A stretch of DNA of 64,000 bases, taken from positions 1-64,000 of the IMG/VR virus record IMGVR_UViG_3300042392_000853. One strand, written 5' to 3'. The notes beneath the pieces were generated by a model. The model ran no database searches, had not been told where the DNA came from, and saw only the letters and a program-made list of their open reading frames with translations. The DNA is from a virus. Shown piece after piece: positions 1 through 64,000 of this stretch. Position 1 is the stretch's first letter; every line of letters begins with the position of its first letter. Both the position numbers and the translations under genes were made by a program.

Positions 1-2
1 CC

Positions 3-476
3 TTGGCCACTGATACGGGAGCGCATAGCCCAATGCCAGCCGGCCGGCCTAGCACGTTCAATCAAGAGATCTTCGACGAAATCTGCGAGCGGCTCGCAGA
101 CGGGGAATCGCTACATGGCATTTGCGGTCCCGATAGACCGGAGGGTTGGCCAGACCGTCGAACGATTAGGGCATGGCGCGCCCTTCGCCCCGAAATCGAC
201 GCCCAATATGCGCGCGCCAAACAGGCCCAAGCCGACTATTACGCTGACGCCATCCTGGCCGAAGCGTACAGCGCCGACGAATCGCGGATTCAGTCGGCGC
301 GCCTCCGAGTCGACGCGCTCAAGTGGCAGGCAAGCAAGCTTAACCCCGCGCGTTGGGCCGATAACGTCCGGCTGACGGGTGGCGACGGCGCCGGCGCCGT
401 GCAAGTCGACGTGACGGCAAAGAGCGCCCTAGTCGACGGGATCCTTGACGCAATGAAAAAGGCGCCCGGCGGTTAA
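3..476 (+). CDS. terS: Terminase small subunit, Sf6 gp1-like
   Basis: Small terminase subunit, which recognises the packaging site and passes DNA to TerL. The product is 157 aa from TTG at 3, or 147 aa from ATG at 33. It follows the Sf6 gp1 layout: an AGRPS start, an HTH-like region around residues 30-60 (GESLHGICG, then DRRTIRAW), a helical middle, and the RLRVDALKWQASKLNP segment near residue 105 that is characteristic of this family. The window starts two bases before the TTG, so the true start may lie outside it and no ribosome site can be judged. The stop codon sits in the loop of the hairpin at 456-486. TerL lies 5.7 kb downstream, which is unusually far. Confidence 0.85.
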   Translation: MATDTGAHSPMPAGRPSTFNQEIFDEICERLADGESLHGICGPDRPEGWPDRRTIRAWRALRPEIDAQYARAKQAQADYYADAILAEAYSADESRIQSARLRVDALKWQASKLNPARWADNVRLTGGDGAGAVQVDVTAKSALVDGILDAMKKAPGG

Positions 477-486
477 ACCGGGCGCC
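456..486 (-). terminator. Rho-independent terminator for the 516-1028 gene
   Basis: Perfect 9-bp stem GGCGCCCGG (461-469) pairing with CCGGGCGCC (478-486) around an 8-base loop. Read on the minus strand it is followed by five T residues (456-460), so it should end transcription of the minus-strand gene. The loop contains the stop codon of TerS, which keeps the two convergent genes apart. Confidence 0.8.
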
Positions 487-515
487 CCTTGGCGCTTCCT
501 GCTAGGTGCCGGCGT

Positions 516-1028
516 CTAGGCGAATTGCTCCGCCATAGCGGCCCCAAACAAGGCGCACATGACGTCGCGGCAGTCCGCCAGATAGACCGATTCAGGCTCA
601 ACCCATTCGGCGCCCTCAGCGTCACAGTCGCAAGGCTCGCACGTCTCGGGGTCCATCCAATAGCCTTCAGGTTCCGGGCCGAACGACACAAGCCCGGCGT
701 CAAGGTCCACAAAGACGTCTGAGACGTTATCCGCCACCCATGCGCGGAAATGGTCCGCAAGCGGCCCGAACGTCTCAGCGACGGAATAGCCCTCGCCTTC
801 AAGGTCGCTGTATTCCGTCGCGTAATCGTCAACCGTGAAGCCTTCAAAGCCTTGCGGCCCGATACGGGAGAACGTCGGCCCGTGATAGAGGTCATAACGC
901 AATGCCGCCGCCGCGGCTTCCACATGATCAGGGAGGCGGATAGCGTCCCGAATAAGAGCGTCAATCTTGTCGCGCATAGCCTTGTGCTCCAATGCAGCTA
1001 GGCCACCACGGCCCGGCGTCTCAGTCAC
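516..1028 (-). CDS. Acidic hypothetical protein, 170 aa
   Basis: Not recognised. It is a strongly acidic protein, rich in Asp, Glu and aromatic residues, with a short Cys cluster (CEPCDC) near residue 130. There are no membrane segments. It is the only minus-strand gene in the left 41 kb. It has its own terminator at 456-486 and a candidate -10 element (CCTAGATA, 1036-1043 on the minus strand) just upstream of its ATG. The independent transcription unit and opposite orientation suggest a late acquisition (moron-like) or an early regulator such as an acidic DNA-mimic inhibitor. That is inference from composition only. Confidence 0.7.
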   Translation of the reverse strand: MTETPGRGGLAALEHKAMRDKIDALIRDAIRLPDHVEAAAAALRYDLYHGPTFSRIGPQGFEGFTVDDYATEYSDLEGEGYSVAETFGPLADHFRAWVADNVSDVFVDLDAGLVSFGPEPEGYWMDPETCEPCDCDAEGAEWVEPESVYLADCRDVMCALFGAAMAEQFA

Positions 1029-1340
1029 CAGACACTATCTAGGCGGCCGCCGCAAGCGGTTACTTGTATGCCGCAACGTGCGGCGGATTGTCGCACCTAG
1101 CTGGCGAGCGGTTGCTCCTTATAGATGCACGCGAGGCGGGCGCCCGGCGCGTGGCGCACGACACTATGCCGCAGGCCAAGAGGCTTGACGGCCAGGGCGC
1201 GCCGGGCTAGTGTCTTGGGGCTGGCAGGGCCTTTGGCCCGGACCCCTATACCCCAATTGGGAATGGCGGACGGGTGCTTGTAGGGCTTGCCGCAATTTTT
1301 TAGCAGCCCACCCCTAGAGGGCTAACAAGGAGACAACAAC
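1029..1340. other. Divergent control region between two transcription units
   Basis: About 310 bases without a credible gene. For the minus-strand gene there is a CCTAGATA element at 1036-1043. For the plus-strand operon there is a TTGACG promoter at 1185-1213. It is followed by a small hairpin (GGGCC-TTT-GGCCC, 1227-1239) and a perfect 10-bp palindrome CCCAATTGGG (1252-1261) that could be an operator. The ribosome site for the gene at 1341 is AAGGAG just before the ATG. Confidence 0.5.
1185..1213 (+). promoter_or_regulatory. Candidate promoter for the 1341-3575 operon
   Basis: TTGACG (1185-1190), 17-base spacer, TAGTGT (1208-1213). It also fits the Caulobacter-type housekeeping pattern TTGACGS, 14 bases, then GCTA, because GGGCTAGTGTC overlaps the -10. 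It lies about 130 bases upstream of the first gene of the operon. Confidence 0.5.
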
Positions 1341-1622
1341 ATGCCATACACACCCGTGCCGGTAGTCACGCCGGTCATCATCTCGTCCCGACGCTGCGAG
1401 ACGCAACCCCCGACGCCGCCCAGCCCGACGGAAGTAATGGCCGCCAAGGTCGCCACGCTCTCGTTCCTGGCCCTCATGGCGCTGGTTGTTGCGATCATGC
1501 TGGCGTCAGCGGTGGTCGAAATCCGAGACGAGGGTTGGGGCTGGACGTCTCTGTTCTTGCTGTGCACCGCGGTCATCATGGCGGTCGCGGTGGCCGCCCT
1601 CAGCGTGCTGGTGCTGGCATGA
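1341..1622 (+). CDS. Small two-span membrane protein, 93 aa
   Basis: Unknown function. A proline-rich N-terminal stretch (about residues 1-30) precedes two hydrophobic segments (about 37-60 and 68-92), which predicts an inner-membrane protein with a short charged turn (EIRDEGWGW) between them. It is the first gene of a coupled operon. Its stop overlaps the ATG of the next gene (ATGA at 1619), and AAGGAG precedes its ATG. It resembles a holin in topology, but it is 26 kb away from the endolysin, so a holin role is not supported. Confidence 0.7.
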   Translation: MPYTPVPVVTPVIISSRRCETQPPTPPSPTEVMAAKVATLSFLALMALVVAIMLASAVVEIRDEGWGWTSLFLLCTAVIMAVAVAALSVLVLA

Positions 1623-1909
1623 GCAAGCCCGACGCACCCAGCACCCCGCCCCTATCTGGCGCCGTCTGCCTCTTCCTCCACCCTGAGCCGGGCGACTACG
1701 AGTCGCGCAAGGCCATCCGTGCTCGCTACGACGCCGGCTCCATGACGATCACGAAAGGCCCGGCGCTGGCCGCCTGGTTGGCCGAAGCGCCTGAAGATCC
1801 CCGCCAGAACGTCCGCGACGCCTTTCTGGCGTTCATGGCCCGGTGGCTCGTCGTGGATTCCGACGCCGACATCCCGACCGTCGTTGGTCGGACGCAAGTG
1901 GAGGACTGA
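1619..1909 (+). CDS. Hypothetical protein, 96 aa
   Basis: Not recognised. The start is ATG at 1619, which overlaps the preceding stop (ATGA); the longer frame opening at 1535 is a shadow of the previous gene. The product has a Pro-rich N-terminus, a central SMTITKGPALAAWLAEAPEDP segment and a C-terminal VVDSDADIPTVVG segment, with no membrane span. It is the second gene of the operon starting at 1341. Confidence 0.6.
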   Translation: MSKPDAPSTPPLSGAVCLFLHPEPGDYESRKAIRARYDAGSMTITKGPALAAWLAEAPEDPRQNVRDAFLAFMARWLVVDSDADIPTVVGRTQVED

Positions 1910-1913
1910 CCAG

Positions 1914-2408
1914 ATGCCAGACGTCCCCGACGACTACTGGCTCCGCCGCGCCGGCGTGTTCACTGAAGAGGACGACGACGGCTGGATCCCGCACGACGGC
2001 GGCGCCTGCCCCGTGGCGCCTGACACCTTCGTACAGGTCGACCTCGGCGATGTCACCCTCGACCCGAACCGCGCGTCCGAGTTCGAGTGGCACAAGGTGC
2101 AGGAATACCGCGTGATATCCAGCGAGGAGTTCCTGGCCGGCGCGTTCGGCTACCCGCTTGGCTACGACGAGGACGACCTCGACACCGAGCAGCCCGACTC
2201 ACCCAACGACCACTACCGCCAGGGCGATATCGAGTGCATCGACGCGATCCGCGCGGCCCTGACCGACGAGGAGTGGCGGGGCTACTGCAAGGGTAGCATT
2301 ATAGGCTACATCTGGCGCGAGAGGCACAAGGGCGGCGATGAAGACCTCATCAAGTCGCAAGATTTTTTGCGCTGGGCAGTGGCGGGCAAAGCGGAGGGCA
2401 AGCGATGA
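1914..2408 (+). CDS. DUF3310 domain protein with N-terminal W-HDGG module
   Basis: 164 aa from ATG at 1914. Residues about 98-155 match the DUF3310 domain found in phage nucleotide-kinase-like proteins: HYRQGDIECIDAIRAAL, then YCKGSIIGYIWR and KGGDEDLIKSQDFLRW. The N-terminal part (WIPHDGGACPVAPDTFVQV, about 23-45) is a separate short module. It also occurs at the start of the proteins at 3105 and 57166. The function of DUF3310 is not established. The 3' end overlaps the next ATG (ATGA at 2405). Confidence 0.75.
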   Translation: MPDVPDDYWLRRAGVFTEEDDDGWIPHDGGACPVAPDTFVQVDLGDVTLDPNRASEFEWHKVQEYRVISSEEFLAGAFGYPLGYDEDDLDTEQPDSPNDHYRQGDIECIDAIRAALTDEEWRGYCKGSIIGYIWRERHKGGDEDLIKSQDFLRWAVAGKAEGKR

Positions 2409-2668
2409 CCGAGAAACTGACCGGCCCGGACCTGGACAAGGCCCGCTGGCTGCGGGCCGACCGAACCCACCCCGACAACTATGCCTGCGCGGGGATTGAA
2501 GCGGCGCGCCTGGCGCGGGTGGGCTGGCAGCCCGGAGCCTCGTGGGAGGAAGAAGCGCGAGCCCTGTTTGAGGATATCCGCGCCAACTACCGAGGCTGCT
2601 CGCCCGGCAGCCGTGAAGAGAACCTCTGGCATCGGATCAGCATCTTGCTCGGAGATGGACCGGAATGA
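2405..2668 (+). CDS. Hypothetical protein, 87 aa
   Basis: Not recognised. A soluble, charged, mostly helical protein with two features that recur in accessory genes of this phage: an AxxIEAARLARVGW segment and a Glu-rich helix. It starts with ATGA overlap at 2405 and its stop overlaps the next ATG at 2665, so it is translationally coupled on both sides. Confidence 0.6.
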   Translation: MTEKLTGPDLDKARWLRADRTHPDNYACAGIEAARLARVGWQPGASWEEEARALFEDIRANYRGCSPGSREENLWHRISILLGDGPE

Positions 2669-3108
2669 AACCTGAAGAACTGGACAAGGCCACGGCGGAT
2701 GAGGCGTGGAGGATAATGGAGGAGGGGCAGGACGTCGCCGTCATCGCCGCCCGCCTAGCCCGCGAAGGCTATAGGCCGCCGGAGCCGGTTGACCCGGATG
2801 TGCTGGTGGTGCGGGAAATCGTGGCGAAAGTGTTTGACGAAAAGGGCTGGCGTGACGCTGCGGGCGAAGCGCGTAAAGGCCAGACGGATAAAGGGGCTAC
2901 GCTCCTCGCCGCCTTCGACGCCTACAAAGCCGGTCGAGAGCAAGAGCAGGAACGGGCGAAGGTGCTGGTTGAACCTGCCGAGGCAATCGTCAACCGCGCC
3001 GTGCACGGGACGGGCTCCAATGGCGCCCGCTGGGTCCACATTGTCAAAGCCGCCCGGCGGTTGGAGAAGGGCCTGACAGCCTACAAAGCCGGAAAGGCCG
3101 CACCATGA
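2665..3108 (+). CDS. Hypothetical protein, paralogue of the 56287 gene
   Basis: 147 aa, unknown function. It shares an ordered set of motifs with the minus-strand protein at 56287-56643: a PPEPVDPDV block, a DAYKAGREQEQERAKVL-like block, and a C-terminal AYKAGKAA ending. Between them the two proteins differ, so this is a mosaic pair. The start overlaps the preceding stop (ATGA) and the stop overlaps the next start at 3105. No catalytic motif is visible. Confidence 0.65.
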   Translation: MKPEELDKATADEAWRIMEEGQDVAVIAARLAREGYRPPEPVDPDVLVVREIVAKVFDEKGWRDAAGEARKGQTDKGATLLAAFDAYKAGREQEQERAKVLVEPAEAIVNRAVHGTGSNGARWVHIVKAARRLEKGLTAYKAGKAAP

Positions 3109-3575
3109 CCGACTGGCTCGAACACACAACCGACACCTGCCCTGTAGACCCGGAGACGGTGGTGGAGGTTCGGCTTCGTGGCGACTACGTGCGGCCTGCG
3201 GATAAAGCTGGTGACATGGATTGGGGCAGCTTTTGGGTGGCGTCCTTCAGGCCGCCGCTTGGTTCGCCGATACAGCATCCGCTTGACGTCACCCACTACC
3301 GCATCATCACCCCCGCCAAGCCCCCGGAGCCTGAGATGACCAAGACCCACGAGGAAGATGAAGCCTACCTTGAGGAAGCGCGGCGGCAGGCCGACCGCGA
3401 ATACTCCGCATACAAGCGCGGCTTTGAGGCGGCGACCAAGCCCGAACCCGACCTCATCACCCTGCGTCTGGAGTGCATGAAGATGGCTGTGAGCCATTTC
3501 AGCATCCTTGATCGCGAGCAGGCCGCAGACCGCCTCCTCCACTACGTCCTCAACGGATCGGTGGACAAGGCGTGA
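3105..3575 (+). CDS. Hypothetical protein with W-EH-CPV module, 156 aa
   Basis: Unknown function. The first 30 residues (DWLEHTTDTCPVDPETVVEV) are the same short module seen at 1914 and 57166, followed by the HYRIITP segment that often ends this module in phage proteins. A Lys/Glu-rich helical linker (about 80-125) leads to a C-terminal helix. It is the last gene of the 1341-3575 operon. A terminator hairpin follows at 3753. Confidence 0.65.
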   Translation: MTDWLEHTTDTCPVDPETVVEVRLRGDYVRPADKAGDMDWGSFWVASFRPPLGSPIQHPLDVTHYRIITPAKPPEPEMTKTHEEDEAYLEEARRQADREYSAYKRGFEAATKPEPDLITLRLECMKMAVSHFSILDREQAADRLLHYVLNGSVDKA

Positions 3576-3752
3576 GGCTTGGGGCATAGAAGGCGACAAG
3601 GTCTTCGCGAGCGTTCGGACGCCTTGCTGGCTTAAGAGCCTTTGGGCTTGGGCGGGGTTTACGTCGCAAAGCGGGGGCGCACTGTCAGCGCCGGGCGGGG
3701 TTCGCTCCCGCCAAGACCCCGTTCCACCCTCACGGCTTCGGGCGTGAGTCGC

Positions 3753-3784
3753 AGGGCCGGGGGAAACCTCGGCCCTTGCTTTTT
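3753..3784 (+). terminator. Rho-independent terminator after the first accessory operon
   Basis: AGGGCCG (3753-3759) pairs with CGGCCCT (3770-3776), followed by TGCTTTTT. It ends the operon 1341-3575. The flanks (GCAGGGCC and CCCTTGCTTT) match those of the terminator at 4112, so the two are related copies. Confidence 0.8.
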
Positions 3785-3877
3785 GCGCTATCCAGCTTGC
3801 CCACACGCTCAGGTGTGCGGCCATGCGATAGCTACGACGTATAACCTTCAGATTATGCGCTAGGCCTGCGGATATAA

Positions 3878-3944
3878 CTTGTGGCTCATGAAACCCCGAT
3901 CCGTGAGCCACAAGCCGGTTTGCGTGTCATGCGTGAGCCACAAG
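3878..3944. repeat. Operator-like repeats of TGAGCCACAAG
   Basis: Three 11-base copies: CTTGTGGCTCA (3878-3888, inverted), TGAGCCACAAG (3904-3914) and TGAGCCACAAG (3934-3944). The two direct copies extend to CGTGAGCCACAAGCC and are spaced exactly 30 bases, about three helical turns. The first two form an inverted repeat with a 15-base centre. The last copy ends five bases before a TTGACA box. The arrangement is that of repressor or activator sites at a promoter. Confidence 0.6.
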
Positions 3945-3948
3945 CCCG

Positions 3949-3977
3949 TTGACACCCGCGTGGATCTGGCGCCACAT
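3949..3977 (+). promoter_or_regulatory. Possible promoter next to the operator repeats
   Basis: TTGACA at 3949-3954, within TTGACACCCGC, a core also found in the minus-strand promoters at 61161 and 63114. The position 17 bases downstream (CCACAT) is a poor -10, so activity may depend on a factor bound at the adjacent repeats. Confidence 0.35.
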
Positions 3978-3984
3978 GGCCTCA

Positions 3985-4142
3985 CGCCCCACCCGGGACT
4001 CCTTTCAAGACCACGGGCGACGGGACTTCGAGGCCAGGGCAGCGCCGCAAGGCGTCAACGCGGGCCGGGAGCGGGGTATTCACGCACCCGTAATGCCTTG
4101 GAAGTCGCCGCAGGGCCGGGAGCAATCCCGGCCCTTGCTTTA
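3985..4142 (+). ncRNA. Candidate small RNA between a promoter-like site and a terminator
   Basis: The segment runs from the TTGACA site at 3949 to a strong terminator at 4112-4142 and has no credible coding frame or ribosome site. A transcript of about 150 nt would be GC-rich and end in a 10-bp hairpin with a GCAA loop. The idea rests only on the promoter-terminator arrangement; it could equally be a long leader that is terminated early. Confidence 0.25.
4112..4142 (+). terminator. Rho-independent terminator with GCAA tetraloop
   Basis: Perfect 10-bp stem AGGGCCGGGA (4112-4121) and TCCCGGCCCT (4126-4135) closed by a GCAA loop, followed by TGCTTTA. The 20-base core GGCCGGGAGCAATCCCGGCC is identical to the hairpin after the capsid gene (15058-15081). 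Confidence 0.75.
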
Positions 4143-4200
4143 TGCGCCGGCAGGCGGTAGGGTCTCACGTCAGCGGGCCAATGGTGGCCGGCTACAGTTT

Positions 4201-4217
4201 GGGCCGATAAGCGGCCC
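4201..4217 (+). promoter_or_regulatory. Leader hairpin before the 4232 gene
   Basis: GGGCCG (4201-4206), loop ATAAG, CGGCCC (4212-4217). It is followed at once by the ribosome site GAGGAGA. The geometry (GGCCC hairpin, then AGGAGA, then ATG) resembles the leaders of the early minus-strand genes near 61.1 and 63.1 kb, so it may affect mRNA stability or translation. Confidence 0.4.
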
Positions 4218-4231
4218 GAGGAGACTGCACA

Positions 4232-4432
4232 ATGACTGAACCCGACGAGGCTATTCTGTGGGCGAGGGAGCGCGCCGCGAGGTGGCAGGACGAAAACGGC
4301 GGCGAGGCTGGCCCCAGCTATCGGAGCGGAAAGCTGGACGGCCTACTCGGTGAGGAGGTTGAGGGCTACCGCGCCGGTCAGGCCGCATCCGCTGAGCGGA
4401 TTAAGGCGCTGGAGGAGGCGCTGGCGAAGGCC
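4232..4432 (+). repeat. Long inverted repeat, left copy
   Basis: About 200 bases starting at the ATG that recur in inverted orientation at 58518-58718, with only a handful of differences, mostly silent. A second short shared block lies at the 3' end (4676-4726 with 58242-58292). The close identity points to recent duplication or gene conversion. Confidence 0.8.
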
Positions 4433-4726
4433 GACGAACCTCAGTGGTTCTATGCCGACGACGAAGGATCGCCCTTCGACTCCGTGCATGAGGCCGTCGA
4501 GTGGATCTTGGACGAGTTCGGCCCCGACGATGATTTCCCGAACGGCAAGGGCGTTCGGCGCATCGACACGATGCGCGACTGCGCACCCATCTTCGCCGCC
4601 GTCCGCTGTCGCAGGATCACCGAAGCCGAACGCGCGGGTGGTCGGAAGGGCGACTTTGTGTTCGATGTGACGGAGTGCGCCACGGAAGCCGAAGCCGAGG
4701 CCCTGCTCAAGGAGGCTGACCGGTGA
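4232..4726 (+). CDS. Mosaic accessory protein, near-copy of the 58242 gene
   Basis: 164 aa, unknown function. Residues 1-67 are almost identical, also at DNA level, to the start of the minus-strand protein at 58242-58718 (MTEPDEA..WARERAARW through RIKALEEALAKA). The last 16 residues (CATEAEAEALLKEAD) are shared too. The central part (about 68-148) is unrelated in the two copies. The N-terminus predicts a helical, coiled-coil-prone region. The final codons and stop are the recurrent AAGGAGGCTGACCGGTGA cassette, which is also the ribosome site of the next gene. Confidence 0.7.
   Translation: MTEPDEAILWARERAARWQDENGGEAGPSYRSGKLDGLLGEEVEGYRAGQAASAERIKALEEALAKADEPQWFYADDEGSPFDSVHEAVEWILDEFGPDDDFPNGKGVRRIDTMRDCAPIFAAVRCRRITEAERAGGRKGDFVFDVTECATEAEAEALLKEADR
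4709..4726 (+). repeat. Recurrent stop/ribosome-site cassette AAGGAGGCTGAC
   Basis: AAGGAGGCTGACCGGTGA encodes the terminal KEADR/KEADQ residues and stop of one gene and supplies the Shine-Dalgarno of the next, whose GTG or ATG overlaps the stop. Close copies occur at 4876-4893 on this strand and, on the minus strand, at 49738-49755, 56969-56986, 57166-57183, 58242-58259 and (variant) 58714-58730. Confidence 0.75.
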
Positions 4727-4893
4727 GTGACGATGAACGCATCAAGGCGCTGGAGCTAATGGGTGTGCTGTCCGAGTTTTTCAATCGCCCTGAGTTAAGC
4801 GGGGTGCGGTGGAAGGAACCGGAGCGCGTTACCCACCTCATCCGTCGCGCTGGCTTTCTCGCCGGGTTTCTTGCCGGGGAGGCTGACCAATGA
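4723..4893 (+). CDS. Small hypothetical protein, 56 aa
   Basis: Starts at GTG 4723, overlapping the previous stop (GTGA), with AAGGAGG seven bases upstream. The product begins MSDDERIKALELMG, reusing the RIKALE segment found in the paralogues at 4232, 56969 and 58242, and ends GEADQ from the recurrent cassette. It has a short hydrophobic stretch (AGFLAGFLAG) near the C-terminus. Function unknown; the coupling on both sides supports it as a real gene. Confidence 0.6.
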   Translation: MSDDERIKALELMGVLSEFFNRPELSGVRWKEPERVTHLIRRAGFLAGFLAGEADQ

Positions 4894-5063
4894 ACTTCCG
4901 ACGCCCTACAGCCTCAGACCTACCAGTCCGCTTTATCGGACACGTTATGCCCAGTCATCCAGCCCGGCCTGTTACAGACTGGATGGAGGCCACCCGGCCA
5001 CGGATGGGTGCGACGCAGCGGGCCTATTGCTGGCCGAACCTGACGAGGAAGGACGCGAGATGA
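4890..5063 (+). CDS. Small basic hypothetical protein, 57 aa
   Basis: ATG at 4890 overlaps the preceding stop (ATGA) behind GGGGAGG. The product is basic, with several Pro and Arg residues (MNFRRPTASDLPVRF at the start, NLTRKDAR at the end) and a single Cys. It ends in ATGA overlap with the next gene at 5060. No family recognised. Evidence for coding is the coupled position. Confidence 0.5.
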   Translation: MNFRRPTASDLPVRFIGHVMPSHPARPVTDWMEATRPRMGATQRAYCWPNLTRKDAR

Positions 5064-5239
5064 CTGCTCAAACGGCTGCGCTGTTCTTGATGACCGCGGT
5101 CGGGGTCGTCAGCCTAGCTTGGTTGACCGACGACTGGCGAACCACACCCACCCGGCAGCGTATCGCTATCGCCACATGGCTGGCCTTCTGGCTTGGCCCG
5201 CCGCTGTATTTCATCTGGACCAAGGGCGTGATGGGATGA
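5060..5239 (+). CDS. Small two-span membrane protein, 59 aa
   Basis: ATG at 5060 overlaps the previous stop, preceded by GAGGAAGGACG. Two hydrophobic segments (about residues 5-24 and 38-55) flank a polar WLTDDWRTTPTRQR loop, so it is likely an inner-membrane protein. The frame opening upstream at 4871 belongs to a shadow. Its stop overlaps the ATG of the HNH gene at 5236. Function unknown. Confidence 0.6.
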   Translation: MTAQTAALFLMTAVGVVSLAWLTDDWRTTPTRQRIAIATWLAFWLGPPLYFIWTKGVMG

Positions 5240-5745
5240 GGTACCTGTCCTTGTTCAGCGGCATTGAGGCCGCGAGCGTGGCGGCGGGCAACAACCTGAC
5301 AGGCCAGCGCATCGGCAGGTTGGTCGTGCAGCGCGTCGACGGGCGGACGGAAGACAAGCACCTCGCTTGGCTCTGCCAGTGTGACTGCGGTCGGACCAAG
5401 CGCGTTGCATCCAACAGCCTTCGGCGCCGGAACCCGGTTCAGTCGTGCGGGTGCATGAACCGCGACACCGCGCAGCGTAAGCGCCGCACTGGCGGTCCAT
5501 GGAATGAAGGCAAGAGTTACGTCATCGACGGCGGGGAGCACTGCTACCGAACCCGGCACGGGTGGGCCAGAGCGGCGATCAAGCACTATGGCAACCGGTG
5601 TGAGCGTTGCGGATGGGACGCCGCTAGGTGTGATGTCCACCACCGAGAGCCGAAGGCCGGCGGCGGGACGCACACTCTGTCGAACGCGATTGTCCTGTGC
5701 CCGAACTGTCACCGGGTAGAGCATGAGAAAGGCCGCTTGACATGA
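5236..5745 (+). CDS. HNH endonuclease fused to a cytosine-methyltransferase N-terminus
   Basis: 169 aa from ATG at 5236. Residues 1-16 (MRYLSLFSGIEAASVA) are the start of a C5-cytosine methyltransferase, including motif I, which binds S-adenosylmethionine. From residue 18 the sequence becomes a homing-type endonuclease: a TGQRIGRLVV...WLCQCDCG DNA-binding segment with a second Cys pair (SCGC), then a C-terminal HNH nuclease with CERC/CPNC zinc pairs and the VHHREPKAGG...N...CHRVEH core. No other methyltransferase motif remains in the region, so methylation activity is not expected. HNH enzymes near terminase genes assist packaging in some phages, which is an alternative role. Confidence 0.75.
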   Translation: MRYLSLFSGIEAASVAAGNNLTGQRIGRLVVQRVDGRTEDKHLAWLCQCDCGRTKRVASNSLRRRNPVQSCGCMNRDTAQRKRRTGGPWNEGKSYVIDGGEHCYRTRHGWARAAIKHYGNRCERCGWDAARCDVHHREPKAGGGTHTLSNAIVLCPNCHRVEHEKGRLT

Positions 5746-5957
5746 TGACCGGCGAAGAGTTGCGGGACGCCCGCGAAGACCTTAATCTCACCCGCCAAGA
5801 GTTGGCTGACATCCTGCGCTTCGGCGCGAACGGCGAAAGGCGGATCCGGCGCATGGAGCGAGGCGAGATCGAGGTTTCAGGCCCGGTGTCGGTCGTCATT
5901 GACGCCCTGCTGGACGGCTGGTCGCCCGAGGACGGCTGGCAGTCGGATGACGGCTGA
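5742..5957 (+). CDS. XRE-type helix-turn-helix protein, 71 aa
   Basis: A small DNA-binding regulator. Residues 4-45 form a Cro/CI-like HTH (GEELRDAREDLNLTRQELADIL, then RRIRRMERGEIEVSG). The remainder is a short acidic tail. ATG at 5742 overlaps the preceding stop. It could act on the operator repeats at 3878-3944 that control its own operon, but that is inference. Confidence 0.7.
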   Translation: MMTGEELRDAREDLNLTRQELADILRFGANGERRIRRMERGEIEVSGPVSVVIDALLDGWSPEDGWQSDDG

Positions 5958-6195
5958 CGAGGTGGTTGCGCGGCTCACCGGCGGGGCGGCCTACCTGAGC
6001 CTCACCCATGGCGTCCTGATGATGGCTAATGGGCAGCGCATCCCGCTCGTGCGCATGTACGACAAGGACGGGGATCCTACGGTGCACGCCGACGAGGCCG
6101 TCACCTTCCTGCTGAACGGCCCGGACTGCGGCGCTCCGAGCGGCTACGTCCTGCTGCCGTGCGACATGTTCGACCTGCTGGGGACACTGCATTGA
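5947..6195 (+). CDS. Hypothetical protein, 82 aa
   Basis: Starts at ATG 5947, overlapping the end of the HTH gene by 11 bases. No family recognised. The sequence has a hydrophobic middle (YLSLTHGVLMMANGQRIPLV) and a VHADEAVTFLL segment, compatible with a small globular protein. Its stop overlaps the TTG start chosen for TerL (TTGA), which suggests translational coupling to packaging. Confidence 0.55.
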   Translation: MTADEVVARLTGGAAYLSLTHGVLMMANGQRIPLVRMYDKDGDPTVHADEAVTFLLNGPDCGAPSGYVLLPCDMFDLLGTLH

Positions 6196-8732
6196 CGTTC
6201 ACCCGCGAGCAACTGATGGCCCTGCCCAAGGAGGACCTGCTGTTCCTCGACTGGCAGGCCCGCTGGCGCGCGACGGCCCGACCGGACCAGATGCTGCCCG
6301 AGACGGGGTGGTCGCAGATCGGCGTGCAGGCCGGGCGCGGGTACGGAAAGCAGCTTTGCAAGGAGACGCCGATCCCGACGCCCTCCGGCTGGCGGCGACT
6401 CGGCGACCTGGAGGTCGGCGACGAGGTCTTTGACGAGACCGGCGCCCCGTGCCGCATCGTTGCCACCTACGAGCAGCCCGTCACTCGCGCCTACCGCCTG
6501 ACTTTCAGCGACGGGGCGACGATCACGGCCTGCGAGGACCACCTGTGGGTCACTTGGACTCACCGCGAGCGCAAGCAGTTCATCCGCCACCACCCCGAAG
6601 CCGACGATTTCCCTGAAAACTGGCCGGCGCACACTCAGCCCCTGTGGGATTCCCGCGGCAACGTCGTCGGGGCCATCGGACCCGAGGTGCGCACCACCGC
6701 CGAGATCGTTGACACGCTGGTTTTCGGCACGCGCGGCGACACGAACCACTGCATCCCGACCTGCCACCCCCTGCAATACCCCAAAAAGGCCCTGCCAATC
6801 GACCCGTGGGCGCTCGGCTACTGGCTTGGCAACGGTGCGACCGTAGGCCCCGGCATCAGCACCCACCAAGACGACACAGACCTCGTCGTGGCGCGCTACG
6901 AGGCCCTTGGCTACAGTGTGACGCGCTATGCCAACGGCAGAGACGGCTACGTCAAGGGCCTTTTGGGGCCGCTCAGGGCCGTTGGCGTGATCCGCGACAA
7001 GCATGTGCCCCGAGACTACCTGCAAGGCTCTGTGGAGCAGCGCGAAGCCCTTTTGGCGGGCCTGCTGGACAGCGACGGGCACTGCTCGCTGTCGGCGGGC
7101 CACATCGAGTTCTGCTCGACCCTGCGCTGCCTTGCCGATGCGGTGGTTGAGTTGGCGCGTTCCCTCGGCCAGAAGCCCGTTTTGCTGGAGGACCGGGCGC
7201 GGCTCAACGGCAAGGACTGCGGCCCGCGTTACCGGGTCAAGTGGCGCAGCACCTACCAGCCGTTCTCGCTGCCCCGCAAGGCTGCGGCGTGGCGCACGCC
7301 CGGCGCTCAGGCCCTGCGCAACCGGCACCGCATGATCGTCGCCGCCGAGGAGGTGGCGCCGGTGCCCATGCGCTGCCTGACGGTCGACAGCCCGAACAGC
7401 ATGTTCCTGTGCGGCGAGGCGATGATCCCGACGCACAACACCCGCGTCGGCGCCGAGTGGCTCGGGCAGAAAGCCTACCGGGACACCAACAAGTTCCCGT
7501 TCCGGGTCATCGCCCCGACGCTCAACGACGTGCGGTTTACCTGCTTTGAGGGCCAATCCGGCCTGCTTTCAGTCATCCCGCCCGAACTCGTCGCCGACTA
7601 CAACAAGACCAATCTGCTGATCACCCTGATCAACGGCGCCACGATCCGCGGCTTCGGCACCGAGGAGCCCGAGCGACTGCGGGGGCCAAACAGCGCCGGC
7701 GACTGGGGCGACGAGGTCGCGGCGTGGATCCGCGATCAAGAGGCGTGGGACCAGGCCGCGTTTGGTCGACGTCTTGGTGTCAATCCGCAGGTCGTCTGGA
7801 CCTCGACGCCCAAGCCCAAGACCCTGATCCGCAACCTAACCGAGCCCAAGGCCGGACGCATCATCATTCGGGGCTCGACCTACGATAACCGCGAGAACCT
7901 CGCAGAGTCGTTCTACGACGAGTTGAAGAAGTACGAGGGCACCAAACTTGGCCGGCAGGAACTGGAAGGCGAACTGATCGACGCCGAGGAGGGCGGCATC
8001 ATCGCTCGCTCGTGGTTCAAGTTGTGGCCGGCCAGCAAGCCCTTGCCCAAGTTCGAGTGGATCATCATGTCCCTTGACACGGCCTTCACCGAGCGCACCC
8101 TCGACAAGCGCACCCACGACCCTGACCCGTCGGCCTGCGCCGTGTTCGGCATCTTCTGGCACGAGGACGTGATGAACGTGCTGGTCCTCGACTGCTGGAG
8201 CGACCACCTCGGGATGCCAGACCTCATCACCCGGGTGAAGCGCGAGTTGAACGTGGCCTACGGCGACGACGAGGACACCTCGCTCATCAAGCCGATGTTC
8301 GGCCCCCCCAAACCCATGACCAGCGGTCGCAAACCCGATCTGCTCGTCATCGAGGACAAGGGCAGCGGCATCAGCCTGCGCCAGTCGCTGTCAAAGGAAG
8401 GCATACACGCCTACCCCTACAACCCCGGTCGCGCCGACAAGCTGGCCCGCCTGCACATGGTAAGCCACCTGTTCGCCCGTGGTTATTTTTGGCTACCCGA
8501 AAGCGAAAAGCGGCCCGGCAAGCCGCGCACTTGGACCGAGCCCGCGCTGGACCAACTCTGCTCATTCCGGGGCGGCGGGTCCATCAAGCACGACGACTTC
8601 GTTGACGTTTTCAGTCAGGCCGCGCGCGTAATCATGGACAAGGGCCTGCTTTCCGGTGTAAAGCGAGAAAGCAAGTCCGTCCGCGAGGCCCCGGCCCCGC
8701 CGAAAACTCGCGTGAACCCCTACGCTATCTGA
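6192..8732 (+). CDS. terL: Terminase large subunit with in-frame intein
   Basis: ATP-driven packaging motor and headful nuclease. The precursor is 846 aa from TTG at 6192, chosen because it overlaps the previous stop and has GGGGA upstream; ATG at 6216 is possible. Residues 54-416 are an intein, and removal leaves about 483 aa, a normal TerL size. After splicing the Walker A motif reads GRGYGKTRVGAEWL. The ATPase core continues with RVIAPTLND and LRGPNSAGDWGDEVAAW (Walker B region). The nuclease carries SLDTAF (Asp near precursor residue 629), LLVIEDKGSG and KHDDFVDVFSQA. It groups with Sf6-like terminases, matching the TerS. Confidence 0.92.
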   Translation: MTFTREQLMALPKEDLLFLDWQARWRATARPDQMLPETGWSQIGVQAGRGYGKQLCKETPIPTPSGWRRLGDLEVGDEVFDETGAPCRIVATYEQPVTRAYRLTFSDGATITACEDHLWVTWTHRERKQFIRHHPEADDFPENWPAHTQPLWDSRGNVVGAIGPEVRTTAEIVDTLVFGTRGDTNHCIPTCHPLQYPKKALPIDPWALGYWLGNGATVGPGISTHQDDTDLVVARYEALGYSVTRYANGRDGYVKGLLGPLRAVGVIRDKHVPRDYLQGSVEQREALLAGLLDSDGHCSLSAGHIEFCSTLRCLADAVVELARSLGQKPVLLEDRARLNGKDCGPRYRVKWRSTYQPFSLPRKAAAWRTPGAQALRNRHRMIVAAEEVAPVPMRCLTVDSPNSMFLCGEAMIPTHNTRVGAEWLGQKAYRDTNKFPFRVIAPTLNDVRFTCFEGQSGLLSVIPPELVADYNKTNLLITLINGATIRGFGTEEPERLRGPNSAGDWGDEVAAWIRDQEAWDQAAFGRRLGVNPQVVWTSTPKPKTLIRNLTEPKAGRIIIRGSTYDNRENLAESFYDELKKYEGTKLGRQELEGELIDAEEGGIIARSWFKLWPASKPLPKFEWIIMSLDTAFTERTLDKRTHDPDPSACAVFGIFWHEDVMNVLVLDCWSDHLGMPDLITRVKRELNVAYGDDEDTSLIKPMFGPPKPMTSGRKPDLLVIEDKGSGISLRQSLSKEGIHAYPYNPGRADKLARLHMVSHLFARGYFWLPESEKRPGKPRTWTEPALDQLCSFRGGGSIKHDDFVDVFSQAARVIMDKGLLSGVKRESKSVREAPAPPKTRVNPYAI
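6351..7439 (+). mobile_element. TerL intein with degenerate LAGLIDADG endonuclease, class 3 residues
   Basis: 363-aa intein inserted between GK and T of Walker A. It starts with Gln (QLCKETPIPTPSGW), not Cys. Block B is ITACEDHLWVT, with Trp after His. Block F reads CLTVDSPN, with Cys in place of the usual Asp. Block G is IPTHN followed by Thr+1. This Trp-Cys-Thr set defines class 3 inteins, whose branching nucleophile is the block F Cys. The centre has two LAGLIDADG helices: LGYWLGNG, where the catalytic Asp is Asn, and LLAGLLDSDG. The endonuclease is therefore probably inactive while splicing should still work. Confidence 0.85.
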
Positions 8733-8739
8733 GGCCCGC

Positions 8740-11241
8740 ATGGATCCCGAAGACGATCAGCCGGAAGAGAGCGAGGTTTACGAACTGGAGGACGAGGAGA
8801 CCGACGTCGTCGACACGGAGGACGGTGGCGCTATCGTCACGCTGGACGAGGATGACAGCGACGAGCCGTCCGCGGATTTCCTCCAGAACCTGGCCGAGAC
8901 GCTGCCAGACACCGAACTCAAGACGCTGGCCAGCCAAATCCTTGAGTTCGTGGAGCGCGACCGGGAGGCCCGGTCCAAGCGCGACGAGCAGTATGAGGAA
9001 GGCATCCGGCGCACGGGCCTCGGGGACGACGCTCCCGGCGGTGCGGGCTTCCAAGGGGCCAGCCGCGTGGTCCACCCGCTTCTGACCGAGGCGTGTGTCG
9101 ACTTCTCGTCCCGCGCCATCAAGGAGTTGTTCCCGGCGAACGGGCCGGTCAAGGACTTCATCCCCGGCAAGGTCACTCGCGACAAGATCGCCAAGGCGCG
9201 TCGCAAGACGGCCTACATGAACTGGCAGTTGACGAAGCAGGCGCCGGAGTTCCGCTCGGAACTGGAGCAGCTTCTCACTCAGGTGCCGCTGGGCGGGGCG
9301 CAATACCTCAAGGTCGGCTGGAAAGAGGCGAAGAACCGCCCCAGCTTCCTGTTCGTCGCCATCGACGAGATGCTCATCCCGTTCGCGGCGACCAACTTCT
9401 ACACGGCGCAGCGCAAGACCCACGTCCAGTACCTGACGCAACTGGACTACGACCAGCGCGTCGCCTCCGGCATGTATCGCGACGTGGACCTGGTTCCGGT
9501 GGGCATGGACCCTGACCGCACCAAGGCGGACGTCGCCAACGACAAGGTCGAGGGTCGCGAGGAGACCGCCTACAACGAGGACGGCCTGCGCACGGTCTTC
9601 GAGGTCCACACCACCGTCGACATCGAGGACGACCGCACGGACGGGCCGGCGCCCTACATCATCACGATAGACAAGTCGACGTCCTGCGTCCTGAGCATCT
9701 ATCGCAACTGGGACGAGGACGACGAGACCGAGGAAGAACTCCAGTGGTTTGTGGAGTTCCCCTTCGTGCCGTGGCGGGGCGCCTACCCCATCGGCATCAC
9801 GCACATGATCGGCGGCCTGTCCGCCGCGGCTACGGGCGCTTTGCGGGCGCTCCTAGACTCGGCGCACATCAGCAACAGCCAGACCATGCTGCAACTCAAG
9901 GGCGCGGGCATCGGTGGCCAGACCATCGACATCCAGCCCACGCAAGTGGCGCAGATCGAGGGCGGCATCGGCGCGGACGACATCCGCAAGGTGGCCATGC
10001 CGCTGCCGTTCAACCAGCCCTCCGCCGTGCTGTTCCAACTGCTCGGCTTCTTGGTGGAGTCGGGCAAGGGCGTCGTGCGCACCACCATGGACGACGTGTC
10101 CGATGGCAACGCAAACGTGCCCGTCGGCACCACCATGGCGAAGATCGAGCAGGGGATGGTGGTGTTCAGCGCCATCCACATGCGGCTTCACAACGCCATG
10201 GGCCGGTTGCTGGACATCCTGCATCGCCTCAACGGCATGTATCTCGACGACGATGCGCAGGAGGATGAACTCGGCGAGGAGATCGCGACCCGGGCTGACT
10301 TCGCCGGGCCGATGGACGTCATCCCCGTCAGCGACCCCAACATCTTCTCTGAGACCCAGCGCATCGCGCAAATCCAGACCATCGCCCAGCGGGCGGCGGT
10401 CCAGCCGAACCTCTACAACGCCCGCAAGGTGGAGGAGCGGATCCTTGAGACGCTGAAGGTCCCCAACGCCTCTGACCTGCTGGTGCCGCCCGTCGAGCCC
10501 AAGGAGCAGAACGCGGTGGCCGAGAACGTGGCCATGACCATGGGCCGGCCCGTCATCGCCTTCCCGCAGCAGGACCACATCGCCCACTTGGAGGCGCACC
10601 TCGGCTACATGCTGAACCCGGTGCTTGGCGCCAACCGGCTGATCGCCCCGCAGTTCCTGCCCGGTGTGCTGAACCACATCAAGGAGCACATGGCTCTGTG
10701 GTATGCCCAGCAGGTCTACGAGTTGAGCAATCAGGCGACCGGCATGGACATGGGCGACGCCGTGCGCGAGAACAAGAGCGTGGCGGACAAGCAGTCCTTC
10801 GACCGGATGCTGGCGCAAGCGTCGAACACCGTGTCGCAGCGCGCCGCCGAGGCGTTCGGCGACATGCCGCCGGTCATCGAGCAGGCCGTGCAGATGCTCC
10901 AGTCCATGTCGCCGCAAGCCCCGCAGGACCCCGCTGTCCAAGCCGCCATGGCCGAGACCGAGCGTCGGGCGGCTGCGGATCAGGCCAAGGCGCAATACGA
11001 CGCCCAGCGCCTCCAGATCGAGCAGCAGGACAATCAGGTCGACGCGCAGATGCAGCAGGCCAAGCTGGAGGCTGAGATGCAGGCCGACCAGATGCAGCAG
11101 CAGGCCGAGGACCAGAGGTCTGCTATGGAGATGCAGGCTCGCGTCGCCATGAACGACGCCGACAACCAGACGGCCATGTTGCTCGCCCAGATGGGCGGCG
11201 ACGAGCCGGCGGTGAACCCGAACCCCAACCCCCAGCCCTAG
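8740..11241 (+). CDS. Portal protein
   Basis: 833-aa head-tail connector that forms the DNA channel at the packaging vertex. It starts seven bases after TerL, the usual position. A very acidic N-terminal extension (about 1-45) precedes the portal core, with conserved-looking segments such as GFQGASRVVHPLLTEACVDF, PFVPWRGAYPIGI and FNQPSAVLFQLLGFLVESG. The C-terminal 120 residues are a Gln/Met/Ala-rich coiled coil like the barrel of large podoviral portals. The length is long compared with most portals and typical of podovirus connectors. Assignment rests on position, size and composition. Confidence 0.8.
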   Translation: MDPEDDQPEESEVYELEDEETDVVDTEDGGAIVTLDEDDSDEPSADFLQNLAETLPDTELKTLASQILEFVERDREARSKRDEQYEEGIRRTGLGDDAPGGAGFQGASRVVHPLLTEACVDFSSRAIKELFPANGPVKDFIPGKVTRDKIAKARRKTAYMNWQLTKQAPEFRSELEQLLTQVPLGGAQYLKVGWKEAKNRPSFLFVAIDEMLIPFAATNFYTAQRKTHVQYLTQLDYDQRVASGMYRDVDLVPVGMDPDRTKADVANDKVEGREETAYNEDGLRTVFEVHTTVDIEDDRTDGPAPYIITIDKSTSCVLSIYRNWDEDDETEEELQWFVEFPFVPWRGAYPIGITHMIGGLSAAATGALRALLDSAHISNSQTMLQLKGAGIGGQTIDIQPTQVAQIEGGIGADDIRKVAMPLPFNQPSAVLFQLLGFLVESGKGVVRTTMDDVSDGNANVPVGTTMAKIEQGMVVFSAIHMRLHNAMGRLLDILHRLNGMYLDDDAQEDELGEEIATRADFAGPMDVIPVSDPNIFSETQRIAQIQTIAQRAAVQPNLYNARKVEERILETLKVPNASDLLVPPVEPKEQNAVAENVAMTMGRPVIAFPQQDHIAHLEAHLGYMLNPVLGANRLIAPQFLPGVLNHIKEHMALWYAQQVYELSNQATGMDMGDAVRENKSVADKQSFDRMLAQASNTVSQRAAEAFGDMPPVIEQAVQMLQSMSPQAPQDPAVQAAMAETERRAAADQAKAQYDAQRLQIEQQDNQVDAQMQQAKLEAEMQADQMQQQAEDQRSAMEMQARVAMNDADNQTAMLLAQMGGDEPAVNPNPNPQP

Positions 11242-11255
11242 AGGACACCCCCCTG

Positions 11256-11369
11256 ATGGCCAAGCCGACTGACAAGACCAAGGGGCCGGTCCCCCAGCAC
11301 CACATGCTGGCGACGACCGGCAAGCCGCGCCCTGACAACGCGCGCAAGGGGCCGCTGCCGCCCAAATGA
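11256..11369 (+). CDS. Small basic peptide, 37 aa
   Basis: ATG at 11256 soon after the portal stop. The product is Lys/Pro-rich (MAKPTDKTKGPVPQHHML at the start, RKGPLPPK at the end) with no fold visible. Its stop overlaps the ATG at 11366 (ATGA), which supports translation. Unknown role in the head module. Confidence 0.5.
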   Translation: MAKPTDKTKGPVPQHHMLATTGKPRPDNARKGPLPPK

Positions 11370-11560
11370 ATCCCGACACGCTGATCAGGAGGCTGAAGGA
11401 GGCGCAAGCCGAACTCGCCCGGGGCCTCCTGATTACGCCTTCTGGGCGGGACGCCTTCGAGTATGGCCGAGCCGTCGGTCTCTATGAGGGATACGAGAGA
11501 ACCTGGAACCTGATCGCGAACCTTTTTGAGGAATCGGAACGCGGCAAGTTCGACATCTAA
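11366..11560 (+). CDS. Hypothetical head-module protein, 64 aa
   Basis: Small soluble helical protein (MNPDTLIRRLKEAQAELARG, then a YEGYERTWNLIANLFEE helix). It is coupled to the preceding peptide by ATGA overlap and lies ten bases before the co-chaperonin gene, behind which a GGAG ribosome site is visible. No family recognised. Confidence 0.6.
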   Translation: MNPDTLIRRLKEAQAELARGLLITPSGRDAFEYGRAVGLYEGYERTWNLIANLFEESERGKFDI

Positions 11561-11569
11561 GGAGCACAC

Positions 11570-11998
11570 ATGCAAAGCCTTGCAAACAAGATTACCTTTG
11601 ACTACGGCACCGTGGACGAGGCGTTTCCGCCTTGCGACCCGCAGTTTGAACCGGGCGGCTCGCGGATTCTGGTGCAGTTTCGCACCCCGAAGAGGAAGAC
11701 CAAGGGCGGCATCATCCTGACTGCCGACACCCGCGAGACCGAGCACTATAACACTCAGGTGGCCAAGGTTCTCGCCGTTGGCCCCCTCGCCTTCCACAAC
11801 CGCAAGACGATGGTCTTGTGGCCTGAAGGCGCGTGGTGCGCACCGGGCGATTTCATTCGCGTCCCAAAGTACGGCGGAGATCGCTGGACGGTCCCGACGT
11901 TGGACGGGACAGACGAGGCCATCCTCGCCCTGTTCAACGACCTCGACACCCTTGGCCGAGTGACGGGCGACCCGCTCGCCGTCAAGGCCTTCATCTAG
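11570..11998 (+). CDS. GroES-like co-chaperonin
   Basis: 142 aa with the chaperonin-10 fold signature: residues 24-45 (FEPGGSRILVQFRTPKRKTKG) form the first strands, GGIILTADTRETEHYNTQVAKVLAVGP matches the mobile loop and following strand, and GDFIRVPKYGGDRW the dome end. Phage versions such as T4 gp31 cap host GroEL so that the large capsid subunit fits the folding cage. Its place between portal and scaffold/capsid genes fits that role. Confidence 0.8.
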   Translation: MQSLANKITFDYGTVDEAFPPCDPQFEPGGSRILVQFRTPKRKTKGGIILTADTRETEHYNTQVAKVLAVGPLAFHNRKTMVLWPEGAWCAPGDFIRVPKYGGDRWTVPTLDGTDEAILALFNDLDTLGRVTGDPLAVKAFI

Positions 11999-12014
11999 CC
12001 TGAAGGAGCCGTTC

Positions 12015-12968
12015 ATGGCTGACGTTATGACCGAAGACGACGACATCGAGATCGTAGAGGTCGATGAGATCCCCGAGTCCACCGAGGAGCCCGAAGCCGC
12101 GGCGCCGGAGCCCGAGGCTGAGGAGCCCGAAGACGAGGACGACGATGAGGACGACGAGCGCCTAGCGGAGAGCCAGGACGACGCGGAAGACGACATCGTC
12201 AACCGCAACCGCGTCAAGCGGCAAAAGCGCCGGCAGGCCCGCAAGCAGGCCCAAGAGCGGCTTGAGGCCGAGGTCCGCGCCTTGCGCGACATCAACATGG
12301 AGTTGGCCCGCAAGGTCAACAACATCGAGGGTGTCCACCTCACACAGGCCGAGGCCAACCTCGCCAAGCAGCTTGACGTCGCTCGCGACGAGGTGCGTCA
12401 GGCCGAGACGATCATCGCCCGGGCGGTGGAGGCAGGTAACGGAGAGGACGTGGCTGCGGCCATCCGCCTCCGCGACGAGGCGAAATACCGCGCCGATCAG
12501 GTCGCCGTTGAGCAGCAGCGGTTCACTGAGACGCGGCGTGACCCGTCGCCACCTGTCGACCCGCGTGTGCGCACCTACGCCACGCAATGGGTGCAGGCCA
12601 ACCCGTGGTACAACCCGAACGGCAAGGACGAGGCGTCGGTTCTCACCCGTCGCATCGACCAAGGGCTTCTGGCGGAGGGCTACGACCCGACGACCGAGGG
12701 CTACTACCGCGAGTTGACCCGTCGCGTGGAGGCCCGCTTCGGCGGCGCGTCCGCTCCCGCCGAGGAGCCCGCTCCTGCTCCGCGCAAGAAGGCTCCGCCG
12801 ATGGGCGCCACCCGCGAGCACACTCCGACTGCTGGCCGCAAAATCCAAGTGCGTGTGACGCCGGAAATCCGCCAATCCCTTGAGGAAGCGGGCTACTGGG
12901 ACGACCCCGCCATGCGCAACAAGATGCTCCGCCAGATCGCCGAACGGCAGAAGAACACCCACCGGTAA
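12015..12968 (+). CDS. Scaffolding-like protein
   Basis: 317 aa with the build of a phage scaffold: a very acidic N-terminus (about 1-60, runs of Glu, Asp and Pro), a Lys/Arg/Gln-rich coiled coil (about 65-180), and a basic C-terminal helix (QIAERQKNTHR) that would bind the capsid shell. It lies upstream of the capsid gene with AAGGAG before ATG 12015. It has no protease motif, so scaffold removal must use another route. Assignment is by composition and position. Confidence 0.7.
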   Translation: MADVMTEDDDIEIVEVDEIPESTEEPEAAAPEPEAEEPEDEDDDEDDERLAESQDDAEDDIVNRNRVKRQKRRQARKQAQERLEAEVRALRDINMELARKVNNIEGVHLTQAEANLAKQLDVARDEVRQAETIIARAVEAGNGEDVAAAIRLRDEAKYRADQVAVEQQRFTETRRDPSPPVDPRVRTYATQWVQANPWYNPNGKDEASVLTRRIDQGLLAEGYDPTTEGYYRELTRRVEARFGGASAPAEEPAPAPRKKAPPMGATREHTPTAGRKIQVRVTPEIRQSLEEAGYWDDPAMRNKMLRQIAERQKNTHR

Positions 12969-12982
12969 AAAAGGACGCGACA

Positions 12983-13522
12983 ATGCTTGAAGATGATGAT
13001 AGGCTTAAGAAGGAAATCGGTGCTGGACGCCGGTCCCGCGCCTCGGAAGACCGCAATGTCACCGAGGACCGCGTGAGGACTGATGACGACCGGCTCGCCA
13101 TGTTCCGTATGCAGATGCACAACGATGCGCTGCCTGACTTGCCTCCGATCCCCGGCTACCACGTGTGCTGGTTGACGACGACTAACCCCCGCGACAGCAT
13201 TCATCGCAGGATGATGCTGGGGTACAGCCCGGTGACTGCGGAAGACGCACCCGGTCTGGATTACGCCACCCAGAAAACGGGTGAGTACGCAGGGATGATC
13301 GGCATCAACGAGATGCTCGCGTTCAAACTGCCATTGAACCTCTACGAAGCGTTCATGCAGGAAAACCACCACGACGCCCCCGCCCGCGAAGAAGAACGCA
13401 TGGCCGACACCACCGAGAGCCTGGTGGAAGAAGCCAACAGGGCAGGGTCACAGGTGCAGATGGGTGACGGCACGGCATCGCTTCGCTCCAGTCCTTCCGT
13501 CCGTGGGGTCTTCACCTCATAG
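12983..13522 (+). CDS. Conserved head-module protein
   Basis: 179 aa between scaffold and decoration-like genes. The core PPIPGYHVCWLTTTNPRDSIHRR...GYSPVTAEDAPG and the EYAGMIGINEMLAFKLPLNLYEAFMQENHH block are typical of a protein that sits beside scaffold and capsid genes in podoviruses with this capsid type. I know no assigned function. The N-terminus is charged and probably disordered; the C-terminal tail is Ser-rich. Confidence 0.65.
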   Translation: MLEDDDRLKKEIGAGRRSRASEDRNVTEDRVRTDDDRLAMFRMQMHNDALPDLPPIPGYHVCWLTTTNPRDSIHRRMMLGYSPVTAEDAPGLDYATQKTGEYAGMIGINEMLAFKLPLNLYEAFMQENHHDAPAREEERMADTTESLVEEANRAGSQVQMGDGTASLRSSPSVRGVFTS

Positions 13523-13561
13523 GGCGGGTCCATAAACCCACTCGAATGAGGTAAGACGCAT

Positions 13562-14122
13562 ATGCCCGCGACTTCCCAGCCGTTCGGCCTTCGTCCCGTC
13601 TATTCACCTAGCGGCGTGATTCGTCCCGTCGCTATGTCGATCCTGACGGGCTACGGCGTGAACATTCTCCAGAACCAGCCGATCAAGATCGGCACCAACG
13701 GCACCGTCGAAGCCGCCGCCATCGGTGAGCGCTTCGTCGGTGTCTTCCAAGGCGTCGAGTTCACCGACAGCGAGGGGCGCCGCCGCGTGTCCAACCGCTG
13801 GGTGGCCTCCACTGCCGCCACCGACATCGTGGCTTACGTCACGGTCGATCCGACCATCGTCTACGAGATCCAGTCCTCGGCGACCATCGCCGTGGCCGAC
13901 ATCGGATCGCAGGCGGACTACACCGTCATCACCGCCGGCTCCACCGTCACTGGCCTGTCGCAGCTTATGCTCGACGCCGCCACGCTGACTGCCGCCGCCA
14001 GTGCGTCGCTGCGGATCATCAACGCCTCGCCCGGCCCCGACAATGCGTTCGGGGACGCCTTCGTCATTCTTCAGGTCCAGATCGCCGAACACCAGTTCGT
14101 CGCTGACCGCGTTGCCTTCTAA
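13562..14122 (+). CDS. Putative capsid decoration or stabilising protein
   Basis: 186 aa, starting at ATG 13562 and ending 14 bases before the capsid gene. The N-terminus (SQPFGLRPVYSPSG) and the beta-rich, Ala/Thr/Val-rich body (AAIGERFVGVFQGVEFTDSEGRR) resemble head proteins often encoded just before the major capsid gene in podoviruses. No enzymatic motif. Could be a head fibre instead. Confidence 0.55.
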   Translation: MPATSQPFGLRPVYSPSGVIRPVAMSILTGYGVNILQNQPIKIGTNGTVEAAAIGERFVGVFQGVEFTDSEGRRRVSNRWVASTAATDIVAYVTVDPTIVYEIQSSATIAVADIGSQADYTVITAGSTVTGLSQLMLDAATLTAAASASLRIINASPGPDNAFGDAFVILQVQIAEHQFVADRVAF

Positions 14123-14136
14123 GGAGGACCCACACT

Positions 14137-15051
14137 ATGGCTAATCCCATGAGGTCAACCGACTTCCGCTCCATCGTCGAACCGATCATGAATGAATCGT
14201 TTGACGGCGTGTACAACCAGCGCGCTGACGAGTGGAAGCAGGTCTTCAAGGAGTTCCAAGGCACCCAGCGGAACTACCACGAGGAAGTGATGCTGTACGG
14301 TATGGGCGCCGCGCCGGAACTCCCGGACGGCATGGCCGTCACCTACCAGTCGGGTGGCGTGCTGTTCCTCCAGCGGTATATCTACCGGGTCTACGGTCTG
14401 GCCTTCGCGCTGACCAAGGTCCTGGTCGAGGACGGCGATCACATCCGCGTCGGGCAGACCTACTCCAAGCACCTCGCCCAGTCTCTGGTCGAGACCAAGG
14501 AGACCCTCGGCGCCAACGTCGTGAACCGTGCCTTCAACGCCGCGTTCCCGGGCGGTGACGGCGTGGCGCTCATCAGCGCTAACCACCCCATCGTCAACGG
14601 CACCTTCTCCAACCAACTGAACACCGCTGCGGCGCTGTCTCAGACCTCGCTGGAGCAGATGCTCATTCAGATCCGCAACGCCGTGGACAACAACAACAAG
14701 CGCATCCGTCTGACGCCGAAGAAGCTGGTGATCGGTCCATCCAACACCTTCCAAGCCGAAGTGCTGCTCAACTCCGCGCTCCGCGCCGGCACGGCCAACA
14801 ACGACATCAACCCCGTCAAGTCGATGGGTATGCTGTCCGAGGGTCAGGCCAACCTCGCTCGTATCACCTCGACCACCGCTTGGTGGATCCAGACCGATGC
14901 GCCCGAGGGGCTGAAGCTGGCCAAGCGTCGCGGCCTTGAGAAGTCCATGGAAGGTGACTTTGAAACCGACTCCATGCGCTACAAGGCAACAGAACGCTAC
15001 GCGTTCGGGTGGTCTGACCCCCGTGGTCTCTACGGCACCGCCGGCATCTAA
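14137..15051 (+). CDS. Major capsid protein
   Basis: 304-aa shell subunit preceded by AAGGAGG. Diagnostic segments include NESFDGVYNQRADEWKQVF near the N-terminus, YRVYGLAFALTKVLVEDG, the LISANHPIVNGTFSNQL loop, RIRLTPKKLVIGP, TANNDINPVKSMGM, and the C-terminal RYKATERYAFGWSDPRGLYG. These are shared by a family of HK97-fold capsid proteins in podoviruses. A strong hairpin follows at 15058, consistent with a highly expressed transcript end. Confidence 0.85.
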   Translation: MANPMRSTDFRSIVEPIMNESFDGVYNQRADEWKQVFKEFQGTQRNYHEEVMLYGMGAAPELPDGMAVTYQSGGVLFLQRYIYRVYGLAFALTKVLVEDGDHIRVGQTYSKHLAQSLVETKETLGANVVNRAFNAAFPGGDGVALISANHPIVNGTFSNQLNTAAALSQTSLEQMLIQIRNAVDNNNKRIRLTPKKLVIGPSNTFQAEVLLNSALRAGTANNDINPVKSMGMLSEGQANLARITSTTAWWIQTDAPEGLKLAKRRGLEKSMEGDFETDSMRYKATERYAFGWSDPRGLYGTAGI

Positions 15052-15057
15052 GGGATT

Positions 15058-15081
15058 GAGGCCGGGAGCAATCCCGGCCTC
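15058..15081 (+). terminator. GCAA-loop hairpin after the capsid gene
   Basis: GAGGCCGGGA (15058-15067), GCAA loop, TCCCGGCCTC (15072-15081): a perfect 10-bp stem without a T-run. It may be a partial terminator or a 3' stabiliser that raises capsid mRNA relative to downstream genes. The core is identical to the terminator at 4112. Confidence 0.6.
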
Positions 15082-15118
15082 TACCCTGTAGCCTTGTAAC
15101 CCCTCGGAGACTCGCCAA

Positions 15119-15559
15119 ATGGCTCAAACTCACAACAACGGCCCTCTGGCTTCCGGCGACAAGCTGCCCGGTACGCCCGGCGGCAACAACATCGGGCTGG
15201 CGGTTCTGTCGCAGACCTTCCTGATCGACTTCGACGCGACCTTGGTGCAGACCCGTTCTGTTCTGCTCCCGGTCAACAGCCAGATTGTCAACATTTTCTG
15301 CGACGTGCTGACCGCCTACAACAGCGCCACTTCGGCGACGCTGACTGTGGGTACCGCTGCGGCGGGCACCCAGTACGCCTCGGGCGTCAACGCCAAAACC
15401 GCTGGCCGGACCACCCCGACCTTCACGGCGGCGCAACTGGCCGCGATGGACGACACCGGGACGAACGAAGGCGTGTTCGCCACCGTGACCTCTGTCGGTC
15501 AGCCGACTGCCGGTCAGGTCCGCGTGACCGTCAACTACGTCCAGACCACGGGCATCTAA
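15119..15559 (+). CDS. Hypothetical virion protein, 146 aa
   Basis: Follows the capsid gene. A Gly/Thr/Ala-rich, beta-strand-rich sequence with a clear SVLLPVNSQIVNIFCDVLTA strand pair and a VRVTVNYVQTTGI C-terminal strand. Proteins of this type are usually head or tail decoration components. No catalytic residues. Its own start has CTCGGAGA upstream. Confidence 0.55.
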   Translation: MAQTHNNGPLASGDKLPGTPGGNNIGLAVLSQTFLIDFDATLVQTRSVLLPVNSQIVNIFCDVLTAYNSATSATLTVGTAAAGTQYASGVNAKTAGRTTPTFTAAQLAAMDDTGTNEGVFATVTSVGQPTAGQVRVTVNYVQTTGI

Positions 15560-15564
15560 GTTCG

Positions 15565-15588
15565 GGGGCCGGTCTTCGGATCGGCCCT
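15565..15588 (+). terminator. UUCG-tetraloop hairpin
   Basis: GGGCCGGTC (15566-15574), TTCG loop, GATCGGCCC (15579-15587), with one G-T wobble pair and a G-T extension. UUCG loops are unusually stable. It lies in the gap between two virion genes and is followed by TCACCTCTTT, so it may attenuate transcription or protect mRNA ends. Confidence 0.55.
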
Positions 15589-15610
15589 CACCTCTTTCGG
15601 AGACGACACC

Positions 15611-15937
15611 ATGCGTCCAGTGACAATCAGCCAGACCGGCATCGGCAACAGCGCGGTTGTCATTCCGGACTACATGCTCAACCCCTTCAACATCGGGGTT
15701 GCTGTCCGCGTGACGGGCACCGTCACCTACACGGTTGAGCACACGTTCGACGACGTGTTCGCCGCCACATTCAACCCCGCCACGGCCACCTGGTTCGCGC
15801 ACACGACCCTCACTTCTCTTTCGGCGAACGCGGTCAGCAATTACGCCTTCGCCGTCCGGGGGATCCGCGTCACCGTCACCGCCGGTTCCGGCACAGCATC
15901 ACTGACCATCGTCCAGTCGGGCGTGGCGTCTAATTAA
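15611..15937 (+). CDS. Hypothetical virion protein, 108 aa
   Basis: Beta-rich protein (YTVEHTFDDVFAATFNPAT, then GIRVTVTAGSGTASLTIVQSG), similar in style to small decoration or fibre-tip proteins. The pattern of a VEHTFDDV segment followed by a WFAHTTLT segment appears in phage proteins of unknown role. Ribosome site CGGAGACG before ATG 15611. Confidence 0.55.
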   Translation: MRPVTISQTGIGNSAVVIPDYMLNPFNIGVAVRVTGTVTYTVEHTFDDVFAATFNPATATWFAHTTLTSLSANAVSNYAFAVRGIRVTVTAGSGTASLTIVQSGVASN

Positions 15938-15948
15938 AGGACACTGGC

Positions 15949-16533
15949 ATGACCGACACACTCTCTGTTGGCGGCGGCAATACGGACTTCGCCGCGAAGG
16001 TGGCGCTGGCTGCCGAAGGTGGGTCCGCTTTCGTGGGTCGCATTAATCTGCTGCGGCAGGTTGAGGAGGCGGCGGCCAAGGCCAAGCAGGATCTCGGTAT
16101 CGCGGGCGACGCAGCAGTCGTCTTCGAGCAGGCCAACGCCAAGCTGGCCGAAGCCAAGGAGCGGGTCGCCAAGGCCAAGGCGGAAGCCGAGGCCGTCTTG
16201 GTCAAAGCCAAAAGCGCTGCCGACGACACATCGGAGAAAGCGAACGCCACGCTCGCTGAAGCGGAGAAGACCCTTAAAGCAGCCACGGCTGAAGCCAAGG
16301 CTGTGCGAAGCGAGGCGGACAAGGCGCTTAAGGCCGCCCAAGCCGAGGCTCTGGAGATGGTTCGGTCGGCCAAGGCCCAAGTGGGGGACATACAGCAAGC
16401 GTCTGCCGGCGCGCAGGCGGCGCTTTCCAGCGCCCTTGACCGCAAGGCCAAAGCCGAGGCGTCCGCCGCAGTTCTGGAGGGCGCCGCTCGCGACTTTTTG
16501 ACTGCAATCAGGGGTGCCACCGATGCCGGTTAA
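15949..16533 (+). CDS. Coiled-coil virion protein, 194 aa
   Basis: Almost entirely Ala/Lys/Glu-rich from residue 35 to 170 with regular heptad character (AKAEAEAVLVKAKSAADD, TLAEAEKTLKAATAEAKAV), predicting a long alpha-helical rod. The N-terminus (VGGGNTDFAAKVALAAEG) is a short cap. It could be a fibre shaft or a scaffold-like factor. It overlaps the next gene by 11 bases. Confidence 0.55.
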   Translation: MTDTLSVGGGNTDFAAKVALAAEGGSAFVGRINLLRQVEEAAAKAKQDLGIAGDAAVVFEQANAKLAEAKERVAKAKAEAEAVLVKAKSAADDTSEKANATLAEAEKTLKAATAEAKAVRSEADKALKAAQAEALEMVRSAKAQVGDIQQASAGAQAALSSALDRKAKAEASAAVLEGAARDFLTAIRGATDAG

Positions 16534-16897
16534 CTACAACACCAACGTCAAGAACAGCCGCATGACGGATGTCCGCGACGCTATTGATGCGGGTTCGGGT
16601 CCCGGCACGTTGGAAATCTGCACGTCTGGCTACGCGACTGTGCTGTCGACGATCACGTTGTCCGACCCGTGCGGCACAATTTCCGGCGGCGTGTTGACGT
16701 TCAGTGGGACGCCGATAAGCGCTACCGCGTCTGCCAACGGCACGGCGGCGCTGGCGCGGTTCAAGGACTCCACCGGCACTGTGGTCGCGGACGGCCTGAC
16801 GGTCGGCACCAGCGGCCAGAATGTCACCGTCAGCACCACGACGTTCACTTCTGGCCAAAATGTTGACATGACCTCTGCCACGCTAACGCACGGGTAA
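16523..16897 (+). CDS. Hypothetical virion protein, 124 aa
   Basis: ATG at 16523 with AGGGGTG upstream (an alternative ATG lies at 16514). Thr/Ser/Gly-rich beta protein with MPVNYNTNVKNSRMTDVRDAID at the N-terminus and ISATASANGTAALARFKDS in the middle, a pattern common in phage structural proteins of unknown role. No enzymatic motif. Confidence 0.55.
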   Translation: MPVNYNTNVKNSRMTDVRDAIDAGSGPGTLEICTSGYATVLSTITLSDPCGTISGGVLTFSGTPISATASANGTAALARFKDSTGTVVADGLTVGTSGQNVTVSTTTFTSGQNVDMTSATLTHG

Positions 16898-16902
16898 GGC
16901 AC

Positions 16903-16986
16903 ATGGCTGACAACGTAGGCTACACACCCGGCTCAGGTGAGCGTGACCGCCTTCACCCTGAACGCCGGCGGGGCGTGAGGCCATGA
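16903..16986 (+). pseudogene. Remnant start of a phage structural gene, 27 codons
   Basis: ATG at 16903 opens a 27-codon frame beginning MADNVGYTPGSG, the usual first residues of a common phage structural protein family. The rest (GERDRLHPERRRGVRP) is unrelated, and the frame stops after 27 codons. It overlaps the next ATG (ATGA at 16983). I read it as a truncated gene whose start survives as a translational leader for the downstream gene. Confidence 0.45.
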
Positions 16987-17423
16987 GCCTGGCCGAACGT
17001 GTCGCCGCCGCCGATCTCGCCGGTCTTCCAGACTGGCGGGTCGCCGAGCTGCTGAATATCCCTGACCCCAGCCTTCCGGAGGTTGTCACCCTGGAGCAGA
17101 CCCTTCTGGGGCCGGCGGGCATTATGGTCGCCCTCGGCCCCGAGGCCGGGGCGCGGGTTCTTAACGCCATCGAAGCGGGCGCGGTGCAAGACGCGATGCT
17201 GCGCTGGGTCTTCTACATTCTGAAGGACGGCGGGGTCGATATGGCTCACGCCTTTGTCCGCGCCGGGCTCGACGACCTGGCGGCGGCGACGGTCATCACC
17301 GCCACCGACGCGCAGATTCTGAAGGCTAGCGCCGAGCGCCGCCGGTTCCCGTCTTGGGCGGAGCATAACCAAATCGAGGTGACGGCCCGGTCGGTGGGAC
17401 TGGCCCGGGGAGCAGTGGGGTAG
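16983..17423 (+). CDS. Hypothetical protein, 146 aa
   Basis: Soluble helical protein (SLAERVAAADLAGLPDWRVAELLN, then DAMLRWVFYILKDGGVDM) whose start overlaps the remnant gene at 16903. It is reminiscent of small phage proteins encoded between capsid and fibre genes, possibly tail-assembly factors. No family assigned. Confidence 0.55.
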   Translation: MSLAERVAAADLAGLPDWRVAELLNIPDPSLPEVVTLEQTLLGPAGIMVALGPEAGARVLNAIEAGAVQDAMLRWVFYILKDGGVDMAHAFVRAGLDDLAAATVITATDAQILKASAERRRFPSWAEHNQIEVTARSVGLARGAVG

Positions 17424-17426
17424 ATC

Positions 17427-17840
17427 ATGGCTGTCGCAAAATGGGCAACCCCAAGTGCCCGCTCTTCAAACTTTGCTGGCACGACGCTCAACTCTCTGGC
17501 CAATGCCGGGGAGTCCTCCGTCGTCACCTACGACAACAGCACGAACCGGGACCTTTACGGCCTGGTGACCATCAAGCTCGGCTCCATCACCCCGGCGACC
17601 GGCGGATCGATCACGGTCCGGGTCACCCTGAACGATGGCACGGACACAGCGGACAGGGCCGGAGGCGACCTCTATGTGGTCCCCCTGGTCGCGGGCGCCG
17701 GGGCCAAGGTGGCGGTCCTCAACATGGTCCGCCTCTACCCGTACGCGATGCGGTTCTCCCTTGTGAATAACGCTGGGGTGACCTTGGCGGCTTCGGGAAA
17801 TGAACTCTACGTCCGTCCTTGGAACGAGGACGTCGCCTGA
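17427..17840 (+). CDS. Hypothetical virion protein, 137 aa
   Basis: Beta-rich protein with a VAKWATPSARSSNFAGTTLNSLANAG opening and a SITVRVTLNDG strand pair, as in phage fibre or receptor-associated proteins. Its stop overlaps the ATG of the lectin-like gene (TGATG at 17838-17842), so the two are coupled and may interact. Confidence 0.55.
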   Translation: MAVAKWATPSARSSNFAGTTLNSLANAGESSVVTYDNSTNRDLYGLVTIKLGSITPATGGSITVRVTLNDGTDTADRAGGDLYVVPLVAGAGAKVAVLNMVRLYPYAMRFSLVNNAGVTLAASGNELYVRPWNEDVA

Positions 17841-18646
17841 TGGCCCGAGGCGTCTCGCCTGTCGATGAGGCGCGGCTTCAGGCGCGGCTCTGGACGCCAG
17901 CGCTAGTGCTTCCAGCGGTGTGGCTGGACGCCGCCGATCTAAGCACGATCACCATTGCCACGGGTGTCAGCGAGTGGCGCGACAAGAGCGGGAATGGTCG
18001 CCACATGACGGCTCCTGGTACTCAACCAGCATTGGCCGCAAACTCGCTAAACGGGTTGAACACCATTGCGTTTGACAACAGAACCACCACACAGACGCTC
18101 ACGAATGCCTACAGTTACAGCGGCACGGATATCACGCTCGTGTCTCTAGCTTATTCATTAAGAGGCACTGTACGGACATATTACACACGGCTTTGGTCGA
18201 TGAATGCCACTGGTCAACAAGACTACAATAACAACAGCGGCTTTATCATGGTTTATGGCGTTGGCACAGCACTTGACAATGTGGCGACGTTACGAAATAA
18301 CTCTATTCTAGCCCAATCGACAATAAATAGCAATGCGCAATGGGCATTTCACGTTGGGACAAAATCGGGAGGAAGCGGCACGTTTTCAACGAACGGCGAA
18401 GCAAGGGTTAGTGGCTCAACATCGAACTCCGCACTAGGTTTTAACGTCATCAGAATCGGAAATGACGTGGGGGGTGTAGATTCGGGTTTGTTCGGTAATG
18501 TTGCCGAAGCGATGATATTTTCTTATGCGCTTAACTTATCGCAGCAGCAAACAATTGAGGGCTATCTTGCCCATAAGTGGGGCCTGACTGCCAATCTGCC
18601 CGCCGCGCACCCGTTTAAGAACCGCCCGCCGCTGATCGGAGACTAA
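17840..18646 (+). CDS. LamG/concanavalin-like virion protein
   Basis: 268 aa. The fold signature is that of laminin-G/concanavalin-like domains: VWLDAADLSTITIATGVSEWRDKSGNGRHMT at the N-terminus, a jelly-roll middle, and GNVAEAMIFSYALNLSQQQTIEGYLAHKWGL at the end. Such domains bind glycans, so it is probably a receptor-binding or decoration protein. DNA from about 18020 to 18560 is clearly richer in A+T than its neighbours, which suggests recent acquisition of the domain. Confidence 0.7.
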   Translation: MARGVSPVDEARLQARLWTPALVLPAVWLDAADLSTITIATGVSEWRDKSGNGRHMTAPGTQPALAANSLNGLNTIAFDNRTTTQTLTNAYSYSGTDITLVSLAYSLRGTVRTYYTRLWSMNATGQQDYNNNSGFIMVYGVGTALDNVATLRNNSILAQSTINSNAQWAFHVGTKSGGSGTFSTNGEARVSGSTSNSALGFNVIRIGNDVGGVDSGLFGNVAEAMIFSYALNLSQQQTIEGYLAHKWGLTANLPAAHPFKNRPPLIGD

Positions 18647-18650
18647 GCTC

Positions 18651-19343
18651 ATGGCCCTGCGGATTCGCGTCCCGGCTTTGTCCGCCGGGGCTCCTGGCGG
18701 GGCGATTACCGGCTCTCTGGCGGTCACGGAGGCGCAGGACGTCGCTGCGCTCAGCGTCACCGTCATCAACCCGATTAGCATTTCGCTGGCCGCCACCGAG
18801 GCGCAAGACGTCGCGGCGCTTAGCGTCACCGTCACCAATCCGATCAGCGTTTCTCTGGCCGCCACCGAGGCGCAAGACGTCGCGGCGCTTAGTGTATCGG
18901 TGCGCAACACCGTATCGCTGGCTGCTACCGAGGCGCAGGACGTCGCGGCGATTGACGTAAGCGTCAGTGGTGCGACCGTCACCGTCGCCCTAGACGCCAC
19001 CGAGGCGCAGGACGTCGCTGCGATAGGCGTGACCGTTAGCAGCACGACTGTAACTGTCGCGCTGGCTGCTACCGAGGCGCAGGACATCTCCGCGGTCAAC
19101 GTGTTGGTGCGCAACGTCGTCGCGCTGGCCGCCGCAGAAGCGCAAGACATCGCCGCGATCAGCGCGGTGGTGCGCAACGTCGTCACGCTGGCCGCCACCG
19201 AGGCGCAGGACATCACCGCTATCTTCATTGATTCGGGGCCGGGACCCTCTGAGCAATTTACGGTGAGCGGCCCCTATGTTACAGATACCTTCACCACAAC
19301 CACCCTGTCGTACCCCTACGACATCAAGAGGCGCACGGCCTGA
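18651..19343 (+). CDS. Tandem-repeat virion protein
   Basis: 230 aa made of eight repeats of about 18-23 residues, each starting [TA]EAQD[VI]AA followed by a beta-strand pair (for example ALSVTVTNPISVSLAA). The regular two-strand units suggest a beta-solenoid or fibre shaft. The C-terminal 40 residues (SEQFTVSGPYVTDTF onward) are not repeated and could be a cap or trimerisation tip. No enzymatic motif. Confidence 0.65.
   Translation: MALRIRVPALSAGAPGGAITGSLAVTEAQDVAALSVTVINPISISLAATEAQDVAALSVTVTNPISVSLAATEAQDVAALSVSVRNTVSLAATEAQDVAAIDVSVSGATVTVALDATEAQDVAAIGVTVSSTTVTVALAATEAQDISAVNVLVRNVVALAAAEAQDIAAISAVVRNVVTLAATEAQDITAIFIDSGPGPSEQFTVSGPYVTDTFTTTTLSYPYDIKRRTA
18718..19230 (+). repeat. Intragenic tandem repeats
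   Basis: Eight copies of a unit containing GAGGCGCAGGACGTC or close variants, spaced 54-69 bases. They encode the EAQDVAA motif. Copy number is likely to vary between isolates by slippage or recombination. Confidence 0.7.
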
Positions 19344-19344
19344 C

Positions 19345-19668
19345 ATGTACGACCTGTCACTCAGAGAGCAGACAGAGCGGGCTAGAGCCGCCATTCAAGA
19401 AGCCTTGGGCCTGTTCAACGGAGCGCAAGTTGCGCCGCCCGGACAGCCTCCCCGCCCGCCTGTTCCCTCCGCAGGTGCGCTCCCGTCTCCCGCCGCTCCT
19501 TCGGGACCGGGAGCCGCGGGGCCGCCGGGTCAGGCCCAAGGCACCCCGTTCGCCGGCGCCGCGTCGAACCCCGCCCTGCGCCAGCAGCAGGGCGCCATGG
19601 GCTCTCTGGAAGCCGCCATGCGCCAACCCCTCGTCCGCTCCGGCGGCCCACTCATGCCGGATTTCTGA
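19345..19668 (+). CDS. Pro/Gly-rich hypothetical protein, 107 aa
   Basis: ATG at 19345. An N-terminal helix (LSLREQTERARAAIQEALGLF) followed by a low-complexity Pro/Gly/Ala stretch, probably disordered, and a short C-terminal motif (RQPLVRSGGPLMPDF). Similar proteins occur in virion modules of podoviruses, but I know no function. Confidence 0.55.
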   Translation: MYDLSLREQTERARAAIQEALGLFNGAQVAPPGQPPRPPVPSAGALPSPAAPSGPGAAGPPGQAQGTPFAGAASNPALRQQQGAMGSLEAAMRQPLVRSGGPLMPDF

Positions 19669-19670
19669 CG

Positions 19671-19976
19671 GTGAAGGGCTACACGGACACCACGCGCACG
19701 GTCTACATGTCGGAGGGCGGCAAGGCCAAGTCCCCGGCTTGGACCCGCAAAGCAGGGCAGGATCCGGACGGTGGTTTGAACGCCAAGGGCCGCGCCTCCT
19801 ACAACCGCGCCAATCCCGGAAAGCCGGGCCTGAAGCGCCCCCAGCCGGAGGGCGGCCCGCGCCGCGACAGCTTCTGCGCCCGGATGAAGGGCATGAAGGC
19901 GAAGCTGACCAGCGCCGAAACCGCTCGTGACCCCAACAGCCGCATCAACAAATCCCTGCGCGCTTGGAACTGCTAA
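19671..19976 (+). CDS. DUF6321-type protein, 101 aa
   Basis: GTG start at 19671. The core SPAWTRKAGQDPDGGLNAKGRASYNRANPG and RRDSFCARMKGM match the DUF6321 family, small basic phage proteins encoded in structural modules. The first residues (MKGYTDTTRTVYMSE) closely resemble those of the next gene (MKGYKNSTKTVYETE), so the two share a leader segment. Function unknown; the basic charge would allow DNA binding inside the capsid. Confidence 0.65.
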   Translation: MKGYTDTTRTVYMSEGGKAKSPAWTRKAGQDPDGGLNAKGRASYNRANPGKPGLKRPQPEGGPRRDSFCARMKGMKAKLTSAETARDPNSRINKSLRAWNC

Positions 19977-19991
19977 CCGAGGACTCGACCC

Positions 19992-20243
19992 ATGAAGGGC
20001 TACAAGAACAGCACCAAGACGGTCTACGAGACCGAGGAATCCGCCAACTACGCCAAGGGCGGCATGGCCAAGGTCGGCAAGGTCATGGGCGAGTTCAAGC
20101 GCGGCACGCTGCACAGCGGCTCGAAGAAGGGGCCGGAAGTCACCAACCGCAAGCAGGCTATCGCCATCGGCCTGAGCGAGGCCCGCAAGGCTGGCGCCAA
20201 GGTGCCGGCTAAAATGCGCAACGGGGGCAAGGTCGGTTGCTAG
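19992..20243 (+). CDS. DUF6496-type protein, 83 aa
   Basis: Matches the DUF6496 pattern: VGKVMGEFKRGTLHSG, then KKGPEVTNRKQAIAIGLSEARKAG. Small basic protein common in phages and some bacteria, function unknown. It shares its N-terminal MKGY..T.TVY.. segment with the preceding gene. The end of the gene carries the -35-like TTGCTA of the candidate promoter at 20237. Confidence 0.65.
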   Translation: MKGYKNSTKTVYETEESANYAKGGMAKVGKVMGEFKRGTLHSGSKKGPEVTNRKQAIAIGLSEARKAGAKVPAKMRNGGKVGC

Positions 20244-20265
20244 ACCGGCCCTAGTCCTATACAAT
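20237..20265 (+). promoter_or_regulatory. Candidate promoter before the 20323 gene
   Basis: TTGCTA (20237-20242), 17-base spacer, TACAAT (20260-20265). It sits in the only gap of size (20244-20322) in this part of the virion operon and could give a secondary late transcript for tail genes. Confidence 0.4.
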
Positions 20266-20322
20266 CGCACCAGACAGGTCTGCTGTGACTAGCGGACTGC
20301 TGACCCCAACAGCGGACCTGCC

Positions 20323-21309
20323 ATGGCCTACTCCGGCACAATCTCGCAGACGGTGTTCGATACCCGACGGGTGATCGACAACGCCTTCCGGCGCGCGAAG
20401 ATGCTGCCCGAGACCGTGTCCGGCGAGCAGATCGACATCGCTCGCGACCAGCTTTACCTGCTGACCTCCAACCTCGCCAATCGCGGCGTGCCGCTGTGGT
20501 GCGTTGAGAAGATCATCGTGCCGCTCTACGAGGGCGTTGGCGACGTCACCCTGCCCGCAGGCACTGTCGACATCCTCAACGTCAACCTGCGCGTCTTGCA
20601 GGAAGTGACCGGCGTCAACACCGTCACCTCGACCACCTACAGCACATCGTTCGGCACCGACACGCCCGTCACCACCGTCGGGGTGCTGTGGGCCGCAGCC
20701 GCCGTGCCGATCATCTTCGAGCGGTCTACCGACGGCGTGGGGTGGATCACCGTCCAGTCCGAGACGCCGTCCGCCTCTGCTGGCCAGTGGACGTGGTTCG
20801 ACGTCTCGCAGATCATCTCCGCGCCCTACTTCCGGGTGCGCGCCACGAGCGGCACGCTGTCCTACAGCCAGGTCTACTTCGGCAACAACCCGACGGAAAT
20901 CCCGTTCGGCAGGCTGAACAAGGACGACTACACCAACCTGCCCAACAAGGCGTTCAAGTCGCTCCGCCCCCTGCAATACTGGTTCGACCGGCAGGTCCCC
21001 GCGCCCGTCATGCACCTGTGGCCGGTGCCCGCCGCCGGCTCCACCGTCTACCAGATCGTCGCGTGGCGCCACCGGCACATCATGGACGTCGGCACGATGA
21101 CGCAGGACGTTGAGGTCCCGCAGCGGTGGCTCGACGCCGTAATCTCCATGCTGGCCGCCAAGCTGGCGTCGGAGATCCCCGAAGTGCCCGCCGACATGAT
21201 CCCGCTGCTCGACGCCAAGGCCACGCAGGCTGAACTCGAAGCGTGGGGTGAGGAGCGGGACAACTCGCCCATCCGCTGGGCGCCCAACATCAGCGCCTAT
21301 ACGAGGTAA
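20323..21309 (+). CDS. Tail adaptor/neck-like protein, 328 aa
   Basis: N-terminal region (FDTRRVIDNAFRRAKMLPETVSGEQIDIARDQLYLLTSNLANRG) is the helical bundle of a family of podoviral head-to-tail adaptors resembling P22 gp4. An inserted beta domain (about 95-195) interrupts it. The C-terminal helix (ASEIPEVPADMIPLLDAKATQAE) returns to the adaptor fold. It probably joins the portal ring. Assignment is by family resemblance only. Confidence 0.6.
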   Translation: MAYSGTISQTVFDTRRVIDNAFRRAKMLPETVSGEQIDIARDQLYLLTSNLANRGVPLWCVEKIIVPLYEGVGDVTLPAGTVDILNVNLRVLQEVTGVNTVTSTTYSTSFGTDTPVTTVGVLWAAAAVPIIFERSTDGVGWITVQSETPSASAGQWTWFDVSQIISAPYFRVRATSGTLSYSQVYFGNNPTEIPFGRLNKDDYTNLPNKAFKSLRPLQYWFDRQVPAPVMHLWPVPAAGSTVYQIVAWRHRHIMDVGTMTQDVEVPQRWLDAVISMLAAKLASEIPEVPADMIPLLDAKATQAELEAWGEERDNSPIRWAPNISAYTR

Positions 21310-21314
21310 GTCCG

Positions 21315-21617
21315 ATGCCGCTTTACCTTGACACCCGTGGCCGCTCGACCCTTGGAATCGGCCTGTGCGCCCGGTGCAGCCGCAAGTTCTCGCTGGACGA
21401 CCTGCACTCCGACCCGAACTTCCCGGGCCTGATGGTCTGCAAGGACGACCTCGACGAGTTCGACCCCTACCGGCTTCCGGCTCGCCAGACCGAGGACATC
21501 ACGCTGCGCTTCGTGCGGCCCGACGAGAGCATCGCCACGGACCCCGCAGGCGTGATTCTGGAGAACGGCGACTACTTCCTCGTCACCGAGGACTTTGAGG
21601 AGTTCCTGCTGCCGTGA
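21315..21617 (+). CDS. Cys-rich hypothetical virion-module protein, 100 aa
   Basis: Contains a likely zinc-binding knuckle (LCARC at 17-21, later VCKDDLDEFDPYRLPAR) followed by two beta segments. This protein type regularly follows the adaptor gene in podoviruses. Its stop overlaps the GTG of the next gene (GTGA at 21614). Function unknown. Confidence 0.6.
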   Translation: MPLYLDTRGRSTLGIGLCARCSRKFSLDDLHSDPNFPGLMVCKDDLDEFDPYRLPARQTEDITLRFVRPDESIATDPAGVILENGDYFLVTEDFEEFLLP

Positions 21618-22771
21618 GCGTTCCCAGCAACCTCGTCCCGACGCGCATCTCCCAACTGACCGAGTATTTCGGGGCGGACGCGAACGGCTACCTACCCTAC
21701 ATCATCGGCGGCGTCACCTACAAGGTGAAGTTCTCCACACTGAACATCGCCGGCGCAGCGGTCTCGTCGTTCAGCGGCGGCACGACCGGCCTGACGCCGT
21801 CGACGCCGACCAACGGCGCCGTGACGCTGGGTGGTGTCCTGGCTTTGACCAACGGCGGCACGGGCGCCACGACGGCTTCCGGCGCGCGCACGGCGCTCGG
21901 CCTTGGCACCGCAGCGACAACCAACGCCACGGACTACGCCACGGCGGCGCAGGGCACGAAGGCCGACACTGCTGTCCAGACTGTCGCCTCGGCTGACGGG
22001 TCGGTCACGGTCACAGGCACGACGGCTATTGATCTCGCCGTGGCGGCGACCACCAACATGATCGCGCGGGTCCGCAACAACACCGGCTCGACCCTGACCA
22101 AAGGCACGGCGGTCTACATCAACGGCGCCGTCGGCCAACTCCCGACAGTGGCGAAGGCGCGGGCCGACACCGACGCGACTTCGGCGCAGACCCTCGGCAT
22201 CATGTCGGCGGACGTTGCCAACAACACCAACGGCAACGTGACGGTCATCGGGCGCGTGGCGAACGTGGACACCTCGGCCTACACAGACGGCCAGCAGTTG
22301 TATCTCAGCGGCGTGACCGCCGGGGCGCTGACGGCCACCAAGCCCTACGCCCCCCTGCACATCGTCTATGTGGCGGTGGTCGAGCACGCCCACCCGACGC
22401 AGGGCTTGCTGTTCGTCAAGGTGCAGAACGGCTACGAGTTGGACGAGTTGCACGACGTGGCCGCGCAGTCGCCGTCCAACGGCCAGACCCTCGTGTTCAA
22501 CAGCACCAACAGCCTGTGGGAGAAGAACACCGTCTCCTTATCGGCAGGCGTCAACGGCAATTTGCCCACCGCGAACGGCGGAACAGGCCAGACGTCCTAC
22601 ACCAACGGGCAGCTGCTGATCGGCAACAACACCGGCAACACGCTGACGAAGGCCACGCTCACGGCGGGGACGGGCATCAGCATCACCAACGGCAATGGCT
22701 CCATAACCATCGCATCGACCGCGTCCGGCCCCTCGCTGGCGCAGGTCATCGCCATGGCCGCCGCTCTCTAA
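21614..22771 (+). CDS. Tail fibre/spike-like protein, 385 aa
   Basis: GTG start at 21614 overlapping the previous stop. It has phage fibre hallmarks: NGGTGATTASGARTALGLGTAA in the first third, further LTKGTAVYINGAVGQLP and TANGGTGQTSYTNGQLLIGN repeats, and a Gly/Thr/Ala-rich beta composition throughout. A receptor-side fibre or a fibre connected to the adaptor is likely. Confidence 0.65.
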   Translation: MSVPSNLVPTRISQLTEYFGADANGYLPYIIGGVTYKVKFSTLNIAGAAVSSFSGGTTGLTPSTPTNGAVTLGGVLALTNGGTGATTASGARTALGLGTAATTNATDYATAAQGTKADTAVQTVASADGSVTVTGTTAIDLAVAATTNMIARVRNNTGSTLTKGTAVYINGAVGQLPTVAKARADTDATSAQTLGIMSADVANNTNGNVTVIGRVANVDTSAYTDGQQLYLSGVTAGALTATKPYAPLHIVYVAVVEHAHPTQGLLFVKVQNGYELDELHDVAAQSPSNGQTLVFNSTNSLWEKNTVSLSAGVNGNLPTANGGTGQTSYTNGQLLIGNNTGNTLTKATLTAGTGISITNGNGSITIASTASGPSLAQVIAMAAAL

Positions 22772-22783
22772 GGACTGAACCTC

Positions 22784-23452
22784 ATGGCTGTCACCCCCAC
22801 CTCAATCGTCACGCCGCAGCGCCCTTGGTCGGCTACCGCCGTCGCCACCACGGCGAACAGCACCTACACGGACACGCCGACCAACAGTGTGCTGCTGACC
22901 CGCCAGGACCTGCTGCCACCCAACCCGTTCACCACGCAGAACGGGCAGCCGACGGTGACGGTCCTGCATCCCGATCACGGCCTGTTCACTGGGATACAGA
23001 TTACGTTTAGCGGGGCGGCGGCTGTGGGTGGCATCACGCCGTCGGGCGCCTACACCGTGACGGTGTTGACGGCGGACACCTACACCATCACCCATGGCTC
23101 CAGCGCCACGTCGGGCGTGACGGGCGGCGGCTCGGCGGTGCTGGGGCAACTGGCCCGGACTGCGGTCAACGGGGTGCGGCTCACGAGCCTCACGGCGCTG
23201 GCCCGCGCCACGGTCACGGCGACTGAACTGCAACTGTATATCTCCAACGACGGCGGCACGACCAAGCGGCTCATCCACTCGAAGCTGATGGCGGCTTACA
23301 CGGTGGTGGGAACCGCCGGCCAGCCGGTGGTTGACTTCGGCTACTCGGACAGCAACCCGCTGTTCCTGAGCGCTTCCGACACGCTGTATGTGGCGATTGG
23401 TGTGACGCTGGCTAACGGCATTGTGTTCCGCGCGGCGGGCACCGGCTACTAA
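22784..23452 (+). CDS. Hypothetical virion protein, 222 aa
   Basis: Beta-rich protein (TVTVLHPDHGLFTGIQITFSG, YTVTVLTADTYTITHGS) resembling phage proteins that decorate the head or tail and carry small Ig-like sandwiches. No enzymatic motif. It is tightly followed by the glycine-rich gene at 23454. Confidence 0.55.
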   Translation: MAVTPTSIVTPQRPWSATAVATTANSTYTDTPTNSVLLTRQDLLPPNPFTTQNGQPTVTVLHPDHGLFTGIQITFSGAAAVGGITPSGAYTVTVLTADTYTITHGSSATSGVTGGGSAVLGQLARTAVNGVRLTSLTALARATVTATELQLYISNDGGTTKRLIHSKLMAAYTVVGTAGQPVVDFGYSDSNPLFLSASDTLYVAIGVTLANGIVFRAAGTGY

Positions 23453-23453
23453 C

Positions 23454-24368
23454 ATGCCCGTCAACACCCTTGGTCCTGTTGGTCTGACAGCCCAGTCCAT
23501 GAGCATGGCTGCTGGGACCCAGAGCCTGTTCGAGGGCGGCATGAGGATGCAGGCTCAGGGGATGGACGGGCGGAAGAAGGGGGTTCGCGTTTTCCAAATC
23601 TCCCCGGCGGTCAACGGCAGGACTACTTGGAATCTCGATGCTGACGGACCGCTAAATTTGGCGTCTGAAGGTTCTTGGACCATAACGCCAATTTCATCGT
23701 TTGGCGTCAACGTCAAAGCGTGGGGTGAGGGTGGCGGCCAAGGTGGGGGCGGTGGGGCTGGACTTTTTGGCGCTGGGGCTTTTGCGGGTGGTGCAGTCAC
23801 GCTGATAGCGGGCGTAACAATCACGCTCGGCGTTGGGCAGGGCCGTGGACCTGCGCCTGTAAACGGACCCCAGGGCGGCGGCTGGTCGGGCCTGTTCGTC
23901 ACCTCTTCAAGCCTCGCCATTCTGATCGCCGCCGGCGGCGGCGGCGGCGGCTTCAGCTCAATGAGCGTTTCTGGCGGCCCTGGCGGGTGGCCCTCGGGCT
24001 CCCCAGGAGCCCTCGACCCGAGCGGCAACGACGCTGGAGGCGGCCCCGCCACGCAATCTGCGCCCGGAACCGGGGGATCGCCCGGCGGCGGTCTTTTCTC
24101 CGAGAGTGGTTCGCCAGGCTCGGGGCGGAATGGTGGCTCAGGCGGCTATGCCGGAGGCGGCGGCGGCGGCGGTTACTTCGGCGGCGGCGGCGGGGCCGGG
24201 TCCGATTTCTCCGGCGGCGGCGGTGGTGGCGGCTCCAGCTACTTCGACCCGGCCCGCGTCTCCAGTGCTTCAATGCTGTCCGGTTCGGGCACGACGCCGG
24301 GTAACGCATCCGACCCACAACGCGGCACCGCTGGTGCGTCACTCAGTGGCAGGCTCATTCTCTCGTAA
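23454..24368 (+). CDS. Glycine-rich receptor-binding-like protein
   Basis: 304 aa; about residues 95-285 are dominated by Gly, with GGGGGGG runs separated by aromatic or small loops. This is the layout of the Gly_rich domain of phage adhesins (as in T-even gp38), whose polyglycine helices present variable receptor-binding loops. The N-terminal part (KGVRVFQISPAVNGRTTWNL) is a possible attachment domain. The next gene may be its assembly chaperone. Confidence 0.65.
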   Translation: MPVNTLGPVGLTAQSMSMAAGTQSLFEGGMRMQAQGMDGRKKGVRVFQISPAVNGRTTWNLDADGPLNLASEGSWTITPISSFGVNVKAWGEGGGQGGGGGAGLFGAGAFAGGAVTLIAGVTITLGVGQGRGPAPVNGPQGGGWSGLFVTSSSLAILIAAGGGGGGFSSMSVSGGPGGWPSGSPGALDPSGNDAGGGPATQSAPGTGGSPGGGLFSESGSPGSGRNGGSGGYAGGGGGGGYFGGGGGAGSDFSGGGGGGGSSYFDPARVSSASMLSGSGTTPGNASDPQRGTAGASLSGRLILS

Positions 24369-24381
24369 GGACCGCAGGACG

Positions 24382-24813
24382 ATGCTCTACCAACGCAAGA
24401 CCCTCCCCGACACCCTCATGGGCGACCCCGCCCCGCTCCCCGCCGAACTGGTGGGCCTTGCGGACGTGAGCCTTGCCGATCTGTCCGCCGCCGTGCCCGA
24501 CGCGGCTGTGGAACTCGGCTACGAGGGGCAGGGCTTCTTTCCCTTCACGCCTGAACCGCCCCCGCCCCCTCCGGTCGATGAACTGCACAAGGTGGACTTT
24601 CTGCGCCTGTTCACGCAAGCCGAGCGCATCGCCATCCGGCAGGCGGCGAAGGTGAACCAGGTGGTCGAGGACTATCAAGATATGCTTGAGGCCTCCCCGG
24701 AGAAAGTTCGCTTGTCCGACCCCGACATTCAGGAGGGTGTCCCGGAACTTGAAGACGCTGGCTTGCTTGCTCCGGGCCGCGCCGCTCAAATCCTTTCTGG
24801 AGAAAGTCCGTGA
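24382..24813 (+). CDS. Tail fibre assembly-like protein, 143 aa
   Basis: ATG at 24382. An N-terminal strand-rich part ends in a Pro-rich linker (PEPPPPPPVDEL). The C-terminal helix pair (VDFLRLFTQAERIAIRQAA...VVEDYQDMLEA...GVPELEDAGLLAPGRAAQIL) is a recurring domain in phage proteins encoded after fibre genes. A role as a fibre chaperone or tip cap fits the position but is not proven. Confidence 0.55.
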   Translation: MLYQRKTLPDTLMGDPAPLPAELVGLADVSLADLSAAVPDAAVELGYEGQGFFPFTPEPPPPPPVDELHKVDFLRLFTQAERIAIRQAAKVNQVVEDYQDMLEASPEKVRLSDPDIQEGVPELEDAGLLAPGRAAQILSGESP

Positions 24814-25148
24814 CGAAAGATTTTCCGCCGCAACAAACCTATATCCCCGGACGCCCCGTCCTGACCTACTTCCGGCGGCTCTTTGTGGTGCTGGATCAGT
24901 TGCTGAACGTGATATTTGGCGGGGATGAGGACGAGACGATCAGTTCGCGCCTTGCCAAAGACGTTCGGCGCGGTCGCAAGTTCGCCTGCGTTCTGTGCCG
25001 AATCCTCGACTGGCTCGACCCGAACCACTGCGAGAAAGCGATTGAGCGGGATGAGGGCAAGAGGCCTGGCCAATACGATCCGCCCCCGGGCCTTGAGCAG
25101 CGCTACGAGAAGCGCTGGGTCTACCCGCCCCGACATGACTGGAGTTAA
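24810..25148 (+). CDS. Conserved phage protein near the lysis genes, 112 aa
   Basis: GTG start overlapping the previous stop. The core RRLFVVLDQLLNVIFGGDEDETISSR and LDWLDPNHCEKA resemble a small family of phage proteins often found close to lysis genes. It has one amphipathic helix rather than a clear membrane span. Function unknown. Confidence 0.6.
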   Translation: MTKDFPPQQTYIPGRPVLTYFRRLFVVLDQLLNVIFGGDEDETISSRLAKDVRRGRKFACVLCRILDWLDPNHCEKAIERDEGKRPGQYDPPPGLEQRYEKRWVYPPRHDWS

Positions 25149-25153
25149 CCGCT

Positions 25154-25387
25154 ATGGAATGGGACGCCATCCTGCAAACCCTTGCAGCTCTGGTCATGGC
25201 GCTAGGGGGTTGGTTCATGCGTGAGTTGTGGGGCGCCGTGAAGGAGTTGCGAGTGGACCTCGCCACCCTTCGCGCCGACCTGCCCAAAGAGTATGTGTCC
25301 AAGGACGATTTCCGTCAGGACATCGGGCGGATTCACGAACTGCTGGACAAAATCTACGACAAGTTGGATACGAAGGCACCCCTGTAA
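25154..25387 (+). CDS. Holin-like membrane protein, XhlA type
   Basis: 77 aa: one hydrophobic N-terminal segment (about 6-22, TLAALVMALGGWFM) then a coiled coil (KELRVDLATLRADLPKEYVSKDDF...LLDKIYDKLD). This is the layout of XhlA-like lysis accessory proteins and of some class III holins. It lies 2.6 kb before the endolysin. Candidate holin or holin partner. Confidence 0.5.
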   Translation: MEWDAILQTLAALVMALGGWFMRELWGAVKELRVDLATLRADLPKEYVSKDDFRQDIGRIHELLDKIYDKLDTKAPL

Positions 25388-25406
25388 CAGCCGCAAGGAG
25401 CGTTGC

Positions 25407-26354
25407 GTGCCGATTTCAGACGAACAGTTCATCGCCGCATGGCGGGAAAGCCTTTGCTCGCCCGCCGCCACCGCCCGCACACTCAACATTGACGTCCGCG
25501 CCGTATATCGCCGACGCCAGCGGATGGTGGACCGCGGAATCGTGCTTGAGACGCACCCGGCCAACATTTCGGGGGCAATGCAATCGACTTACACGCAGGC
25601 TTGGTCCTACCCCCGCGAACTGACCGTCACTGTGCAGAACGGCCACGCCATCGTCTTCTCGGATGCTCACTTCTGGCCCGGCGGTCGCACGGTCGCCAAC
25701 GAGGCGCTGCTGAAACTCATCAAGCGGCTGAAGCCCGCCTTGCTCGTGGCGAACGGCGACATCTTCGACGGCGCGAGGATCAGCCGCCACGACCCGCACG
25801 GCTGGGGCCAGCCCCCTTCGGTCAAAGAGGAGCGGGACGTGTGCGTCGAGCGGATGCACGAAATATCCGACGTCGCCCCGCGCCAAGCCGAGCGCAAGTG
25901 GACCATCGGCAACCACGACATGCGCTTCGACCGCGCTCTGGCCATCAACGCGCCGCAGTATGATGGCGTTCTGGAGCGGCTGTCCGACATCTTCCCCGAG
26001 TGGGACATGGCGTGGTCCATGCGCGTCAACAACACGGTCATGATCAAGCATCGTCAGGCCAACGGAATCCACGCGGCATATAACAACACTCTCAAGGGCG
26101 GCCTGTCGATGGTGACGGGCCACCTGCACCGCCTTGCCGTGACGCCTTGGGCCGACTACAATGGTCGGCGCTGGGGCGTCGACACCGGCACACTGGCCGA
26201 CCCGCTCGGCCCGCAGTTCGAGTATCTGGAGAACAACGCCACGCCGTGGACCTCCGGCTTCGCGGTGCTGACGTTCAAGGACGGCAAGCTGCTTCCGCCC
26301 GAGTTGTGCGAGGTTCTGGACGGCGTGGCCTATTTCCGCGGAGAAGCGGCGTGA
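25407..26354 (+). CDS. HTH plus calcineurin-like metallophosphoesterase
   Basis: 315 aa from GTG 25407 with AAGGAG upstream. Residues 1-45 (EQFIAAW...SPAATARTLNIDVRAVYRRRQRM) form an HTH. From about 75 the metallophosphoesterase motifs follow: FSDAHFWPGG, LVANGDIFDG, TIGNHDMRFDR and VTGHLHRLAV, giving the Asp/His/Asn ligands for two metal ions. Substrate unknown; phage versions may act on nucleic acids or nucleotides. It is oddly placed between lysis genes. Confidence 0.75.
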   Translation: MPISDEQFIAAWRESLCSPAATARTLNIDVRAVYRRRQRMVDRGIVLETHPANISGAMQSTYTQAWSYPRELTVTVQNGHAIVFSDAHFWPGGRTVANEALLKLIKRLKPALLVANGDIFDGARISRHDPHGWGQPPSVKEERDVCVERMHEISDVAPRQAERKWTIGNHDMRFDRALAINAPQYDGVLERLSDIFPEWDMAWSMRVNNTVMIKHRQANGIHAAYNNTLKGGLSMVTGHLHRLAVTPWADYNGRRWGVDTGTLADPLGPQFEYLENNATPWTSGFAVLTFKDGKLLPPELCEVLDGVAYFRGEAA

Positions 26355-26539
26355 AGCCCACCCACACAGACCCCGAACTGCTTGAGCGACTGCGGCTTGC
26401 CGCGCAGCGCCCAATGACGCGGAAAGAGGTGCGCGAGCAGAAAATCTCGTGGGTGCTTGGCAACCTGCCGTTTGACAGCGATGCCACCTACGACGAGATT
26501 GCAGCGGTCATCGACAAGCACGAAAGGTACGCAGCATGA
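26351..26539 (+). CDS. Hypothetical protein, 62 aa
   Basis: GTG start at 26351 overlapping the phosphoesterase stop (GTGA). The core PMTRKEVREQKISWVLGNLPFDS...TYDEIAAVIDKH resembles short phage proteins of unknown role. Its stop overlaps the ATG at 26536. Coupling on both sides supports expression. Confidence 0.6.
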   Translation: MKPTHTDPELLERLRLAAQRPMTRKEVREQKISWVLGNLPFDSDATYDEIAAVIDKHERYAA

Positions 26540-27069
26540 TCAACCCCCTCGCTTTCATCGCACTTGCGGCGATCCCTCTCTACCGCTGGGCCGACCGCCG
26601 TGTCGGAGGCGGCGGCGCTAACGCCCTCGGCCCCCTTGGCGGACGGAGCGTCGGCTTCCTCGGCGGCGCGCTCCTCGGGGCAGCCATCGGCTATGTCGCC
26701 GTGGGCCTGTGGGGCGCCCTCCTCGGCCCCTTCTGGGCGCTCTACCGCTCGTTGGACTTCAAGCGCGGGGCTCTTGCGCCAATCAACAGCAAACAGCGCG
26801 TAAACGCGGTCCTCCGCCACGCGCTCGCCCTGCTGATCGCCGTTCCGATCTTCTTCCTCGGGGGGCCTTGGATCGCAGCCTTAGTGGTCATGGCGGTTTA
26901 CGCCGGGGTAGCGTCTCGGCTGGCGTTCGGCCTTGGCGACCGGCTGATCGCCTGTAATCAAGGCGGCGGCGCTTGGAACGACGAGTGGAACAACGAAGCC
27001 GAGCGCAGCCGAGGCACAGCCTACGGTGTGGCCTTTGCGGTCCTGTGCCTTTGGGGTGCGCTATGGTGA
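26536..27069 (+). CDS. Multi-span membrane protein, 177 aa
   Basis: Four or so hydrophobic segments (about 2-18, 37-60, 88-118, 160-177) rich in Ala, Gly and Leu. It overlaps genes on both sides and lies between the phosphoesterase and the spanins. Could be a holin or a superinfection-exclusion protein; the sequence gives no more. Confidence 0.55.
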   Translation: MINPLAFIALAAIPLYRWADRRVGGGGANALGPLGGRSVGFLGGALLGAAIGYVAVGLWGALLGPFWALYRSLDFKRGALAPINSKQRVNAVLRHALALLIAVPIFFLGGPWIAALVVMAVYAGVASRLAFGLGDRLIACNQGGGAWNDEWNNEAERSRGTAYGVAFAVLCLWGALW

Positions 27070-27320
27070 TCAAAGAGGTCCAGTGGTTCTGGCGTCGTCT
27101 GTTCACTTTCCTGTTCGTCGGCATCAACACCGCCACCGTCGGGTGGATCGTCCTCAAGATCGACGACCCGGACGCCCTTAAGTGGATCGGCTTGGGCCTC
27201 ATCTTTGCGAACATCATGCTCGCCTTCGTCTACATGGCGGGCGCCACGCTCGTCGACCTGACCCGCCTCAAGTCCGAAGCCATCAAGACGGCGGAAGAGG
27301 TAAAGGAGATCATCACATGA
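27063..27320 (+). CDS. Small two-span membrane protein, holin candidate
   Basis: 85 aa from ATG 27063 (an alternative GTG at 27066). Two membrane segments (about 9-31 and 41-64) are separated by the short IDDPDALKW loop and followed by a charged cytoplasmic helix (LTRLKSEAIKTAEEVKEI). The position right before Rz/Rz1 and the endolysin makes this the best holin candidate in the window. It overlaps its neighbours on both sides. Confidence 0.55.
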   Translation: MVIKEVQWFWRRLFTFLFVGINTATVGWIVLKIDDPDALKWIGLGLIFANIMLAFVYMAGATLVDLTRLKSEAIKTAEEVKEIIT

Positions 27321-27676
27321 AGCGCTACCTCATCGCCTTCGGCATCACCTTCGTGGTGTTTTTGCTGATCGTGGCGGGCTTCTACAAGGTGATGTTCGAC
27401 CTCCAGCGCAAGCGCAACCAAGTCGCCGCCGCTGAGATCGCCGCCACCAAACAGGCGCTTGAAGCCTCAGAGACCTACACCGAGAAAACCGTCGTCATCC
27501 GGGAGAAGGGCAATGCAGCCACACAACGTATATACAAAGCGCCGAGCGCGGACAGCCCTGTGCCTGACGGCGTGTTGTCTGCTTGGCGCGACGGCATTAG
27601 CCGGTTGCGCGACGACAGCGCCAAGGCAGCCGATCCCGCAGGCGTTCAAGGAGCCGTGCAAGGGGCCGGAGGATAA
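27317..27676 (+). CDS. Rz: Inner-membrane spanin, Rz-like
   Basis: 119 aa with an N-terminal signal-anchor (about 5-24, LIAFGITFVVFLLIVAGFY) and a periplasmic helical domain (QRKRNQVAAAEIAATKQALEASE) ending in a C-terminal tail. Together with the lipoprotein encoded in another frame inside its 3' half it would bridge the two membranes and disrupt the outer membrane at lysis. ATG overlaps the previous stop. Confidence 0.75.
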   Translation: MKRYLIAFGITFVVFLLIVAGFYKVMFDLQRKRNQVAAAEIAATKQALEASETYTEKTVVIREKGNAATQRIYKAPSADSPVPDGVLSAWRDGISRLRDDSAKAADPAGVQGAVQGAGG

Positions 27677-27812
27677 CGTCAAGACCATCGCGGACCTCGC
27701 CGCATTCTCCGTGCGGCAAGAGGTTGCGCTACAGGACTGCGAGGCCAAGCGGGTGGGCCTCGTCTCCCTGATCGACAAGCCCGCTGGCAAGCCTTGGTGG
27801 AGGTTCTGGTGA
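27513..27812 (+). CDS. Rz1: Outer-membrane spanin lipoprotein, Rz1-like
   Basis: 99 aa from ATG 27513 (GAGAAGGG upstream), starting inside Rz in a different frame and extending past it. A signal peptide with lipobox (ALCLTACCLLGATALAGC, lipidated Cys near residue 32) is followed by a short Pro-containing segment and a helical tail (DLAAFSVRQEVALQDCEAK). The overlapping arrangement is the classic Rz/Rz1 architecture, here with a larger tail than usual. Confidence 0.75.
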   Translation: MQPHNVYTKRRARTALCLTACCLLGATALAGCATTAPRQPIPQAFKEPCKGPEDNVKTIADLAAFSVRQEVALQDCEAKRVGLVSLIDKPAGKPWWRFW

Positions 27813-28306
27813 CTGGACCGCTCTGGTATCGCGTAGCTGAGAAGCAGATCGGCGTGAGGGAAATCCCGGGCGCCAAGTCCAACCCGACGATTCTGACGTG
27901 GGCCAAGGCCCTCGGCTCGCGGCTCGGCATCGCCTACACGAACGACGACACCCCGTGGTGCGGCGTGTTCACCGGCTACTGCGTCCAAGCCGCAGGCTTC
28001 AAGCCCCCACCCATCGCCGTGCGCGCCAAGGCGTGGGCGACGTGGGGCGAGCCGCTCGTCACCCCGACGCTCGGCTGCGTCCTCGTGTTTGAGCGACCCG
28101 GCGGCGGGCATGTCGGCTTCTATGCCGGCGAGACGACCACCGCTTACCGTGTGCTGGGCGGCAACCAGTCCAACAGCGTCAACTATGCGTGGATCGCCAA
28201 GGACCGCTGCATCGCCATGCGCTGGCCGGACAACAGCGCCCCTATCGTGCCGGTGCGCGTCATGGGCTTCAACGACCCGAAGCGGGTTTCGACCAACGAG
28301 GCGTAA
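27809..28306 (+). CDS. Endolysin, TIGR02594-type peptidoglycan hydrolase
   Basis: 165 aa from GTG 27809, overlapping the Rz1 stop. It matches the NlpC/P60-like TIGR02594 family: AEKQIGVREIPGAKSNPTILTWAK at the start, NDDTPWCGVF with the catalytic Cys near residue 51, GGGHVGFYAGE with the His near 101, and VLGGNQSNSV. It would cleave peptide bonds in the cell wall. No signal peptide, so release needs a holin. Confidence 0.8.
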   Translation: MTGPLWYRVAEKQIGVREIPGAKSNPTILTWAKALGSRLGIAYTNDDTPWCGVFTGYCVQAAGFKPPPIAVRAKAWATWGEPLVTPTLGCVLVFERPGGGHVGFYAGETTTAYRVLGGNQSNSVNYAWIAKDRCIAMRWPDNSAPIVPVRVMGFNDPKRVSTNEA

Positions 28307-28315
28307 CCCATTCGG

Positions 28316-28344
28316 TTGGCGCATCGCGCCGATTGTGCTAGGCT
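28316..28344 (+). promoter_or_regulatory. Candidate promoter before the 28411 gene
   Basis: TTGGCG (28316-28321), 17-base spacer, TAGGCT (28339-28344), also readable as TTGGCGC, 13 bases, GCTA. It lies in the 100-base gap after the endolysin gene and would start a second late transcript covering tail and ejection genes. Confidence 0.45.
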
Positions 28345-28410
28345 ATTCAGACGAGGCGGTCGCGGCCCACCACAGGGCTACGGCGTCAAGGCTCCCGACA
28401 ACGGTGCTCC

Positions 28411-29055
28411 ATGGCGACGACGACCACCTTCACGACCCTCAAGGAAGATGTGCAGCGGTATCTTGAGCGTGGCTCCACGCTCGGGAACGACCCTGTCATC
28501 ATTGAGCAGCTTCCGCGCCTGATCAATCTGGCCGAGCGGCGCATCGCCCGCGAACTCAAGGTGCAGGGCTTCATCAGCGTCGTCACCGGCCAGTTCACGG
28601 CGGGCCAGTCGGTGTATGCCAAGCCGGATCGCTGGCGGGACACGGTGTCGGTCAACATCGGCGTAGGCTCGACCCGCAAGCAGGTGTTCCCTCGGTCCTA
28701 CGAGTACTCGCGCCAGTACTGGTCCGACGAGAGCCTGACCGCCGAGCCGGATTTCTACAGCGACTACGACAGCAGCCATTGGCTGATCGCCCCGACGCCC
28801 GACGCCACGTACCCGTTCGAGATCCTCTATTACGAGTTGCCGCCGCTGCTCGACGACGTGGTGCAGAGCAACTGGCTCACCGAGTATGCGCCTCAACTGC
28901 TGCTCTACGGCACGCTGCTGGAGGCGACCCCCTTCCTCAAGAACGACGAGCGCATACAGGTCTGGCAGAGCATGTACGACCGCGCCGCCGCCATGCTCAA
29001 CGGCGAAGACCTCGCCAAGGTCCTTGACCGCAACTCCACCCGCAAGGAGGCGTAG
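28411..29055 (+). CDS. Phage adaptor protein, DUF6682-like
   Basis: 214 aa. The start (TTFTTLKEDVQRYLERGS, then IIEQLPRLINLAERRIARELKVQGF) and the WSDESLTAEPDFYSDYDSSHWLIAPTPDATYPFEILYYE segment match a family of podoviral adaptor or tail-tube A proteins that connect the portal to the tail. Its end abuts the GTG of the fibre gene. Confidence 0.7.
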   Translation: MATTTTFTTLKEDVQRYLERGSTLGNDPVIIEQLPRLINLAERRIARELKVQGFISVVTGQFTAGQSVYAKPDRWRDTVSVNIGVGSTRKQVFPRSYEYSRQYWSDESLTAEPDFYSDYDSSHWLIAPTPDATYPFEILYYELPPLLDDVVQSNWLTEYAPQLLLYGTLLEATPFLKNDERIQVWQSMYDRAAAMLNGEDLAKVLDRNSTRKEA

Positions 29056-31326
29056 GTGTCCTACACGCAAGTCTTCGGGGGCACGACCCTCTACCCCTCC
29101 GACGTCTCGTATCTGGCCCTGTCGCTGACCGCGGACACCACGCTGGAGTGGCCGCTGGAGTCCAGCACCCTCGCGCCCGTCGCCGCCTCGATCATCGACG
29201 TCACGCCGACCGGCGCGTTCGCCATCACCATGCCCGACGCCACGCTCACGGCTCCGGGGCAGACGGTGCTGTTCAACAACCTCGGGCCGTCAGTCGTCAC
29301 GGTGCTCAAGAGCGGGGGTGGCGTGCTGTGCTCCCTTGGCGCGGGCGAGCAGTGGCAGGTCTATCTGTCCAGCAACACCACCGCCGCAGGCGACTGGAGG
29401 GTCTTCCGCTACGGTGCGGCCACCGCTTCGGCGCAGGCCGCCTCTCTGGCGGGCTACGGGTTGGTCGCCATCGGGAACACGCTGGCTCAGGCGCAGCAGG
29501 TCACGCTGTTCAACAGTTCCTACTCGCCGGGCGCCGCCGACCGCAGCAAGGCGCTCGTGTGGACCGGCAGTTCGGGAACGCTCAACCTGCCCGTCACGTC
29601 AGCGGTCGGGAACGACTATTTCCTGAGCGTCCGGAACAGTGGGACCGGCGCGCTTCTGGTCGACGGCGCCGGCAGCGACCTGGTTAACGGCGCGGCGTCC
29701 TTGTCCATGCAGCCCGGCGACAGTGCGGTCTTCATCACGGACGGCGCCAACTGGTACACCGTGGGGCTCGGGCAGGACCCGGTGTTCGCGTTTGACTACA
29801 CGTCCGTGTCCGTGTCGGGGTCTACCTACACCCTGTCAGGAACGGAACTTAACCGAGTCGCGTATCGCTTCGTCGGCACGCTCTCCTCGGACATTGTCGT
29901 GCGGGTCCCGAACACGGTGCAGCAGTACTGGGTGTGGAACGACACCACGGGCGGCTCTTTCACACTCAGCGTCGCGACGCTTACGCAGCCCGCGCCGCTG
30001 GTGGTGCCCCGGGGCTCCCGGGGGATCTACTACTCGGACGGCTCGAACATGGTGAAGGCCGACACGGCGTCGATCTCACTGCCGATTAACCTGAGCGATG
30101 GTGGCACCGGCGCGAGCACGGCTGCGGGCGCGCGGATAAACCTTGGCGGGTCGTCTGTCGGCATCGCGGTGTTCACCGCGGCGACCTCGCAGGCAGCCCA
30201 AGCGGCTATCGGCATCCCGGTCCCGCCGCCGTTCTCGCTGGGCACGGGCGTCTGGAACGGCGTGACGCCAACCCAACTCGACCTCACGATCCCAGTCGGC
30301 GTGGCGTACTCTCAGTCCGCCGGCCAGCAGATAATCTTCAAGGTGCCCACATCCAGCCCGTCAGGGGCCATAACCATCAAGGTCGGGGCGAACGCTGCGG
30401 TGTCGCTGGTCAACGTCGACGGGTCGGCGATGAACCTGCAAGACCTCATGCCCGCCGCCTCCTACTTGGCGATTTTCGACGGCACCCGGTTCCAACTCCA
30501 GACACCCACCAACTCGGTCCTTAGCGGATACGCGCAGGCCACCAACGGCGCCATCTCCGGCTACATCGTGTCCAACGATGTGACGAACCCGAACACGACG
30601 TTGAACATTTCCGTCGGAAACTGCCGGGACAGCACCAACAGCCGGAACATCCCGCGCACCGCGGGCATCATCAAGAACCTGTTTGCTGTATGGGCGGCTG
30701 GCACGAACCAAGGCGGGCGCGACGTCGCCACGGCCCCCGCAGCCAACGAGACCTGGCACGTTCACGCCATTCTCAACGGGACCAGCGGGGTGACGGACGT
30801 CCTGCTGTCGAAGTCGGCGACCGCACCGACACTCCCTTCGGGCTACACCCACTTCCGGCGTGTCATGTCAGTGGTTCTCGACTCGTCCGCCAACATCAAG
30901 GGTTTCGTGCAGTCTGGCAGCTACGTCCAGTTGAAGGTCCGCAACGCCGAGTTCGCGACCACTTCAAACGGCGTCGCCGCCGGTACCCTGCGCAACATGC
31001 AGGTGCCTCTCGGCCTGAAGTTGCTCCTCGATGTCTACTACCAGAGCACGACGAGCGGGGGCAGCACAACCGACCCCGTTTTTAGCGGCTGCTACGACCC
31101 CGATGTCGGTGTGCCGAACGGCACTCTGGCCACAAACAACAACGCCAGGTGGGCGCAACTTCGCATACAATGGGGCGGGTCAAACCTCGACCTTCGCTAC
31201 CAGACGACCATGCTTCAGGTCTACACAAACACCAACGCTCAGATTTTCACCGCGTCTAACGACTCTACCGAGGTCATCGCGGGGGGTGTGGTCGGCTGGC
31301 TCGACCCAAGGGACAATTTCTTCTGA
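29056..31326 (+). CDS. Large tail fibre protein, 756 aa
   Basis: GTG start at 29056. Beta-rich throughout, with fibre-type segments (DGGTGASTAAGARINLGGSS near residue 350, NGAISGYIVSNDVTNPNTTLNI near 500) and a C-terminal 250-residue domain (YTHFRRVMSVVLDSSANIKGF, LKLLLDVYYQSTT) that recurs in phage receptor-binding proteins. It ends in TGATG overlap with the esterase gene at 31326, so the two are likely made together. Confidence 0.75.
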   Translation: MSYTQVFGGTTLYPSDVSYLALSLTADTTLEWPLESSTLAPVAASIIDVTPTGAFAITMPDATLTAPGQTVLFNNLGPSVVTVLKSGGGVLCSLGAGEQWQVYLSSNTTAAGDWRVFRYGAATASAQAASLAGYGLVAIGNTLAQAQQVTLFNSSYSPGAADRSKALVWTGSSGTLNLPVTSAVGNDYFLSVRNSGTGALLVDGAGSDLVNGAASLSMQPGDSAVFITDGANWYTVGLGQDPVFAFDYTSVSVSGSTYTLSGTELNRVAYRFVGTLSSDIVVRVPNTVQQYWVWNDTTGGSFTLSVATLTQPAPLVVPRGSRGIYYSDGSNMVKADTASISLPINLSDGGTGASTAAGARINLGGSSVGIAVFTAATSQAAQAAIGIPVPPPFSLGTGVWNGVTPTQLDLTIPVGVAYSQSAGQQIIFKVPTSSPSGAITIKVGANAAVSLVNVDGSAMNLQDLMPAASYLAIFDGTRFQLQTPTNSVLSGYAQATNGAISGYIVSNDVTNPNTTLNISVGNCRDSTNSRNIPRTAGIIKNLFAVWAAGTNQGGRDVATAPAANETWHVHAILNGTSGVTDVLLSKSATAPTLPSGYTHFRRVMSVVLDSSANIKGFVQSGSYVQLKVRNAEFATTSNGVAAGTLRNMQVPLGLKLLLDVYYQSTTSGGSTTDPVFSGCYDPDVGVPNGTLATNNNARWAQLRIQWGGSNLDLRYQTTMLQVYTNTNAQIFTASNDSTEVIAGGVVGWLDPRDNFF

Positions 31327-31997
31327 TGTCTTGGCAAGTCCGCAAACCCTTCACCCTCGTCACCTACGGCACGTCGCTGACTACAGGGCGGCTCTCAGCG
31401 CAATGGGTTGAGCGGCTGCAACAGGCGCTCTACGGCGTGCCCGAAGCCATCGGGCCGGTGATCGTCTACAACATGGGCCGGGGCTCCCAGACATCGGCTT
31501 GGGGCGCTGCGAACGCAAATCTGGCGGCGGACATGCGGCCCACGCATATCCTGACCGAAGGATTTGCTATCAACGATAGCGCCCTCGTCGGCGGCGTCCC
31601 GCAAGTCAGCCAGATCGACCACCTGCTGAACATGGCCAGTATGCGGGCTACGTGGAAGGCGGCGAACCCGTCGGTTGACATCACTTGGCAGACGATGAGC
31701 AGCGTCAGTTCCGACGTGGCTACTGGGCGCCCCAACTTGGCGAACTACTACGCCGACGAGATGACCTACGCCACCGCGCAGGGCGACACCGCCCTTGACA
31801 ACTACTTGGGTCCCGGCGGCGCGTACCCCGGGCCGTCAGGTGGGTGGCCGAAGCCGCTTTCCCCGGCACTGACATACGACGGCGACGGGCTGCACCCGCT
31901 CTGGTCTGGCGCCGACGACACGTACCTGTTTCCGAACGTGCGCTGGTGGGCGCGCGTCAAGATGGCGGCCTACTGGGGGCTGCCTGCTCCTGTCTAA
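31326..31997 (+). CDS. SGNH/GDSL-like esterase
   Basis: 223 aa with the four SGNH blocks: YGTSLTTGRL (nucleophile Ser near residue 17), NMGRGSQTSAWG (Gly), EGFAINDSA (Asn near 83) and DGDGLHPLW (Asp 187 and His 190). Encoded directly after the fibre, it probably deacetylates a surface polysaccharide during adsorption. It has no signal peptide, in line with a virion-bound enzyme. Confidence 0.75.
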   Translation: MSWQVRKPFTLVTYGTSLTTGRLSAQWVERLQQALYGVPEAIGPVIVYNMGRGSQTSAWGAANANLAADMRPTHILTEGFAINDSALVGGVPQVSQIDHLLNMASMRATWKAANPSVDITWQTMSSVSSDVATGRPNLANYYADEMTYATAQGDTALDNYLGPGGAYPGPSGGWPKPLSPALTYDGDGLHPLWSGADDTYLFPNVRWWARVKMAAYWGLPAPV

Positions 31998-32019
31998 CCG
32001 AGTTTCACCGTAAGCTGAA

Positions 32020-32178
32020 ATGACCAAGCGCACTGAAACTTCCGTCCCGAAGCCCTACCCGAGTTGGGTGTGGGACCCTGTCACCAAGGACTGGGAGGCC
32101 CCGGTCCCGTTGCCGGAAGCCTACCGCGCATACGTGTGGGACGAAGAGACGCTGTCCTGGCTCGAAGCAGGAGGCTGA
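32020..32178 (+). CDS. Small Trp/Pro-rich phage protein, 52 aa
   Basis: ATG at 32020 after a short gap. The pattern PYPSWVWDPVTKDWEAPVPLPE...YVWDEETLSWLE, with regularly spaced Trp, is found in short phage proteins of unknown role near fibre genes. It ends four bases before the GTG of the next gene. Confidence 0.6.
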   Translation: MTKRTETSVPKPYPSWVWDPVTKDWEAPVPLPEAYRAYVWDEETLSWLEAGG

Positions 32179-32181
32179 TCC

Positions 32182-33714
32182 GTGGCTGAGAGCATCATTC
32201 GCATCCAGTCGCAACCCGGCATCAAGCGCGACGGCACCATGCTGGAGGGCGACGCTTACGTCGACGGGCAGTGGGTGCGGTTCCAGCGCGGCCTGCCGCG
32301 GAAGATCGGCGGCTACCGTTCGATCAACAAGTTCCTGTCCGAAGTCAGCCGGGCGCTGAACGCCTACACCCAGAACGACCTGACCTACGTCCACTCGGGC
32401 TCGGCCAACAAGATCGAGCGGTTCTTCATCGACTCGTCGAACAACACCTCGGTCATCACCGACCGCACCCCGACGTCGGGCTTCACGACCAACCCCGCCA
32501 ACGTCTGGCAGTTCGACATCGACAGCGATAGCACCCAGAACCTGATCGTGGCGCAAGTGGCGCCGAACGGGGTGAACATCGCCAACAGCACCGGCGGCCA
32601 GTTGTTCTCAGGCCCGATCCTCGGCGCCACCGCACTGACGTCGATCACCTTGCCGCTCGGCGGCAACTGCACCGGCGGCGTCGTGGCGCTGCACCCCTAC
32701 ACCTTCATCTACGGGACCAACGGCTACGTGGCTTGGTCCGTCGCTGGCGACCCGACCGACTTCAGCGGCACGGGCAGTGGATCTGCAAACGTCACGGCGC
32801 AGAAGATCGTGAAGGGTATGCCGCTCCGCGGTGGCCCGGGCAACTCGCCGTCGGGCCTGTTCTGGTCGCTGGACGCCCTTGTGCGGGGCTCCTTCGTGGG
32901 CGGGGCCGAAGTCTTCCAGTTCGACACGCTCAGCACCGAGTCCTCGATCCTGTCGCCCAACGGCGTCATCGAGTACGACGGGGTGTTCTTCTGGCCGGGT
33001 GTTGACAGGTTCCTCCTGTTCAACGGCGTGGTGCGTGAAGTGCCGAACTCCATGAACCTCAACTGGTTCTTCGACGGCCTGAACGAGACCCAAGCCCAAA
33101 AGGTGTTCGCCGTGAAGGTGCCCCGCTACGGGGAAATCTGGTGGTGCTACCCGCGCGGCGAGGCGACGGAGTGCAGCCACGCCATCATCTACAACGTGCG
33201 CGAGAACTCGTGGTACGACTGCGAGTTGCCGAACGGCGGCAGGTCCGCCGGCGCGACGCCCTCGGTGTTCCGCAAGCCGCTGATGACCGGCGTGCAGCTT
33301 CTCAACAGTGGCTACAAGTTGTGGGTCCACGAGACCGGCGTCGACGAGGTGGACGGCACGTCCGTCCAGCCGATCTACTCGTTCTTCGAGACGGCGGAAA
33401 TCTCCTTGCCCATCTCCAGCGAGGGCAAGATCAACAAGCAACTGCACGTCGCCCACATCGAGCCCGACTTCGTGCAGTCCGGCGAGATGGTGGTCTCGGT
33501 GCATGGGCGCTTCAACGCCCGCTCGCCGGAAATCGAGGGGCCGTTCATGCCGTTCCCGGCGGCGGCGACAGGCCAGACGGATCAGGTCGTCAACCTCAAG
33601 ACGCAGCGCCGACAACTGCGGTTCCGCTTCGCGTCGAACGTGATCGGCGGCGACTACCAGATGGGTCTGGTCCTGGCACATGTCCAGCCCGGCGACGGGA
33701 CGATGATCGGATGA
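32182..33714 (+). CDS. Tail hub/stabilisation-like virion protein, 510 aa
   Basis: GTG start at 32182. A beta-rich protein built of repeated blocks like GTNGYVAWSVAGDPTDFSG, SLDALVRGSFVGGAEVFQFDTLS and DGVFFWPGVDRFLLFNGVVRE, which suggest a propeller. It resembles podoviral hub proteins of the P22 gp10/tail-tube B type. It overlaps the next gene by ATGA. Confidence 0.65.
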   Translation: MAESIIRIQSQPGIKRDGTMLEGDAYVDGQWVRFQRGLPRKIGGYRSINKFLSEVSRALNAYTQNDLTYVHSGSANKIERFFIDSSNNTSVITDRTPTSGFTTNPANVWQFDIDSDSTQNLIVAQVAPNGVNIANSTGGQLFSGPILGATALTSITLPLGGNCTGGVVALHPYTFIYGTNGYVAWSVAGDPTDFSGTGSGSANVTAQKIVKGMPLRGGPGNSPSGLFWSLDALVRGSFVGGAEVFQFDTLSTESSILSPNGVIEYDGVFFWPGVDRFLLFNGVVREVPNSMNLNWFFDGLNETQAQKVFAVKVPRYGEIWWCYPRGEATECSHAIIYNVRENSWYDCELPNGGRSAGATPSVFRKPLMTGVQLLNSGYKLWVHETGVDEVDGTSVQPIYSFFETAEISLPISSEGKINKQLHVAHIEPDFVQSGEMVVSVHGRFNARSPEIEGPFMPFPAAATGQTDQVVNLKTQRRQLRFRFASNVIGGDYQMGLVLAHVQPGDGTMIG

Positions 33715-33941
33715 TCAACCCGCGAAACATGACGCTGACAGACTGGGCGGATAGTGTTATCCTCTCGACGAGTGATGCGTGGTCCTTCGGCAAGCTGGAG
33801 GACGAGTCGCGTTGGCAAGACTGGGCCATCGGCTTCGTGCGAGCATCACAGTTCACACAGCAGGTCGTCCCGGACCCCTATCAGTTTGCGGACTGGCGCG
33901 ACTGGGCCGAGCGCGCTTATCCCATGCTTGAGGTGAACTGA
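33711..33941 (+). CDS. Hypothetical virion-module protein, 76 aa
   Basis: ATG at 33711 overlapping the previous stop. Trp-rich and acidic (TDWADSVILSTSDAWSF, ESRWQDWAIGFV, DWRDWAERAYP). Probably a small tail component or assembly factor. No family recognised; coupling supports it. Confidence 0.6.
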   Translation: MINPRNMTLTDWADSVILSTSDAWSFGKLEDESRWQDWAIGFVRASQFTQQVVPDPYQFADWRDWAERAYPMLEVN

Positions 33942-33943
33942 CG

Positions 33944-35632
33944 ATGGCAGAAGATTTCGCCGTTAAGGCGCCCGGGGCCGCTCAAAGCAGCGCTCTCCTG
34001 AGCAACGCGCAACTCATGCCTGCCGACCCGAAGAAGGGCTACGGCACGCCCTACTACGCGGCTTACACAAATGACGGCGACATGGCCGGCGCGGTCATGG
34101 TGGCCGAAGGGCAGAAGGTCCGCCTCGTCGACAAGTTGACCGGCGACGTCGTGTACGAGGGTGTCGGCCCGGCGGCGGCGCAGGTCGCCACGGCCACGGC
34201 GAACGCGATCTCCAAGGACAAGGGGCGGGGGGCTGCGTGGGCCATCCAGAAGCCGACCGATGAGGGCGGCTGGGTGTCCATGGCCGAGGAGCGCTATGAC
34301 CCCAAGAAGCAGGGCTTCTGGGGCAAGTTGGCGGACTTCGCGCTGCCTGTCCTCGGGGCTATTCTGGCGCCCATGACCGGCGGCCTGTCGCTGGGTCTCA
34401 CGGGCACACTCGGCACGGCGGTGGCGACTGGCCTCGGTGCAGCGGGCGGCTCTCTGCTCGGCTCCGCGACGAACCGTCGCGACTTCGACGACGCGCTGAA
34501 GCGGGCTGCGGTGACGGGCTTGACGGCGGGGGCGCTGTCCGGTGTGACCCCGGTTATCGGCAAGGCGATCACGAAGATCCCCGGCCCTGTCGGCAACGCG
34601 ATCAACACCGGCTACAGCGCGGTGATGAACCCGCTGAACGCCGGGGTCAACGCCGTGCGCGGTGCGGCGGGCAACGTTGGCAACGTCATTGGAAACGCGG
34701 CTGCGGGTGTCGGAAACACCGTCGGCGAACTGATCATCACCCCGTCGGTGACGAGCGCCATCACGGGCGGTGGCCTCGGGGCGCTTACCGGGACGGCAGG
34801 CGCCAATGCGCTTACCGGCGGCTCGGGGGCCGACACCGTCGGCAACACTATCGAGGGCGTGGACGTCACAGCCAGCAACACCGACGCCACGACCGGCGGT
34901 GTCGTCGGCACCATCGGCTCCAACGTCGTGCTCAACGACGCCACCATCCCGTCAAACGTCGAAGGACTTGATACGTCCGGCCCCGACTACCGTGACCAGA
35001 ACAGCCTGCTGGAATGGATCAAAGCCAACCCGCTTGACGCCGCTAGGCTCGGGCTGACACTGGCCGGAGGTATCGGCGGTGTCGCATCCGGTGGTGGCTC
35101 CGGCGGCTCTGGCTCTCTGCCTCCCGGCTTCGCGGCTGCGGGCACACCGGGCTCGCTGTCCGACGCTTTCCGCGCCAAGCTGCCGGCGCCCTCCGGGCCG
35201 TTCGCCAACCTGTCTGCCCGCAACGTCGCCATGACGCCCGATCAGTGGAAGACCTACGGCACGCGCTCCGAGGAGTCGTTCTATAACAACGTGCCGCAGC
35301 GCCCGTCGGGTATCCTCGACACTCCACGCCGCGCGCCGCCGACACCTGTGCCGTCCGCCGAGCCTGAGCGGTTCGCCAAGGGCGGCTTCGCCGTGCGCGG
35401 CATCGGCTCTGGCCGCGACGACAAGATCCCCGCGCGCCTGAGCGACGGCGAGTACGTCATTGACGCAGAGACCGTGGCCCTCCTCGGCGACGGCTCGTCG
35501 GACGCCGGGGCGAAGCGCCTCGACGCTTTCCGCGCCAACATCCGCAAGCACAAGGGCAAGAAACTCGTGCGGGGCGAGTTCAGCGTGAACGCCAAGAAGC
35601 CCGAAGCCTACCTCAAAGGGGGACGTGTCTGA
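33944..35632 (+). CDS. Internal virion protein with hydrophobic centre, 562 aa
   Basis: Residues about 125-280 are Gly/Ala/Val/Leu-rich (VLGAILAPMTGGLSLGLTGTLG and similar), able to insert in membranes, as in ejection proteins of podoviruses. The C-terminal 90 residues (GGFAVRGIGSGRDDKIPARL, SDGEYVIDAETVALLGDG) form a domain seen at the end of many phage internal or tape-measure proteins. It probably helps build the DNA conduit during infection. Confidence 0.65.
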   Translation: MAEDFAVKAPGAAQSSALLSNAQLMPADPKKGYGTPYYAAYTNDGDMAGAVMVAEGQKVRLVDKLTGDVVYEGVGPAAAQVATATANAISKDKGRGAAWAIQKPTDEGGWVSMAEERYDPKKQGFWGKLADFALPVLGAILAPMTGGLSLGLTGTLGTAVATGLGAAGGSLLGSATNRRDFDDALKRAAVTGLTAGALSGVTPVIGKAITKIPGPVGNAINTGYSAVMNPLNAGVNAVRGAAGNVGNVIGNAAAGVGNTVGELIITPSVTSAITGGGLGALTGTAGANALTGGSGADTVGNTIEGVDVTASNTDATTGGVVGTIGSNVVLNDATIPSNVEGLDTSGPDYRDQNSLLEWIKANPLDAARLGLTLAGGIGGVASGGGSGGSGSLPPGFAAAGTPGSLSDAFRAKLPAPSGPFANLSARNVAMTPDQWKTYGTRSEESFYNNVPQRPSGILDTPRRAPPTPVPSAEPERFAKGGFAVRGIGSGRDDKIPARLSDGEYVIDAETVALLGDGSSDAGAKRLDAFRANIRKHKGKKLVRGEFSVNAKKPEAYLKGGRV

Positions 35633-35633
35633 C

Positions 35634-36665
35634 ATGGCCGACGATACTGGACTGACCAGCTTCCTCAACAGCGGCAACGTGAACATCGCGCCGAACGCCA
35701 GCACGACCGAGACCGTGCTGCCGGAGTGGTACACGAACTACGGGATGCAGCTTCTCTCTAATCAGAGCGCGCTGATGAACGCCCCGTACCAGACCTACCA
35801 AGGTCCTCGTGTCGCGGGGTTCACGCCCGACCAGCAGGCTGCGTTCAGCGCGACCAAGGATGCGGCGTTCTCCTACCAGCCCGGCCTGAACGCCGCCACG
35901 ACCGCCACGCAGAACCTGCTCACGCAGCCCGGCGGCTTGCAGACCGCGCAGCCCTTCCTGAACCGCGCCGGCCAGACGTCGGCGTCTCAGGTGCAGCAGT
36001 ACATGAACCCCTACCAAGACGCGGTGGTCAACCGCATCGGGGAACTCGGCGCGCGCACCCTGCGTGAGCAAATCCTGCCGGAGATCAGCGACCGCTTCAT
36101 CAAGTCTGGACAGTTCGGCGGGTCGCGTCAGGCCGAGATGATCGGTCGGGGTATTCGCGACACGATGGAGGGCATCACGGCTAGGCAGGCCGAGGCCCTG
36201 TCGTCCGGCTACCAAGGCGCGCTCGGCGCAGCGCAGACCGACCTGTCGCGCCTCGGCAACCTCGCCGGGACCGCCGGGACCCTCGGCCAAGGGGACATCG
36301 CCTCCCAGCGCGCCACCGCCGCGCAGATGGCGGACATGGCCGCCCGTCAGCAGAGCCTCGGGCTCACCGGCGCTGGAGCCCTGTCGGCTATCGGCGACAG
36401 GCAGCAGGCTCTCGATCAAGCCAACCTTGACGTTGCGTATCAGGACTTCCTCAAGCAGCAGGGCTACCCGCAGGCGCAGATCGACAACGCGGTCGCCACG
36501 ATGAAGGGTGTGCAGGGCGCCGTGCCGCAAGGCACGTTGGAGTTCGGTTACGGGCCTACCGGCACACCGGCGCCGGGCGAGGAGTCCGATCTCGGCAAGT
36601 TCGCTACGGGGGCGGGCACGGCGCTCACCCTCGCCAAAGCCTACAAAGAGATTTTCGGAGGCTAA
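35634..36665 (+). CDS. Internal virion protein, 343 aa
   Basis: ATG at 35634 is preferred over GTG 35625 because AAAGGGGGA sits ten bases upstream. Helical, Ala/Gln-rich protein with YMNPYQDAVVNRIGELGAR and FGGSRQAEMIGRGIRDTMEGI segments that recur in podoviral internal proteins. It ends just before the next ejection-type gene. Role in DNA ejection is inferred. Confidence 0.65.
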   Translation: MADDTGLTSFLNSGNVNIAPNASTTETVLPEWYTNYGMQLLSNQSALMNAPYQTYQGPRVAGFTPDQQAAFSATKDAAFSYQPGLNAATTATQNLLTQPGGLQTAQPFLNRAGQTSASQVQQYMNPYQDAVVNRIGELGARTLREQILPEISDRFIKSGQFGGSRQAEMIGRGIRDTMEGITARQAEALSSGYQGALGAAQTDLSRLGNLAGTAGTLGQGDIASQRATAAQMADMAARQQSLGLTGAGALSAIGDRQQALDQANLDVAYQDFLKQQGYPQAQIDNAVATMKGVQGAVPQGTLEFGYGPTGTPAPGEESDLGKFATGAGTALTLAKAYKEIFGG

Positions 36666-36667
36666 GG

Positions 36668-37972
36668 ATGGAAGACGAAGACCTCGGCGCGCTGTCCTCT
36701 GTGCGCGATGCGGAAGACGCCGCCGCCCCCGCGCTGACCGGGAACCCGCAGGCGCTCGCCGTGCTCAACTCTTTGCGCGAGGAGCAGCGCAAGCGGTGGG
36801 ACGAGTATGCCCAAAGCATCCGCGCCGCGCGTAGCGCCCAGATGCAACAGACCGGGCCGTCCGCCACGGACAGGCTGGCAAGCGCCTTGCTGGCGGCGGG
36901 TCGCCCTAACCGCGGCGGCTCGAACTGGGAGTCGTTGCGCCAAGGGCTGGAGAACTGGAACCAGAGCGGCGAGGCCGCCCGCCAAGCGCAAATGCAGCAG
37001 AAGCAACTGGCTGCGCAGGAAGAAGCCGAACTCGCCAAGATGGCGTTCGAGCAGGGCTCGTCGCTGGAGAACCTGGCGGCGAAGTACGCGATGGCGCCGC
37101 AAAAGTCGGGGTGGAACGTGTCCGGCGGCATCTCGACCGGAGGCGAGCCTTACGCCACTTACCGCGACCCGAGCGGGCGTCTTGTCGTCAAGACCCGCGG
37201 CGGCGAGACGGCCTTCGACGCGCCGGGCGCCCCGGCGGCTGGTGGTGCTCCGCCTGCTGGTGGCGCCCCGGCTGCGGGCGGCGCACCCACGGGAGATATG
37301 TTCGTCGGGCCGGACGGCAAGACCTACCGGAAGGATGCCTTCGGTGTGCCGCGCGAGGTGTTTGGTGGAGAGACCCGCCCCGCCACGCCCGAAGAGGCGC
37401 GGCAGTTCGGCGTCACGGAGGGCTCGTTCGAGGGCGGCGTGTTCAAGCCGGGCGCCGGCGCAGTGCCGATGGCGCAACTCAAGTCGGAGATTCCGAAGTT
37501 CGAGAACAGCATCCTGCACATGCAGGACCAGATCGGACTTGCGGAGAGCCTGAAGTCCCGCGCCGGGCCGCTGACCACGGGTCTCGGAGGCACAATCGCA
37601 GGGTTCATCCCCGGGACGTCGGCGTTCACCTTCAAGGAGGATCTGACGAAGACGCTCGGTGGCAACATCGCCTTTGACCGCCTCCAGCAGATGCGCGAAG
37701 AGTCCAAGACCGGCGGCGCCCTCGGGCAGGTCGCCGTGCAGGAACTGGACGCGCTGCGCTCGTCGATGGCCGCGCTCAATGCGTCCATGGATATGAAGGA
37801 CCTCACCCGCAACCTCGACATGGTCATCGCCAAGTACAAGCGGGCGATGTCCGCCTACCAGCGCATGGTTGAGGAGCGCAAGCGCACCCTGTCCGGCGGC
37901 GCTCCGGCGCAAGGCGGTGCGCCCGCGAGCGGGACAATCAAGTACGACCGGAACGGCAACAGGATTCGCTAA
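36668..37972 (+). CDS. Internal virion protein, 434 aa
   Basis: Helical N-terminal half (Glu/Gln/Ala-rich), a Gly/Pro/Ala low-complexity linker (about 188-215), and a C-terminal helical domain (FENSILHMQDQIGLAESL...FTFKEDLTKTLGGNIAFDRL). The GGNIAFDRLQQMREESKTGGALGQV block is found in phage internal proteins. It overlaps the next gene by one base (TAATG). Confidence 0.6.
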   Translation: MEDEDLGALSSVRDAEDAAAPALTGNPQALAVLNSLREEQRKRWDEYAQSIRAARSAQMQQTGPSATDRLASALLAAGRPNRGGSNWESLRQGLENWNQSGEAARQAQMQQKQLAAQEEAELAKMAFEQGSSLENLAAKYAMAPQKSGWNVSGGISTGGEPYATYRDPSGRLVVKTRGGETAFDAPGAPAAGGAPPAGGAPAAGGAPTGDMFVGPDGKTYRKDAFGVPREVFGGETRPATPEEARQFGVTEGSFEGGVFKPGAGAVPMAQLKSEIPKFENSILHMQDQIGLAESLKSRAGPLTTGLGGTIAGFIPGTSAFTFKEDLTKTLGGNIAFDRLQQMREESKTGGALGQVAVQELDALRSSMAALNASMDMKDLTRNLDMVIAKYKRAMSAYQRMVEERKRTLSGGAPAQGGAPASGTIKYDRNGNRIR

Positions 37973-40900
37973 TGCCTATTCGTGCTCAAGCTGCCGACGG
38001 TTCTATCCACGAGTTCCCGGAAGGCACGGCGCCCGAAGTCATAGACCGGGTCATGAAGGCGTACGCGCAAGGCGGCGAGGGTGAAGCCCCGCGTCGCGCC
38101 ACCGGCGACAGGCCGCCCGAGGCCCTGACCGAGACGGCCCCCGGCGAGTTCACCGGGGAGAGCGGCGCACGCTACTCCGAGAAGCCGCGCCAGCCGCAAC
38201 TCGTCGCTGACCTGGAGGACACCAACCGCCTGAGCCCCGAGGGCTTGCCGTCGGTTGAAGACCTGCGCGGCAGCATCTTCCGCAACATCCTCGGCAAGGA
38301 GCCCACGCCGTCACCCAACGCCTTCGGTGCGTTTGCGCAAGGCGCCGGCCTGTCCGCGCTGCCGACCCTCGTTGGTTACGGCGCCATGCGGGGTGGCGCA
38401 GCCCTCGGCGCGCTCGCCGGCCCGGCAGCGCCTATCCTGTCGCCGACGCTGGCCGTCGGGCTCGGAGTGGGTGGCGCGCTGACCACCGCCGAGGCGCAGG
38501 AGCGGGCGCTGGACGCACTGCCCGAGGACGTCAAGGCGCGCTTCGGCCTGTCCGAGGAGCAGATCGCTGCGTCGCGAGAAGCCTACCCCTACACGTTCAA
38601 CTTCGGCCAACTGGCCCCCAGCCTGCTTACGGGGCGCCCGTTCTCCGCAGAGAGCCGTCAGGCCCTGATGAAGGCGGCTCGCGAAGTCAACCCGGCTCTG
38701 GCCGCGCGCCTGTTCGGTAAAGCCGTCGAGGAGGCCGCGCCAACCGCCGCGCTGTCCGCCGGCGCGGGCGCTACGGGGGAGGCCGTCGGCCAGTTCTTCG
38801 ACGGCAACAAGGACCCCGACATCGGCAAGATCGCCCAGTCCGCCCTTGTCAGCGGGCTTACCGGCTACAACCCTCGCAGCGTATCGGCATTGGAGCGCAG
38901 CCTCATCGGCACCCAGCAGCCGACCGCCGTGACCGACGAATTGCAGATGGGGGCCTTGCGCCTCGGAGCCGAGCCCACCCCGCTTGACGTGCTGCCGCGC
39001 GATGTGCTCGGCAACCTCGCGTCCGACGTGGCGCGCGTCAACCCGCAGGCCGGTCGTGAACTGGAGCGCGCCGCCGACCAGCGTGTCCGCCAACTGCCCG
39101 GTGCGCTGTCCACCCTCGCCGAGGGCATCCCCGGCGTGCCGCCCGGAGCCACCGTCACCGGCGTCACGGATGCCGCCGAGGCCGCGCGTCTCGCGCGTCA
39201 AGCCCGCATCACGTCCGGTAAGACGAACATCGTGCGTGGCGCGGAGGCCGAGCAGGAGGCGGCCAAGGCGGCTAAGGCCGAGGCATCCGAGGGTGTGCTC
39301 CCGGAGACCCGCGGCGGGGCGCCTGCCGCCTACACCGAACTGCAAGCCCAGCGCGACGCTGCGCGGTCCAACTTCAAGCGGCTTTACGACGACGCAGAGG
39401 CGGCGGGCGACGTCGCTCTTCCCGCCGATGCAGCGCCCACCGTCGCCGATGAACTGGCGGCCACGGCCAAGTCGTACGCCGGGACCCTTGAAGCGGGCGA
39501 GGCTCCGGCCACTGAGCGCATCGTAGCCAAGGTGACCAGGGCGCTTGAGGAGCGTGGCGGCCTGACCTTCATGGACCTCAACAGCCTGCGCCGCCAGCTT
39601 CAGCCGCTGACCGGTCGCGGGGACACCGACTCCACCGCCGCGCGCGACGTGATCCGCAAGATCGACGAGGTTGAGGACCGACTGTTTGACGCCGGCGCGT
39701 TCGGTGACTCGGACGTCGTTCAGAAGTGGCGGGCCGCCAATCAGGCTCGCCGCGAGTTCGGTCAGAACTGGGAGAACAACGTCTTCGAGCGGATCCTCGC
39801 GGGCCAAGACCCACAGGCCATGACCGTGACGATGTTCGGCACCGCCGCCGGGGCGCCAGTGCGTGGGCCGAACCGCGAGGCGGACATCTCCGCTGTCATG
39901 AGCCGCCTGAGCCCGGAAGCCCGCGCTGCTGTCCAACAGGACGCCATGGACCGGCTGTTCAGCAAGGACGTGGGCAAGCCCACCTTCGGCGCAGCGTTCA
40001 CCAAGTGGGAGCGCGAGAACCCCGAACTGGCCGACATGCTCGTGCCGGAGGAGGGCCGCAACGCCCTGATCCGCGCGCAGGGCGAGATCAAGGCCGCGAC
40101 CGAAGCATCGGAAGCCGCCAAGGCTCGCGGCGCCCGCGCCACCGAGCGCGCGACGACGCTGATGAAGCAGACTGAGGATGCGTTCAAGGCGAGGGTCGAA
40201 CCCGCTTCGCAGGGGCGCAACTTCCTGTCGGAGAGCGCGCTGGACTTCCGCAACGCCGTCGACGGGTGGACGCCCTCTCAGCGTCAGACAGCGAAGGTCG
40301 GCGTGCGTCAGGCCATGCGCGATGCAGTGGCCAAGCCCGACGCCTCGATCCGCCTACTCGTCAACTTGGCCGACAACACCGACGCCCAAGCCAACCTGCG
40401 CGTCCTGCTCGGCAACGCCGAGGCTGACGCCATCATCCTCAAGGCCGTATCCGCGCAGGAGGTCGTCAAGCGCCTCGGTGCGGTCGGGCAGGGCGCCCGC
40501 TCGGGCCTCGGAGCCGCGCCCTCAGAGCCGGACATGATGGACCTCGCGCCCGACATCCTCATCAAGTCCGGGCCTATGGGCGCGAGGGTGGACGCGCAGG
40601 CCAACTTCTTCCAGTCGGCCATGCGCCTGCTGACCGCCAAGGGGCTGTCCAGCGCGGAGGCGCTTCAAGTGTCCCGCGACCTTCTGGACCCGGCGAAAGT
40701 AGACGCGGTGCGCGACCAGCTTGCCAAGCAGATCGGTGAGGGGCCTGCGGACGCCGCTCGTCGCCGGGCACAGGCGTTCTACGGCCCTGTGTCGGAGCGC
40801 CTCGGCATAGCCGCCACGCGCGCCGCCGTGACGCAACGCGAGCCTCCGCCACAGGTCGAAGCGCCTCCGGTGGAAGAGCCCGAAGCGGAAACGCCTGCTC

Positions 40901-41373
40901 CGCCAGCGCTGCCCGTGTCCGTCGAGGGCGAGCGCATCTCGCCGCAGGTGCCGCCCGAAGTCGTGCAGGCGACTGCCGCCCTGACGCCCACACAACTCAA
41001 GGCCCTGGCCATCGTGCTGGAGGCCAGCCCGAACCGCGACGAGATGCGGGCGGTCGGCCATGTGCTGAACAACCGCGCTCGCAACCCGTCCCGCTACGGC
41101 GAGTCCTTGATCGAGATGCTGATGGGCGGCGAGTTCGACGGCTTCAAGACGACGCGCGAGAAGATTGACGAGATGCTCGCCTCTGAGCGTTTCCGCGAGG
41201 CCGAGCAGGTGATGGCCGACATCGACGCGGGCAAGGACCCTGACCCGACGGGCGGCGCCACGCACTTCCTCGCCCCCCGGCTCATGCAGCAGAAAGGCTA
41301 CACGACGCCGGAGTGGGCGAAGCGCGCGGGCAAGCCTATCGGCGAGACCGTATTCTATTCAGAGGTGGACTGA
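37972..41373 (+). CDS. Giant ejection protein with C-terminal SleB-like lysin
   Basis: 1133 aa. Long Ala/Glu-rich helical body typical of podoviral ejection proteins. The last 170 residues are a cell-wall hydrolase of the SleB type: LTPTQLKALAIVLEASPNRDEM with a Glu, VGHVLNNRARNPSRYG, and GKDPDPTGGATHFLAPRLM followed by a C-terminal IGETVFYSEVD. It would locally open peptidoglycan during DNA entry. The 3' end overlaps a small minus-strand gene by 38 bases. Confidence 0.75.
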   Translation: MPIRAQAADGSIHEFPEGTAPEVIDRVMKAYAQGGEGEAPRRATGDRPPEALTETAPGEFTGESGARYSEKPRQPQLVADLEDTNRLSPEGLPSVEDLRGSIFRNILGKEPTPSPNAFGAFAQGAGLSALPTLVGYGAMRGGAALGALAGPAAPILSPTLAVGLGVGGALTTAEAQERALDALPEDVKARFGLSEEQIAASREAYPYTFNFGQLAPSLLTGRPFSAESRQALMKAAREVNPALAARLFGKAVEEAAPTAALSAGAGATGEAVGQFFDGNKDPDIGKIAQSALVSGLTGYNPRSVSALERSLIGTQQPTAVTDELQMGALRLGAEPTPLDVLPRDVLGNLASDVARVNPQAGRELERAADQRVRQLPGALSTLAEGIPGVPPGATVTGVTDAAEAARLARQARITSGKTNIVRGAEAEQEAAKAAKAEASEGVLPETRGGAPAAYTELQAQRDAARSNFKRLYDDAEAAGDVALPADAAPTVADELAATAKSYAGTLEAGEAPATERIVAKVTRALEERGGLTFMDLNSLRRQLQPLTGRGDTDSTAARDVIRKIDEVEDRLFDAGAFGDSDVVQKWRAANQARREFGQNWENNVFERILAGQDPQAMTVTMFGTAAGAPVRGPNREADISAVMSRLSPEARAAVQQDAMDRLFSKDVGKPTFGAAFTKWERENPELADMLVPEEGRNALIRAQGEIKAATEASEAAKARGARATERATTLMKQTEDAFKARVEPASQGRNFLSESALDFRNAVDGWTPSQRQTAKVGVRQAMRDAVAKPDASIRLLVNLADNTDAQANLRVLLGNAEADAIILKAVSAQEVVKRLGAVGQGARSGLGAAPSEPDMMDLAPDILIKSGPMGARVDAQANFFQSAMRLLTAKGLSSAEALQVSRDLLDPAKVDAVRDQLAKQIGEGPADAARRRAQAFYGPVSERLGIAATRAAVTQREPPPQVEAPPVEEPEAETPAPPALPVSVEGERISPQVPPEVVQATAALTPTQLKALAIVLEASPNRDEMRAVGHVLNNRARNPSRYGESLIEMLMGGEFDGFKTTREKIDEMLASERFREAEQVMADIDAGKDPDPTGGATHFLAPRLMQQKGYTTPEWAKRAGKPIGETVFYSEVD

Positions 41374-41479
41374 GTAGCCAGACACCCACGGCGAACAGCG
41401 CCGCGCCGGCAACAAACATCCACGGCGCGAACCAGAGCCCGAGCAGGGCCATCGGCGCCAAAGCCACCTTGTCGTTCAT
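41336..41479 (-). CDS. Small membrane protein overlapping the ejection gene, 47 aa
   Basis: ATG at 41479 overlaps the helicase stop (ATGA) with AGGAG eight bases upstream. One long hydrophobic stretch (about 8-37, MALLGLWFAPWMFVAGAALF) then a basic tail (NRIRSRR). It ends inside the 3' end of the convergent ejection gene. It is the last gene of the minus-strand operon. Function unknown. Confidence 0.55.
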   Translation of the reverse strand: MNDKVALAPMALLGLWFAPWMFVAGAALFAVGVWLLSPPLNRIRSRR

Positions 41480-43731
41480 GTCTCGCTCCTCCGCTTCATA
41501 GCCTCAAGCAGCACGTCCTGCACGCTGCGCTTGTTGACGAGTCGGTCCAGCACCATCGCGTCCACCGTCCCTCGGGCGAGGATGTAGTGGATAAAGACAG
41601 GCCGGTCGTAGCCCGACTGCTTCTGGCGCTGCGGGCCGATCCGCTCGATGATCTGGTCGTGTTCCTCAAGGTTCCAGTTCAGGCCGAAGAACGCGAGGAT
41701 GTTGCCGCCGTCCTGTAGGTTCAGGCCGTGGCCCGCCGACGCCGGGTGCGCGACCAGCACCGGGATGCGACCCGCGTTCCAGTCCACAATCGTCTTGGGG
41801 TTGTCGTCCAGCGGCTTGGCCCCAGGAACCGCAGCGAGGATCCGCGCCAGATCGCTCTTGAAGTTGTAGGCGACCAGCACGGGCATCCCGTTGGCCTCCT
41901 CCACCACGCTCTTGAGCGCGTCGATCTTCTCGTCGTGCACGACGGCCCACGAGCCGTCCTCCTTGTAGACCGCGCCGTTCGACAACTGGAGGCACTTGCT
42001 GGTGCGCACCGCAGCGTTCACGGCCTCCACGCCCTCGCCCTCGATGAGCGCCCACATGTCGCGCTCCATCTCCTCGTAGGTCTTGCGCGCGTCCTTCGGC
42101 AACTCAACCTCGATCACGTTGCGGATCGGCTCGTCGACGTCCAAGCCCTTGACCGTCAGGCACACGTCCTTGAGCCGGTCCTCGATTTCCGCTTGCGCGA
42201 ACTCACGAGGCTGGAGGCTGTAGCCGTCCCAGCCCTTGGTGAACCAGCGCGCCTCGAACGCCGAGAACGTGCGACCCAGCCGCTCGCCGCGGTCAACGAA
42301 CCAGACCTGGCCCCACAGGTCCTTGAGCCCGTTCGGCGCCGGCGTGCCCGTCAGGCCGATGAACCGGCGCGACTTGGTGTGCGCCACCTTGGCCAGTGCC
42401 CGCGCCCGGGAGCCGCCCTGCCGGGTGCGGTATGACTTCAGTTTGGAGCAGTTATGGACGAGGACCCCGTTAGCAAAGTATGTAGGTGCTCCTTCAACCT
42501 CAAGGTTGAATACAGGGACCAAGCCTCCGTGTTCTTGATCCGAAACACGGTCCACCCCAACGACTGTAGCTTCTCGGTCTTCTTCCGATCCCGCGCCATA
42601 CCGAGGTAGGTCCCGTGCGACTGCCCATCCACCTCCAAGCACACCATCCGGCTGGCATCCGCGAAGTCGAGTTTGTAGTGCGACGGATATCCGGCCCCAG
42701 CCCCCTTCAACGACACTATGTGATTCCAGCGGAACCCTTCCGGCAGCAGCGGCGCAATCAGCGCCTCTGTGTTCGTCATGCCAGTCCCGTTGCCGCCCCG
42801 TTTGGCGGGGAACGGCTTGTTCTTCCGGACCTCCGACATCGTCGCCCGATGGGTCTCGGACCATGGCCTTCCATAGTTCCAAGCACGCATACCTTCCTGC
42901 TCGCGCTTCCGCTGAGTGGCCGTCATGTTTCGGCGGCTCAACTCTCGGTGCTCCGGGCGCCCGGAAACCGCCTTCGACCGGCAGCTTGTGGAGCAGTACT
43001 GGGTCTTGCCCAGTCCCGCCTGCGTGTGCGCTCGGCTGCCCCTTCGCAAGAAGGGCGTCTGACAGGTCGGACAGACAATCTCGACCATAGAGCCGCCGAC
43101 CTCCACAAGCCTCTGCGGGTAGCCATCCGGCGTCAGTAAAGAACGGGTGCGTTTTCGTGGCATAGATTTTAACCCCTGAACCTAGGGTCAAACATACCAG
43201 ATTAAAATCGTTTGAAAAGCGCCGATACACCCTGCGGATCCGGCGCGGCCCAACGTGCGTGAGAACCTCCTCGCCCTCAGACAAACTCTCGATAGGGCGG
43301 TCGCCGCCGGGCGTGGCGACCTGCGTCCCCGCGACGAAGCACTCGTCTGCAATCACCGTCTTGAACGGCCAGCCCTCGCCGTAGTGCGCGACAAGCCAAG
43401 GCACGTTGTCGTAGTTGGTGGCGTAGATGTCAGCAGGAAGGCGCAGGGCGGCCTCCCGCTGCTTGGCGGTGCCCAACACCGGCACGACCCTTAGCGCCTG
43501 CGTGTGAGCCCATTTGGCGGCTTCCTGTGGCCATGTGCTGCTCACCACCCGCTTGGGTGCCAACACCAGTGCGGGGAACACCTCCTCGACCGTATCCAGC
43601 GCGCTCAGGGCCGTCAGCACCGTGACCGTCTTGCCCCCGCCCATCGGCATCCACAGGACGCTGCGGCGCAGGTTGTAGAGGTGGTCGAGGGCCTCGCGCT
43701 GGTAGTCGTGCGGCGTGAAGGTGCGGGTCAC
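41476..43731 (-). CDS. SNF2-like helicase with intein
   Basis: 751-aa precursor from GTG 43731, which overlaps the preceding stop. After removal of the 297-residue intein (131-427) the enzyme is 454 aa. Motifs: HDYQREALDHLYNLRRSVLW (Q-motif region), MGGGKT (Walker A), VIADE+CSKLKS (Walker B, split by the intein), GTPAPNGLKDLWGQVW (motif III) and DQIIERIGPQRQKQSGYDRP (motif VI). SNF2-type translocases are part of the phage replication module that also holds VRR-NUC, polymerase, DUF2800 and DUF2815, all present here. Confidence 0.85.
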   Translation of the reverse strand: MTRTFTPHDYQREALDHLYNLRRSVLWMPMGGGKTVTVLTALSALDTVEEVFPALVLAPKRVVSSTWPQEAAKWAHTQALRVVPVLGTAKQREAALRLPADIYATNYDNVPWLVAHYGEGWPFKTVIADECFVAGTQVATPGGDRPIESLSEGEEVLTHVGPRRIRRVYRRFSNDFNLVCLTLGSGVKIYATKTHPFFTDAGWLPAEACGGRRLYGRDCLSDLSDALLAKGQPSAHAGGTGQDPVLLHKLPVEGGFRAPGAPRVEPPKHDGHSAEARAGRYACLELWKAMVRDPSGDDVGGPEEQAVPRQTGRQRDWHDEHRGADCAAAAGRVPLESHSVVEGGWGRISVALQTRLRGCQPDGVLGGGWAVARDLPRYGAGSEEDREATVVGVDRVSDQEHGGLVPVFNLEVEGAPTYFANGVLVHNCSKLKSYRTRQGGSRARALAKVAHTKSRRFIGLTGTPAPNGLKDLWGQVWFVDRGERLGRTFSAFEARWFTKGWDGYSLQPREFAQAEIEDRLKDVCLTVKGLDVDEPIRNVIEVELPKDARKTYEEMERDMWALIEGEGVEAVNAAVRTSKCLQLSNGAVYKEDGSWAVVHDEKIDALKSVVEEANGMPVLVAYNFKSDLARILAAVPGAKPLDDNPKTIVDWNAGRIPVLVAHPASAGHGLNLQDGGNILAFFGLNWNLEEHDQIIERIGPQRQKQSGYDRPVFIHYILARGTVDAMVLDRLVNKRSVQDVLLEAMKRRSET
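42438..43163 (-). CDS. Vsr-like homing endonuclease nested out of frame in the helicase intein
   Basis: 241 aa in a frame different from the helicase. It has an N-terminal zinc knuckle (CPTCQTPF...YCSTSC), a NUMOD3-like segment (SETHRATMSEVRKNKPF) and a Vsr/EDxHD-type nuclease (YKLDFADASRMVCLEVDGQSHG, then DRKKTEKLQSLGWTVFRIKN). ATG 43163 has AGGGG upstream. The start lies in intein block B and the stop lies in the C-extein, 13 bases past the splice junction, so its last 28 residues are read from DNA that also encodes intein blocks F and G. Confidence 0.8.
   Translation of the reverse strand: MPRKRTRSLLTPDGYPQRLVEVGGSMVEIVCPTCQTPFLRRGSRAHTQAGLGKTQYCSTSCRSKAVSGRPEHRELSRRNMTATQRKREQEGMRAWNYGRPWSETHRATMSEVRKNKPFPAKRGGNGTGMTNTEALIAPLLPEGFRWNHIVSLKGAGAGYPSHYKLDFADASRMVCLEVDGQSHGTYLGMARDRKKTEKLQSLGWTVFRIKNTEAWSLYSTLRLKEHLHTLLTGSSSITAPN
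42451..43341 (-). mobile_element. Helicase intein (class 1) carrying a nested endonuclease gene
   Basis: Inserted in Walker B between DE and Cys. It begins CFVAGTQVATPGG, has block B KIYATKTHPFFT, block F VFNLEVEGAPTYFANG and ends VLVHN before Cys+1: a normal Cys1/Asn/Cys+1 intein. The centre of the helicase frame (about 190 residues) is low-complexity and matches no endonuclease, because the endonuclease is in another frame over the same DNA. Confidence 0.85.
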
Positions 43732-44009
43732 ACCAAGTCGCCGCCGAACAGCTTTTCGGCGTCCACCCGGAAGCCGAACCCCCGGCGGTTGAGGACCGAG
43801 CCTTGCGGCACTTTCTGCCGGATGCGATGGATCACGACCGACAGGTGGGTGTGCGACTTGCGCCATACGGACAGCGGCTCAACGTCAAGGCCGATGGCCG
43901 TGGCCAGTTGCGCGTTGCTGACGTAGCCCTCGTGCTCAAGCATGTAGGCCAGCGCCAGCGCCTCTTGGTGCCCGAGTCCGAACATATCGGCCAGTTGCGA
44001 GATGGTCAT
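43728..44009 (-). CDS. OmpR/PhoB-type winged-helix protein, 93 aa
   Basis: A stand-alone DNA-binding domain with no receiver domain. EALALAYMLEHEGYVSNAQLATAI, then HLSVVIHRIRQKVPQG and SVLNRRGFGFRV follow the winged-helix pattern of response-regulator effector domains: the recognition helix with an xVHIxRxRxKx-like segment, then the wing ending in RGxGYxL. The host master regulator CtrA uses the same fold. It is coupled to GcrA (ATGA) and the helicase. Target sites unknown. Confidence 0.6.
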   Translation of the reverse strand: MTISQLADMFGLGHQEALALAYMLEHEGYVSNAQLATAIGLDVEPLSVWRKSHTHLSVVIHRIRQKVPQGSVLNRRGFGFRVDAEKLFGGDLV

Positions 44010-44482
44010 ACGATGTGCCTTCCGTCGGTCTTGAGGCGAGGGGGTTTGGGCGAGGCGGACGGCTCCGTGTTTTTATACATGATGAGCCGGTGCTTCGGGC
44101 AGTAGGAGCGGTGCCCCTCGGTGTCGGCGCAGCAGGAGTAGGTCACGTCGCCATCGACGATAGGGAAGGCGCACTCACCGAACTTGCGCTCGGTCCACGG
44201 ACGCATAAGCGGCTCACCCACAACACGCACCTCCTTCACAGGGAACTTGATGATGTTGACGCGCTTCTCGTCGTGCGCCTTGCGCTCGTTGGGCCGGCGC
44301 ACAATGCGCGGCGGCTCGGCCTTGACGGGAGCGGCTGGCTTCCCGTGTTTTGCACCCATGCGGTGCATCTTGCCGATCACGGCTTTGCGCGTGACGCCGA
44401 GGATCTTGCCGATATCCACGGCGCTCTTGCCCTCGGTCCAGAGGCGGGCGGCGAGGGCGGTGTTCTCGTCCGACCAGCCCAT
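44006..44482 (-). CDS. gcrA: GcrA-like cell-cycle regulator
   Basis: 158 aa. The N-terminus (MGWSDENTALAARLWTEGKSAVDIGKIL, GVTRKAVIGKMHRMG) matches the conserved HTH of GcrA, the alphaproteobacterial sigma-70 co-activator that responds to DNA methylation. The C-terminal part keeps a Cys/His-containing domain (FGECAFPIVDGD...CC...YCPKHRLIMY) similar to the sigma-binding region. A phage copy could redirect host RNA polymerase or act at methylated phage promoters. It is coupled to its neighbour by ATGA. Confidence 0.8.
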   Translation of the reverse strand: MGWSDENTALAARLWTEGKSAVDIGKILGVTRKAVIGKMHRMGAKHGKPAAPVKAEPPRIVRRPNERKAHDEKRVNIIKFPVKEVRVVGEPLMRPWTERKFGECAFPIVDGDVTYSCCADTEGHRSYCPKHRLIMYKNTEPSASPKPPRLKTDGRHIV

Positions 44483-44752
44483 CTATGCCTTGATCCCCAC
44501 GACGGCGAGGTCGTAGCCTGCGTCGCTGTGGCCCCGGCGCCAACCGACGGCGCCGTGGCACCCCTTGGCCGTGGCCATGCGGATCAGCGTGGTCGTCATG
44601 TAGTTGGCGATGCTTTTAGTGGGTTCGCTCTGCATACGAACGGCGAACATGTCGGTGAACGGGCCGCTCAATTCCACGAGGCGAAGTTCCTCACCGAACA
44701 GTCGGTAGAGGGTGTGGATGTCGTCGTCATACATCTCAAAAGGTGGTGTCAT
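44483..44752 (-). CDS. Hypothetical protein, 89 aa
   Basis: Not recognised. Mixed alpha/beta sequence with an acidic start (PPFEMYDDDIHTLYRLFGEEL) and a YDLAVVGIKA C-terminal strand. It starts in ATGA overlap with the VRR-NUC gene and its stop is adjacent to the GcrA ATG. Part of the replication/regulation operon. Confidence 0.6.
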   Translation of the reverse strand: MTPPFEMYDDDIHTLYRLFGEELRLVELSGPFTDMFAVRMQSEPTKSIANYMTTTLIRMATAKGCHGAVGWRRGHSDAGYDLAVVGIKA

Positions 44753-45090
44753 GTTGTCTCCTCTGGCCCACCGTGGGCCGCGCTCTCTGTATCCCTGCTT
44801 GTTAGCTGCCCGTCAAGCGCCAATTCGATGAAGGCGTCCACCTCCTCGCGGGAGGCGACCACCCATACCCAGAAGCCGTCGGCGCGTAGCCGGTCGCCCT
44901 CGACGACCTGGAGCGGGTGCAACCGGCCACCCGCCCGCTTGACCTCCACGAAGTGCAGGTTCGGTCCCGGCCACCAGACCATGCGGTCAGGGGCGCCGCG
45001 CCTGCCGATCCATTGCAGCTTGCGGTGCCGCCCACCCGTCGCCTTGACGCGGGCGATCAGGTAGGCTTCCACCTTGCCTTCGGGGGTCAC
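44749..45090 (-). CDS. VRR-NUC domain nuclease
   Basis: 113 aa from GTG 45090. It matches the virus-type replication-repair nuclease: KVEAYLIARVKATGG at the start, RRGAPDRMVWWPGPNLHFVEVKRAGG with the Asp and Glu-x-Lys catalytic residues, and RLHPLQVVEGDRL. VRR-NUC proteins process branched DNA and regularly sit beside SNF2 helicase and DNA polymerase in phage replication modules. It follows the polymerase stop directly. Confidence 0.85.
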   Translation of the reverse strand: MTPEGKVEAYLIARVKATGGRHRKLQWIGRRGAPDRMVWWPGPNLHFVEVKRAGGRLHPLQVVEGDRLRADGFWVWVVASREEVDAFIELALDGQLTSRDTESAAHGGPEETT

Positions 45091-47025
45091 TCAGTCCCCC
45101 TTCTGATAGCGATACGTCTCAAACCCCGCTGCGGCGAGGGGCAGGCCGACCGACCACTGAGTGCCCTGCGACATGAGCGCGGCCAGGCCCTCCGCACTGA
45201 ACGCCGGATCGTCCGGCGTCTCGCAGATGATCTCGTCGTGGACGTGCAGCACAGGGCCGTAGCCCGCCGCCTCCGCCGCGAGCAGGCCGGCGGCGAGGAC
45301 GTCGCGGGCGGTGGCCTGTGTCAGGTTCTCCACAAGTTTTCCACCGTATGTGTCCAGCCGCTCCCAGCGTCGGGTGTATTGGTTGGTGCCCATGTAGGAC
45401 AGGCGCCCGTCCTCGTCGACTTGCGGCGACGGGTAGCAGAGGTAGCGGCCTGACGGCAGGCGGGCGCGGAGCCAACCCCCGGAGCGTCGGAAGGCGATGC
45501 TGCTGGCCCGGTAGACCTCGCCCGGGTTGCTGATGGCGTTGCGGGCGGCGCGCTCGCAGTCGTACCAGAACTTGACCGTCGCCTTGTGCTTCGCGCGCCA
45601 AGCCTTGACGATCTCAAGCACCTTGGGCTCTGGCAGGTTGACGCCGTAGATCGCGCCCATTGCAGCGAACGCACCGACGCTCCCCTGATAGCCGCAGGCC
45701 AACTCGGGCACCTTGCCGCTGACCTGCCGCTCGTCCTTCGTCACGTCGCCGGGGTCTTTGCCGAGGATGCCGCCCGCCGTGATCTTGTAGATGTCGTGCC
45801 CGACGCCGGCGTCAAACTCGCGGAAGGCGTCCAGCTTCCACTGCTCACCCGCCAGCCACGCCAGCACCCGCCCCTCGATGTTGGACAGGTCGGCCACGAC
45901 CAGTTTGCAGCCCGGCGCCGCGACGATAGACCCGCGCACCGCGCTGGCGCACAACTCCATGACGTCGTCGTAGAACACCGTCTCGACGCCCACCTTCATG
46001 GCCTCGATGCCGGTGTCGATCTGCGGCTGCTTCAAGGTCGGTCGCGGTAGGTTCTGCGGCTGGAATAACCTTCCGCCCCACCTCGCCGTGCGTGACGCCC
46101 CGGCATATTGCATGGTGCCCCGCAGCCGCCTGTCGGACGAGGTGCCGTTCACCAGCACCCGATACTTGGCCGGGCTGGTCGCCGCCGCTTGCAGGCGCAC
46201 CTCCAGCAACTCGCGCACGTCATCCGGCACGTCGGTCTTGAGCAGGGCGCCCAGCGTGCCCTTGCGCAGGTCGTCAATCTCCAAGCCCATCGTGTCGCGC
46301 AGGTAGTTGATCAGAGCGTCCCGCTGTGTGGCGCTGGGCACGGCGCCGTTCGTCATCAGCGCCGACTCCACCGCCAGTCGCTGACCCGCCTCCTTGGCGG
46401 CGCGCAGGGCGGCGTGGGCCAGGTCCATGTCGATCTGGATGCCGCGGTCGTTGATGGCTTGGTCCAGCCGCCACACGGCCTTCTCGGCGTCGGTCCAGTT
46501 GACCTTGGGCTGGCGCTTGTAGACCTCGCGCATGGCGACGATGTCCATGCGGGCGTATTCCTTGAACGCCTCCCACTCCGCCGGGTGCGTCTCCTTCGTG
46601 GCCCGGCGCAGCTTGCGCGTCTTGGCCTGCGGCTTGCAGAACAGTTGGATCAGCTTCTTGCCCGCCTTGTCCTTGGCCTTGTCCAGCGGGACGCCGAGGA
46701 CCTCGCACTGCTTGTCAAGGGCGCCCGGCAGGCTGTGCAGCAGGCCCACGGCGAGGGTGTCGTAGATGCGCTCAACGGGCACGCGCACCTGACTGAACGA
46801 CAGGACCGTGCGGTCGAAATGGCTGTTGTGAATGACGATCTGGTCGGCGGCGTCGATGAGCGACTGCATCATGCCGGGGGTCGGGAACTCGACGACCTGG
46901 ACCTCGTCGTCGTCGTCCCATGCGTAGGCCAGCAGCAGGATCTCCGCGTTCTCCGCATAGGCCCATGTGCCATGCGTGATCGGCGTCTCGCTGTAGGTCT
47001 CAAGGTCAAGGTAGATGGTGCGCAT
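45091..47025 (-). CDS. polA: DNA polymerase, family A, with proofreading
   Basis: 644 aa. Exonuclease: YLDLET (Asp7, Glu9), HNSHFDR (about 66-72), YARMD (Tyr157, Asp161). Polymerase: VADLSNIEGR (motif A, Asp near 379), RQVSGKVPELACGYQG (motif B, Lys near 438) and HVHDEI (motif C, Asp 597, Glu 598). No 5' nuclease domain. It is a replicative polymerase of the compact phage type. There is no Shine-Dalgarno before ATG 47025; a long hairpin at 47036-47074 lies just upstream instead. Confidence 0.92.
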   Translation of the reverse strand: MRTIYLDLETYSETPITHGTWAYAENAEILLLAYAWDDDDEVQVVEFPTPGMMQSLIDAADQIVIHNSHFDRTVLSFSQVRVPVERIYDTLAVGLLHSLPGALDKQCEVLGVPLDKAKDKAGKKLIQLFCKPQAKTRKLRRATKETHPAEWEAFKEYARMDIVAMREVYKRQPKVNWTDAEKAVWRLDQAINDRGIQIDMDLAHAALRAAKEAGQRLAVESALMTNGAVPSATQRDALINYLRDTMGLEIDDLRKGTLGALLKTDVPDDVRELLEVRLQAAATSPAKYRVLVNGTSSDRRLRGTMQYAGASRTARWGGRLFQPQNLPRPTLKQPQIDTGIEAMKVGVETVFYDDVMELCASAVRGSIVAAPGCKLVVADLSNIEGRVLAWLAGEQWKLDAFREFDAGVGHDIYKITAGGILGKDPGDVTKDERQVSGKVPELACGYQGSVGAFAAMGAIYGVNLPEPKVLEIVKAWRAKHKATVKFWYDCERAARNAISNPGEVYRASSIAFRRSGGWLRARLPSGRYLCYPSPQVDEDGRLSYMGTNQYTRRWERLDTYGGKLVENLTQATARDVLAAGLLAAEAAGYGPVLHVHDEIICETPDDPAFSAEGLAALMSQGTQWSVGLPLAAAGFETYRYQKGD

Positions 47026-47035
47026 GGCAAGGAGT

Positions 47036-47074
47036 GAGGGGCAGGACGGCAGGAGAAGGACCGCCCTGCCCCTC
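47036..47074 (-). promoter_or_regulatory. Long hairpin between GapR and polymerase genes
   Basis: GAGGGGCAGGACGG (47036-47049) pairs with CCGCCCTGCCCCTC (47061-47074) with one mismatch, around an 11-base loop. It has no T-run, so it is more likely a translational control or mRNA-stability element for the polymerase, whose ATG is 11 bases downstream without a ribosome site. Confidence 0.5.
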
Positions 47075-47082
47075 TGGCTTCG

Positions 47083-47340
47083 CTAGATCAGATCAGCGCA
47101 GCCAAGCGCGTTGGCGTAGAGTTCGAGCATGGCTCGCTCCTCCAGCACCTTGTCGCGGTCCTTCTTGCGAAGGGCCACCAGTTTGCGAAGGGCCTTGGTG
47201 TCGAACCCATTGCCCTTGGCCTCGGCGTACACCTCCTTGATGTCCGCCGCGACTTGGCTCTTGTCCTCCTCCAGACGCTCGATGCGCTCGATGATGGACC
47301 GCAGTTGGTCGGGCGCCGCGGGGGTGTTGTGACCGATCAT
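47083..47340 (-). CDS. gapR: GapR-like DNA-binding protein (DUF2312)
   Basis: 85 aa. [48 protein letters not shown]... follows the GapR consensus closely, and the tail keeps LELYANALG. GapR is a conserved alphaproteobacterial nucleoid protein that binds overtwisted AT-rich DNA and supports replication. A phage copy may aid its own replication forks or compete with host GapR. ATG 47340 adjoins the DUF2815 stop. Confidence 0.85.
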
Positions 47341-47891
47341 CAGACGAAGTCCTCCTCGTCGTCCGCACCGAACTCGTCAGCCGAAGCCGCCGACGAGCCG
47401 CCGAAGCGTTCGCCGTCCTCGTAGAACTTCACGCCGCGAAGCACGGCGTTGATGCGCCGGCCCCACTTCGGGCTGTCCTGCACGTAGATGTCCACGCTGG
47501 CGTGGACGTAGCAGCCGCCCTCGATCAGGTGGTCGGCCTCCGTGACCGGCTGGCCCTGACGGTCCAGCGCGGTGGGGCGCAGCTTCTCGGAGCGGGTGGA
47601 CAGGAAGAAGTTGCCGTCGAAGCCGTCGTAGACGTCGCCGTTCTTGTTCTTGTACGGCCCCTCGGCCCACGCCGACTTCTTGTCGTCCATGAGTTGCTTG
47701 ACGATGGTGTCGGCCTTGGCGCCCCACTTCTCCTTGGCCGCCGAGGCGATGGCCCCGCGGATCGCCGCCACGTTCGGGGAGGACGGGTCCACGATCAGCT
47801 TGGCGCCGTAGGCGGGCTTGTTGTCGCCGAAGGCTTGAGGCTGGAAGATGGCCGGGAAGGCCAGTCGCACGTTACGCAGTTGAACAATCAT
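47340..47891 (-). CDS. DUF2815 single-strand DNA-binding-like protein
   Basis: 183 aa. [53 protein letters not shown] and [41 protein letters not shown] match DUF2815, an OB-fold family that serves as the phage single-strand binding protein. The tail is acidic ([12 protein letters not shown]), as in other SSBs that recruit partners. Adjacent to polymerase, GapR and DUF2800. Confidence 0.8.
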
Positions 47892-47916
47892 GTCTCAGGT
47901 CTCTCGTTTCAGGTTG

Positions 47917-49110
47917 CTAGTCGAAGTCCGCCGCCGTGGCCCCGAGGGACAACGCCGGTTTCTTATCCGTGGCCGGGGCCACCGATGGCTTGCCCGGGGA
48001 CCGCGTGACCAGGGCGTTGATGCGCTGGAGGCGGGCTGGGCTGTGCTTGAGCAACTTCTCCGCAGTCGTCGGAGAAATCAAGTCATATTCGTAAATCTCG
48101 CTGTTCTTGAAGCGCCAGGACTTCAGCAGCTTGGTGACGTCGTCCGGGTTGGACCACTTGCGGTTGCCCATCCGGCCCTCGACCAGCTTGTAGCCGGGCA
48201 CGTCGGCGCCGGCGAACAGGCGCCGCTCTATCTCGCCGCGCACGGCCTTGCACCAGTCCTCGATCAGCCCGACCTTCGCCATGGCGCCGGCGAGCCACTC
48301 GGGATCCACGTTGGCCAGGGTGCCGACGAACGCCTCGTCCACGTCGTCGAAGTCCTCCGCCGTCGCGCCGGTGATGGTGTCCAGCACCTCGTCCTTGAGC
48401 GCCGGGCACACGAAGCGGGCATCGCAGAACCGGCACTGCTTCTCGCCGGGATTGTAGGTCTGGTCGCCCGACAGGATGCCCTGCACGACCGCCTTGGTGC
48501 TGTCGGCGAACGCCATGAGGTCGTCGTACGACAGGCTCCACCGGCTGACCGGGTTGTCGTTCTGCGCCCGGGGCTGGTGGATGATCAGGTCGAACTGCTC
48601 GAAGGGTCCGAGGAAGTCGAAACTGTGCATCGCGCCGAGGGCGTAGAGCATGAGTTGCTCGTTGGCCTCGGCGTTCACCAGCACGCCGGCGCCGTACTTG
48701 TAGTCGATCAGGGTCAGTCTGCCCTCGGCCACGACGATGGCGTCCGCTGTGCCGAAGGCGTCGGGCGCACCGATGAACGGCGAGAACTCCACGCGCTGGT
48801 CGGCGAAGGCCCTGCCGTCCTCACCCATGGCGTCGAGGACTAGGTCGCGGAAGGCGAGGCCCCCATGGATCATGGCGTCGGTGACAGGCCAATCGGTGTC
48901 GCCCACCCGCACGGTGGTGCCGCGCAGTTCGGCGAACGCCTCGTTGCCGCCCCAGTCCCCCAGCACGATGCGGTTCGCCACGTCGTGAGCGGCGGTGCCC
49001 TCGTCGGCGTAGGTCGAGGTGCGCGGCGGGACAGTCTCGCACAGGGCGAGGGACCCGGGGCAGCGCAGCCAGCGGTGGGCGGCGGAGGGGGAGAAGCGGG
49101 CGTGCTGCAT
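47917..49110 (-). CDS. DUF2800 nuclease-like protein
   Basis: 397 aa from ATG 49110. HARFSPSAAHRWLRCPGS, then YADEGTAAHDVANRIVLGD and LTLIDYKYGAGVLVNAEANEQLMLYALGA give the PD-(D/E)XK nuclease core (Asp...DYK) of DUF2800. The Cys-rich EKQCRFCDARFVCPA segment is a metal-binding cap. Such proteins act in phage recombination or replication together with DUF2815, as here. Confidence 0.8.
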   Translation of the reverse strand: MQHARFSPSAAHRWLRCPGSLALCETVPPRTSTYADEGTAAHDVANRIVLGDWGGNEAFAELRGTTVRVGDTDWPVTDAMIHGGLAFRDLVLDAMGEDGRAFADQRVEFSPFIGAPDAFGTADAIVVAEGRLTLIDYKYGAGVLVNAEANEQLMLYALGAMHSFDFLGPFEQFDLIIHQPRAQNDNPVSRWSLSYDDLMAFADSTKAVVQGILSGDQTYNPGEKQCRFCDARFVCPALKDEVLDTITGATAEDFDDVDEAFVGTLANVDPEWLAGAMAKVGLIEDWCKAVRGEIERRLFAGADVPGYKLVEGRMGNRKWSNPDDVTKLLKSWRFKNSEIYEYDLISPTTAEKLLKHSPARLQRINALVTRSPGKPSVAPATDKKPALSLGATAADFD

Positions 49111-49301
49111 CACTCGTAGCCCTTCTTCGCCATCTCGTAGCCGCGCATCAGGTCGCTGAAGATGCGACCCACCATGTCGGTGTCGTCCAACTCGCCGGAG
49201 CGAATCGGGCGGGCCATCAGGTTGGCGTGCGACTTGGACAGTCGCGACAGGGCGCGCTCCCGGGCCTCCATGCGCATCTTGTACTCGGTGTCGGGGGTCA
49301 T
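49110..49301 (-). CDS. Small helical protein, paralogue of the 58711 gene
   Basis: 63 aa from ATG 49301. Shares RERA..RLSKS.ANLMARPI.SGELDDTD.V with the protein at 58711, so it is a mosaic pair. Very charged and helical. Its stop overlaps the DUF2800 ATG (TGATG), suggesting coupling. Function unknown. Confidence 0.65.
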   Translation of the reverse strand: MTPDTEYKMRMEARERALSRLSKSHANLMARPIRSGELDDTDMVGRIFSDLMRGYEMAKKGYE

Positions 49302-49741
49302 CGCAGCGTCTCCGTTTGGTTGGACACGGCGGAAACATAGCCCGGGTCGCGCGACATGGAGTCCAGCGCATCGGCTATGACCTTCGGGTCGTTGTGTGTC
49401 TGCCAGACACGGTGAGCCGTTTGCGCTGCGTCTTTCAGACCCGCCTGCACGCCTCGGAGATAGGCGTCGCCGGCCTCCTTTCTGCGGTAGGCAACCAAGC
49501 GGTCGCCGTGAAACAGGCACTCATACTTGTCGGGGTCCGGGCGCCAAGCGGTGACACACGACCAATCATGCCCTCCGGCCCGACCGGATTTACTTTCCCC
49601 ACGTGATGACCACCGACCGCCGCCGGGGTACGATCCGATCCGGTAAAACACGTCAACTTCCATGTCCATCGGGCACGGGCACGGCTTGCCGTAAAGGTGC
49701 TTACGCCAATCGTTGCCCTTGTAGTCGATCCAGTCACTCAC
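49298..49741 (-). CDS. Hypothetical protein, 147 aa
   Basis: GTG start at 49741 behind the recurrent AGGAGGCTGACCAGTGA cassette. The start (MSDWIDYKGNDWRKHLYGKPCPCPMD) is a diverged form of the W-D-CPV module, followed by a VFYRIGSYPGGGRWSSRG segment and a helical C-terminal half (AYLRGVQAGLKDAAQ). Unknown function. Confidence 0.6.
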   Translation of the reverse strand: MSDWIDYKGNDWRKHLYGKPCPCPMDMEVDVFYRIGSYPGGGRWSSRGESKSGRAGGHDWSCVTAWRPDPDKYECLFHGDRLVAYRRKEAGDAYLRGVQAGLKDAAQTAHRVWQTHNDPKVIADALDSMSRDPGYVSAVSNQTETLR

Positions 49742-50376
49742 TGGTCAGCCTCCTGCATCCGGTCCTCGTGCGCCGTGACGGCGTGCATGATGGTGGTGTG
49801 GTCAAGGCCGCCCATCCACTCCGCGATCTGCGGGTAGGAGAAGCGCGGCTTGCCACGCTCGTCCTTCGCCTGCCTCATGCGCCAGGCCACCTCCTGCCGG
49901 GCGTGAGCGATGTGCTTGATCCGGCTGGTACCCATGATGTCCACGATGGACACGCCACGAGTGACCGACACGTCGCGCATGACCTGTTGCAGGTACGCCT
50001 TGCCGGTGAGCGGCGGGTCCTTGGGGTTCAGGACCGACTGGCGCCCGCGCTCGTAGGCGGCGATCAGGGACTCGTAGTTCCGGCTTCCGAAACCAAGGTC
50101 CAAGTCGTCAAGGCCGAGTTGCCTGAGCCTCTCGTACGTGGCGTTGAAACGGGCGACTGTCTGTTTGAAGTCGCAATCGTTCGGGGCGGGTGGTTCAGGT
50201 GAGGGCATCGCACCCCGCATAGCGGCGATTATGTTGGGCCACATGTCCTCGGGTGCGCCGCGAGCGGTGGTCAGGCCGAAGGTGGACAGCACGGCCTCGG
50301 CGGCGTAACGCCCCCTGCTATTGGCCAGCAACCGCACCGCGTCAACCACCTCGTCGTAGGTGACTGGCGTGGGCAT
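49738..50376 (-). CDS. DnaA-domain-IV-like DNA-binding protein
   Basis: 212 aa from ATG 50376. Residues about 1-58 (YDEVVDAVRLLANSRGRYAAEAVLSTFGLTTARGAPEDMWPNIIAA) repeat the C-terminal domain of the preceding gene. Residues about 125-208 follow the DnaA origin-binding domain: SVTRGVSIVDIMGTSRIKHIAHARQEVAWRM..., then FSYPQIAEWMGGLDHTTIMHAV, close to the DnaA signature ...GGRDHTTVxHA. It would bind DnaA-box-like DNA without the AAA+ motor. It ends in the recurrent EADQ cassette. Confidence 0.75.
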   Translation of the reverse strand: MPTPVTYDEVVDAVRLLANSRGRYAAEAVLSTFGLTTARGAPEDMWPNIIAAMRGAMPSPEPPAPNDCDFKQTVARFNATYERLRQLGLDDLDLGFGSRNYESLIAAYERGRQSVLNPKDPPLTGKAYLQQVMRDVSVTRGVSIVDIMGTSRIKHIAHARQEVAWRMRQAKDERGKPRFSYPQIAEWMGGLDHTTIMHAVTAHEDRMQEADQ

Positions 50377-50951
50377 CACATCGCACTCCGCACGGCGGCG
50401 ATGATCTGCGGCCACATGTCGGCGGGCGTGCCGCGGGCGGAGGTCAGGCCGAAGGTGGACAGCACGGCCTTGACGGCGTCCGGCCCCTTCTCCTTGGCCA
50501 GGGCCAGCACCTCGCGGGACATGTCCTCGTAGGTGATGGGCTCAGAGGCAGGCGTCGCAGAACCAGACGCGGGCTCGTCCGACCCAGCTTCCGAGGTAGA
50601 CGCCTGCGTTTCCACAGGCGCATCGACGGAAGGGACGGGCTCCTCCACGATAGGCGTCGTGACGGTGCTCTCGAAGATGGGCTCGGGGGTGGCGGTGGAC
50701 GCCAGCATCTCCGGGGTGACGTGCTCCACCGCAACCGCCACGGCGGGCATACCCAAGCCGGCGGCCTCTGCGGCCTCCCGGCTGATCTGCGTCTCCACGA
50801 TGGGCGCCGTGGCCTTGGTGCGGGTCGCGCGGGGCTTGGGGGCCTCGGCGGGGGTCCGCAAATCCAAATACTGGCCTTCGCCGGCGATCTGGCGGGCTTG
50901 GGACACGATCTCGGCCCAGTCAACGCCTTCCAGGGTGATGCTGATAGACAT
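50376..50951 (-). CDS. Hypothetical protein with shared STFGLT domain, 191 aa
   Basis: N-terminal domain (ISITLEGVDWAEIVSQARQIAG), a long Pro/Ala/Glu-rich linker, and a C-terminal domain (VLSTFGLTSARGTPADMWPQIIAAVRSA) that is also the N-terminal domain of the DnaA-like protein encoded next. This suggests the two interact, for example through domain swapping. Its stop overlaps the next ATG (TGATG). Confidence 0.6.
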   Translation of the reverse strand: MSISITLEGVDWAEIVSQARQIAGEGQYLDLRTPAEAPKPRATRTKATAPIVETQISREAAEAAGLGMPAVAVAVEHVTPEMLASTATPEPIFESTVTTPIVEEPVPSVDAPVETQASTSEAGSDEPASGSATPASEPITYEDMSREVLALAKEKGPDAVKAVLSTFGLTSARGTPADMWPQIIAAVRSAM

Positions 50952-50954
50952 GGT

Positions 50955-52271
50955 TCAGTTCTCCTTTTTGTAAGCCGCTTCAATGCGGCGGCAGGCAATC
51001 TCAAAGTAGTCGGGGTCACGCTCGATGCCGATGAACCGAAAGCCCTCCAGCATGGCGCCCTTGCCCGTCGAGCCAGAACCCATGAAGGGGTCCAGCACGA
51101 CACCCCCGGGCGGGGTCACTAAGCGACACAGGTAACGCATCAACTCCGTCGGCTTGACGGTGGGGTGGTTATTCTGCCTTGGCCCCCACCGACCATACGG
51201 GTTCCCGTCCTCGCCCTGTGCGGCTTTCTCCGTGTGGTTGGGGCGGAACTCGCTGGCCGCGCTCGCCTTGCGCTCCATGTCCTCCAAGCCCTCGTCGCGG
51301 TCGCGCTTGCTGGCCTTGGGGCAGTAGAAGAACCGGGCGGCGGAGCCAACGTCACCATAGCCGACCTCCTGTTCGCCGGTGACGCCAAGCCGACCCGCCA
51401 TAGCCGAGGTCTCATGCTCCTTGCGCCGAACGCCCGGCTTGCCGCTCTTGGTGTCGGGGAAACAGGCCAGCACTTCCTCGCTGCCATCGTGGATCAGGTT
51501 GGCGGGCCAGCGGCCAAGTGGCGACGAGCCGACCTGCTCGCCTGCGTAACCTCCAGCGTAAACATTCTTTGCCATCTTGGCCGACGACCACGTTCCCCCG
51601 CCGCCAAGCCGGGGGTCGTCAACGGAGGGGTCCGTCCCCACCCGACACCCGTCCACATTCAGCGCGCCCGTGCCGTAGGTCTGGACGTTCTCCGCCACCG
51701 TGCCGGTCAGGGGCTTGCGGGCGACCGTGATAGGCTCCAGGGCAGGCTTCAGGGCCGTGCCCCAGCCTTGCCACTGGCGGGCGGCGTCTGTGGCGGGGGC
51801 GGTGATGGCGCCCGGGTTTCCGGCGTAGTCGCCATACGCCGGTGTGTCGACGGCGCGCGTCTGCTGTGTAGCCTTGCGGGTGTCAAACCCCACCACCTCG
51901 CGCTCCGCACCCGCCGCCTTGTCGATGGCCTTGCTCACGTCCAGCGACTTCGGAAACCCCGACCCATAGACCCAGGCGATCATGTCCCGGATCTCAAACC
52001 CGGCGTCTTCAATCCGCACGGCCATCCGGTGTTGGGTCCGCGTCCCGGCAAAGGCCAGCAGGTGAGCGCCGGGCTTCATGGCCTCCAGCACCGAGGCCCA
52101 CAGCGCCTCGCTCGGCACATCGTAGTCCCACCGCTTGCCCATGAACGACAAGCCGTAGGGCGGGTCGGTGACGACCGAGTCGACCAGGTCGCCCACGAAC
52201 GGGAGGCCGGGCACGATCTCCAAGCTGTCGCCGCAATATAGCGTGGCGTCGCCGATCTGCTCAACCCTCAC
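50955..52271 (-). CDS. DNA adenine methyltransferase
   Basis: 438 aa from GTG 52271, which overlaps the upstream small gene. TDPPYGLSFMGKRWDYD is the DPPY catalytic motif (about 35-39), and HPTVKPTELMRYLCRLVTPPGG with LDPFMGSGSTG near residue 403 binds S-adenosylmethionine; this order (DPPY before the cofactor motif) is the beta class. The long middle is the target-recognition region. Probably protects phage DNA from host restriction or marks phage promoters. Confidence 0.85.
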   Translation of the reverse strand: MRVEQIGDATLYCGDSLEIVPGLPFVGDLVDSVVTDPPYGLSFMGKRWDYDVPSEALWASVLEAMKPGAHLLAFAGTRTQHRMAVRIEDAGFEIRDMIAWVYGSGFPKSLDVSKAIDKAAGAEREVVGFDTRKATQQTRAVDTPAYGDYAGNPGAITAPATDAARQWQGWGTALKPALEPITVARKPLTGTVAENVQTYGTGALNVDGCRVGTDPSVDDPRLGGGGTWSSAKMAKNVYAGGYAGEQVGSSPLGRWPANLIHDGSEEVLACFPDTKSGKPGVRRKEHETSAMAGRLGVTGEQEVGYGDVGSAARFFYCPKASKRDRDEGLEDMERKASAASEFRPNHTEKAAQGEDGNPYGRWGPRQNNHPTVKPTELMRYLCRLVTPPGGVVLDPFMGSGSTGKGAMLEGFRFIGIERDPDYFEIACRRIEAAYKKEN

Positions 52272-52434
52272 AGTCGCACTCTTTGTAGCGGTATTCGTCC
52301 TGCAAGTTCTCGTACCTAACGGCCAACCCCTCAAAGCGGTCGACCAACTCCTGCACGAGCGGGTGGTCGAACGCCTCGCGCACGCGCTCGATGAGCGCCT
52401 CGTCCTCAAGCCCTGCGGCCTGCAATCTCGTCAT
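52261..52434 (-). CDS. Small hypothetical protein, 57 aa
   Basis: ATG 52434 follows AAGGAGAATCGAC. The product is a charged helical protein (MTRLQAAGLEDEALIERVREA, then VDRFEGLAVRYENLQDEYRYK) ending in KECDCEG. It overlaps the methyltransferase start by 11 bases and is the first gene after the promoter-like region at 52435-52496. No family recognised. Confidence 0.6.
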   Translation of the reverse strand: MTRLQAAGLEDEALIERVREAFDHPLVQELVDRFEGLAVRYENLQDEYRYKECDCEG

Positions 52435-52464
52435 GTCGATTCTCCTTGGGCCACAGCGGCCCGG

Positions 52465-52496
52465 TAACAGTTATCTAGGACTTAACAAGCAAGTTG
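52465..52496 (-). promoter_or_regulatory. Candidate promoter before the 52434 gene
   Basis: On the minus strand a CCTAGATA element (52472-52479) lies 16 bases after TGACAA, followed by GTTACCGG, similar to the TTACCG of the 63114 promoter. A small hairpin (GGGCC-GCTGT-GGCCC) precedes the ribosome site. CCTAGATA also occurs upstream of the isolated gene at 516. Confidence 0.35.
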
Positions 52497-54503
52497 TCAC
52501 GCACAAAATTGCACGACGCCATGCTCCAGCATCAGCGGGGCGTCCTCGCCCTTCTGCAAGCTGCGCACGGCGCGCATCACGCTCTGCCGCCGGATGTCGC
52601 GGGCGCCCTCCTCGGGTGCCGGCACCGTGCCCACCACGTAGTCCAGCAGCTTGTCCAGCGACATGCTGGTGACGCTGGGCTCCAAGAGGCCGATGGCGTC
52701 CATCACCACCTGCTCCCACGCCCCGAACCGCCGCTTGGCCGTCGGCTTCTGCGCCACCGGCACCGTAGCGTCCCGCACCACAAGGCTGCTCATCTCCTCG
52801 CCGTCGCGGTCAAGGCCGACCACCACAGGCTCCAAGGTGAAGCCCCACGACAGGTCGTCGCGACCGTCCTTCTGCTTGCTGACCCGCAGGACGCGCACCT
52901 GCCCCTCGTCGGGCCGCATGACCTCGAACTCGACGTCCGCGGCGGCGCGGATCCCGCTCCAGCCCCGGGCGCCCCGCGCCGCGTCCTTGCCGCTGTGGTG
53001 GACCAGCAGCACCATGGCGCCGGTCGCATCGCGGATGGCGCGGGCGTGACGCAGGGCCAGGCCCATATCCTCGCCGCTGTTCTCGTTCGCGCCGGGCGTG
53101 ACCTGCGCGAAGGTGTCGACCACCACCAAGTCGGTCGGACCCGCCGCGGCCATGGCCTCGACCACAGCGGTGATGTCCTCCTCGATCAAGAAGTTCGGCA
53201 CGGCGTTCATAATGCCAAGCGGCACACCGTCGAGGCTCAGGCCCCGGTCGATGGCATACGCCTTGACGCGGCCCGCCACGCCCCCGCCGCCTTCAGCGGC
53301 GACGTAGAGCACGGCGCCCTGCTTGACAGGCCGCTCGCGCCAGTCGGCCCCGCGCGCCACGGCCAGGGCCATGTCCAGCACGGCGAAGGACTTGCCGCTG
53401 CCGCTGGCGCCGTAGAGCACGCCGAGGTCGGCCCGGGGCAGGACGCCCTTGATGATCCACTCCGGCGGCTCGCGCATCATGTAGTCGCTGGCGGCGACGA
53501 ACGGAAAGCGGCCCGGGTAGCCCGGCGGCGTGGCGTAAGAGGCGGACGGCTCGGCGACCTGCACCTTCTCCGCCAGCTTCTCCAGCCGCTCGGACGGGTT
53601 CTGCGCCTCGCGCGCCTCGCGGGCCATCTTGATGACCGACGCCATGGTGACCTGACGGCCCGTGGCCTGCCGGCGGGTGAACGAGTCCCATTGCGCCTGT
53701 AGCTGGTCGCTGCCGGGGTATTGCTCGCCGTCACTGGACCACTCGTCCCACAGGTCAAACCCGTCGCCCTCGGTCTCGTGGTGCAGGGCCATGCCGACGC
53801 GGATCCAGTCGTCGCGGCCCATGCTGGCGTCGAGGTCGGCCAGCAGCGCCCTGATCTCGTCCTCGCTCAGGCCAAGGGTCGGCTCGTGGCCGGCCATGAA
53901 GTCGTCGGGGTCGCTCGGGCCGGGGCCTTGCGGGCCGAACCGCGCATCACAGAAGGCCCGCAGCTTGGCGCTGACGGGCGCCACCACGTCGCCGGTGTCG
54001 AACAGGTCCACGGTATAGAGCGGGTTGCCTGTGACGGTGACGAAGCCGGAAGCGGTGAAGGTCTCGACGCCATAGCGGTCGGCGATGGCGCGGCTCTTGC
54101 GGTCGCCCAGCGCCCCCTTGACGAAGGCCCGCACGCCCTTGCCGCTCGGGCTGTATTCCGCGTAGGTGTCGCAGACCAGCGCCTCCAGTTCGGCGGGCAG
54201 ATGGCCGTGGGTGTCGACGCAGGCGTCGAAGTCCAGCGCCGTGACGCCCCAGTCGGCGAGCATGGCCAGACCCACGCCGTCCATGCCGCGGGCCTTGGCG
54301 CGCTCCAGGGCGCGCTCCAGAGGCACGAGGGAGGCGCGGTCGCGGGCGTCACCCTGCCGGCCATAGCGCCTGCCGCCATTGGCGTAGTAAGGCACCTTGA
54401 TGGCCTTGCCGGAGCCCTCGATGCGCTCATACCGCCAGCACAGCCAGCCGGGCAGGTCGCGCAGCAGCGAGGGGACAGCGAGGCCCGGAGTCGGGCCAGC
54501 CAT
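52497..54503 (-). CDS. Bifunctional primase-helicase (PrimPol plus AAA_25)
   Basis: 668 aa from ATG 54503 (a GTG at 54506 is possible). N-terminal PrimPol-type primase: CWRYERIEGSGKAIKVPYY, catalytic LDFD (Asp 91 and 93) and SPSGKGVRAFVKG (118-130). A PriCT-like domain (DDWIRVGMALHHETEGDGFDLWDEWS, about 231-256) follows. C-terminal RecA-like helicase: LYGASGSGKSFA (365-374), VVVDTFAQV and VLLVHHSGKD. It should prime and unwind DNA during phage replication with the polymerase downstream. Confidence 0.85.
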   Translation of the reverse strand: MAGPTPGLAVPSLLRDLPGWLCWRYERIEGSGKAIKVPYYANGGRRYGRQGDARDRASLVPLERALERAKARGMDGVGLAMLADWGVTALDFDACVDTHGHLPAELEALVCDTYAEYSPSGKGVRAFVKGALGDRKSRAIADRYGVETFTASGFVTVTGNPLYTVDLFDTGDVVAPVSAKLRAFCDARFGPQGPGPSDPDDFMAGHEPTLGLSEDEIRALLADLDASMGRDDWIRVGMALHHETEGDGFDLWDEWSSDGEQYPGSDQLQAQWDSFTRRQATGRQVTMASVIKMAREAREAQNPSERLEKLAEKVQVAEPSASYATPPGYPGRFPFVAASDYMMREPPEWIIKGVLPRADLGVLYGASGSGKSFAVLDMALAVARGADWRERPVKQGAVLYVAAEGGGGVAGRVKAYAIDRGLSLDGVPLGIMNAVPNFLIEEDITAVVEAMAAAGPTDLVVVDTFAQVTPGANENSGEDMGLALRHARAIRDATGAMVLLVHHSGKDAARGARGWSGIRAAADVEFEVMRPDEGQVRVLRVSKQKDGRDDLSWGFTLEPVVVGLDRDGEEMSSLVVRDATVPVAQKPTAKRRFGAWEQVVMDAIGLLEPSVTSMSLDKLLDYVVGTVPAPEEGARDIRRQSVMRAVRSLQKGEDAPLMLEHGVVQFCA

Positions 54504-54715
54504 CACTCACCCGTCAGCGCATGGACCATCTTGCGGACGGCGGGGGACACGAGGGCGATGCCCGGCACGCCGGAGATTTCCGCGATCTGCATGGCGCGCT
54601 TCGGCGGGGCATAGCCCTGCGAAGCCCACAGGCAGACGGCTTGGTGGGTCACGGCGAGGCGGCGGGCCAGAGCGGCCTTGCCGCCCACGGCCTCAATAGC
54701 GGTGTCGATGTTCAT
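54503..54715 (-). CDS. Cro/YdaS-like repressor, 70 aa
   Basis: ATG 54715 with AAGGAG upstream. TAIEAVGGKAALARRLAVTHQAVCLWASQGYAPPKRAMQI is a helix-turn-helix of the Cro/YdaS type; the C-terminal half (GIALVSPAVRKMVHALTGE) is short. It is transcribed from the promoter at 54737. Likely autoregulatory. Its stop overlaps the primase-helicase start, coupling them. Confidence 0.75.
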   Translation of the reverse strand: MNIDTAIEAVGGKAALARRLAVTHQAVCLWASQGYAPPKRAMQIAEISGVPGIALVSPAVRKMVHALTGE

Positions 54716-54736
54716 CGTAGTCTCCTTGAGCGGCGA

Positions 54737-54765
54737 AGGTAAACGCTTGCGTTGCGGGGCGTCAA
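54737..54765 (-). promoter_or_regulatory. Early promoter, TTGACG type
   Basis: TTGACG (54760-54765), 17-base spacer starting CCCCGC, TTACCT (54737-54742). The stop codon of the methyltransferase upstream (54762-54764) lies within the -35 box. It drives the Cro-like gene and primase-helicase. The same design recurs at 61161 and 63114. Confidence 0.6.
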
Positions 54766-55748
54766 GCACTCCTTACGCGCTCCGCCGCCATCGCTGCGTA
54801 TTCAGGGTTGAGTTCACAGAGGATGCTGTTGCGGTTGTTGCGGGCAGCGACAAGGCCAGTGGTCCCGGCCCCGCCGAACGGGTCCAGCACCGTCCCGCCT
54901 TCAGGGCACCCGGCGAGGACGCAGGGCTCGATCAGGTCGGGCGGGAACGTGGCGAAGTGGGCGCCCTTGAAAGGTTTGGTGGTCACGGTCCAGACGCTGC
55001 GACGGTTCCGCATCCCGTCGTAGACCTTGTATTCAGGGGGGCGAGAGTTGACCCCGGGTTGCGCCGCTCTCGTTGCGCTGCCCTTCGCGGCCTTGGTTCC
55101 CGCCGGATAGATGGCGGGCTCCTTCATCGCCTCGCTGTCGAAGTAGTAGCGAGGCCCCTTGGACAGCAGGAAGATATACTCATGCGCCTTGGTGCAGCGG
55201 TCCTTCACGCTCTCCGGCATGGGGTTGGGCTTGTGCCAGATGATGTCCTGCCGCAGCGTCCAGCCGTCCGCCTGTAGGGCGAAGGCGACACGCCACGGGA
55301 TACCGATGAGGTCCTTGTGCTTCAACCCAATGGCGGAGGCGTTTCGATGGGCAGGCCCTGAGCCAGCCGCTCTTCTTGTTCCGCCATCCACTCTTGTAGC
55401 GTCAGCGTCGCCTCGCCCGCGATGTCCGCGTCCGTCGACAGATTGCCCTGACTGTCCACCAGCAAGGGTTTCGGCGGGCATGGCGGTTCCAGATCGTTGT
55501 GCTGCATAGCTATCTCCAAGGTTCAACCAAAGCGTCCCGTCATCCCGCAGGACGCGGCGCACCTCGCGGAACACCTCGACCAGCTTGGCGACGAACTCGT
55601 CGGGGGTTTGCTCAAGCCCGATCTGCCCGGCGTGGCCGTAATCGCGCAGCCCGAAATACGGGGGCGAGGTCACGCAGGTGTTGACGGACTGGTCGGCCAT
55701 CGCCCGCAAAGACGCGAGGCAATCGCCGACAACGATCTTGCAGGTCAT
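54762..55748 (-). CDS. DNA methyltransferase (SPPY type)
   Basis: 328 aa from ATG 55748 (ATGA overlap). TSPPYFGLRDYG (27-38) is the catalytic motif of beta-class amino-methyltransferases; DIIWHKPNPMPESVKDRCTKAHEY and LDPFGGAGTTGLVAARNNR complete the core. The segment AMPAETLAGGQSGQS...ASAIG between them is low-complexity and overlaps an alternative frame at 55322-55507. Could modify N4-cytosine or N6-adenine; specificity unknown. Confidence 0.85.
   Translation of the reverse strand: MTCKIVVGDCLASLRAMADQSVNTCVTSPPYFGLRDYGHAGQIGLEQTPDEFVAKLVEVFREVRRVLRDDGTLWLNLGDSYAAQRSGTAMPAETLAGGQSGQSVDGRGHRGRGDADATRVDGGTRRAAGSGPAHRNASAIGLKHKDLIGIPWRVAFALQADGWTLRQDIIWHKPNPMPESVKDRCTKAHEYIFLLSKGPRYYFDSEAMKEPAIYPAGTKAAKGSATRAAQPGVNSRPPEYKVYDGMRNRRSVWTVTTKPFKGAHFATFPPDLIEPCVLAGCPEGGTVLDPFGGAGTTGLVAARNNRNSILCELNPEYAAMAAERVRSA
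55322..55507 (-). other. Nested alternative frame inside the methyltransferase
   Basis: ATG 55507 with GGAG nine bases upstream opens a 61-codon frame that reads more like a natural protein than the methyltransferase does over the same DNA: MQHNDLEPPCPPKPLLVDSQ, then TLTLQEWMAEQEERLAQGLP. It lies exactly in the variable, low-complexity part of the methyltransferase. It could be a small gene inserted in this region. Confidence 0.35.
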
Positions 55749-56065
55749 TTGCACGGCCACTTCCCGGTGACGGCCAGGTCCACGGCGAGGAACGCATCAT
55801 CGCCGCCCCGCTTGGGGTTGGCGCGGGCGTAGGCCACGAACGTGCGCCGGAGTTCATCGGCGGTCGGGTTGGTGGCGGGGCAGTAGTGCGTCCACACGCC
55901 GTTGAGCGCGCGGCGCCAGGTGTTGCCGCGGACGGCGGCGCGCACATAGCCGAGACAGTATGACCGCTCGGCGGGCATGGGCGACTCGCAGATCGGCAGA
56001 AGCCAACCGGCGGTGTCGGGTTGTGGCGCCGCGCTGATGGCGGCGGCGAGGGCGAGGGCGATCAT
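55745..56065 (-). CDS. Rap1a/Tai-like exported protein
   Basis: 106 aa with a short signal peptide (MIALALAAAISAAPQ) and four Cys (in PICES, YCLGY, HYCPA and WPCK). The layout C...CLGYVRAAV...YCPATNPTADELRRTFVAYARANP...AVDLAVTGKWPC matches the Rap1a/Tai family of periplasmic immunity proteins that neutralise type VI effectors. In a phage it might block a periplasmic amidase or lysis-like enzyme. Its stop overlaps the methyltransferase ATG. Confidence 0.6.
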   Translation of the reverse strand: MIALALAAAISAAPQPDTAGWLLPICESPMPAERSYCLGYVRAAVRGNTWRRALNGVWTHYCPATNPTADELRRTFVAYARANPKRGGDDAFLAVDLAVTGKWPCK

Positions 56066-56068
56066 GGG

Positions 56069-56290
56069 TTAGGCTCCAGTTGAGTAGGCGACGCCAACGA
56101 CGAGGACGATGGGCAGGCAGGTGAAGATCAGAAAAATACTTCCCGCCATGAGGGCGTTTTCCCAGTCGCGAGTCTGGCAGGCGTAGATAAACTTGCCCCC
56201 GAAACCCAGAAGCAGGTGGGCCAACACACCGACAAAGCCCAGCGCCACGCCCCCGAGGGCGATGACAAGTAGGATGTCAGACAGGGTCAT
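56069..56290 (-). CDS. Small two-span membrane protein, 73 aa
   Basis: Two hydrophobic segments (about 5-30 and 48-70) around a GGKFIYACQTRDWENA loop. Starts in ATGA overlap with the next upstream gene. Possible superinfection-exclusion or inner-membrane factor; nothing more can be said. Confidence 0.6.
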   Translation of the reverse strand: MTLSDILLVIALGGVALGFVGVLAHLLLGFGGKFIYACQTRDWENALMAGSIFLIFTCLPIVLVVGVAYSTGA

Positions 56291-56643
56291 CGTGCAGCCT
56301 CCTTCCCAGCTTTGTATGCGGCGAGAGCGGTGCTCGCCTGTCTGCTGACACCGTTGGGGCCGTGCTGTCGGATGTCGTCCAGCGTCTCCAGCAGCACATT
56401 CGCCTGCTCTCGGGCCATGCGGGCTCCGGCGAGGTAGGCGTCGACAGGTTCCCGAAGTTCACCAGCTGTGGCGCCAGCCCGCCACTTCCTGAACGCCTGC
56501 ACGTCAGGATCGACGGGCTTTGGTGGGGTCCAGTTTTCACGAACCACCTCGATGATGTAGTGCTCGACGGGCGGCGCACCCCATCCGCGCTCACGGGCGC
56601 GACGCTTCGCCTCGGCCACGATCTGGTTGTTAGTCGGTGTCAT
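56287..56643 (-). CDS. Hypothetical protein, paralogue of the 2665 gene
   Basis: 118 aa sharing ordered motifs with the plus-strand protein at 2665: PPKPVDPDVQAFR, DAYLAGARMAREQANVLLE, HGPNGV and AYKAGKEA. The remainder differs. Helical and charged; unknown function. Overlaps its neighbours on both sides. Confidence 0.65.
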   Translation of the reverse strand: MTPTNNQIVAEAKRRARERGWGAPPVEHYIIEVVRENWTPPKPVDPDVQAFRKWRAGATAGELREPVDAYLAGARMAREQANVLLETLDDIRQHGPNGVSRQASTALAAYKAGKEAAR

Positions 56644-56972
56644 CGTGCCGCCTCCTTGCGGTCGTGTTGCTGCTTGCTCTGGATCCGCCCAGCGTCGTCG
56701 GCGCCGGCCCAGCAGTGGTCATAATAGGGTGTGAACGGCTTGCACTCCTGTGCCTCGGCTTCCCAGCACGGGCCGCACCAGGCGTCCTCGTGGGCGTCGG
56801 TCGCCACAAGGTCGCCGTCCTCCCACCAGTCGTCGCAGCGCGGGCAGCGCGTAGCGTCGAGCACCTTGAGTTGGGTGTCGAAGGCGTCGGGGTTCTCGCC
56901 GGCGTCCTCGCGCCAGTCGGGGCCGAACGCCTCGACAAGCGGGATGTGGATATTGTCGGGTGTCAGCCTCAC
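56640..56972 (-). CDS. Zinc-ribbon-like hypothetical protein, 110 aa
   Basis: GTG start at 56972 on the recurrent cassette. An acidic N-terminus precedes a four-Cys zinc site (RCPRCDDWWEDGDLVATDAH, WCGPCWEAE) and a C-terminal YYDHCWAGADDAGRIQSK. Could bind nucleic acid or host RNA polymerase. No family assigned. Confidence 0.6.
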   Translation of the reverse strand: MRLTPDNIHIPLVEAFGPDWREDAGENPDAFDTQLKVLDATRCPRCDDWWEDGDLVATDAHEDAWCGPCWEAEAQECKPFTPYYDHCWAGADDAGRIQSKQQHDRKEAAR

Positions 56973-57169
56973 TGGTCAGCCTCCTTGAGCAGCTTGCGGG
57001 CGCGCACATAGGCCGCGCGGACTTCAACCGGCTTGTGAAGGTCATCTGCGTAGTCGTGCCAACCAAGGCAGTCTCGCAAAGCCTCCTCCAGCGCCTTGAT
57101 CCTGCGGCGTTGATCCTCAATAACGGCATTCCGTCGATCCAGCGCCCGGTCGAAAACATCTTCACTCAC
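56969..57169 (-). CDS. Small helical protein with RIKALEE segment, 66 aa
   Basis: GTG 57169 on the recurrent cassette; ends KLLKEADQ in the next copy. Contains RRRIKALEEALRD, the same segment as in the paralogues at 4232 and 58242. The C-terminal half (ADDLHKPVEVRAAYVRAR) is unique. Unknown function. Confidence 0.6.
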   Translation of the reverse strand: MSEDVFDRALDRRNAVIEDQRRRIKALEEALRDCLGWHDYADDLHKPVEVRAAYVRARKLLKEADQ

Positions 57170-57471
57170 TGGTCAGCCTCCTTTGCGATGGTCTCGGGGT
57201 CGAGGTCGCCAATTATCTCGGTCGGGACTTCGGGCCATTCGCGGTCGATAGCCGTCGCAGCAGCCTCCAGCCCTAGCCGGATGCCTTCTAGCCGGGCGGC
57301 GTCGATCAGGTGCTGGTTGAGGATGCGGTAGAAGCCTTTTGTTGTCCAACGGACGTGTTGTGCCGGACACACGTCTGCGCCGTCCGGGTCTTCGTCATAG
57401 TCTAACCATTGCACCCACACGTCATCCGCGACCGGCTGGGGTCCGCCGTCGTGTTCAATCCAGTCAGTCAC
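57166..57471 (-). CDS. Protein with W-HDGG module, 101 aa
   Basis: GTG 57471. The first third (DWIEHDGGPQPVADDVWVQW) is the module shared with 1914 and 3105, and GFYRILNQH corresponds to the HYRIITP end of that module. The C-terminal part is helical and ends TIAKEADQ from the recurrent cassette. Function unknown. Confidence 0.6.
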   Translation of the reverse strand: MTDWIEHDGGPQPVADDVWVQWLDYDEDPDGADVCPAQHVRWTTKGFYRILNQHLIDAARLEGIRLGLEAAATAIDREWPEVPTEIIGDLDPETIAKEADQ

Positions 57472-57811
57472 AGGCCTGCCTCCTGACGAGTGCGTCGAAC
57501 TCGTCGTTGATCTGGGCCAAGCGCTGGCGGGCCAGCGGGACGACCGCCTCGGGCTCCAGCTCAAGAAGTCGGGCGGCCTGGGCGAGGCTGATCAGCTTCT
57601 CTTCGACGTGTTCCTCGTTGCCCTCCCTGTCGAGATCTATCAGGTCGAGCATCACGGAGAACCGTGACCCAGGGTCGGTCCAACCCGGCCCGTCTTCGGT
57701 AGCGGCCTCAAAGACGGCGGGCGCGAACCGGGCGTCGAAGGTCGAGAAACCCTCGAGGCCGCCCGGGCAGTTGTCGCTGATCGCCACGGTCACTTGTGCG
57801 TAGGAGGTCAT
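57464..57811 (-). CDS. Hypothetical protein, 115 aa
   Basis: ATG 57811. A folded-looking alpha/beta protein (SYAQVTVAISDNCPGGLEGFSTFDARF, then a Glu-rich helical tail with LISLAQAARLLELEPEAVVPLARQRLAQI). Overlaps the next gene start by 8 bases. Not recognised. Confidence 0.55.
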   Translation of the reverse strand: MTSYAQVTVAISDNCPGGLEGFSTFDARFAPAVFEAATEDGPGWTDPGSRFSVMLDLIDLDREGNEEHVEEKLISLAQAARLLELEPEAVVPLARQRLAQINDEFDALVRRQACD

Positions 57812-58245
57812 CGGTCCGCCGCCTCGCCCCGAACCTTAGCGATCGCGGCCTGGGCCTGCTTTACGGCCAGACGGCCCGTGGCAATCCAGTCGTCAGTGTC
57901 CAGCAGCGTCGCCAGGGTCTGGCAGGCTTCCAGCAAGTCCGGCGCGGCGGCGATTAGGCGGGCGTCTGGATGGTCGATGTCTGAGATGTGGAGCCTATAG
58001 ACCGTCGTGTTCTGCTTCGCCTCCGAAACACCAGTCACGGACGCCTCGCCGACCTCGAACTTCAAAAGGTCTTTGGCATCTTCGAGCGAGTTTTGACCCC
58101 GGAAAGTGGGTTGAGCGTTTGCCGTGCCCCAGCGCTTGAACCCCATCACTATTCGGCGGCCGCCGTGACGGGTCGAGAGGTAGACATCCTGCGCGTAGGC
58201 ATTTCCGCGCCAGACCCAAGGTCCCGGCGTGTGTTGATCGCTCAC
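57808..58245 (-). CDS. HTPGPW-family phage protein, 145 aa
   Basis: GTG 58245 on the recurrent cassette. Starts MSDQHTPGPWVW and ends DARLIAAAPDLLEACQTLATLL plus a helical tail, the two hallmarks of a widespread phage family of unknown function. Two relatives lie at 61384 and 63139 in the same window. Confidence 0.65.
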   Translation of the reverse strand: MSDQHTPGPWVWRGNAYAQDVYLSTRHGGRRIVMGFKRWGTANAQPTFRGQNSLEDAKDLLKFEVGEASVTGVSEAKQNTTVYRLHISDIDHPDARLIAAAPDLLEACQTLATLLDTDDWIATGRLAVKQAQAAIAKVRGEAADR

Positions 58246-58718
58246 TGGTCAGCCTCCTTGAGCAGAGCCTCGGCTTCGGCTTCCGTGGCGCATTTCGTGA
58301 TAGTCCAATCGGTATCGACCCCAAGGGCTTCTTGCTCCTCATCGGTGAGGAGATGCACGACGGCCCAAATGGTCGGGCAGCGCCGCCACGTCTCCACCTC
58401 GACAATGTGCCGACCGTGCGGAGCATCGTAGATGGCAGGCTCTATGGAGCTTTCAATGTCAGGGCAGATTTCGCCGCTTTCTCCATCGGTTGAAGCCCAA
58501 AAGTGGGTGGGCCTGTTCGCCTTCGCCAGCGCCTCCTCCAGCGCCTTAATCCGCTCAGCGGATGCGGCCTGACCGGCGCGGTAGCCCTCAACCTCCTCAC
58601 CGAGTAGGCCGTCCAGCTTTCCGCTCCGATAGCTGGGGCCAGCCTCGCCGCCGCCTTCGTCCTGCCACCTCGCGGCGCGCTCCCTCGCCCAGATCAGGGC
58701 CTCGTCGGGTTCAGTCAT
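58242..58718 (-). CDS. Mosaic accessory protein, near-copy of the 4232 gene
   Basis: 158 aa from ATG 58718. Residues 1-67 and the last 16 are nearly identical to the plus-strand gene at 4232, at DNA level as well, but the middle (HFWASTDGESGEICPDIESS onward) is different. It ends in the recurrent cassette. Unknown function; the sharp identity boundaries suggest exchange of a central segment. Confidence 0.7.
   Translation of the reverse strand: MTEPDEALIWARERAARWQDEGGGEAGPSYRSGKLDGLLGEEVEGYRAGQAASAERIKALEEALAKANRPTHFWASTDGESGEICPDIESSIEPAIYDAPHGRHIVEVETWRRCPTIWAVVHLLTDEEQEALGVDTDWTITKCATEAEAEALLKEADQ
58518..58718 (-). repeat. Long inverted repeat, right copy
   Basis: Inverted copy of 4232-4432, about 200 bases with few, mostly silent differences. 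The shared 3' block is 58242-58292. The copies lie 54 kb apart in opposite orientation, so recombination between them would invert the region between. Confidence 0.8.
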
Positions 58719-58980
58719 GGTCAGCCTCCTCGGCATTGGTTTTGACACTTTCGCCCCCGGCCATGCCCTCAACACCGCTCGGGCGAAAGGAGCGCGCTTC
58801 GTCCAGCGTCATTTCCGCCAGCACATAACCGACCCTCATATCCTGGACGATGTTGGCCACGCGGTCGGTGTCGTCCAGTTCCCCGGCTAGGATGGGTCGG
58901 GTGAGAAGGTTGGCCTGCGACGGCGAAAGGCGCTGGATGGCGCGTTCGCGGGCGAGGCGTTGGATGGTGTCGTGGGTCAT
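58711..58980 (-). CDS. Helical protein, paralogue of the 49110 gene
   Basis: 89 aa. Shares RERA..RLSPSQANLLTRPILAGELDDTD.V and DM..GY with the 63-aa protein at 49110, but has an additional 30-residue tail (EARSFRPSGVEGMAGGE onward). It overlaps the mosaic gene by 8 bases and reaches a variant of the recurrent cassette. Unknown function. Confidence 0.6.
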   Translation of the reverse strand: MTHDTIQRLARERAIQRLSPSQANLLTRPILAGELDDTDRVANIVQDMRVGYVLAEMTLDEARSFRPSGVEGMAGGESVKTNAEEADHD

Positions 58981-59174
58981 GCGACCCTCCGCGCCTTAAC
59001 AATCTCCGCCTTCATAGCGTTGATCTGGCCCGCCATCCTGTCAGCCGCACGTTCGGCGGCTTCAAGCGCGGCGGGCGTGGTCCATGTATTACAGGCCCGG
59101 CGGATTACAGCGGCTTCAGGGGCTATCGTGGTGGATAGCGCGCGGGCGGCGGTGGGGATGGTGATGTAGGTCAT
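58977..59174 (-). CDS. Small hypothetical protein, 65 aa
   Basis: ATG 59174 overlaps the stop of the upstream micro-gene. TTIAPEAAVIRRACNTW followed by a basic helix (RAADRMAGQINAMKAEIVKARR). No family recognised; coupled by ATGA on both sides. Confidence 0.55.
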   Translation of the reverse strand: MTYITIPTAARALSTTIAPEAAVIRRACNTWTTPAALEAAERAADRMAGQINAMKAEIVKARRVA

Positions 59175-59251
59175 TTGCGGTTTCCCAGTGTGATGGCGAG
59201 CATGAGGATGGTGGCGAGGATCCAGAAGGCGGCGCGGACGGCGGTGATCAT
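59171..59251 (-). CDS. Micro membrane peptide, 26 aa
   Basis: ATG 59251 in overlap with the upstream stop, ending in overlap with the next ATG at 59174 (ATGA both times). MITAVRAAFWILATILMLA is a single membrane segment with a short TLGNRK tail. The two-sided coupling is the main evidence that it is translated. Confidence 0.45.
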   Translation of the reverse strand: MITAVRAAFWILATILMLAITLGNRK

Positions 59252-59469
59252 CGGGCCGCCCCCTTCATATCCTCAAGGGCGTGCGATATGAATCTCAACA
59301 GGTCTGCGTTGGCCATCTCGTGGAGGTCGTCTAGCGATTTGGCGTAGGCCAGATGGGCTGGATTCTTGGTCGCCTCCCCTACAAGCGGGAGGTGGAACCG
59401 CAACAGCCGCGCCATTACGAAGTCTTCCAGGGTGACAGGCGGGTAGCCCAAGGCGTCTTCGAGTGTCAT
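59248..59469 (-). CDS. Hypothetical protein, 73 aa
   Basis: Helical protein (MTLEDALGYPPVTLEDFVMA, then EMANADLLRFISHALEDM). ATGA overlaps on both sides. Not recognised. Confidence 0.55.
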   Translation of the reverse strand: MTLEDALGYPPVTLEDFVMARLLRFHLPLVGEATKNPAHLAYAKSLDDLHEMANADLLRFISHALEDMKGAAR

Positions 59470-59666
59470 TGCGCACCTCGCATGTTCCTGTGAGCCTCCA
59501 GCGTCCGACGCGCGAACGATGCAAGCACGTTGTCAGGCAGGCTATCGGCCAAGGTGTAGAGGCTGGCGGACATGCCGCGCCCGATATCGCCGAAGGTCTC
59601 AGCCTCGTCGATAGCGTTGATGAGGTCGATACGGGATGGGATGCGCGGGGGTGGGTGAAGCATCAT
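59466..59666 (-). CDS. Hypothetical protein, 66 aa
   Basis: MMLHPPPRIPSRIDLINAID followed by a helical SASLYTLADSLPDNVLASFARR segment. Coupled by overlap to the pentapeptide gene upstream and to the 59248 gene downstream. Unknown function. Confidence 0.55.
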   Translation of the reverse strand: MMLHPPPRIPSRIDLINAIDEAETFGDIGRGMSASLYTLADSLPDNVLASFARRTLEAHRNMRGAQ

Positions 59667-60076
59667 GCGTCCGCCCTCCGCTGGAAGAAGTCCAGAATAT
59701 CCAGCGTCTCGCGGGCATTAACTGTGCCGGGGTATTCGGCGGCGACGTGGGTGCGATATTCAGGGATCGTGAACCAGCGACAACCGGCCATGACCTTGTG
59801 AGAGCCGTCCTTCAGGCGGAACAGGCGGAAGGTGTAGCCGTCCATACGCTCGGCGGCGGCAATACATTTGTCGAGGGTGTCGCCTCGGAATATGGCACCG
59901 TCGAGTGTGGCCCGCCGCAGTTCGGCACGGCTCAGGCTGGAGCCGAAGACCGCCCCGCGCAAATAGGAGTATCGCAGGTCGGCACCCTCCCAGTTAATTG
60001 CGGTCAGGTTGGCCCCGAGCAGGGTTCCGCCGTTCGCCCATGCGGCGGCTGTTAGATAAGCCATGTGCTTGTTCAT
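59663..60076 (-). CDS. Pentapeptide-repeat protein, 137 aa
   Basis: ATG 60076 with GGAGG upstream. Residues about 18-58 carry A(D/N)LXX-type repeats (GANLTAINWEGADLRYSYLRGAVFG), which would form a right-handed quadrilateral helix like DNA-mimic gyrase inhibitors, but only a few turns. The C-terminal half (RLFRLKDGSHKVMAGCRWFTIPEY) is a separate, unrelated domain. Possible early host-takeover protein; function unproven. Confidence 0.65.
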   Translation of the reverse strand: MNKHMAYLTAAAWANGGTLLGANLTAINWEGADLRYSYLRGAVFGSSLSRAELRRATLDGAIFRGDTLDKCIAAAERMDGYTFRLFRLKDGSHKVMAGCRWFTIPEYRTHVAAEYPGTVNARETLDILDFFQRRADA

Positions 60077-60180
60077 AGCGCACCTCCGATAGCGGCCAGG
60101 GCGATCAGCAGCCATGCCAGCGCGGTGAACGCGGCGGCGGTTAGGATGGCTTCGAAGGCGAGGCGGATGAGGCGGGTCAT
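60073..60180 (-). CDS. Micro membrane peptide, 35 aa
   Basis: ATG 60180 behind AGGAG. MTRLIRLAFEAILTAAAF then a hydrophobic LAWLLIALAAIGG stretch: one or two membrane passes. Overlaps the pentapeptide ATG (ATGA). Evidence is its coupled position and ribosome site. Confidence 0.45.
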   Translation of the reverse strand: MTRLIRLAFEAILTAAAFTALAWLLIALAAIGGAL

Positions 60181-60365
60181 CGGTCGTTCTCCTGTGCAGT
60201 CACGTCGGCCAGCAGGCCGGGCGCGGGTTGGCGGTTGTCGGTGGCGAGTTGCACGAAGATGATGGCGCGGGTAACGCCTCGCTCGTAGTCTAGGGCGATC
60301 TCGTGCGCCTTGGCGGCTGAGAGGCCGGAGGCGATCAGGACGCGGGCGGCTTCGGCGCGGGTCAT
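60177..60365 (-). CDS. Small protein with GLSxxxAxEI motif, 62 aa
   Basis: MTRAEAARVLIASGLSAAKAHEIALDYERG: the ASGLS..A..I pattern is shared with the next two genes upstream, so the three form a paralogous run. ATGA overlaps. Unknown function. Confidence 0.55.
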   Translation of the reverse strand: MTRAEAARVLIASGLSAAKAHEIALDYERGVTRAIIFVQLATDNRQPAPGLLADVTAQENDR

Positions 60366-60739
60366 TCGGCGGGCTCCTGTGCCATGACTTCATCGGGGAC
60401 AGCCTCGGCGTATCCGAGCCACTGGAAGCTGTTGTTCACGACCTTGCTGAAGATAGCCGCCTCGCCGTCGGCACGGTTGTGCGCGAAGGCGTACGGGGCG
60501 GCGGTCACTTCCCCGGGCGGCGAGGCGAGCGGGATCAGGGACGATAGTGCGCCGCTGCCGCCGGGCTGGCCGACGCGCAGGACGTAAAGCCGTTCGCGGA
60601 CGCGCGGATCCCGATAGCTTTTGATCTCATACCGCCGGCCACCGTGCGTCAGGATCAGGCGGGCGGCGTCCCGCTCGGACAGGCCGGAAGCAAGCACGGT
60701 GTCGCCGTGCAGGACGGTGAAGGTCTCGGCGCGGGTCAT
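60362..60739 (-). CDS. Paralogous accessory protein, 125 aa
   Basis: VLHGDTVLASGLSERDAARLILTHGGRRYEIKSY is the common domain also found at 60736. A C-terminal part (FSKVVNNSFQWLGYAEAVPDEVM) has a counterpart there too. Overlaps genes on both sides. Function unknown. Confidence 0.55.
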   Translation of the reverse strand: MTRAETFTVLHGDTVLASGLSERDAARLILTHGGRRYEIKSYRDPRVRERLYVLRVGQPGGSGALSSLIPLASPPGEVTAAPYAFAHNRADGEAAIFSKVVNNSFQWLGYAEAVPDEVMAQEPAE

Positions 60740-61074
60740 TCTACGCCCTCCTCGGCAAGCCGGGCTTGCATCTCATCCCAGTCATCTTGTGGGATGGCCT
60801 CAGCGGTCCAGCCTAACGAGGTGTCAGCGATACGGACAACCTCGGCCAAGATTTCGACCTCGGCGGCGTCTTGTTCGGCCTCCCACGACGCAACCAGCCA
60901 AAGGCTGAAGGCGCCGTTTAGCGACTTGCCCCAAAGAGACCAACCCGCGTTGACAGGGTGTTTGCGAATCTCATACTGCGCACTGTCGTGCGTCAGGATC
61001 TCGTGGGCGGCCTCGGCCTCGGTCAAGCCCTCGGCGATGGGCTCGCCGGATCGGTCAACAACTACGTAAAGCAT
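60736..61074 (-). CDS. Paralogous accessory protein, 112 aa
   Basis: ATG 61074 behind CACAGGAGACACCG. VVVDRSGEPIAEGLTEAEAAHEILTHDSAQYEIRKH matches the domain at 60362, and AEVVRIADTSLGWTAEAIPQDDW matches its end. First gene after the promoter at 61161 and its leader hairpin. Confidence 0.6.
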   Translation of the reverse strand: MLYVVVDRSGEPIAEGLTEAEAAHEILTHDSAQYEIRKHPVNAGWSLWGKSLNGAFSLWLVASWEAEQDAAEVEILAEVVRIADTSLGWTAEAIPQDDWDEMQARLAEEGVE

Positions 61075-61133
61075 AGTGCGGTGTCTCCTGTGAGCGGGCC
61101 GGGCTGGCCCTCCTACTGCCTCCGGCCCGCTAC
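61075..61133 (-). promoter_or_regulatory. Leader hairpin upstream of the 61074 gene
   Basis: AGCGGGCCGG (61093-61102) pairs with CCGGCCCGCT (61122-61131). The minus-strand leader reads GGCCAGCCCGGCCCGC then ACAGGAGA before the ATG. The same string recurs before the genes at 63068 and (with changes) 63477, so it is a shared early leader. Confidence 0.5.
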
Positions 61134-61160
61134 GCCTAAGCGCGCGGGCCTGTTGTGGCA

Positions 61161-61190
61161 AGTAAAGGCTGAACTTGTGGCGGGTGTCAA
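61161..61190 (-). promoter_or_regulatory. Early promoter, TTGACA type
   Basis: TTGACA (61185-61190) followed by CCCGCC and, 17 to 18 bases on, CTTTACT (61161-61167). The stop codon of the upstream gene at 61187 lies inside the -35 box. It drives the 60736 gene and those downstream. Confidence 0.55.
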
Positions 61191-61378
61191 TCGGTAGCTG
61201 TGCGGGTGGCCTCCTGAACCCGTACCGACAGGAGGCGGGCCGGTTTGCTGATCCGCCACGAAAAGCCCAAGTCGTCGCGGCGCGCTTCGTTGGCTTGGCG
61301 CCTCCCGTTGCAACTCCGGCAATGCCCGGCGCCTTTGGCCCGGCACGCGGTCGGCTGTTGGCAGTATGGGCGGGGCAT
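61187..61378 (-). CDS. Cys-rich small protein, 63 aa
   Basis: ATG 61378, six bases downstream of the previous stop. PYCQQPTACRAKGAGHCRSC carries Cys residues in zinc-knuckle spacing, followed by a basic C-terminal part. It is easily missed because its frame also opens further upstream. Possible nucleic-acid-binding regulator. Its stop falls inside a promoter -35 box. Confidence 0.6.
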   Translation of the reverse strand: MPRPYCQQPTACRAKGAGHCRSCNGRRQANEARRDDLGFSWRISKPARLLSVRVQEATRTATD

Positions 61379-61383
61379 GGCGG

Positions 61384-61674
61384 TCAATCCGCAACCGCGC
61401 GGGCTCGCCTGACGGCGGCGTGGGCGGCGTCCCATGCCTCGGACGCCTTGCGCGAGCGTGGCGGCTCCATGACGTCAAGAAGCTGCTCCAGGGCGGCAAG
61501 CGTGTTTGGGGCCTCTGCGATCAAGCGCGCGTCAGCTTCCGCATAGGCGTTGCCGATATGGCGGGGCGCATGGGCCGGAAGCGTGTCGCTGACGGGCGCT
61601 CCGATCATGAAGCCGAGCCACGGCGCATCGTTGCGGGTTGCAACCCAAGGCCCCGGCGTATGTTGCGAAGTCAT
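61384..61674 (-). CDS. HTPGPW-family phage protein, 96 aa
   Basis: ATG 61674 (AAGGTG upstream; a GTG at 61683 is less likely). MTSQHTPGPWVATRND at the start and DARLIAEAPNTLAALEQLLDVM near the end, as in the relatives at 57808 and 63139. The middle differs. Unknown function. Confidence 0.65.
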   Translation of the reverse strand: MTSQHTPGPWVATRNDAPWLGFMIGAPVSDTLPAHAPRHIGNAYAEADARLIAEAPNTLAALEQLLDVMEPPRSRKASEAWDAAHAAVRRARAVAD

Positions 61675-61679
61675 AGCGA

Positions 61680-61916
61680 TCACCTTTCGATCAGGTCAAA
61701 ACGGGCGGTCTTGCCGGAGGGGGAGAACCCCCAATCTTGAATCCGCGGGTTTTTGTAGCCCATGCGACGGGCCAGGGCGCGCACGGCGCCGGCGTGCCCC
61801 TCCTCCGCCGGGCAGCTTGCCGACGGGCCGGAAACGTGGCGGGCGCGGTACGTGCCCGGCCCCCATTGGTTAGCGGGCCGGTCGCGGCATACGGTGACGT
61901 TGTAGCCGTAGGTCAT
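61680..61916 (-). CDS. Hypothetical protein, 78 aa
   Basis: ATG 61916 overlapping the upstream stop. MTYGYNVTVCRDRPANQWGP...SCPAEEGHAGAVRALARRMGYKN: a small basic alpha/beta protein. No family recognised. Confidence 0.55.
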   Translation of the reverse strand: MTYGYNVTVCRDRPANQWGPGTYRARHVSGPSASCPAEEGHAGAVRALARRMGYKNPRIQDWGFSPSGKTARFDLIER

Positions 61917-62380
61917 GCGAACCACCTGCGGTAAAGCGCGGGGCGCAGAGCCCATTGCGCTTGTTTCTGGATAGCGGCGCGCTTGTTCTCCGTCTCGGGC
62001 GGAAGATCCGCGCGCCAGTAGTTCCAGAGCATCGCCTTCAGGACCGCACAGGCGGCTTCCCGGCGTTCGGTGGGCTCATACTGGCCGGCGGTGTAGTCTA
62101 GCCGCCCGTCCTGCCATGTCAGGCGCCCCGCATAGGCGCGGAAGCCTTCGAGCATGTCTTCGACGGGGATAGAGCGCAATTCCACTTGCGCCAGCATCTC
62201 CAGCCCGTCCGCGCGGTCGCGGGTAAGGCGCCGCATCTCGGCGGCGTAGTTCTTGCGGCCCTCGGGATCGGGGCGAGTGTTGCCCGGGCGGCCTTCGTCG
62301 CAGTAGTCAGCGAAGGGTAGGCCAGGGCGGCGGTTCAGCCAGATGCGCAGGGCGTCAAGGATGGCGGCGCGGTCAGTCAT
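61913..62380 (-). CDS. Hypothetical protein, 155 aa
   Basis: ATG 62380 behind CACAGGAGACACCG. Helical, Arg/Trp-rich protein (AILDALRIWLNRRPGLPFAD, then RREAACAVLKAMLWNYWRADL). Overlaps the clamp-like gene by 8 bases. Unknown function. Confidence 0.55.
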   Translation of the reverse strand: MTDRAAILDALRIWLNRRPGLPFADYCDEGRPGNTRPDPEGRKNYAAEMRRLTRDRADGLEMLAQVELRSIPVEDMLEGFRAYAGRLTWQDGRLDYTAGQYEPTERREAACAVLKAMLWNYWRADLPPETENKRAAIQKQAQWALRPALYRRWFA

Positions 62381-63068
62381 GGTTCGGTGTCTCCTGTGAG
62401 GGGTTGGCCCGGCGGCGCGAGGTCGCCGGGCTGAGGGGCTTCAGGATGGAAAGGGCGGTGAAGGGCGGCTTGACGCCTTCAAGGTCGCGCAGGGGCATCA
62501 GCACGCCGAACGCGGGGACGGGCACGCGGAGCGGGCGGCCCCTGGTGTGGTCAGTTGTCATGCCGAACGACACAAGGGCCGGGTTCTGGCCGTCCTGATA
62601 GACGTGACATGTCGCTTTATACCGGTCGCTCAGACTCTGTGCCGCCTTGTCGAAATCCGCCAGATACTGGCCTTGGTATTGCGCGGCGGCGCCGTCCATA
62701 GCGGCGGCTTCAGGGATGGCGCGGCGCCAGTCGGGAAAACTGCCGTCAATCGGCTTACAGGCGACGTCCCCGATGCGCTCCGGTGAAATGGTGATGCGCG
62801 GATCTACCATGCCGCGCGGCGGCTTGAAGCCCTGCAAGGCGCGCTTCAGGGCCTCGCCGGGGATTGTCCACCCGTCGAACGCGGGCAGGGCCGCGCGCTC
62901 ATCATCGGGGGCCAGGGCGCCCACAAACATGCGATGGCCGTCAGTCGAGACGGCGAGACCGGCGGGATCAATGTGGACGCCTCCGAGATAGTAGCGGGTC
63001 GCCTCGCGGCTGACGAACATAAGCGCGGCCTTCAGCATGTCAGGGCGGGCTTCAATGGAAACGGTCAC
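62373..63068 (-). CDS. Sliding-clamp-like protein (DnaN fold)
   Basis: 231 aa from GTG 63068 with AGGAGA upstream. MLKAALMFVSREATRYYLGGVHIDPAGLAVSTDGHRMFVG is the pattern of a beta-clamp domain, with a second domain at KPIDGSFPDWRRAIPEAA and LADFDKAAQSLSDRY. It has two domains instead of three, and the C-terminal tail is basic. It may act as a minimal clamp or bind the host clamp loader. Confidence 0.65.
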   Translation of the reverse strand: MTVSIEARPDMLKAALMFVSREATRYYLGGVHIDPAGLAVSTDGHRMFVGALAPDDERAALPAFDGWTIPGEALKRALQGFKPPRGMVDPRITISPERIGDVACKPIDGSFPDWRRAIPEAAAMDGAAAQYQGQYLADFDKAAQSLSDRYKATCHVYQDGQNPALVSFGMTTDHTRGRPLRVPVPAFGVLMPLRDLEGVKPPFTALSILKPLSPATSRRRANPSQETPNHD

Positions 63069-63113
63069 GATGGATTCTCCTGTAGCGCGGGCCGGGCTGG
63101 CCCTAGGGTTAAA
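63069..63113 (-). promoter_or_regulatory. Shared early leader before the clamp-like gene
   Basis: Minus-strand GGGCCAGCCCGGCCCGCGC followed by TACAGGAGA, the same leader string as before the 61074 gene. Likely transcribed from the promoter at 63114. Confidence 0.45.
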
Positions 63114-63142
63114 GCGGTAACTTGTATTCGGGCGGGTGTCAA
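63114..63142 (-). promoter_or_regulatory. Early promoter, TTGACA type
   Basis: TTGACA (63137-63142), CCCGCCC, then TTACCG (63115-63120) after 16 bases. The stop codon of the gene at 63139 lies inside the -35 box, exactly as at 54760 and 61185. Confidence 0.55.
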
Positions 63143-63477
63143 TCGCCGGTAGCCTTGGCGATGGCGGCGCGTGCGTTGGCGCATTCTTCAGGGTATTGCG
63201 CCTCAAAGTCGCCAAAGCCTGTGACGGCCCAAAGCAAGGCTTGCAGGGCGTCAGTCGTTTCAGGCGCCGCGGCGATCAGGCGGGCGTTGGCGTCGGCCTC
63301 GTCCGCCATAAAGTGAACCGGCTTGGAAACCCCACCATTGCGGACCGACAATTCGCCGGGTTGGGTCATGGTGTAGCAATCGCACACGGTAGGTCCGAAC
63401 TTATGGACGACGTAAGGCCCGTGGTGCTCGGTGCTTTGGACATACTCCCACGGGCCGGGCGTGTGTTGCGAAGTCAT
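63139..63477 (-). CDS. HTPGPW-family phage protein, 112 aa
   Basis: MTSQHTPGPWEYVQSTEHHGP at the start, DANARLIAAAPETTDALQALLWAV near the end; relatives at 57808 and 61384. Contains a VCDCYTMTQPGELS segment unique to this copy. Unknown function. Preceded by another version of the shared leader. Confidence 0.65.
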   Translation of the reverse strand: MTSQHTPGPWEYVQSTEHHGPYVVHKFGPTVCDCYTMTQPGELSVRNGGVSKPVHFMADEADANARLIAAAPETTDALQALLWAVTGFGDFEAQYPEECANARAAIAKATGD

Positions 63478-63530
63478 GGCGGGTCAATCTCCTGTAGCTA
63501 GGCGGGCCAGGGTGGCCAGCCTTCACGCCG
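63478..63530 (-). promoter_or_regulatory. Diverged copy of the early leader
   Basis: Minus-strand GGCCACCCTGGCCCGCC followed by TACAGGAGA, a variant of the leaders at 61075 and 63069. I see no clear -35/-10 pair upstream, so it may be a processed or read-through leader. Confidence 0.35.
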
Positions 63531-63591
63531 GCGGCCTCCGCACGCTAGGCGCCGGAGGCTTTCGGGCGGGTTGTCCGCGAGGGTGGCGGGG

Positions 63592-63786
63592 CTAGTCGTC
63601 CCAAACAACATACTTGCGAAGATTGGCCGAAAGGCGCGGGTTTGCGGCGGCGCGGCGGCGCAATGCCGCGACAACCTCGTCACCGTCGCCATTCTCGAAA
63701 CAGCCGTCGAAGCGGCGACTAGTGCGGCGGCCTTCGGAAATGACCCTAGCAGCGTAGTTTACTCGGTCGGCGAAACTTCTGATCAT
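63592..63786 (-). CDS. Small basic protein, 64 aa
   Basis: ATG 63786 behind AGGAGG. SFADRVNYAARVISEGRRTS and RRRAAANPRLSANLRKYVVWDD: a short, very basic helical protein, perhaps nucleic-acid binding. Unknown function. Separated from the next gene by a leader region. Confidence 0.55.
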   Translation of the reverse strand: MIRSFADRVNYAARVISEGRRTSRRFDGCFENGDGDEVVAALRRRAAANPRLSANLRKYVVWDD

Positions 63787-63801
63787 GGCGCGGGCCTCCT
63801 G

Positions 63802-64000
63802 TCAGTCGGGCTGATATTCGATAATGAAGGCGTAACCGTTGCCGGCGGGCAGGTCCGCTCCGGCGGTGATCAGCCAGTCGCCTTCGCCCTCCGCCAGCTT
63901 GAAGCAAAGGGCCTCAGCCGCGGCACGGTGCGAGCCATCGCCGCCTAGGGCGTAATCATACGGCACGGTGACGGATGCGCGCCAGCAGGTCGCCTTGATG
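63802..64000 (-). CDS. C-terminal part of a hypothetical protein, cut by the window edge
   Basis: Open on the minus strand from the right edge to TGA at 63802; no start inside the window. The visible end (WRASVTVPYDYALGGDGSHR, then LCFKLAEGEGDWLITAGADL and FIIEYQPD) is a mixed alpha/beta sequence, not recognised. It overlaps no other gene. Confidence 0.55.
   Translation of the reverse strand, partial: IKATCWRASVTVPYDYALGGDGSHRAAAEALCFKLAEGEGDWLITAGADLPAGNGYAFIIEYQPD

Follow-up and report, generated by a model that had tools for sequence, protein, structure and literature searches.

The window, that is, the whole stretch of 64,000 nucleotides analysed here, comes from an IMG/VR virus record of 64,572 bases; its minus strand contains a helicase gene interrupted by an intein, over which a Vsr-like homing endonuclease is encoded in another frame. 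The features of this locus are the following:

41476-43731, minus strand: helicase gene (SNF2/DEAD-type, superfamily 2) including the intein, with a likely GTG start at 43731 (Pfam, length of the spliced product)
43342-43731, minus strand: N-extein, ending in VIADE (motif II), compared with the sites of phages GB2A and BPP-1
42451-43341, minus strand: intein of 297 amino acids, from C1 to HN and followed by C+1 (motifs, Pfam, NCBIfam, AlphaFold Hint fold, Foldseek)
43306-43341, minus strand: intein block A (CFVAGTQVATPG), from motif alignment
43117-43164, minus strand: intein block B (YATKTHPFFTDAGWLP), from motif alignment
42451-42519, minus strand: blocks F and G of the intein, sharing their DNA with the C-terminus of the endonuclease
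41476-42450, minus strand: C-extein, with first residues CSKLKS, stop included
42438-43163, minus strand: Vsr-like (EDxHD/DUF559) homing endonuclease ORF, 241 amino acids, +1 frame
42438-43088, minus strand: endonuclease of 216 amino acids (MVEIVCPTC...) as read from the better supported start, on Shine-Dalgarno strength (dG -10.0) and the starts of homologues
43100-43104, minus strand: Shine-Dalgarno sequence GGAGG of ATG 43088
43173-43177, minus strand: Shine-Dalgarno-like AGGGG of ATG 43163
42981-43073, minus strand: zinc knuckle of the endonuclease (CxxC...CxxxC), with C31, C34, C57 and C61 invariant in alignment A1
42531-42686, minus strand: nuclease core (P160, Y163, D166, E177xDGxSH183, D192, W204, N211), from conserved columns and structure matches
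42589-43023, minus strand: polypeptide read in the host frame across the endonuclease gene (intein residues 107-251), AlphaFold pLDDT mostly below 50

According to the ORF listing, the helicase frame is free of stops from 43866 to 41476 on the minus strand, and the most likely start of the gene is GTG 43731, which overlaps the stop of the upstream gene. The intein is of class 1 type (C1, T62xxH65, H296 N297 and C+1 are all present) and lies in helicase motif II, at DE/C (the slash marks the splice junction). The insertion is precise and in frame, as revealed by the comparison of VIADE/CSKLKS with the empty sites of Caulobacter phage GB2A (VVADE/FTRLKS) and of BPP-1 (VVADE/STKLKS), and the helicase minus its intein measures 454 amino acids, the length of the intein-free GB2A protein. 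The intein matched Hint_2 (2.4e-7) and, weakly, Intein_splicing (0.0013) in Pfam, as well as intein_Cterm (6.4e-7) in NCBIfam; the Pfam intein model gave no match at its threshold over the entire record. AlphaFold predicted a Hint fold with pLDDT above 90 at both ends, and Foldseek matched this model to the gp41-1, 2lwy and Mtu RecA inteins, the nearest solved folds including a bacterial intein-like domain. Hence, the 297-residue intein with its splicing blocks and open helicase frame, first proposed in a preliminary description of this DNA, is borne out by the ORFs, the motifs and the Hint fold. One feature speaks against taking efficient splicing for granted: block F of the window carries a P at the position occupied by H in most relatives (APTY versus HTY).

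The offset of the endonuclease ORF relative to the helicase frame is 703, which places it in the +1 frame. Its assignment to the Vsr-like EDxHD nucleases with a zinc knuckle finds agreement in the Pfam match to DUF559 (1.3e-7), in the conserved residues (E177, G180, H183 and D192 are invariant, D179 and S182 nearly so, in the endonuclease alignment) and in the structure comparison. Indeed, the first-ranked Foldseek match of the endonuclease model is the catalytic domain of the EDxHD homing endonuclease I-Bth0305I (3R3P), the closest fold to the nuclease core of the window, with 3HRL also among the top folds; at the sequence level the similarity to I-Bth0305I is weak (E 0.05). The NUMOD3 motif that had been attributed to the same protein was not recovered, as Pfam gave no match to it at E ≤ 1. 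The coordinates confirm that the endonuclease stops 13 nt beyond the splice junction, so that the DNA of blocks F and G also encodes the endonuclease C-terminus. Among the relatives described below, the endonuclease stops fall at a few recurring distances from the junction; for 41 of 94 the distance is -8 nt, which makes the stop overlap with block G, and in the window it is +13.

The PDB entry of I-Bth0305I is named "mobile intron protein". As EDxHD-related endonucleases are known in introns too (PMC12350094), one may ask whether a group I or II intron, not an intein, carries the gene. The intein motifs, the Hint fold and the open frame all speak against this, as does the lack of any Rfam match at E ≤ 1 in the region 41400-44000, and we regard an intron as almost vanishingly improbable.

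As regards the start of the endonuclease, ATG 43163 does lie in block B, as the preliminary description had it; the start that appears better supported is nevertheless ATG 43088, outside that block, even if the choice is still uncertain. The Shine-Dalgarno pairing is stronger at ATG 43088 (GTGGAGGT, dG -10.0) than at ATG 43163 (dG -6.0); ATG 43088 sits just 5' of the first CxxC, in agreement with the start position in many homologues, and residues 1-22 of the long form were modelled mostly with pLDDT below 50. In the family as a whole, the first ATG of the endonuclease ORFs shows stronger Shine-Dalgarno pairing than the +1-frame ATGs of the exteins (median -4.75 versus -2.6, p = 2e-5), a difference which favours internal initiation as the probable mode of endonuclease translation. 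The window showed no sigma-70 promoter from which the endonuclease might be transcribed. A programmed +1 frameshift, yielding a fusion of N-extein, intein and endonuclease in place of internal initiation, would fit the phase, which is constantly +1; however, the endonuclease ORFs often begin a few codons past an in-frame stop, with a Shine-Dalgarno sequence and an ATG of their own (in locus L088, AAAGGAGGTATATAA followed by ATG; likewise L010 and L083), and such a short spacing between stop and ATG leaves little room for a frameshift, which makes this explanation quite unlikely.

A tblastn search of phage genomes with the endonuclease returned 40 records. In all of the eight phage regions inspected (Pseudomonas MR14, Corynebacterium phi673 and Vibrio CP-T1, 104E43.1, 159E43-1b, 1.194.O, 1.088.O and K391) the endonuclease lies in the +1 frame inside a single intact CDS and is unannotated; only the host gene being annotated in these GenBank regions, the endonuclease had been missed. 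Scans of IMG/VR and GTDB contigs led to 89 endonuclease loci in 61 clusters (GC 0.30-0.66), and the addition of an intein-based scan, which used A6, a subset of the intein-N alignment A5 (A5 itself being too little conserved), brought the set to 156 loci, which form 106 clusters when grouped at 85% identity. The loci are mostly metagenomic, the cultured phages representing the firm cases. In 103 of the 106 clusters the host frame is free of stops over the +1-frame endonuclease; the remaining three are L056 (a free-standing gene), L065 (a gene at a contig end, just upstream of a helicase that is uninterrupted) and L086 (a split intein). A search blind to the endonuclease, based on the N-terminal splicing motif alone, recovered the nested layout in 67 of 80 inteins. 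The nested, double-coded layout thus recurs widely and is not a one-off. It had been envisaged that homologues might have an endonuclease read in the intein frame, but none of the 156 endonuclease loci does so, and the same-strand cases with a continuous intein are all in +1 with the host frame open. Sequencing error or a local frameshift is ruled out by the independent genomes of cultured Vibrio, Pseudomonas and Corynebacterium phages.

Some other arrangements were observed in the same set. In-frame middles that look by eye LAGLIDADG-like were found only in inteins at other sites (L157, L161, L166, L167, L171), and in L023:1577-4978 a single helicase harbours both an intein of the nested type and a second intein, with a Hom_end_hint match close to the N-terminus. 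Helicases are not the only hosts of the nested element, which was also observed in a clamp-loader-like AAA+ gene (L033) and in genes that lack a Pfam assignment (L154, L160; L168 is listed alongside).

Might the intein frame be open simply by chance, within a GC-rich endonuclease gene and with no need for the helicase to be read through? In the window alone (66% GC), the probability of an open host frame under synonymous recoding of the endonuclease is 0.002-0.008, a moderately surprising and at most suggestive value, and no extreme one when the finding was selected among many. It is the family, and not the window by itself, that leads us to reject chance: 103 of the 106 clusters are open, down to 30% GC, and log10 of the probability summed over 56 clusters is -269 to -344, E-values and neutral expectations alike deriving from simple models. 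In the +1 phase, each host codon is made up of the third position of an endonuclease codon and the first two positions of the next one. Because of this phasing, a host stop requires a T before AA, AG or GA. At these risky pyrimidine sites, the 103 clusters have T in 0 cases and C in 1,535 (T 3,729 and C 3,120 at the other sites); the zero follows from the frame being open, and the information lies in the 1,535 opportunities and in the lack of avoidance in un-nested relatives. Indeed, the three clusters outside an open intein frame have 37 T and 39 C at risky sites, and the free-standing and split relatives carry stops near the expected rate (9 versus 10.9 in L056, 26 versus 27.9 in L086). The recoding probabilities and the T/C comparison therefore refute chance openness at the level of the family, and we consider it extremely unlikely.

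A further possibility is that of a split intein in a fractured gene, in which the two helicase halves and the endonuclease would be translated separately and the protein joined by trans splicing. Fractured genes with Vsr-like endonucleases have been published (Dassa et al. 2009, NAR 37:2560, as cited in PMC12350094 and PMC3229294), and one of our loci, L086, has an endonuclease of the same family, 26 stops in the intein frame and separate N- and C-parts. On the other hand, no stop lies between the intein halves in the window and in 103 clusters, a condition which selection keeps, and we judge a split arrangement very unlikely for the window. Taken by itself, L086 (L086:548-1522) appears to represent a natural split intein within a helicase gene: a stop closes its N-part, and a possible start of its own precedes the C-part. 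In another locus (L065:1-438), a free gene for the same endonuclease directly precedes an uninterrupted helicase whose DECHH motif is intact.

Selection was measured in close pairs of relatives, the window having no close relative of its own. In the overlap of the pair L013/L014, 34 sites differ, of which 3, 0 and 31 fall at endonuclease codon positions 1, 2 and 3, respectively; nonsynonymous changes make up 12% of the changed codons in the endonuclease frame (79% under neutrality) and 85% in the host frame (73% under neutrality). The same direction was found uniformly in the 54 pairs compared, which are not independent: the nonsynonymous share of changed codons is 0.12-0.64 in the endonuclease frame (neutral 0.69-0.88) and 0.79-0.98, with no depletion, in the host frame (neutral 0.73-0.87). 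Since it is only in the endonuclease frame that nonsynonymous changes are depleted, the pattern indicates that the endonuclease is, in these relatives, a real protein under purifying selection, whereas the overlapping host peptide drifts and would need only to stay stop-free and readable. This is in agreement with the AlphaFold model, in which the Hint domain occupies the intein ends and the part between them is a predicted disordered loop. The preliminary idea that both frames are kept open accordingly stands, with the difference that one of them is conserved as a protein and the other is merely kept free of stops. An amino-acid constraint on the middle of the host frame is not supported, the conserved L222 and Q223 looking like a shadow of the YK motif of the endonuclease.

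The alleles found in relatives fit cleavage of the empty allele by the putative homing enzyme. Once the intein is set aside, the helicase regions of Corynebacterium phages phi673 and phi674, both infecting C. glutamicum ATCC 13032, show 99.2% identity; phi673 alone has the 302-residue intein, phi674 representing the empty allele, and the predicted spliced helicase of phi673 matches that of phi674 at 532 of 535 residues. The +1 residue is C in the occupied and V in the empty allele, and the nucleotide mismatches are grouped directly downstream of the junction, at +1, 2, 3, 9 and 24. Judging from these alleles, the two phages are a natural homing pair. Among Vibrio phages, one helicase exists with an empty site (141E35-1), with a mini-intein (K459, 268E42.1) and with the full element (1.194.O, 1.088.O). 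Mini-inteins at the DE/C site were observed in L109, L129, L227 and L229 as well, the first two retaining a remnant of the +1-frame endonuclease. The distance between endonucleases is correlated with extein distance (Spearman 0.55) more than that between inteins is (0.29); a correlation of the endonuclease with the extein is expected if the enzyme recognises a target there.

The constancy of the phase can be read in the light of the genetic code. Its enumeration revealed that, of the five alternative phases, only sense +1 and antisense in register are without a forced host stop; in the other three, a stop is unavoidable at 5, 6 and 5 dipeptides, and between 71 and 95 of the 103 endonucleases would hit at least one of these. 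A single founder could also give a constant +1, so the argument from the code explains the persistence of the phase and not its origin. The second permitted phase is also occupied: in L151, L169 and L170, and then in L173, L178 and L208, a Vsr-like endonuclease lies antisense to an open intein, in register, with the following positions in the first three loci, as obtained from the intein scan:

L151:3112-3801, minus strand of the intein: antisense endonuclease
L169:3232-4068, minus strand of the intein: antisense endonuclease
L170:3103-4095, minus strand of the intein: antisense endonuclease

The antisense endonucleases have no TTA, CTA or TCA codon in the matched stretch, whereas most relatives without a detected intein have them. 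These inteins sit in other genes, with extein junctions such as DSRT/C, and represent a second nested architecture, of which L177 and L179 are likely further cases. We give even odds to a broader proposal, namely that overlap coding of mobility genes in inteins is general, that it persists only in the two phases in which stops can be erased synonymously and that lost openness is one route to natural split inteins.

Taken together, these data lead us to interpret the locus, with a probability of roughly 0.85, as a double-coded mobile element composed of an intein in the helicase frame and a separate homing endonuclease in the +1 frame. Its architecture and the conservation of that architecture are read directly from the sequences, as are the avoidance of stops and, in relatives, the selection on the endonuclease frame and the occupied, empty and mini alleles; the steps by which it would act are what we infer. 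The two parts of a Hint splicing domain (about residues 1-100 and 257-297), with a disordered loop between them, would allow the intein to excise itself post-translationally, restoring helicase motif II, while an internal ribosome-binding site within the intein would yield the stand-alone Vsr-like endonuclease, read one base on. The enzyme would probably cut intein-free helicase alleles at motif II, and repair would then copy intein and endonuclease together. The endonuclease would tolerate the overlap because T-to-C changes at the risky third positions are always silent.

With the known endonuclease-bearing inteins, such as the Mtu RecA intein PI-MtuI and PI-SceI, the element of the window shares the Hint domain, the class 1 residues, the insertion at a conserved ATPase motif and the position of the endonuclease between blocks B and F. 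In those inteins, however, the endonuclease is an in-frame domain, whereas here it is a separate +1-frame protein overlapping blocks F and G. The fractured genes, as far as they are described in the papers citing Dassa et al., have in common with the window the general endonuclease family and the phage setting, and L086 resembles them; in those descriptions both intein and gene are split in two, while the gene of the window is whole because the overlapping frame is stop-free. Indeed, the intein frame of the window has 0 stops, and the fractured layout was found only in L086. An HNH endonuclease inserted out of frame in a phage methylase (the ShiLan type, PMC11855218) likewise occupies another frame of an open host gene, as in the window; it differs in having neither intein nor splicing domain and no detected ribosome-binding site, whereas the window has a Vsr-like enzyme, complete intein motifs and a Hint fold. 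Our literature search retrieved no continuous intein with an endonuclease in an overlapping frame, although a mention in Dassa et al. or in subscription journals is possible.

The nested layout represents a third way in which inteins carry a mobility gene, beside the in-frame domain and the fractured gene, and it seems to be common, given the 67 of 80 cases recovered by the blind search. It also offers a clean natural case of overlapping genes in which the genetic code explains the possible phases. The occurrence of one endonuclease family as nested, split (L086), free-standing (L056) and adjacent to an intact helicase (L065) outlines a path, open to testing, by which inteins could become natural split inteins, and the nested layout may be a link between ordinary inteins and those natural split ones that serve as tools in biotechnology. 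Phages phi673 and phi674 on C. glutamicum represent a ready laboratory pair for the study of splicing, internal initiation and homing.
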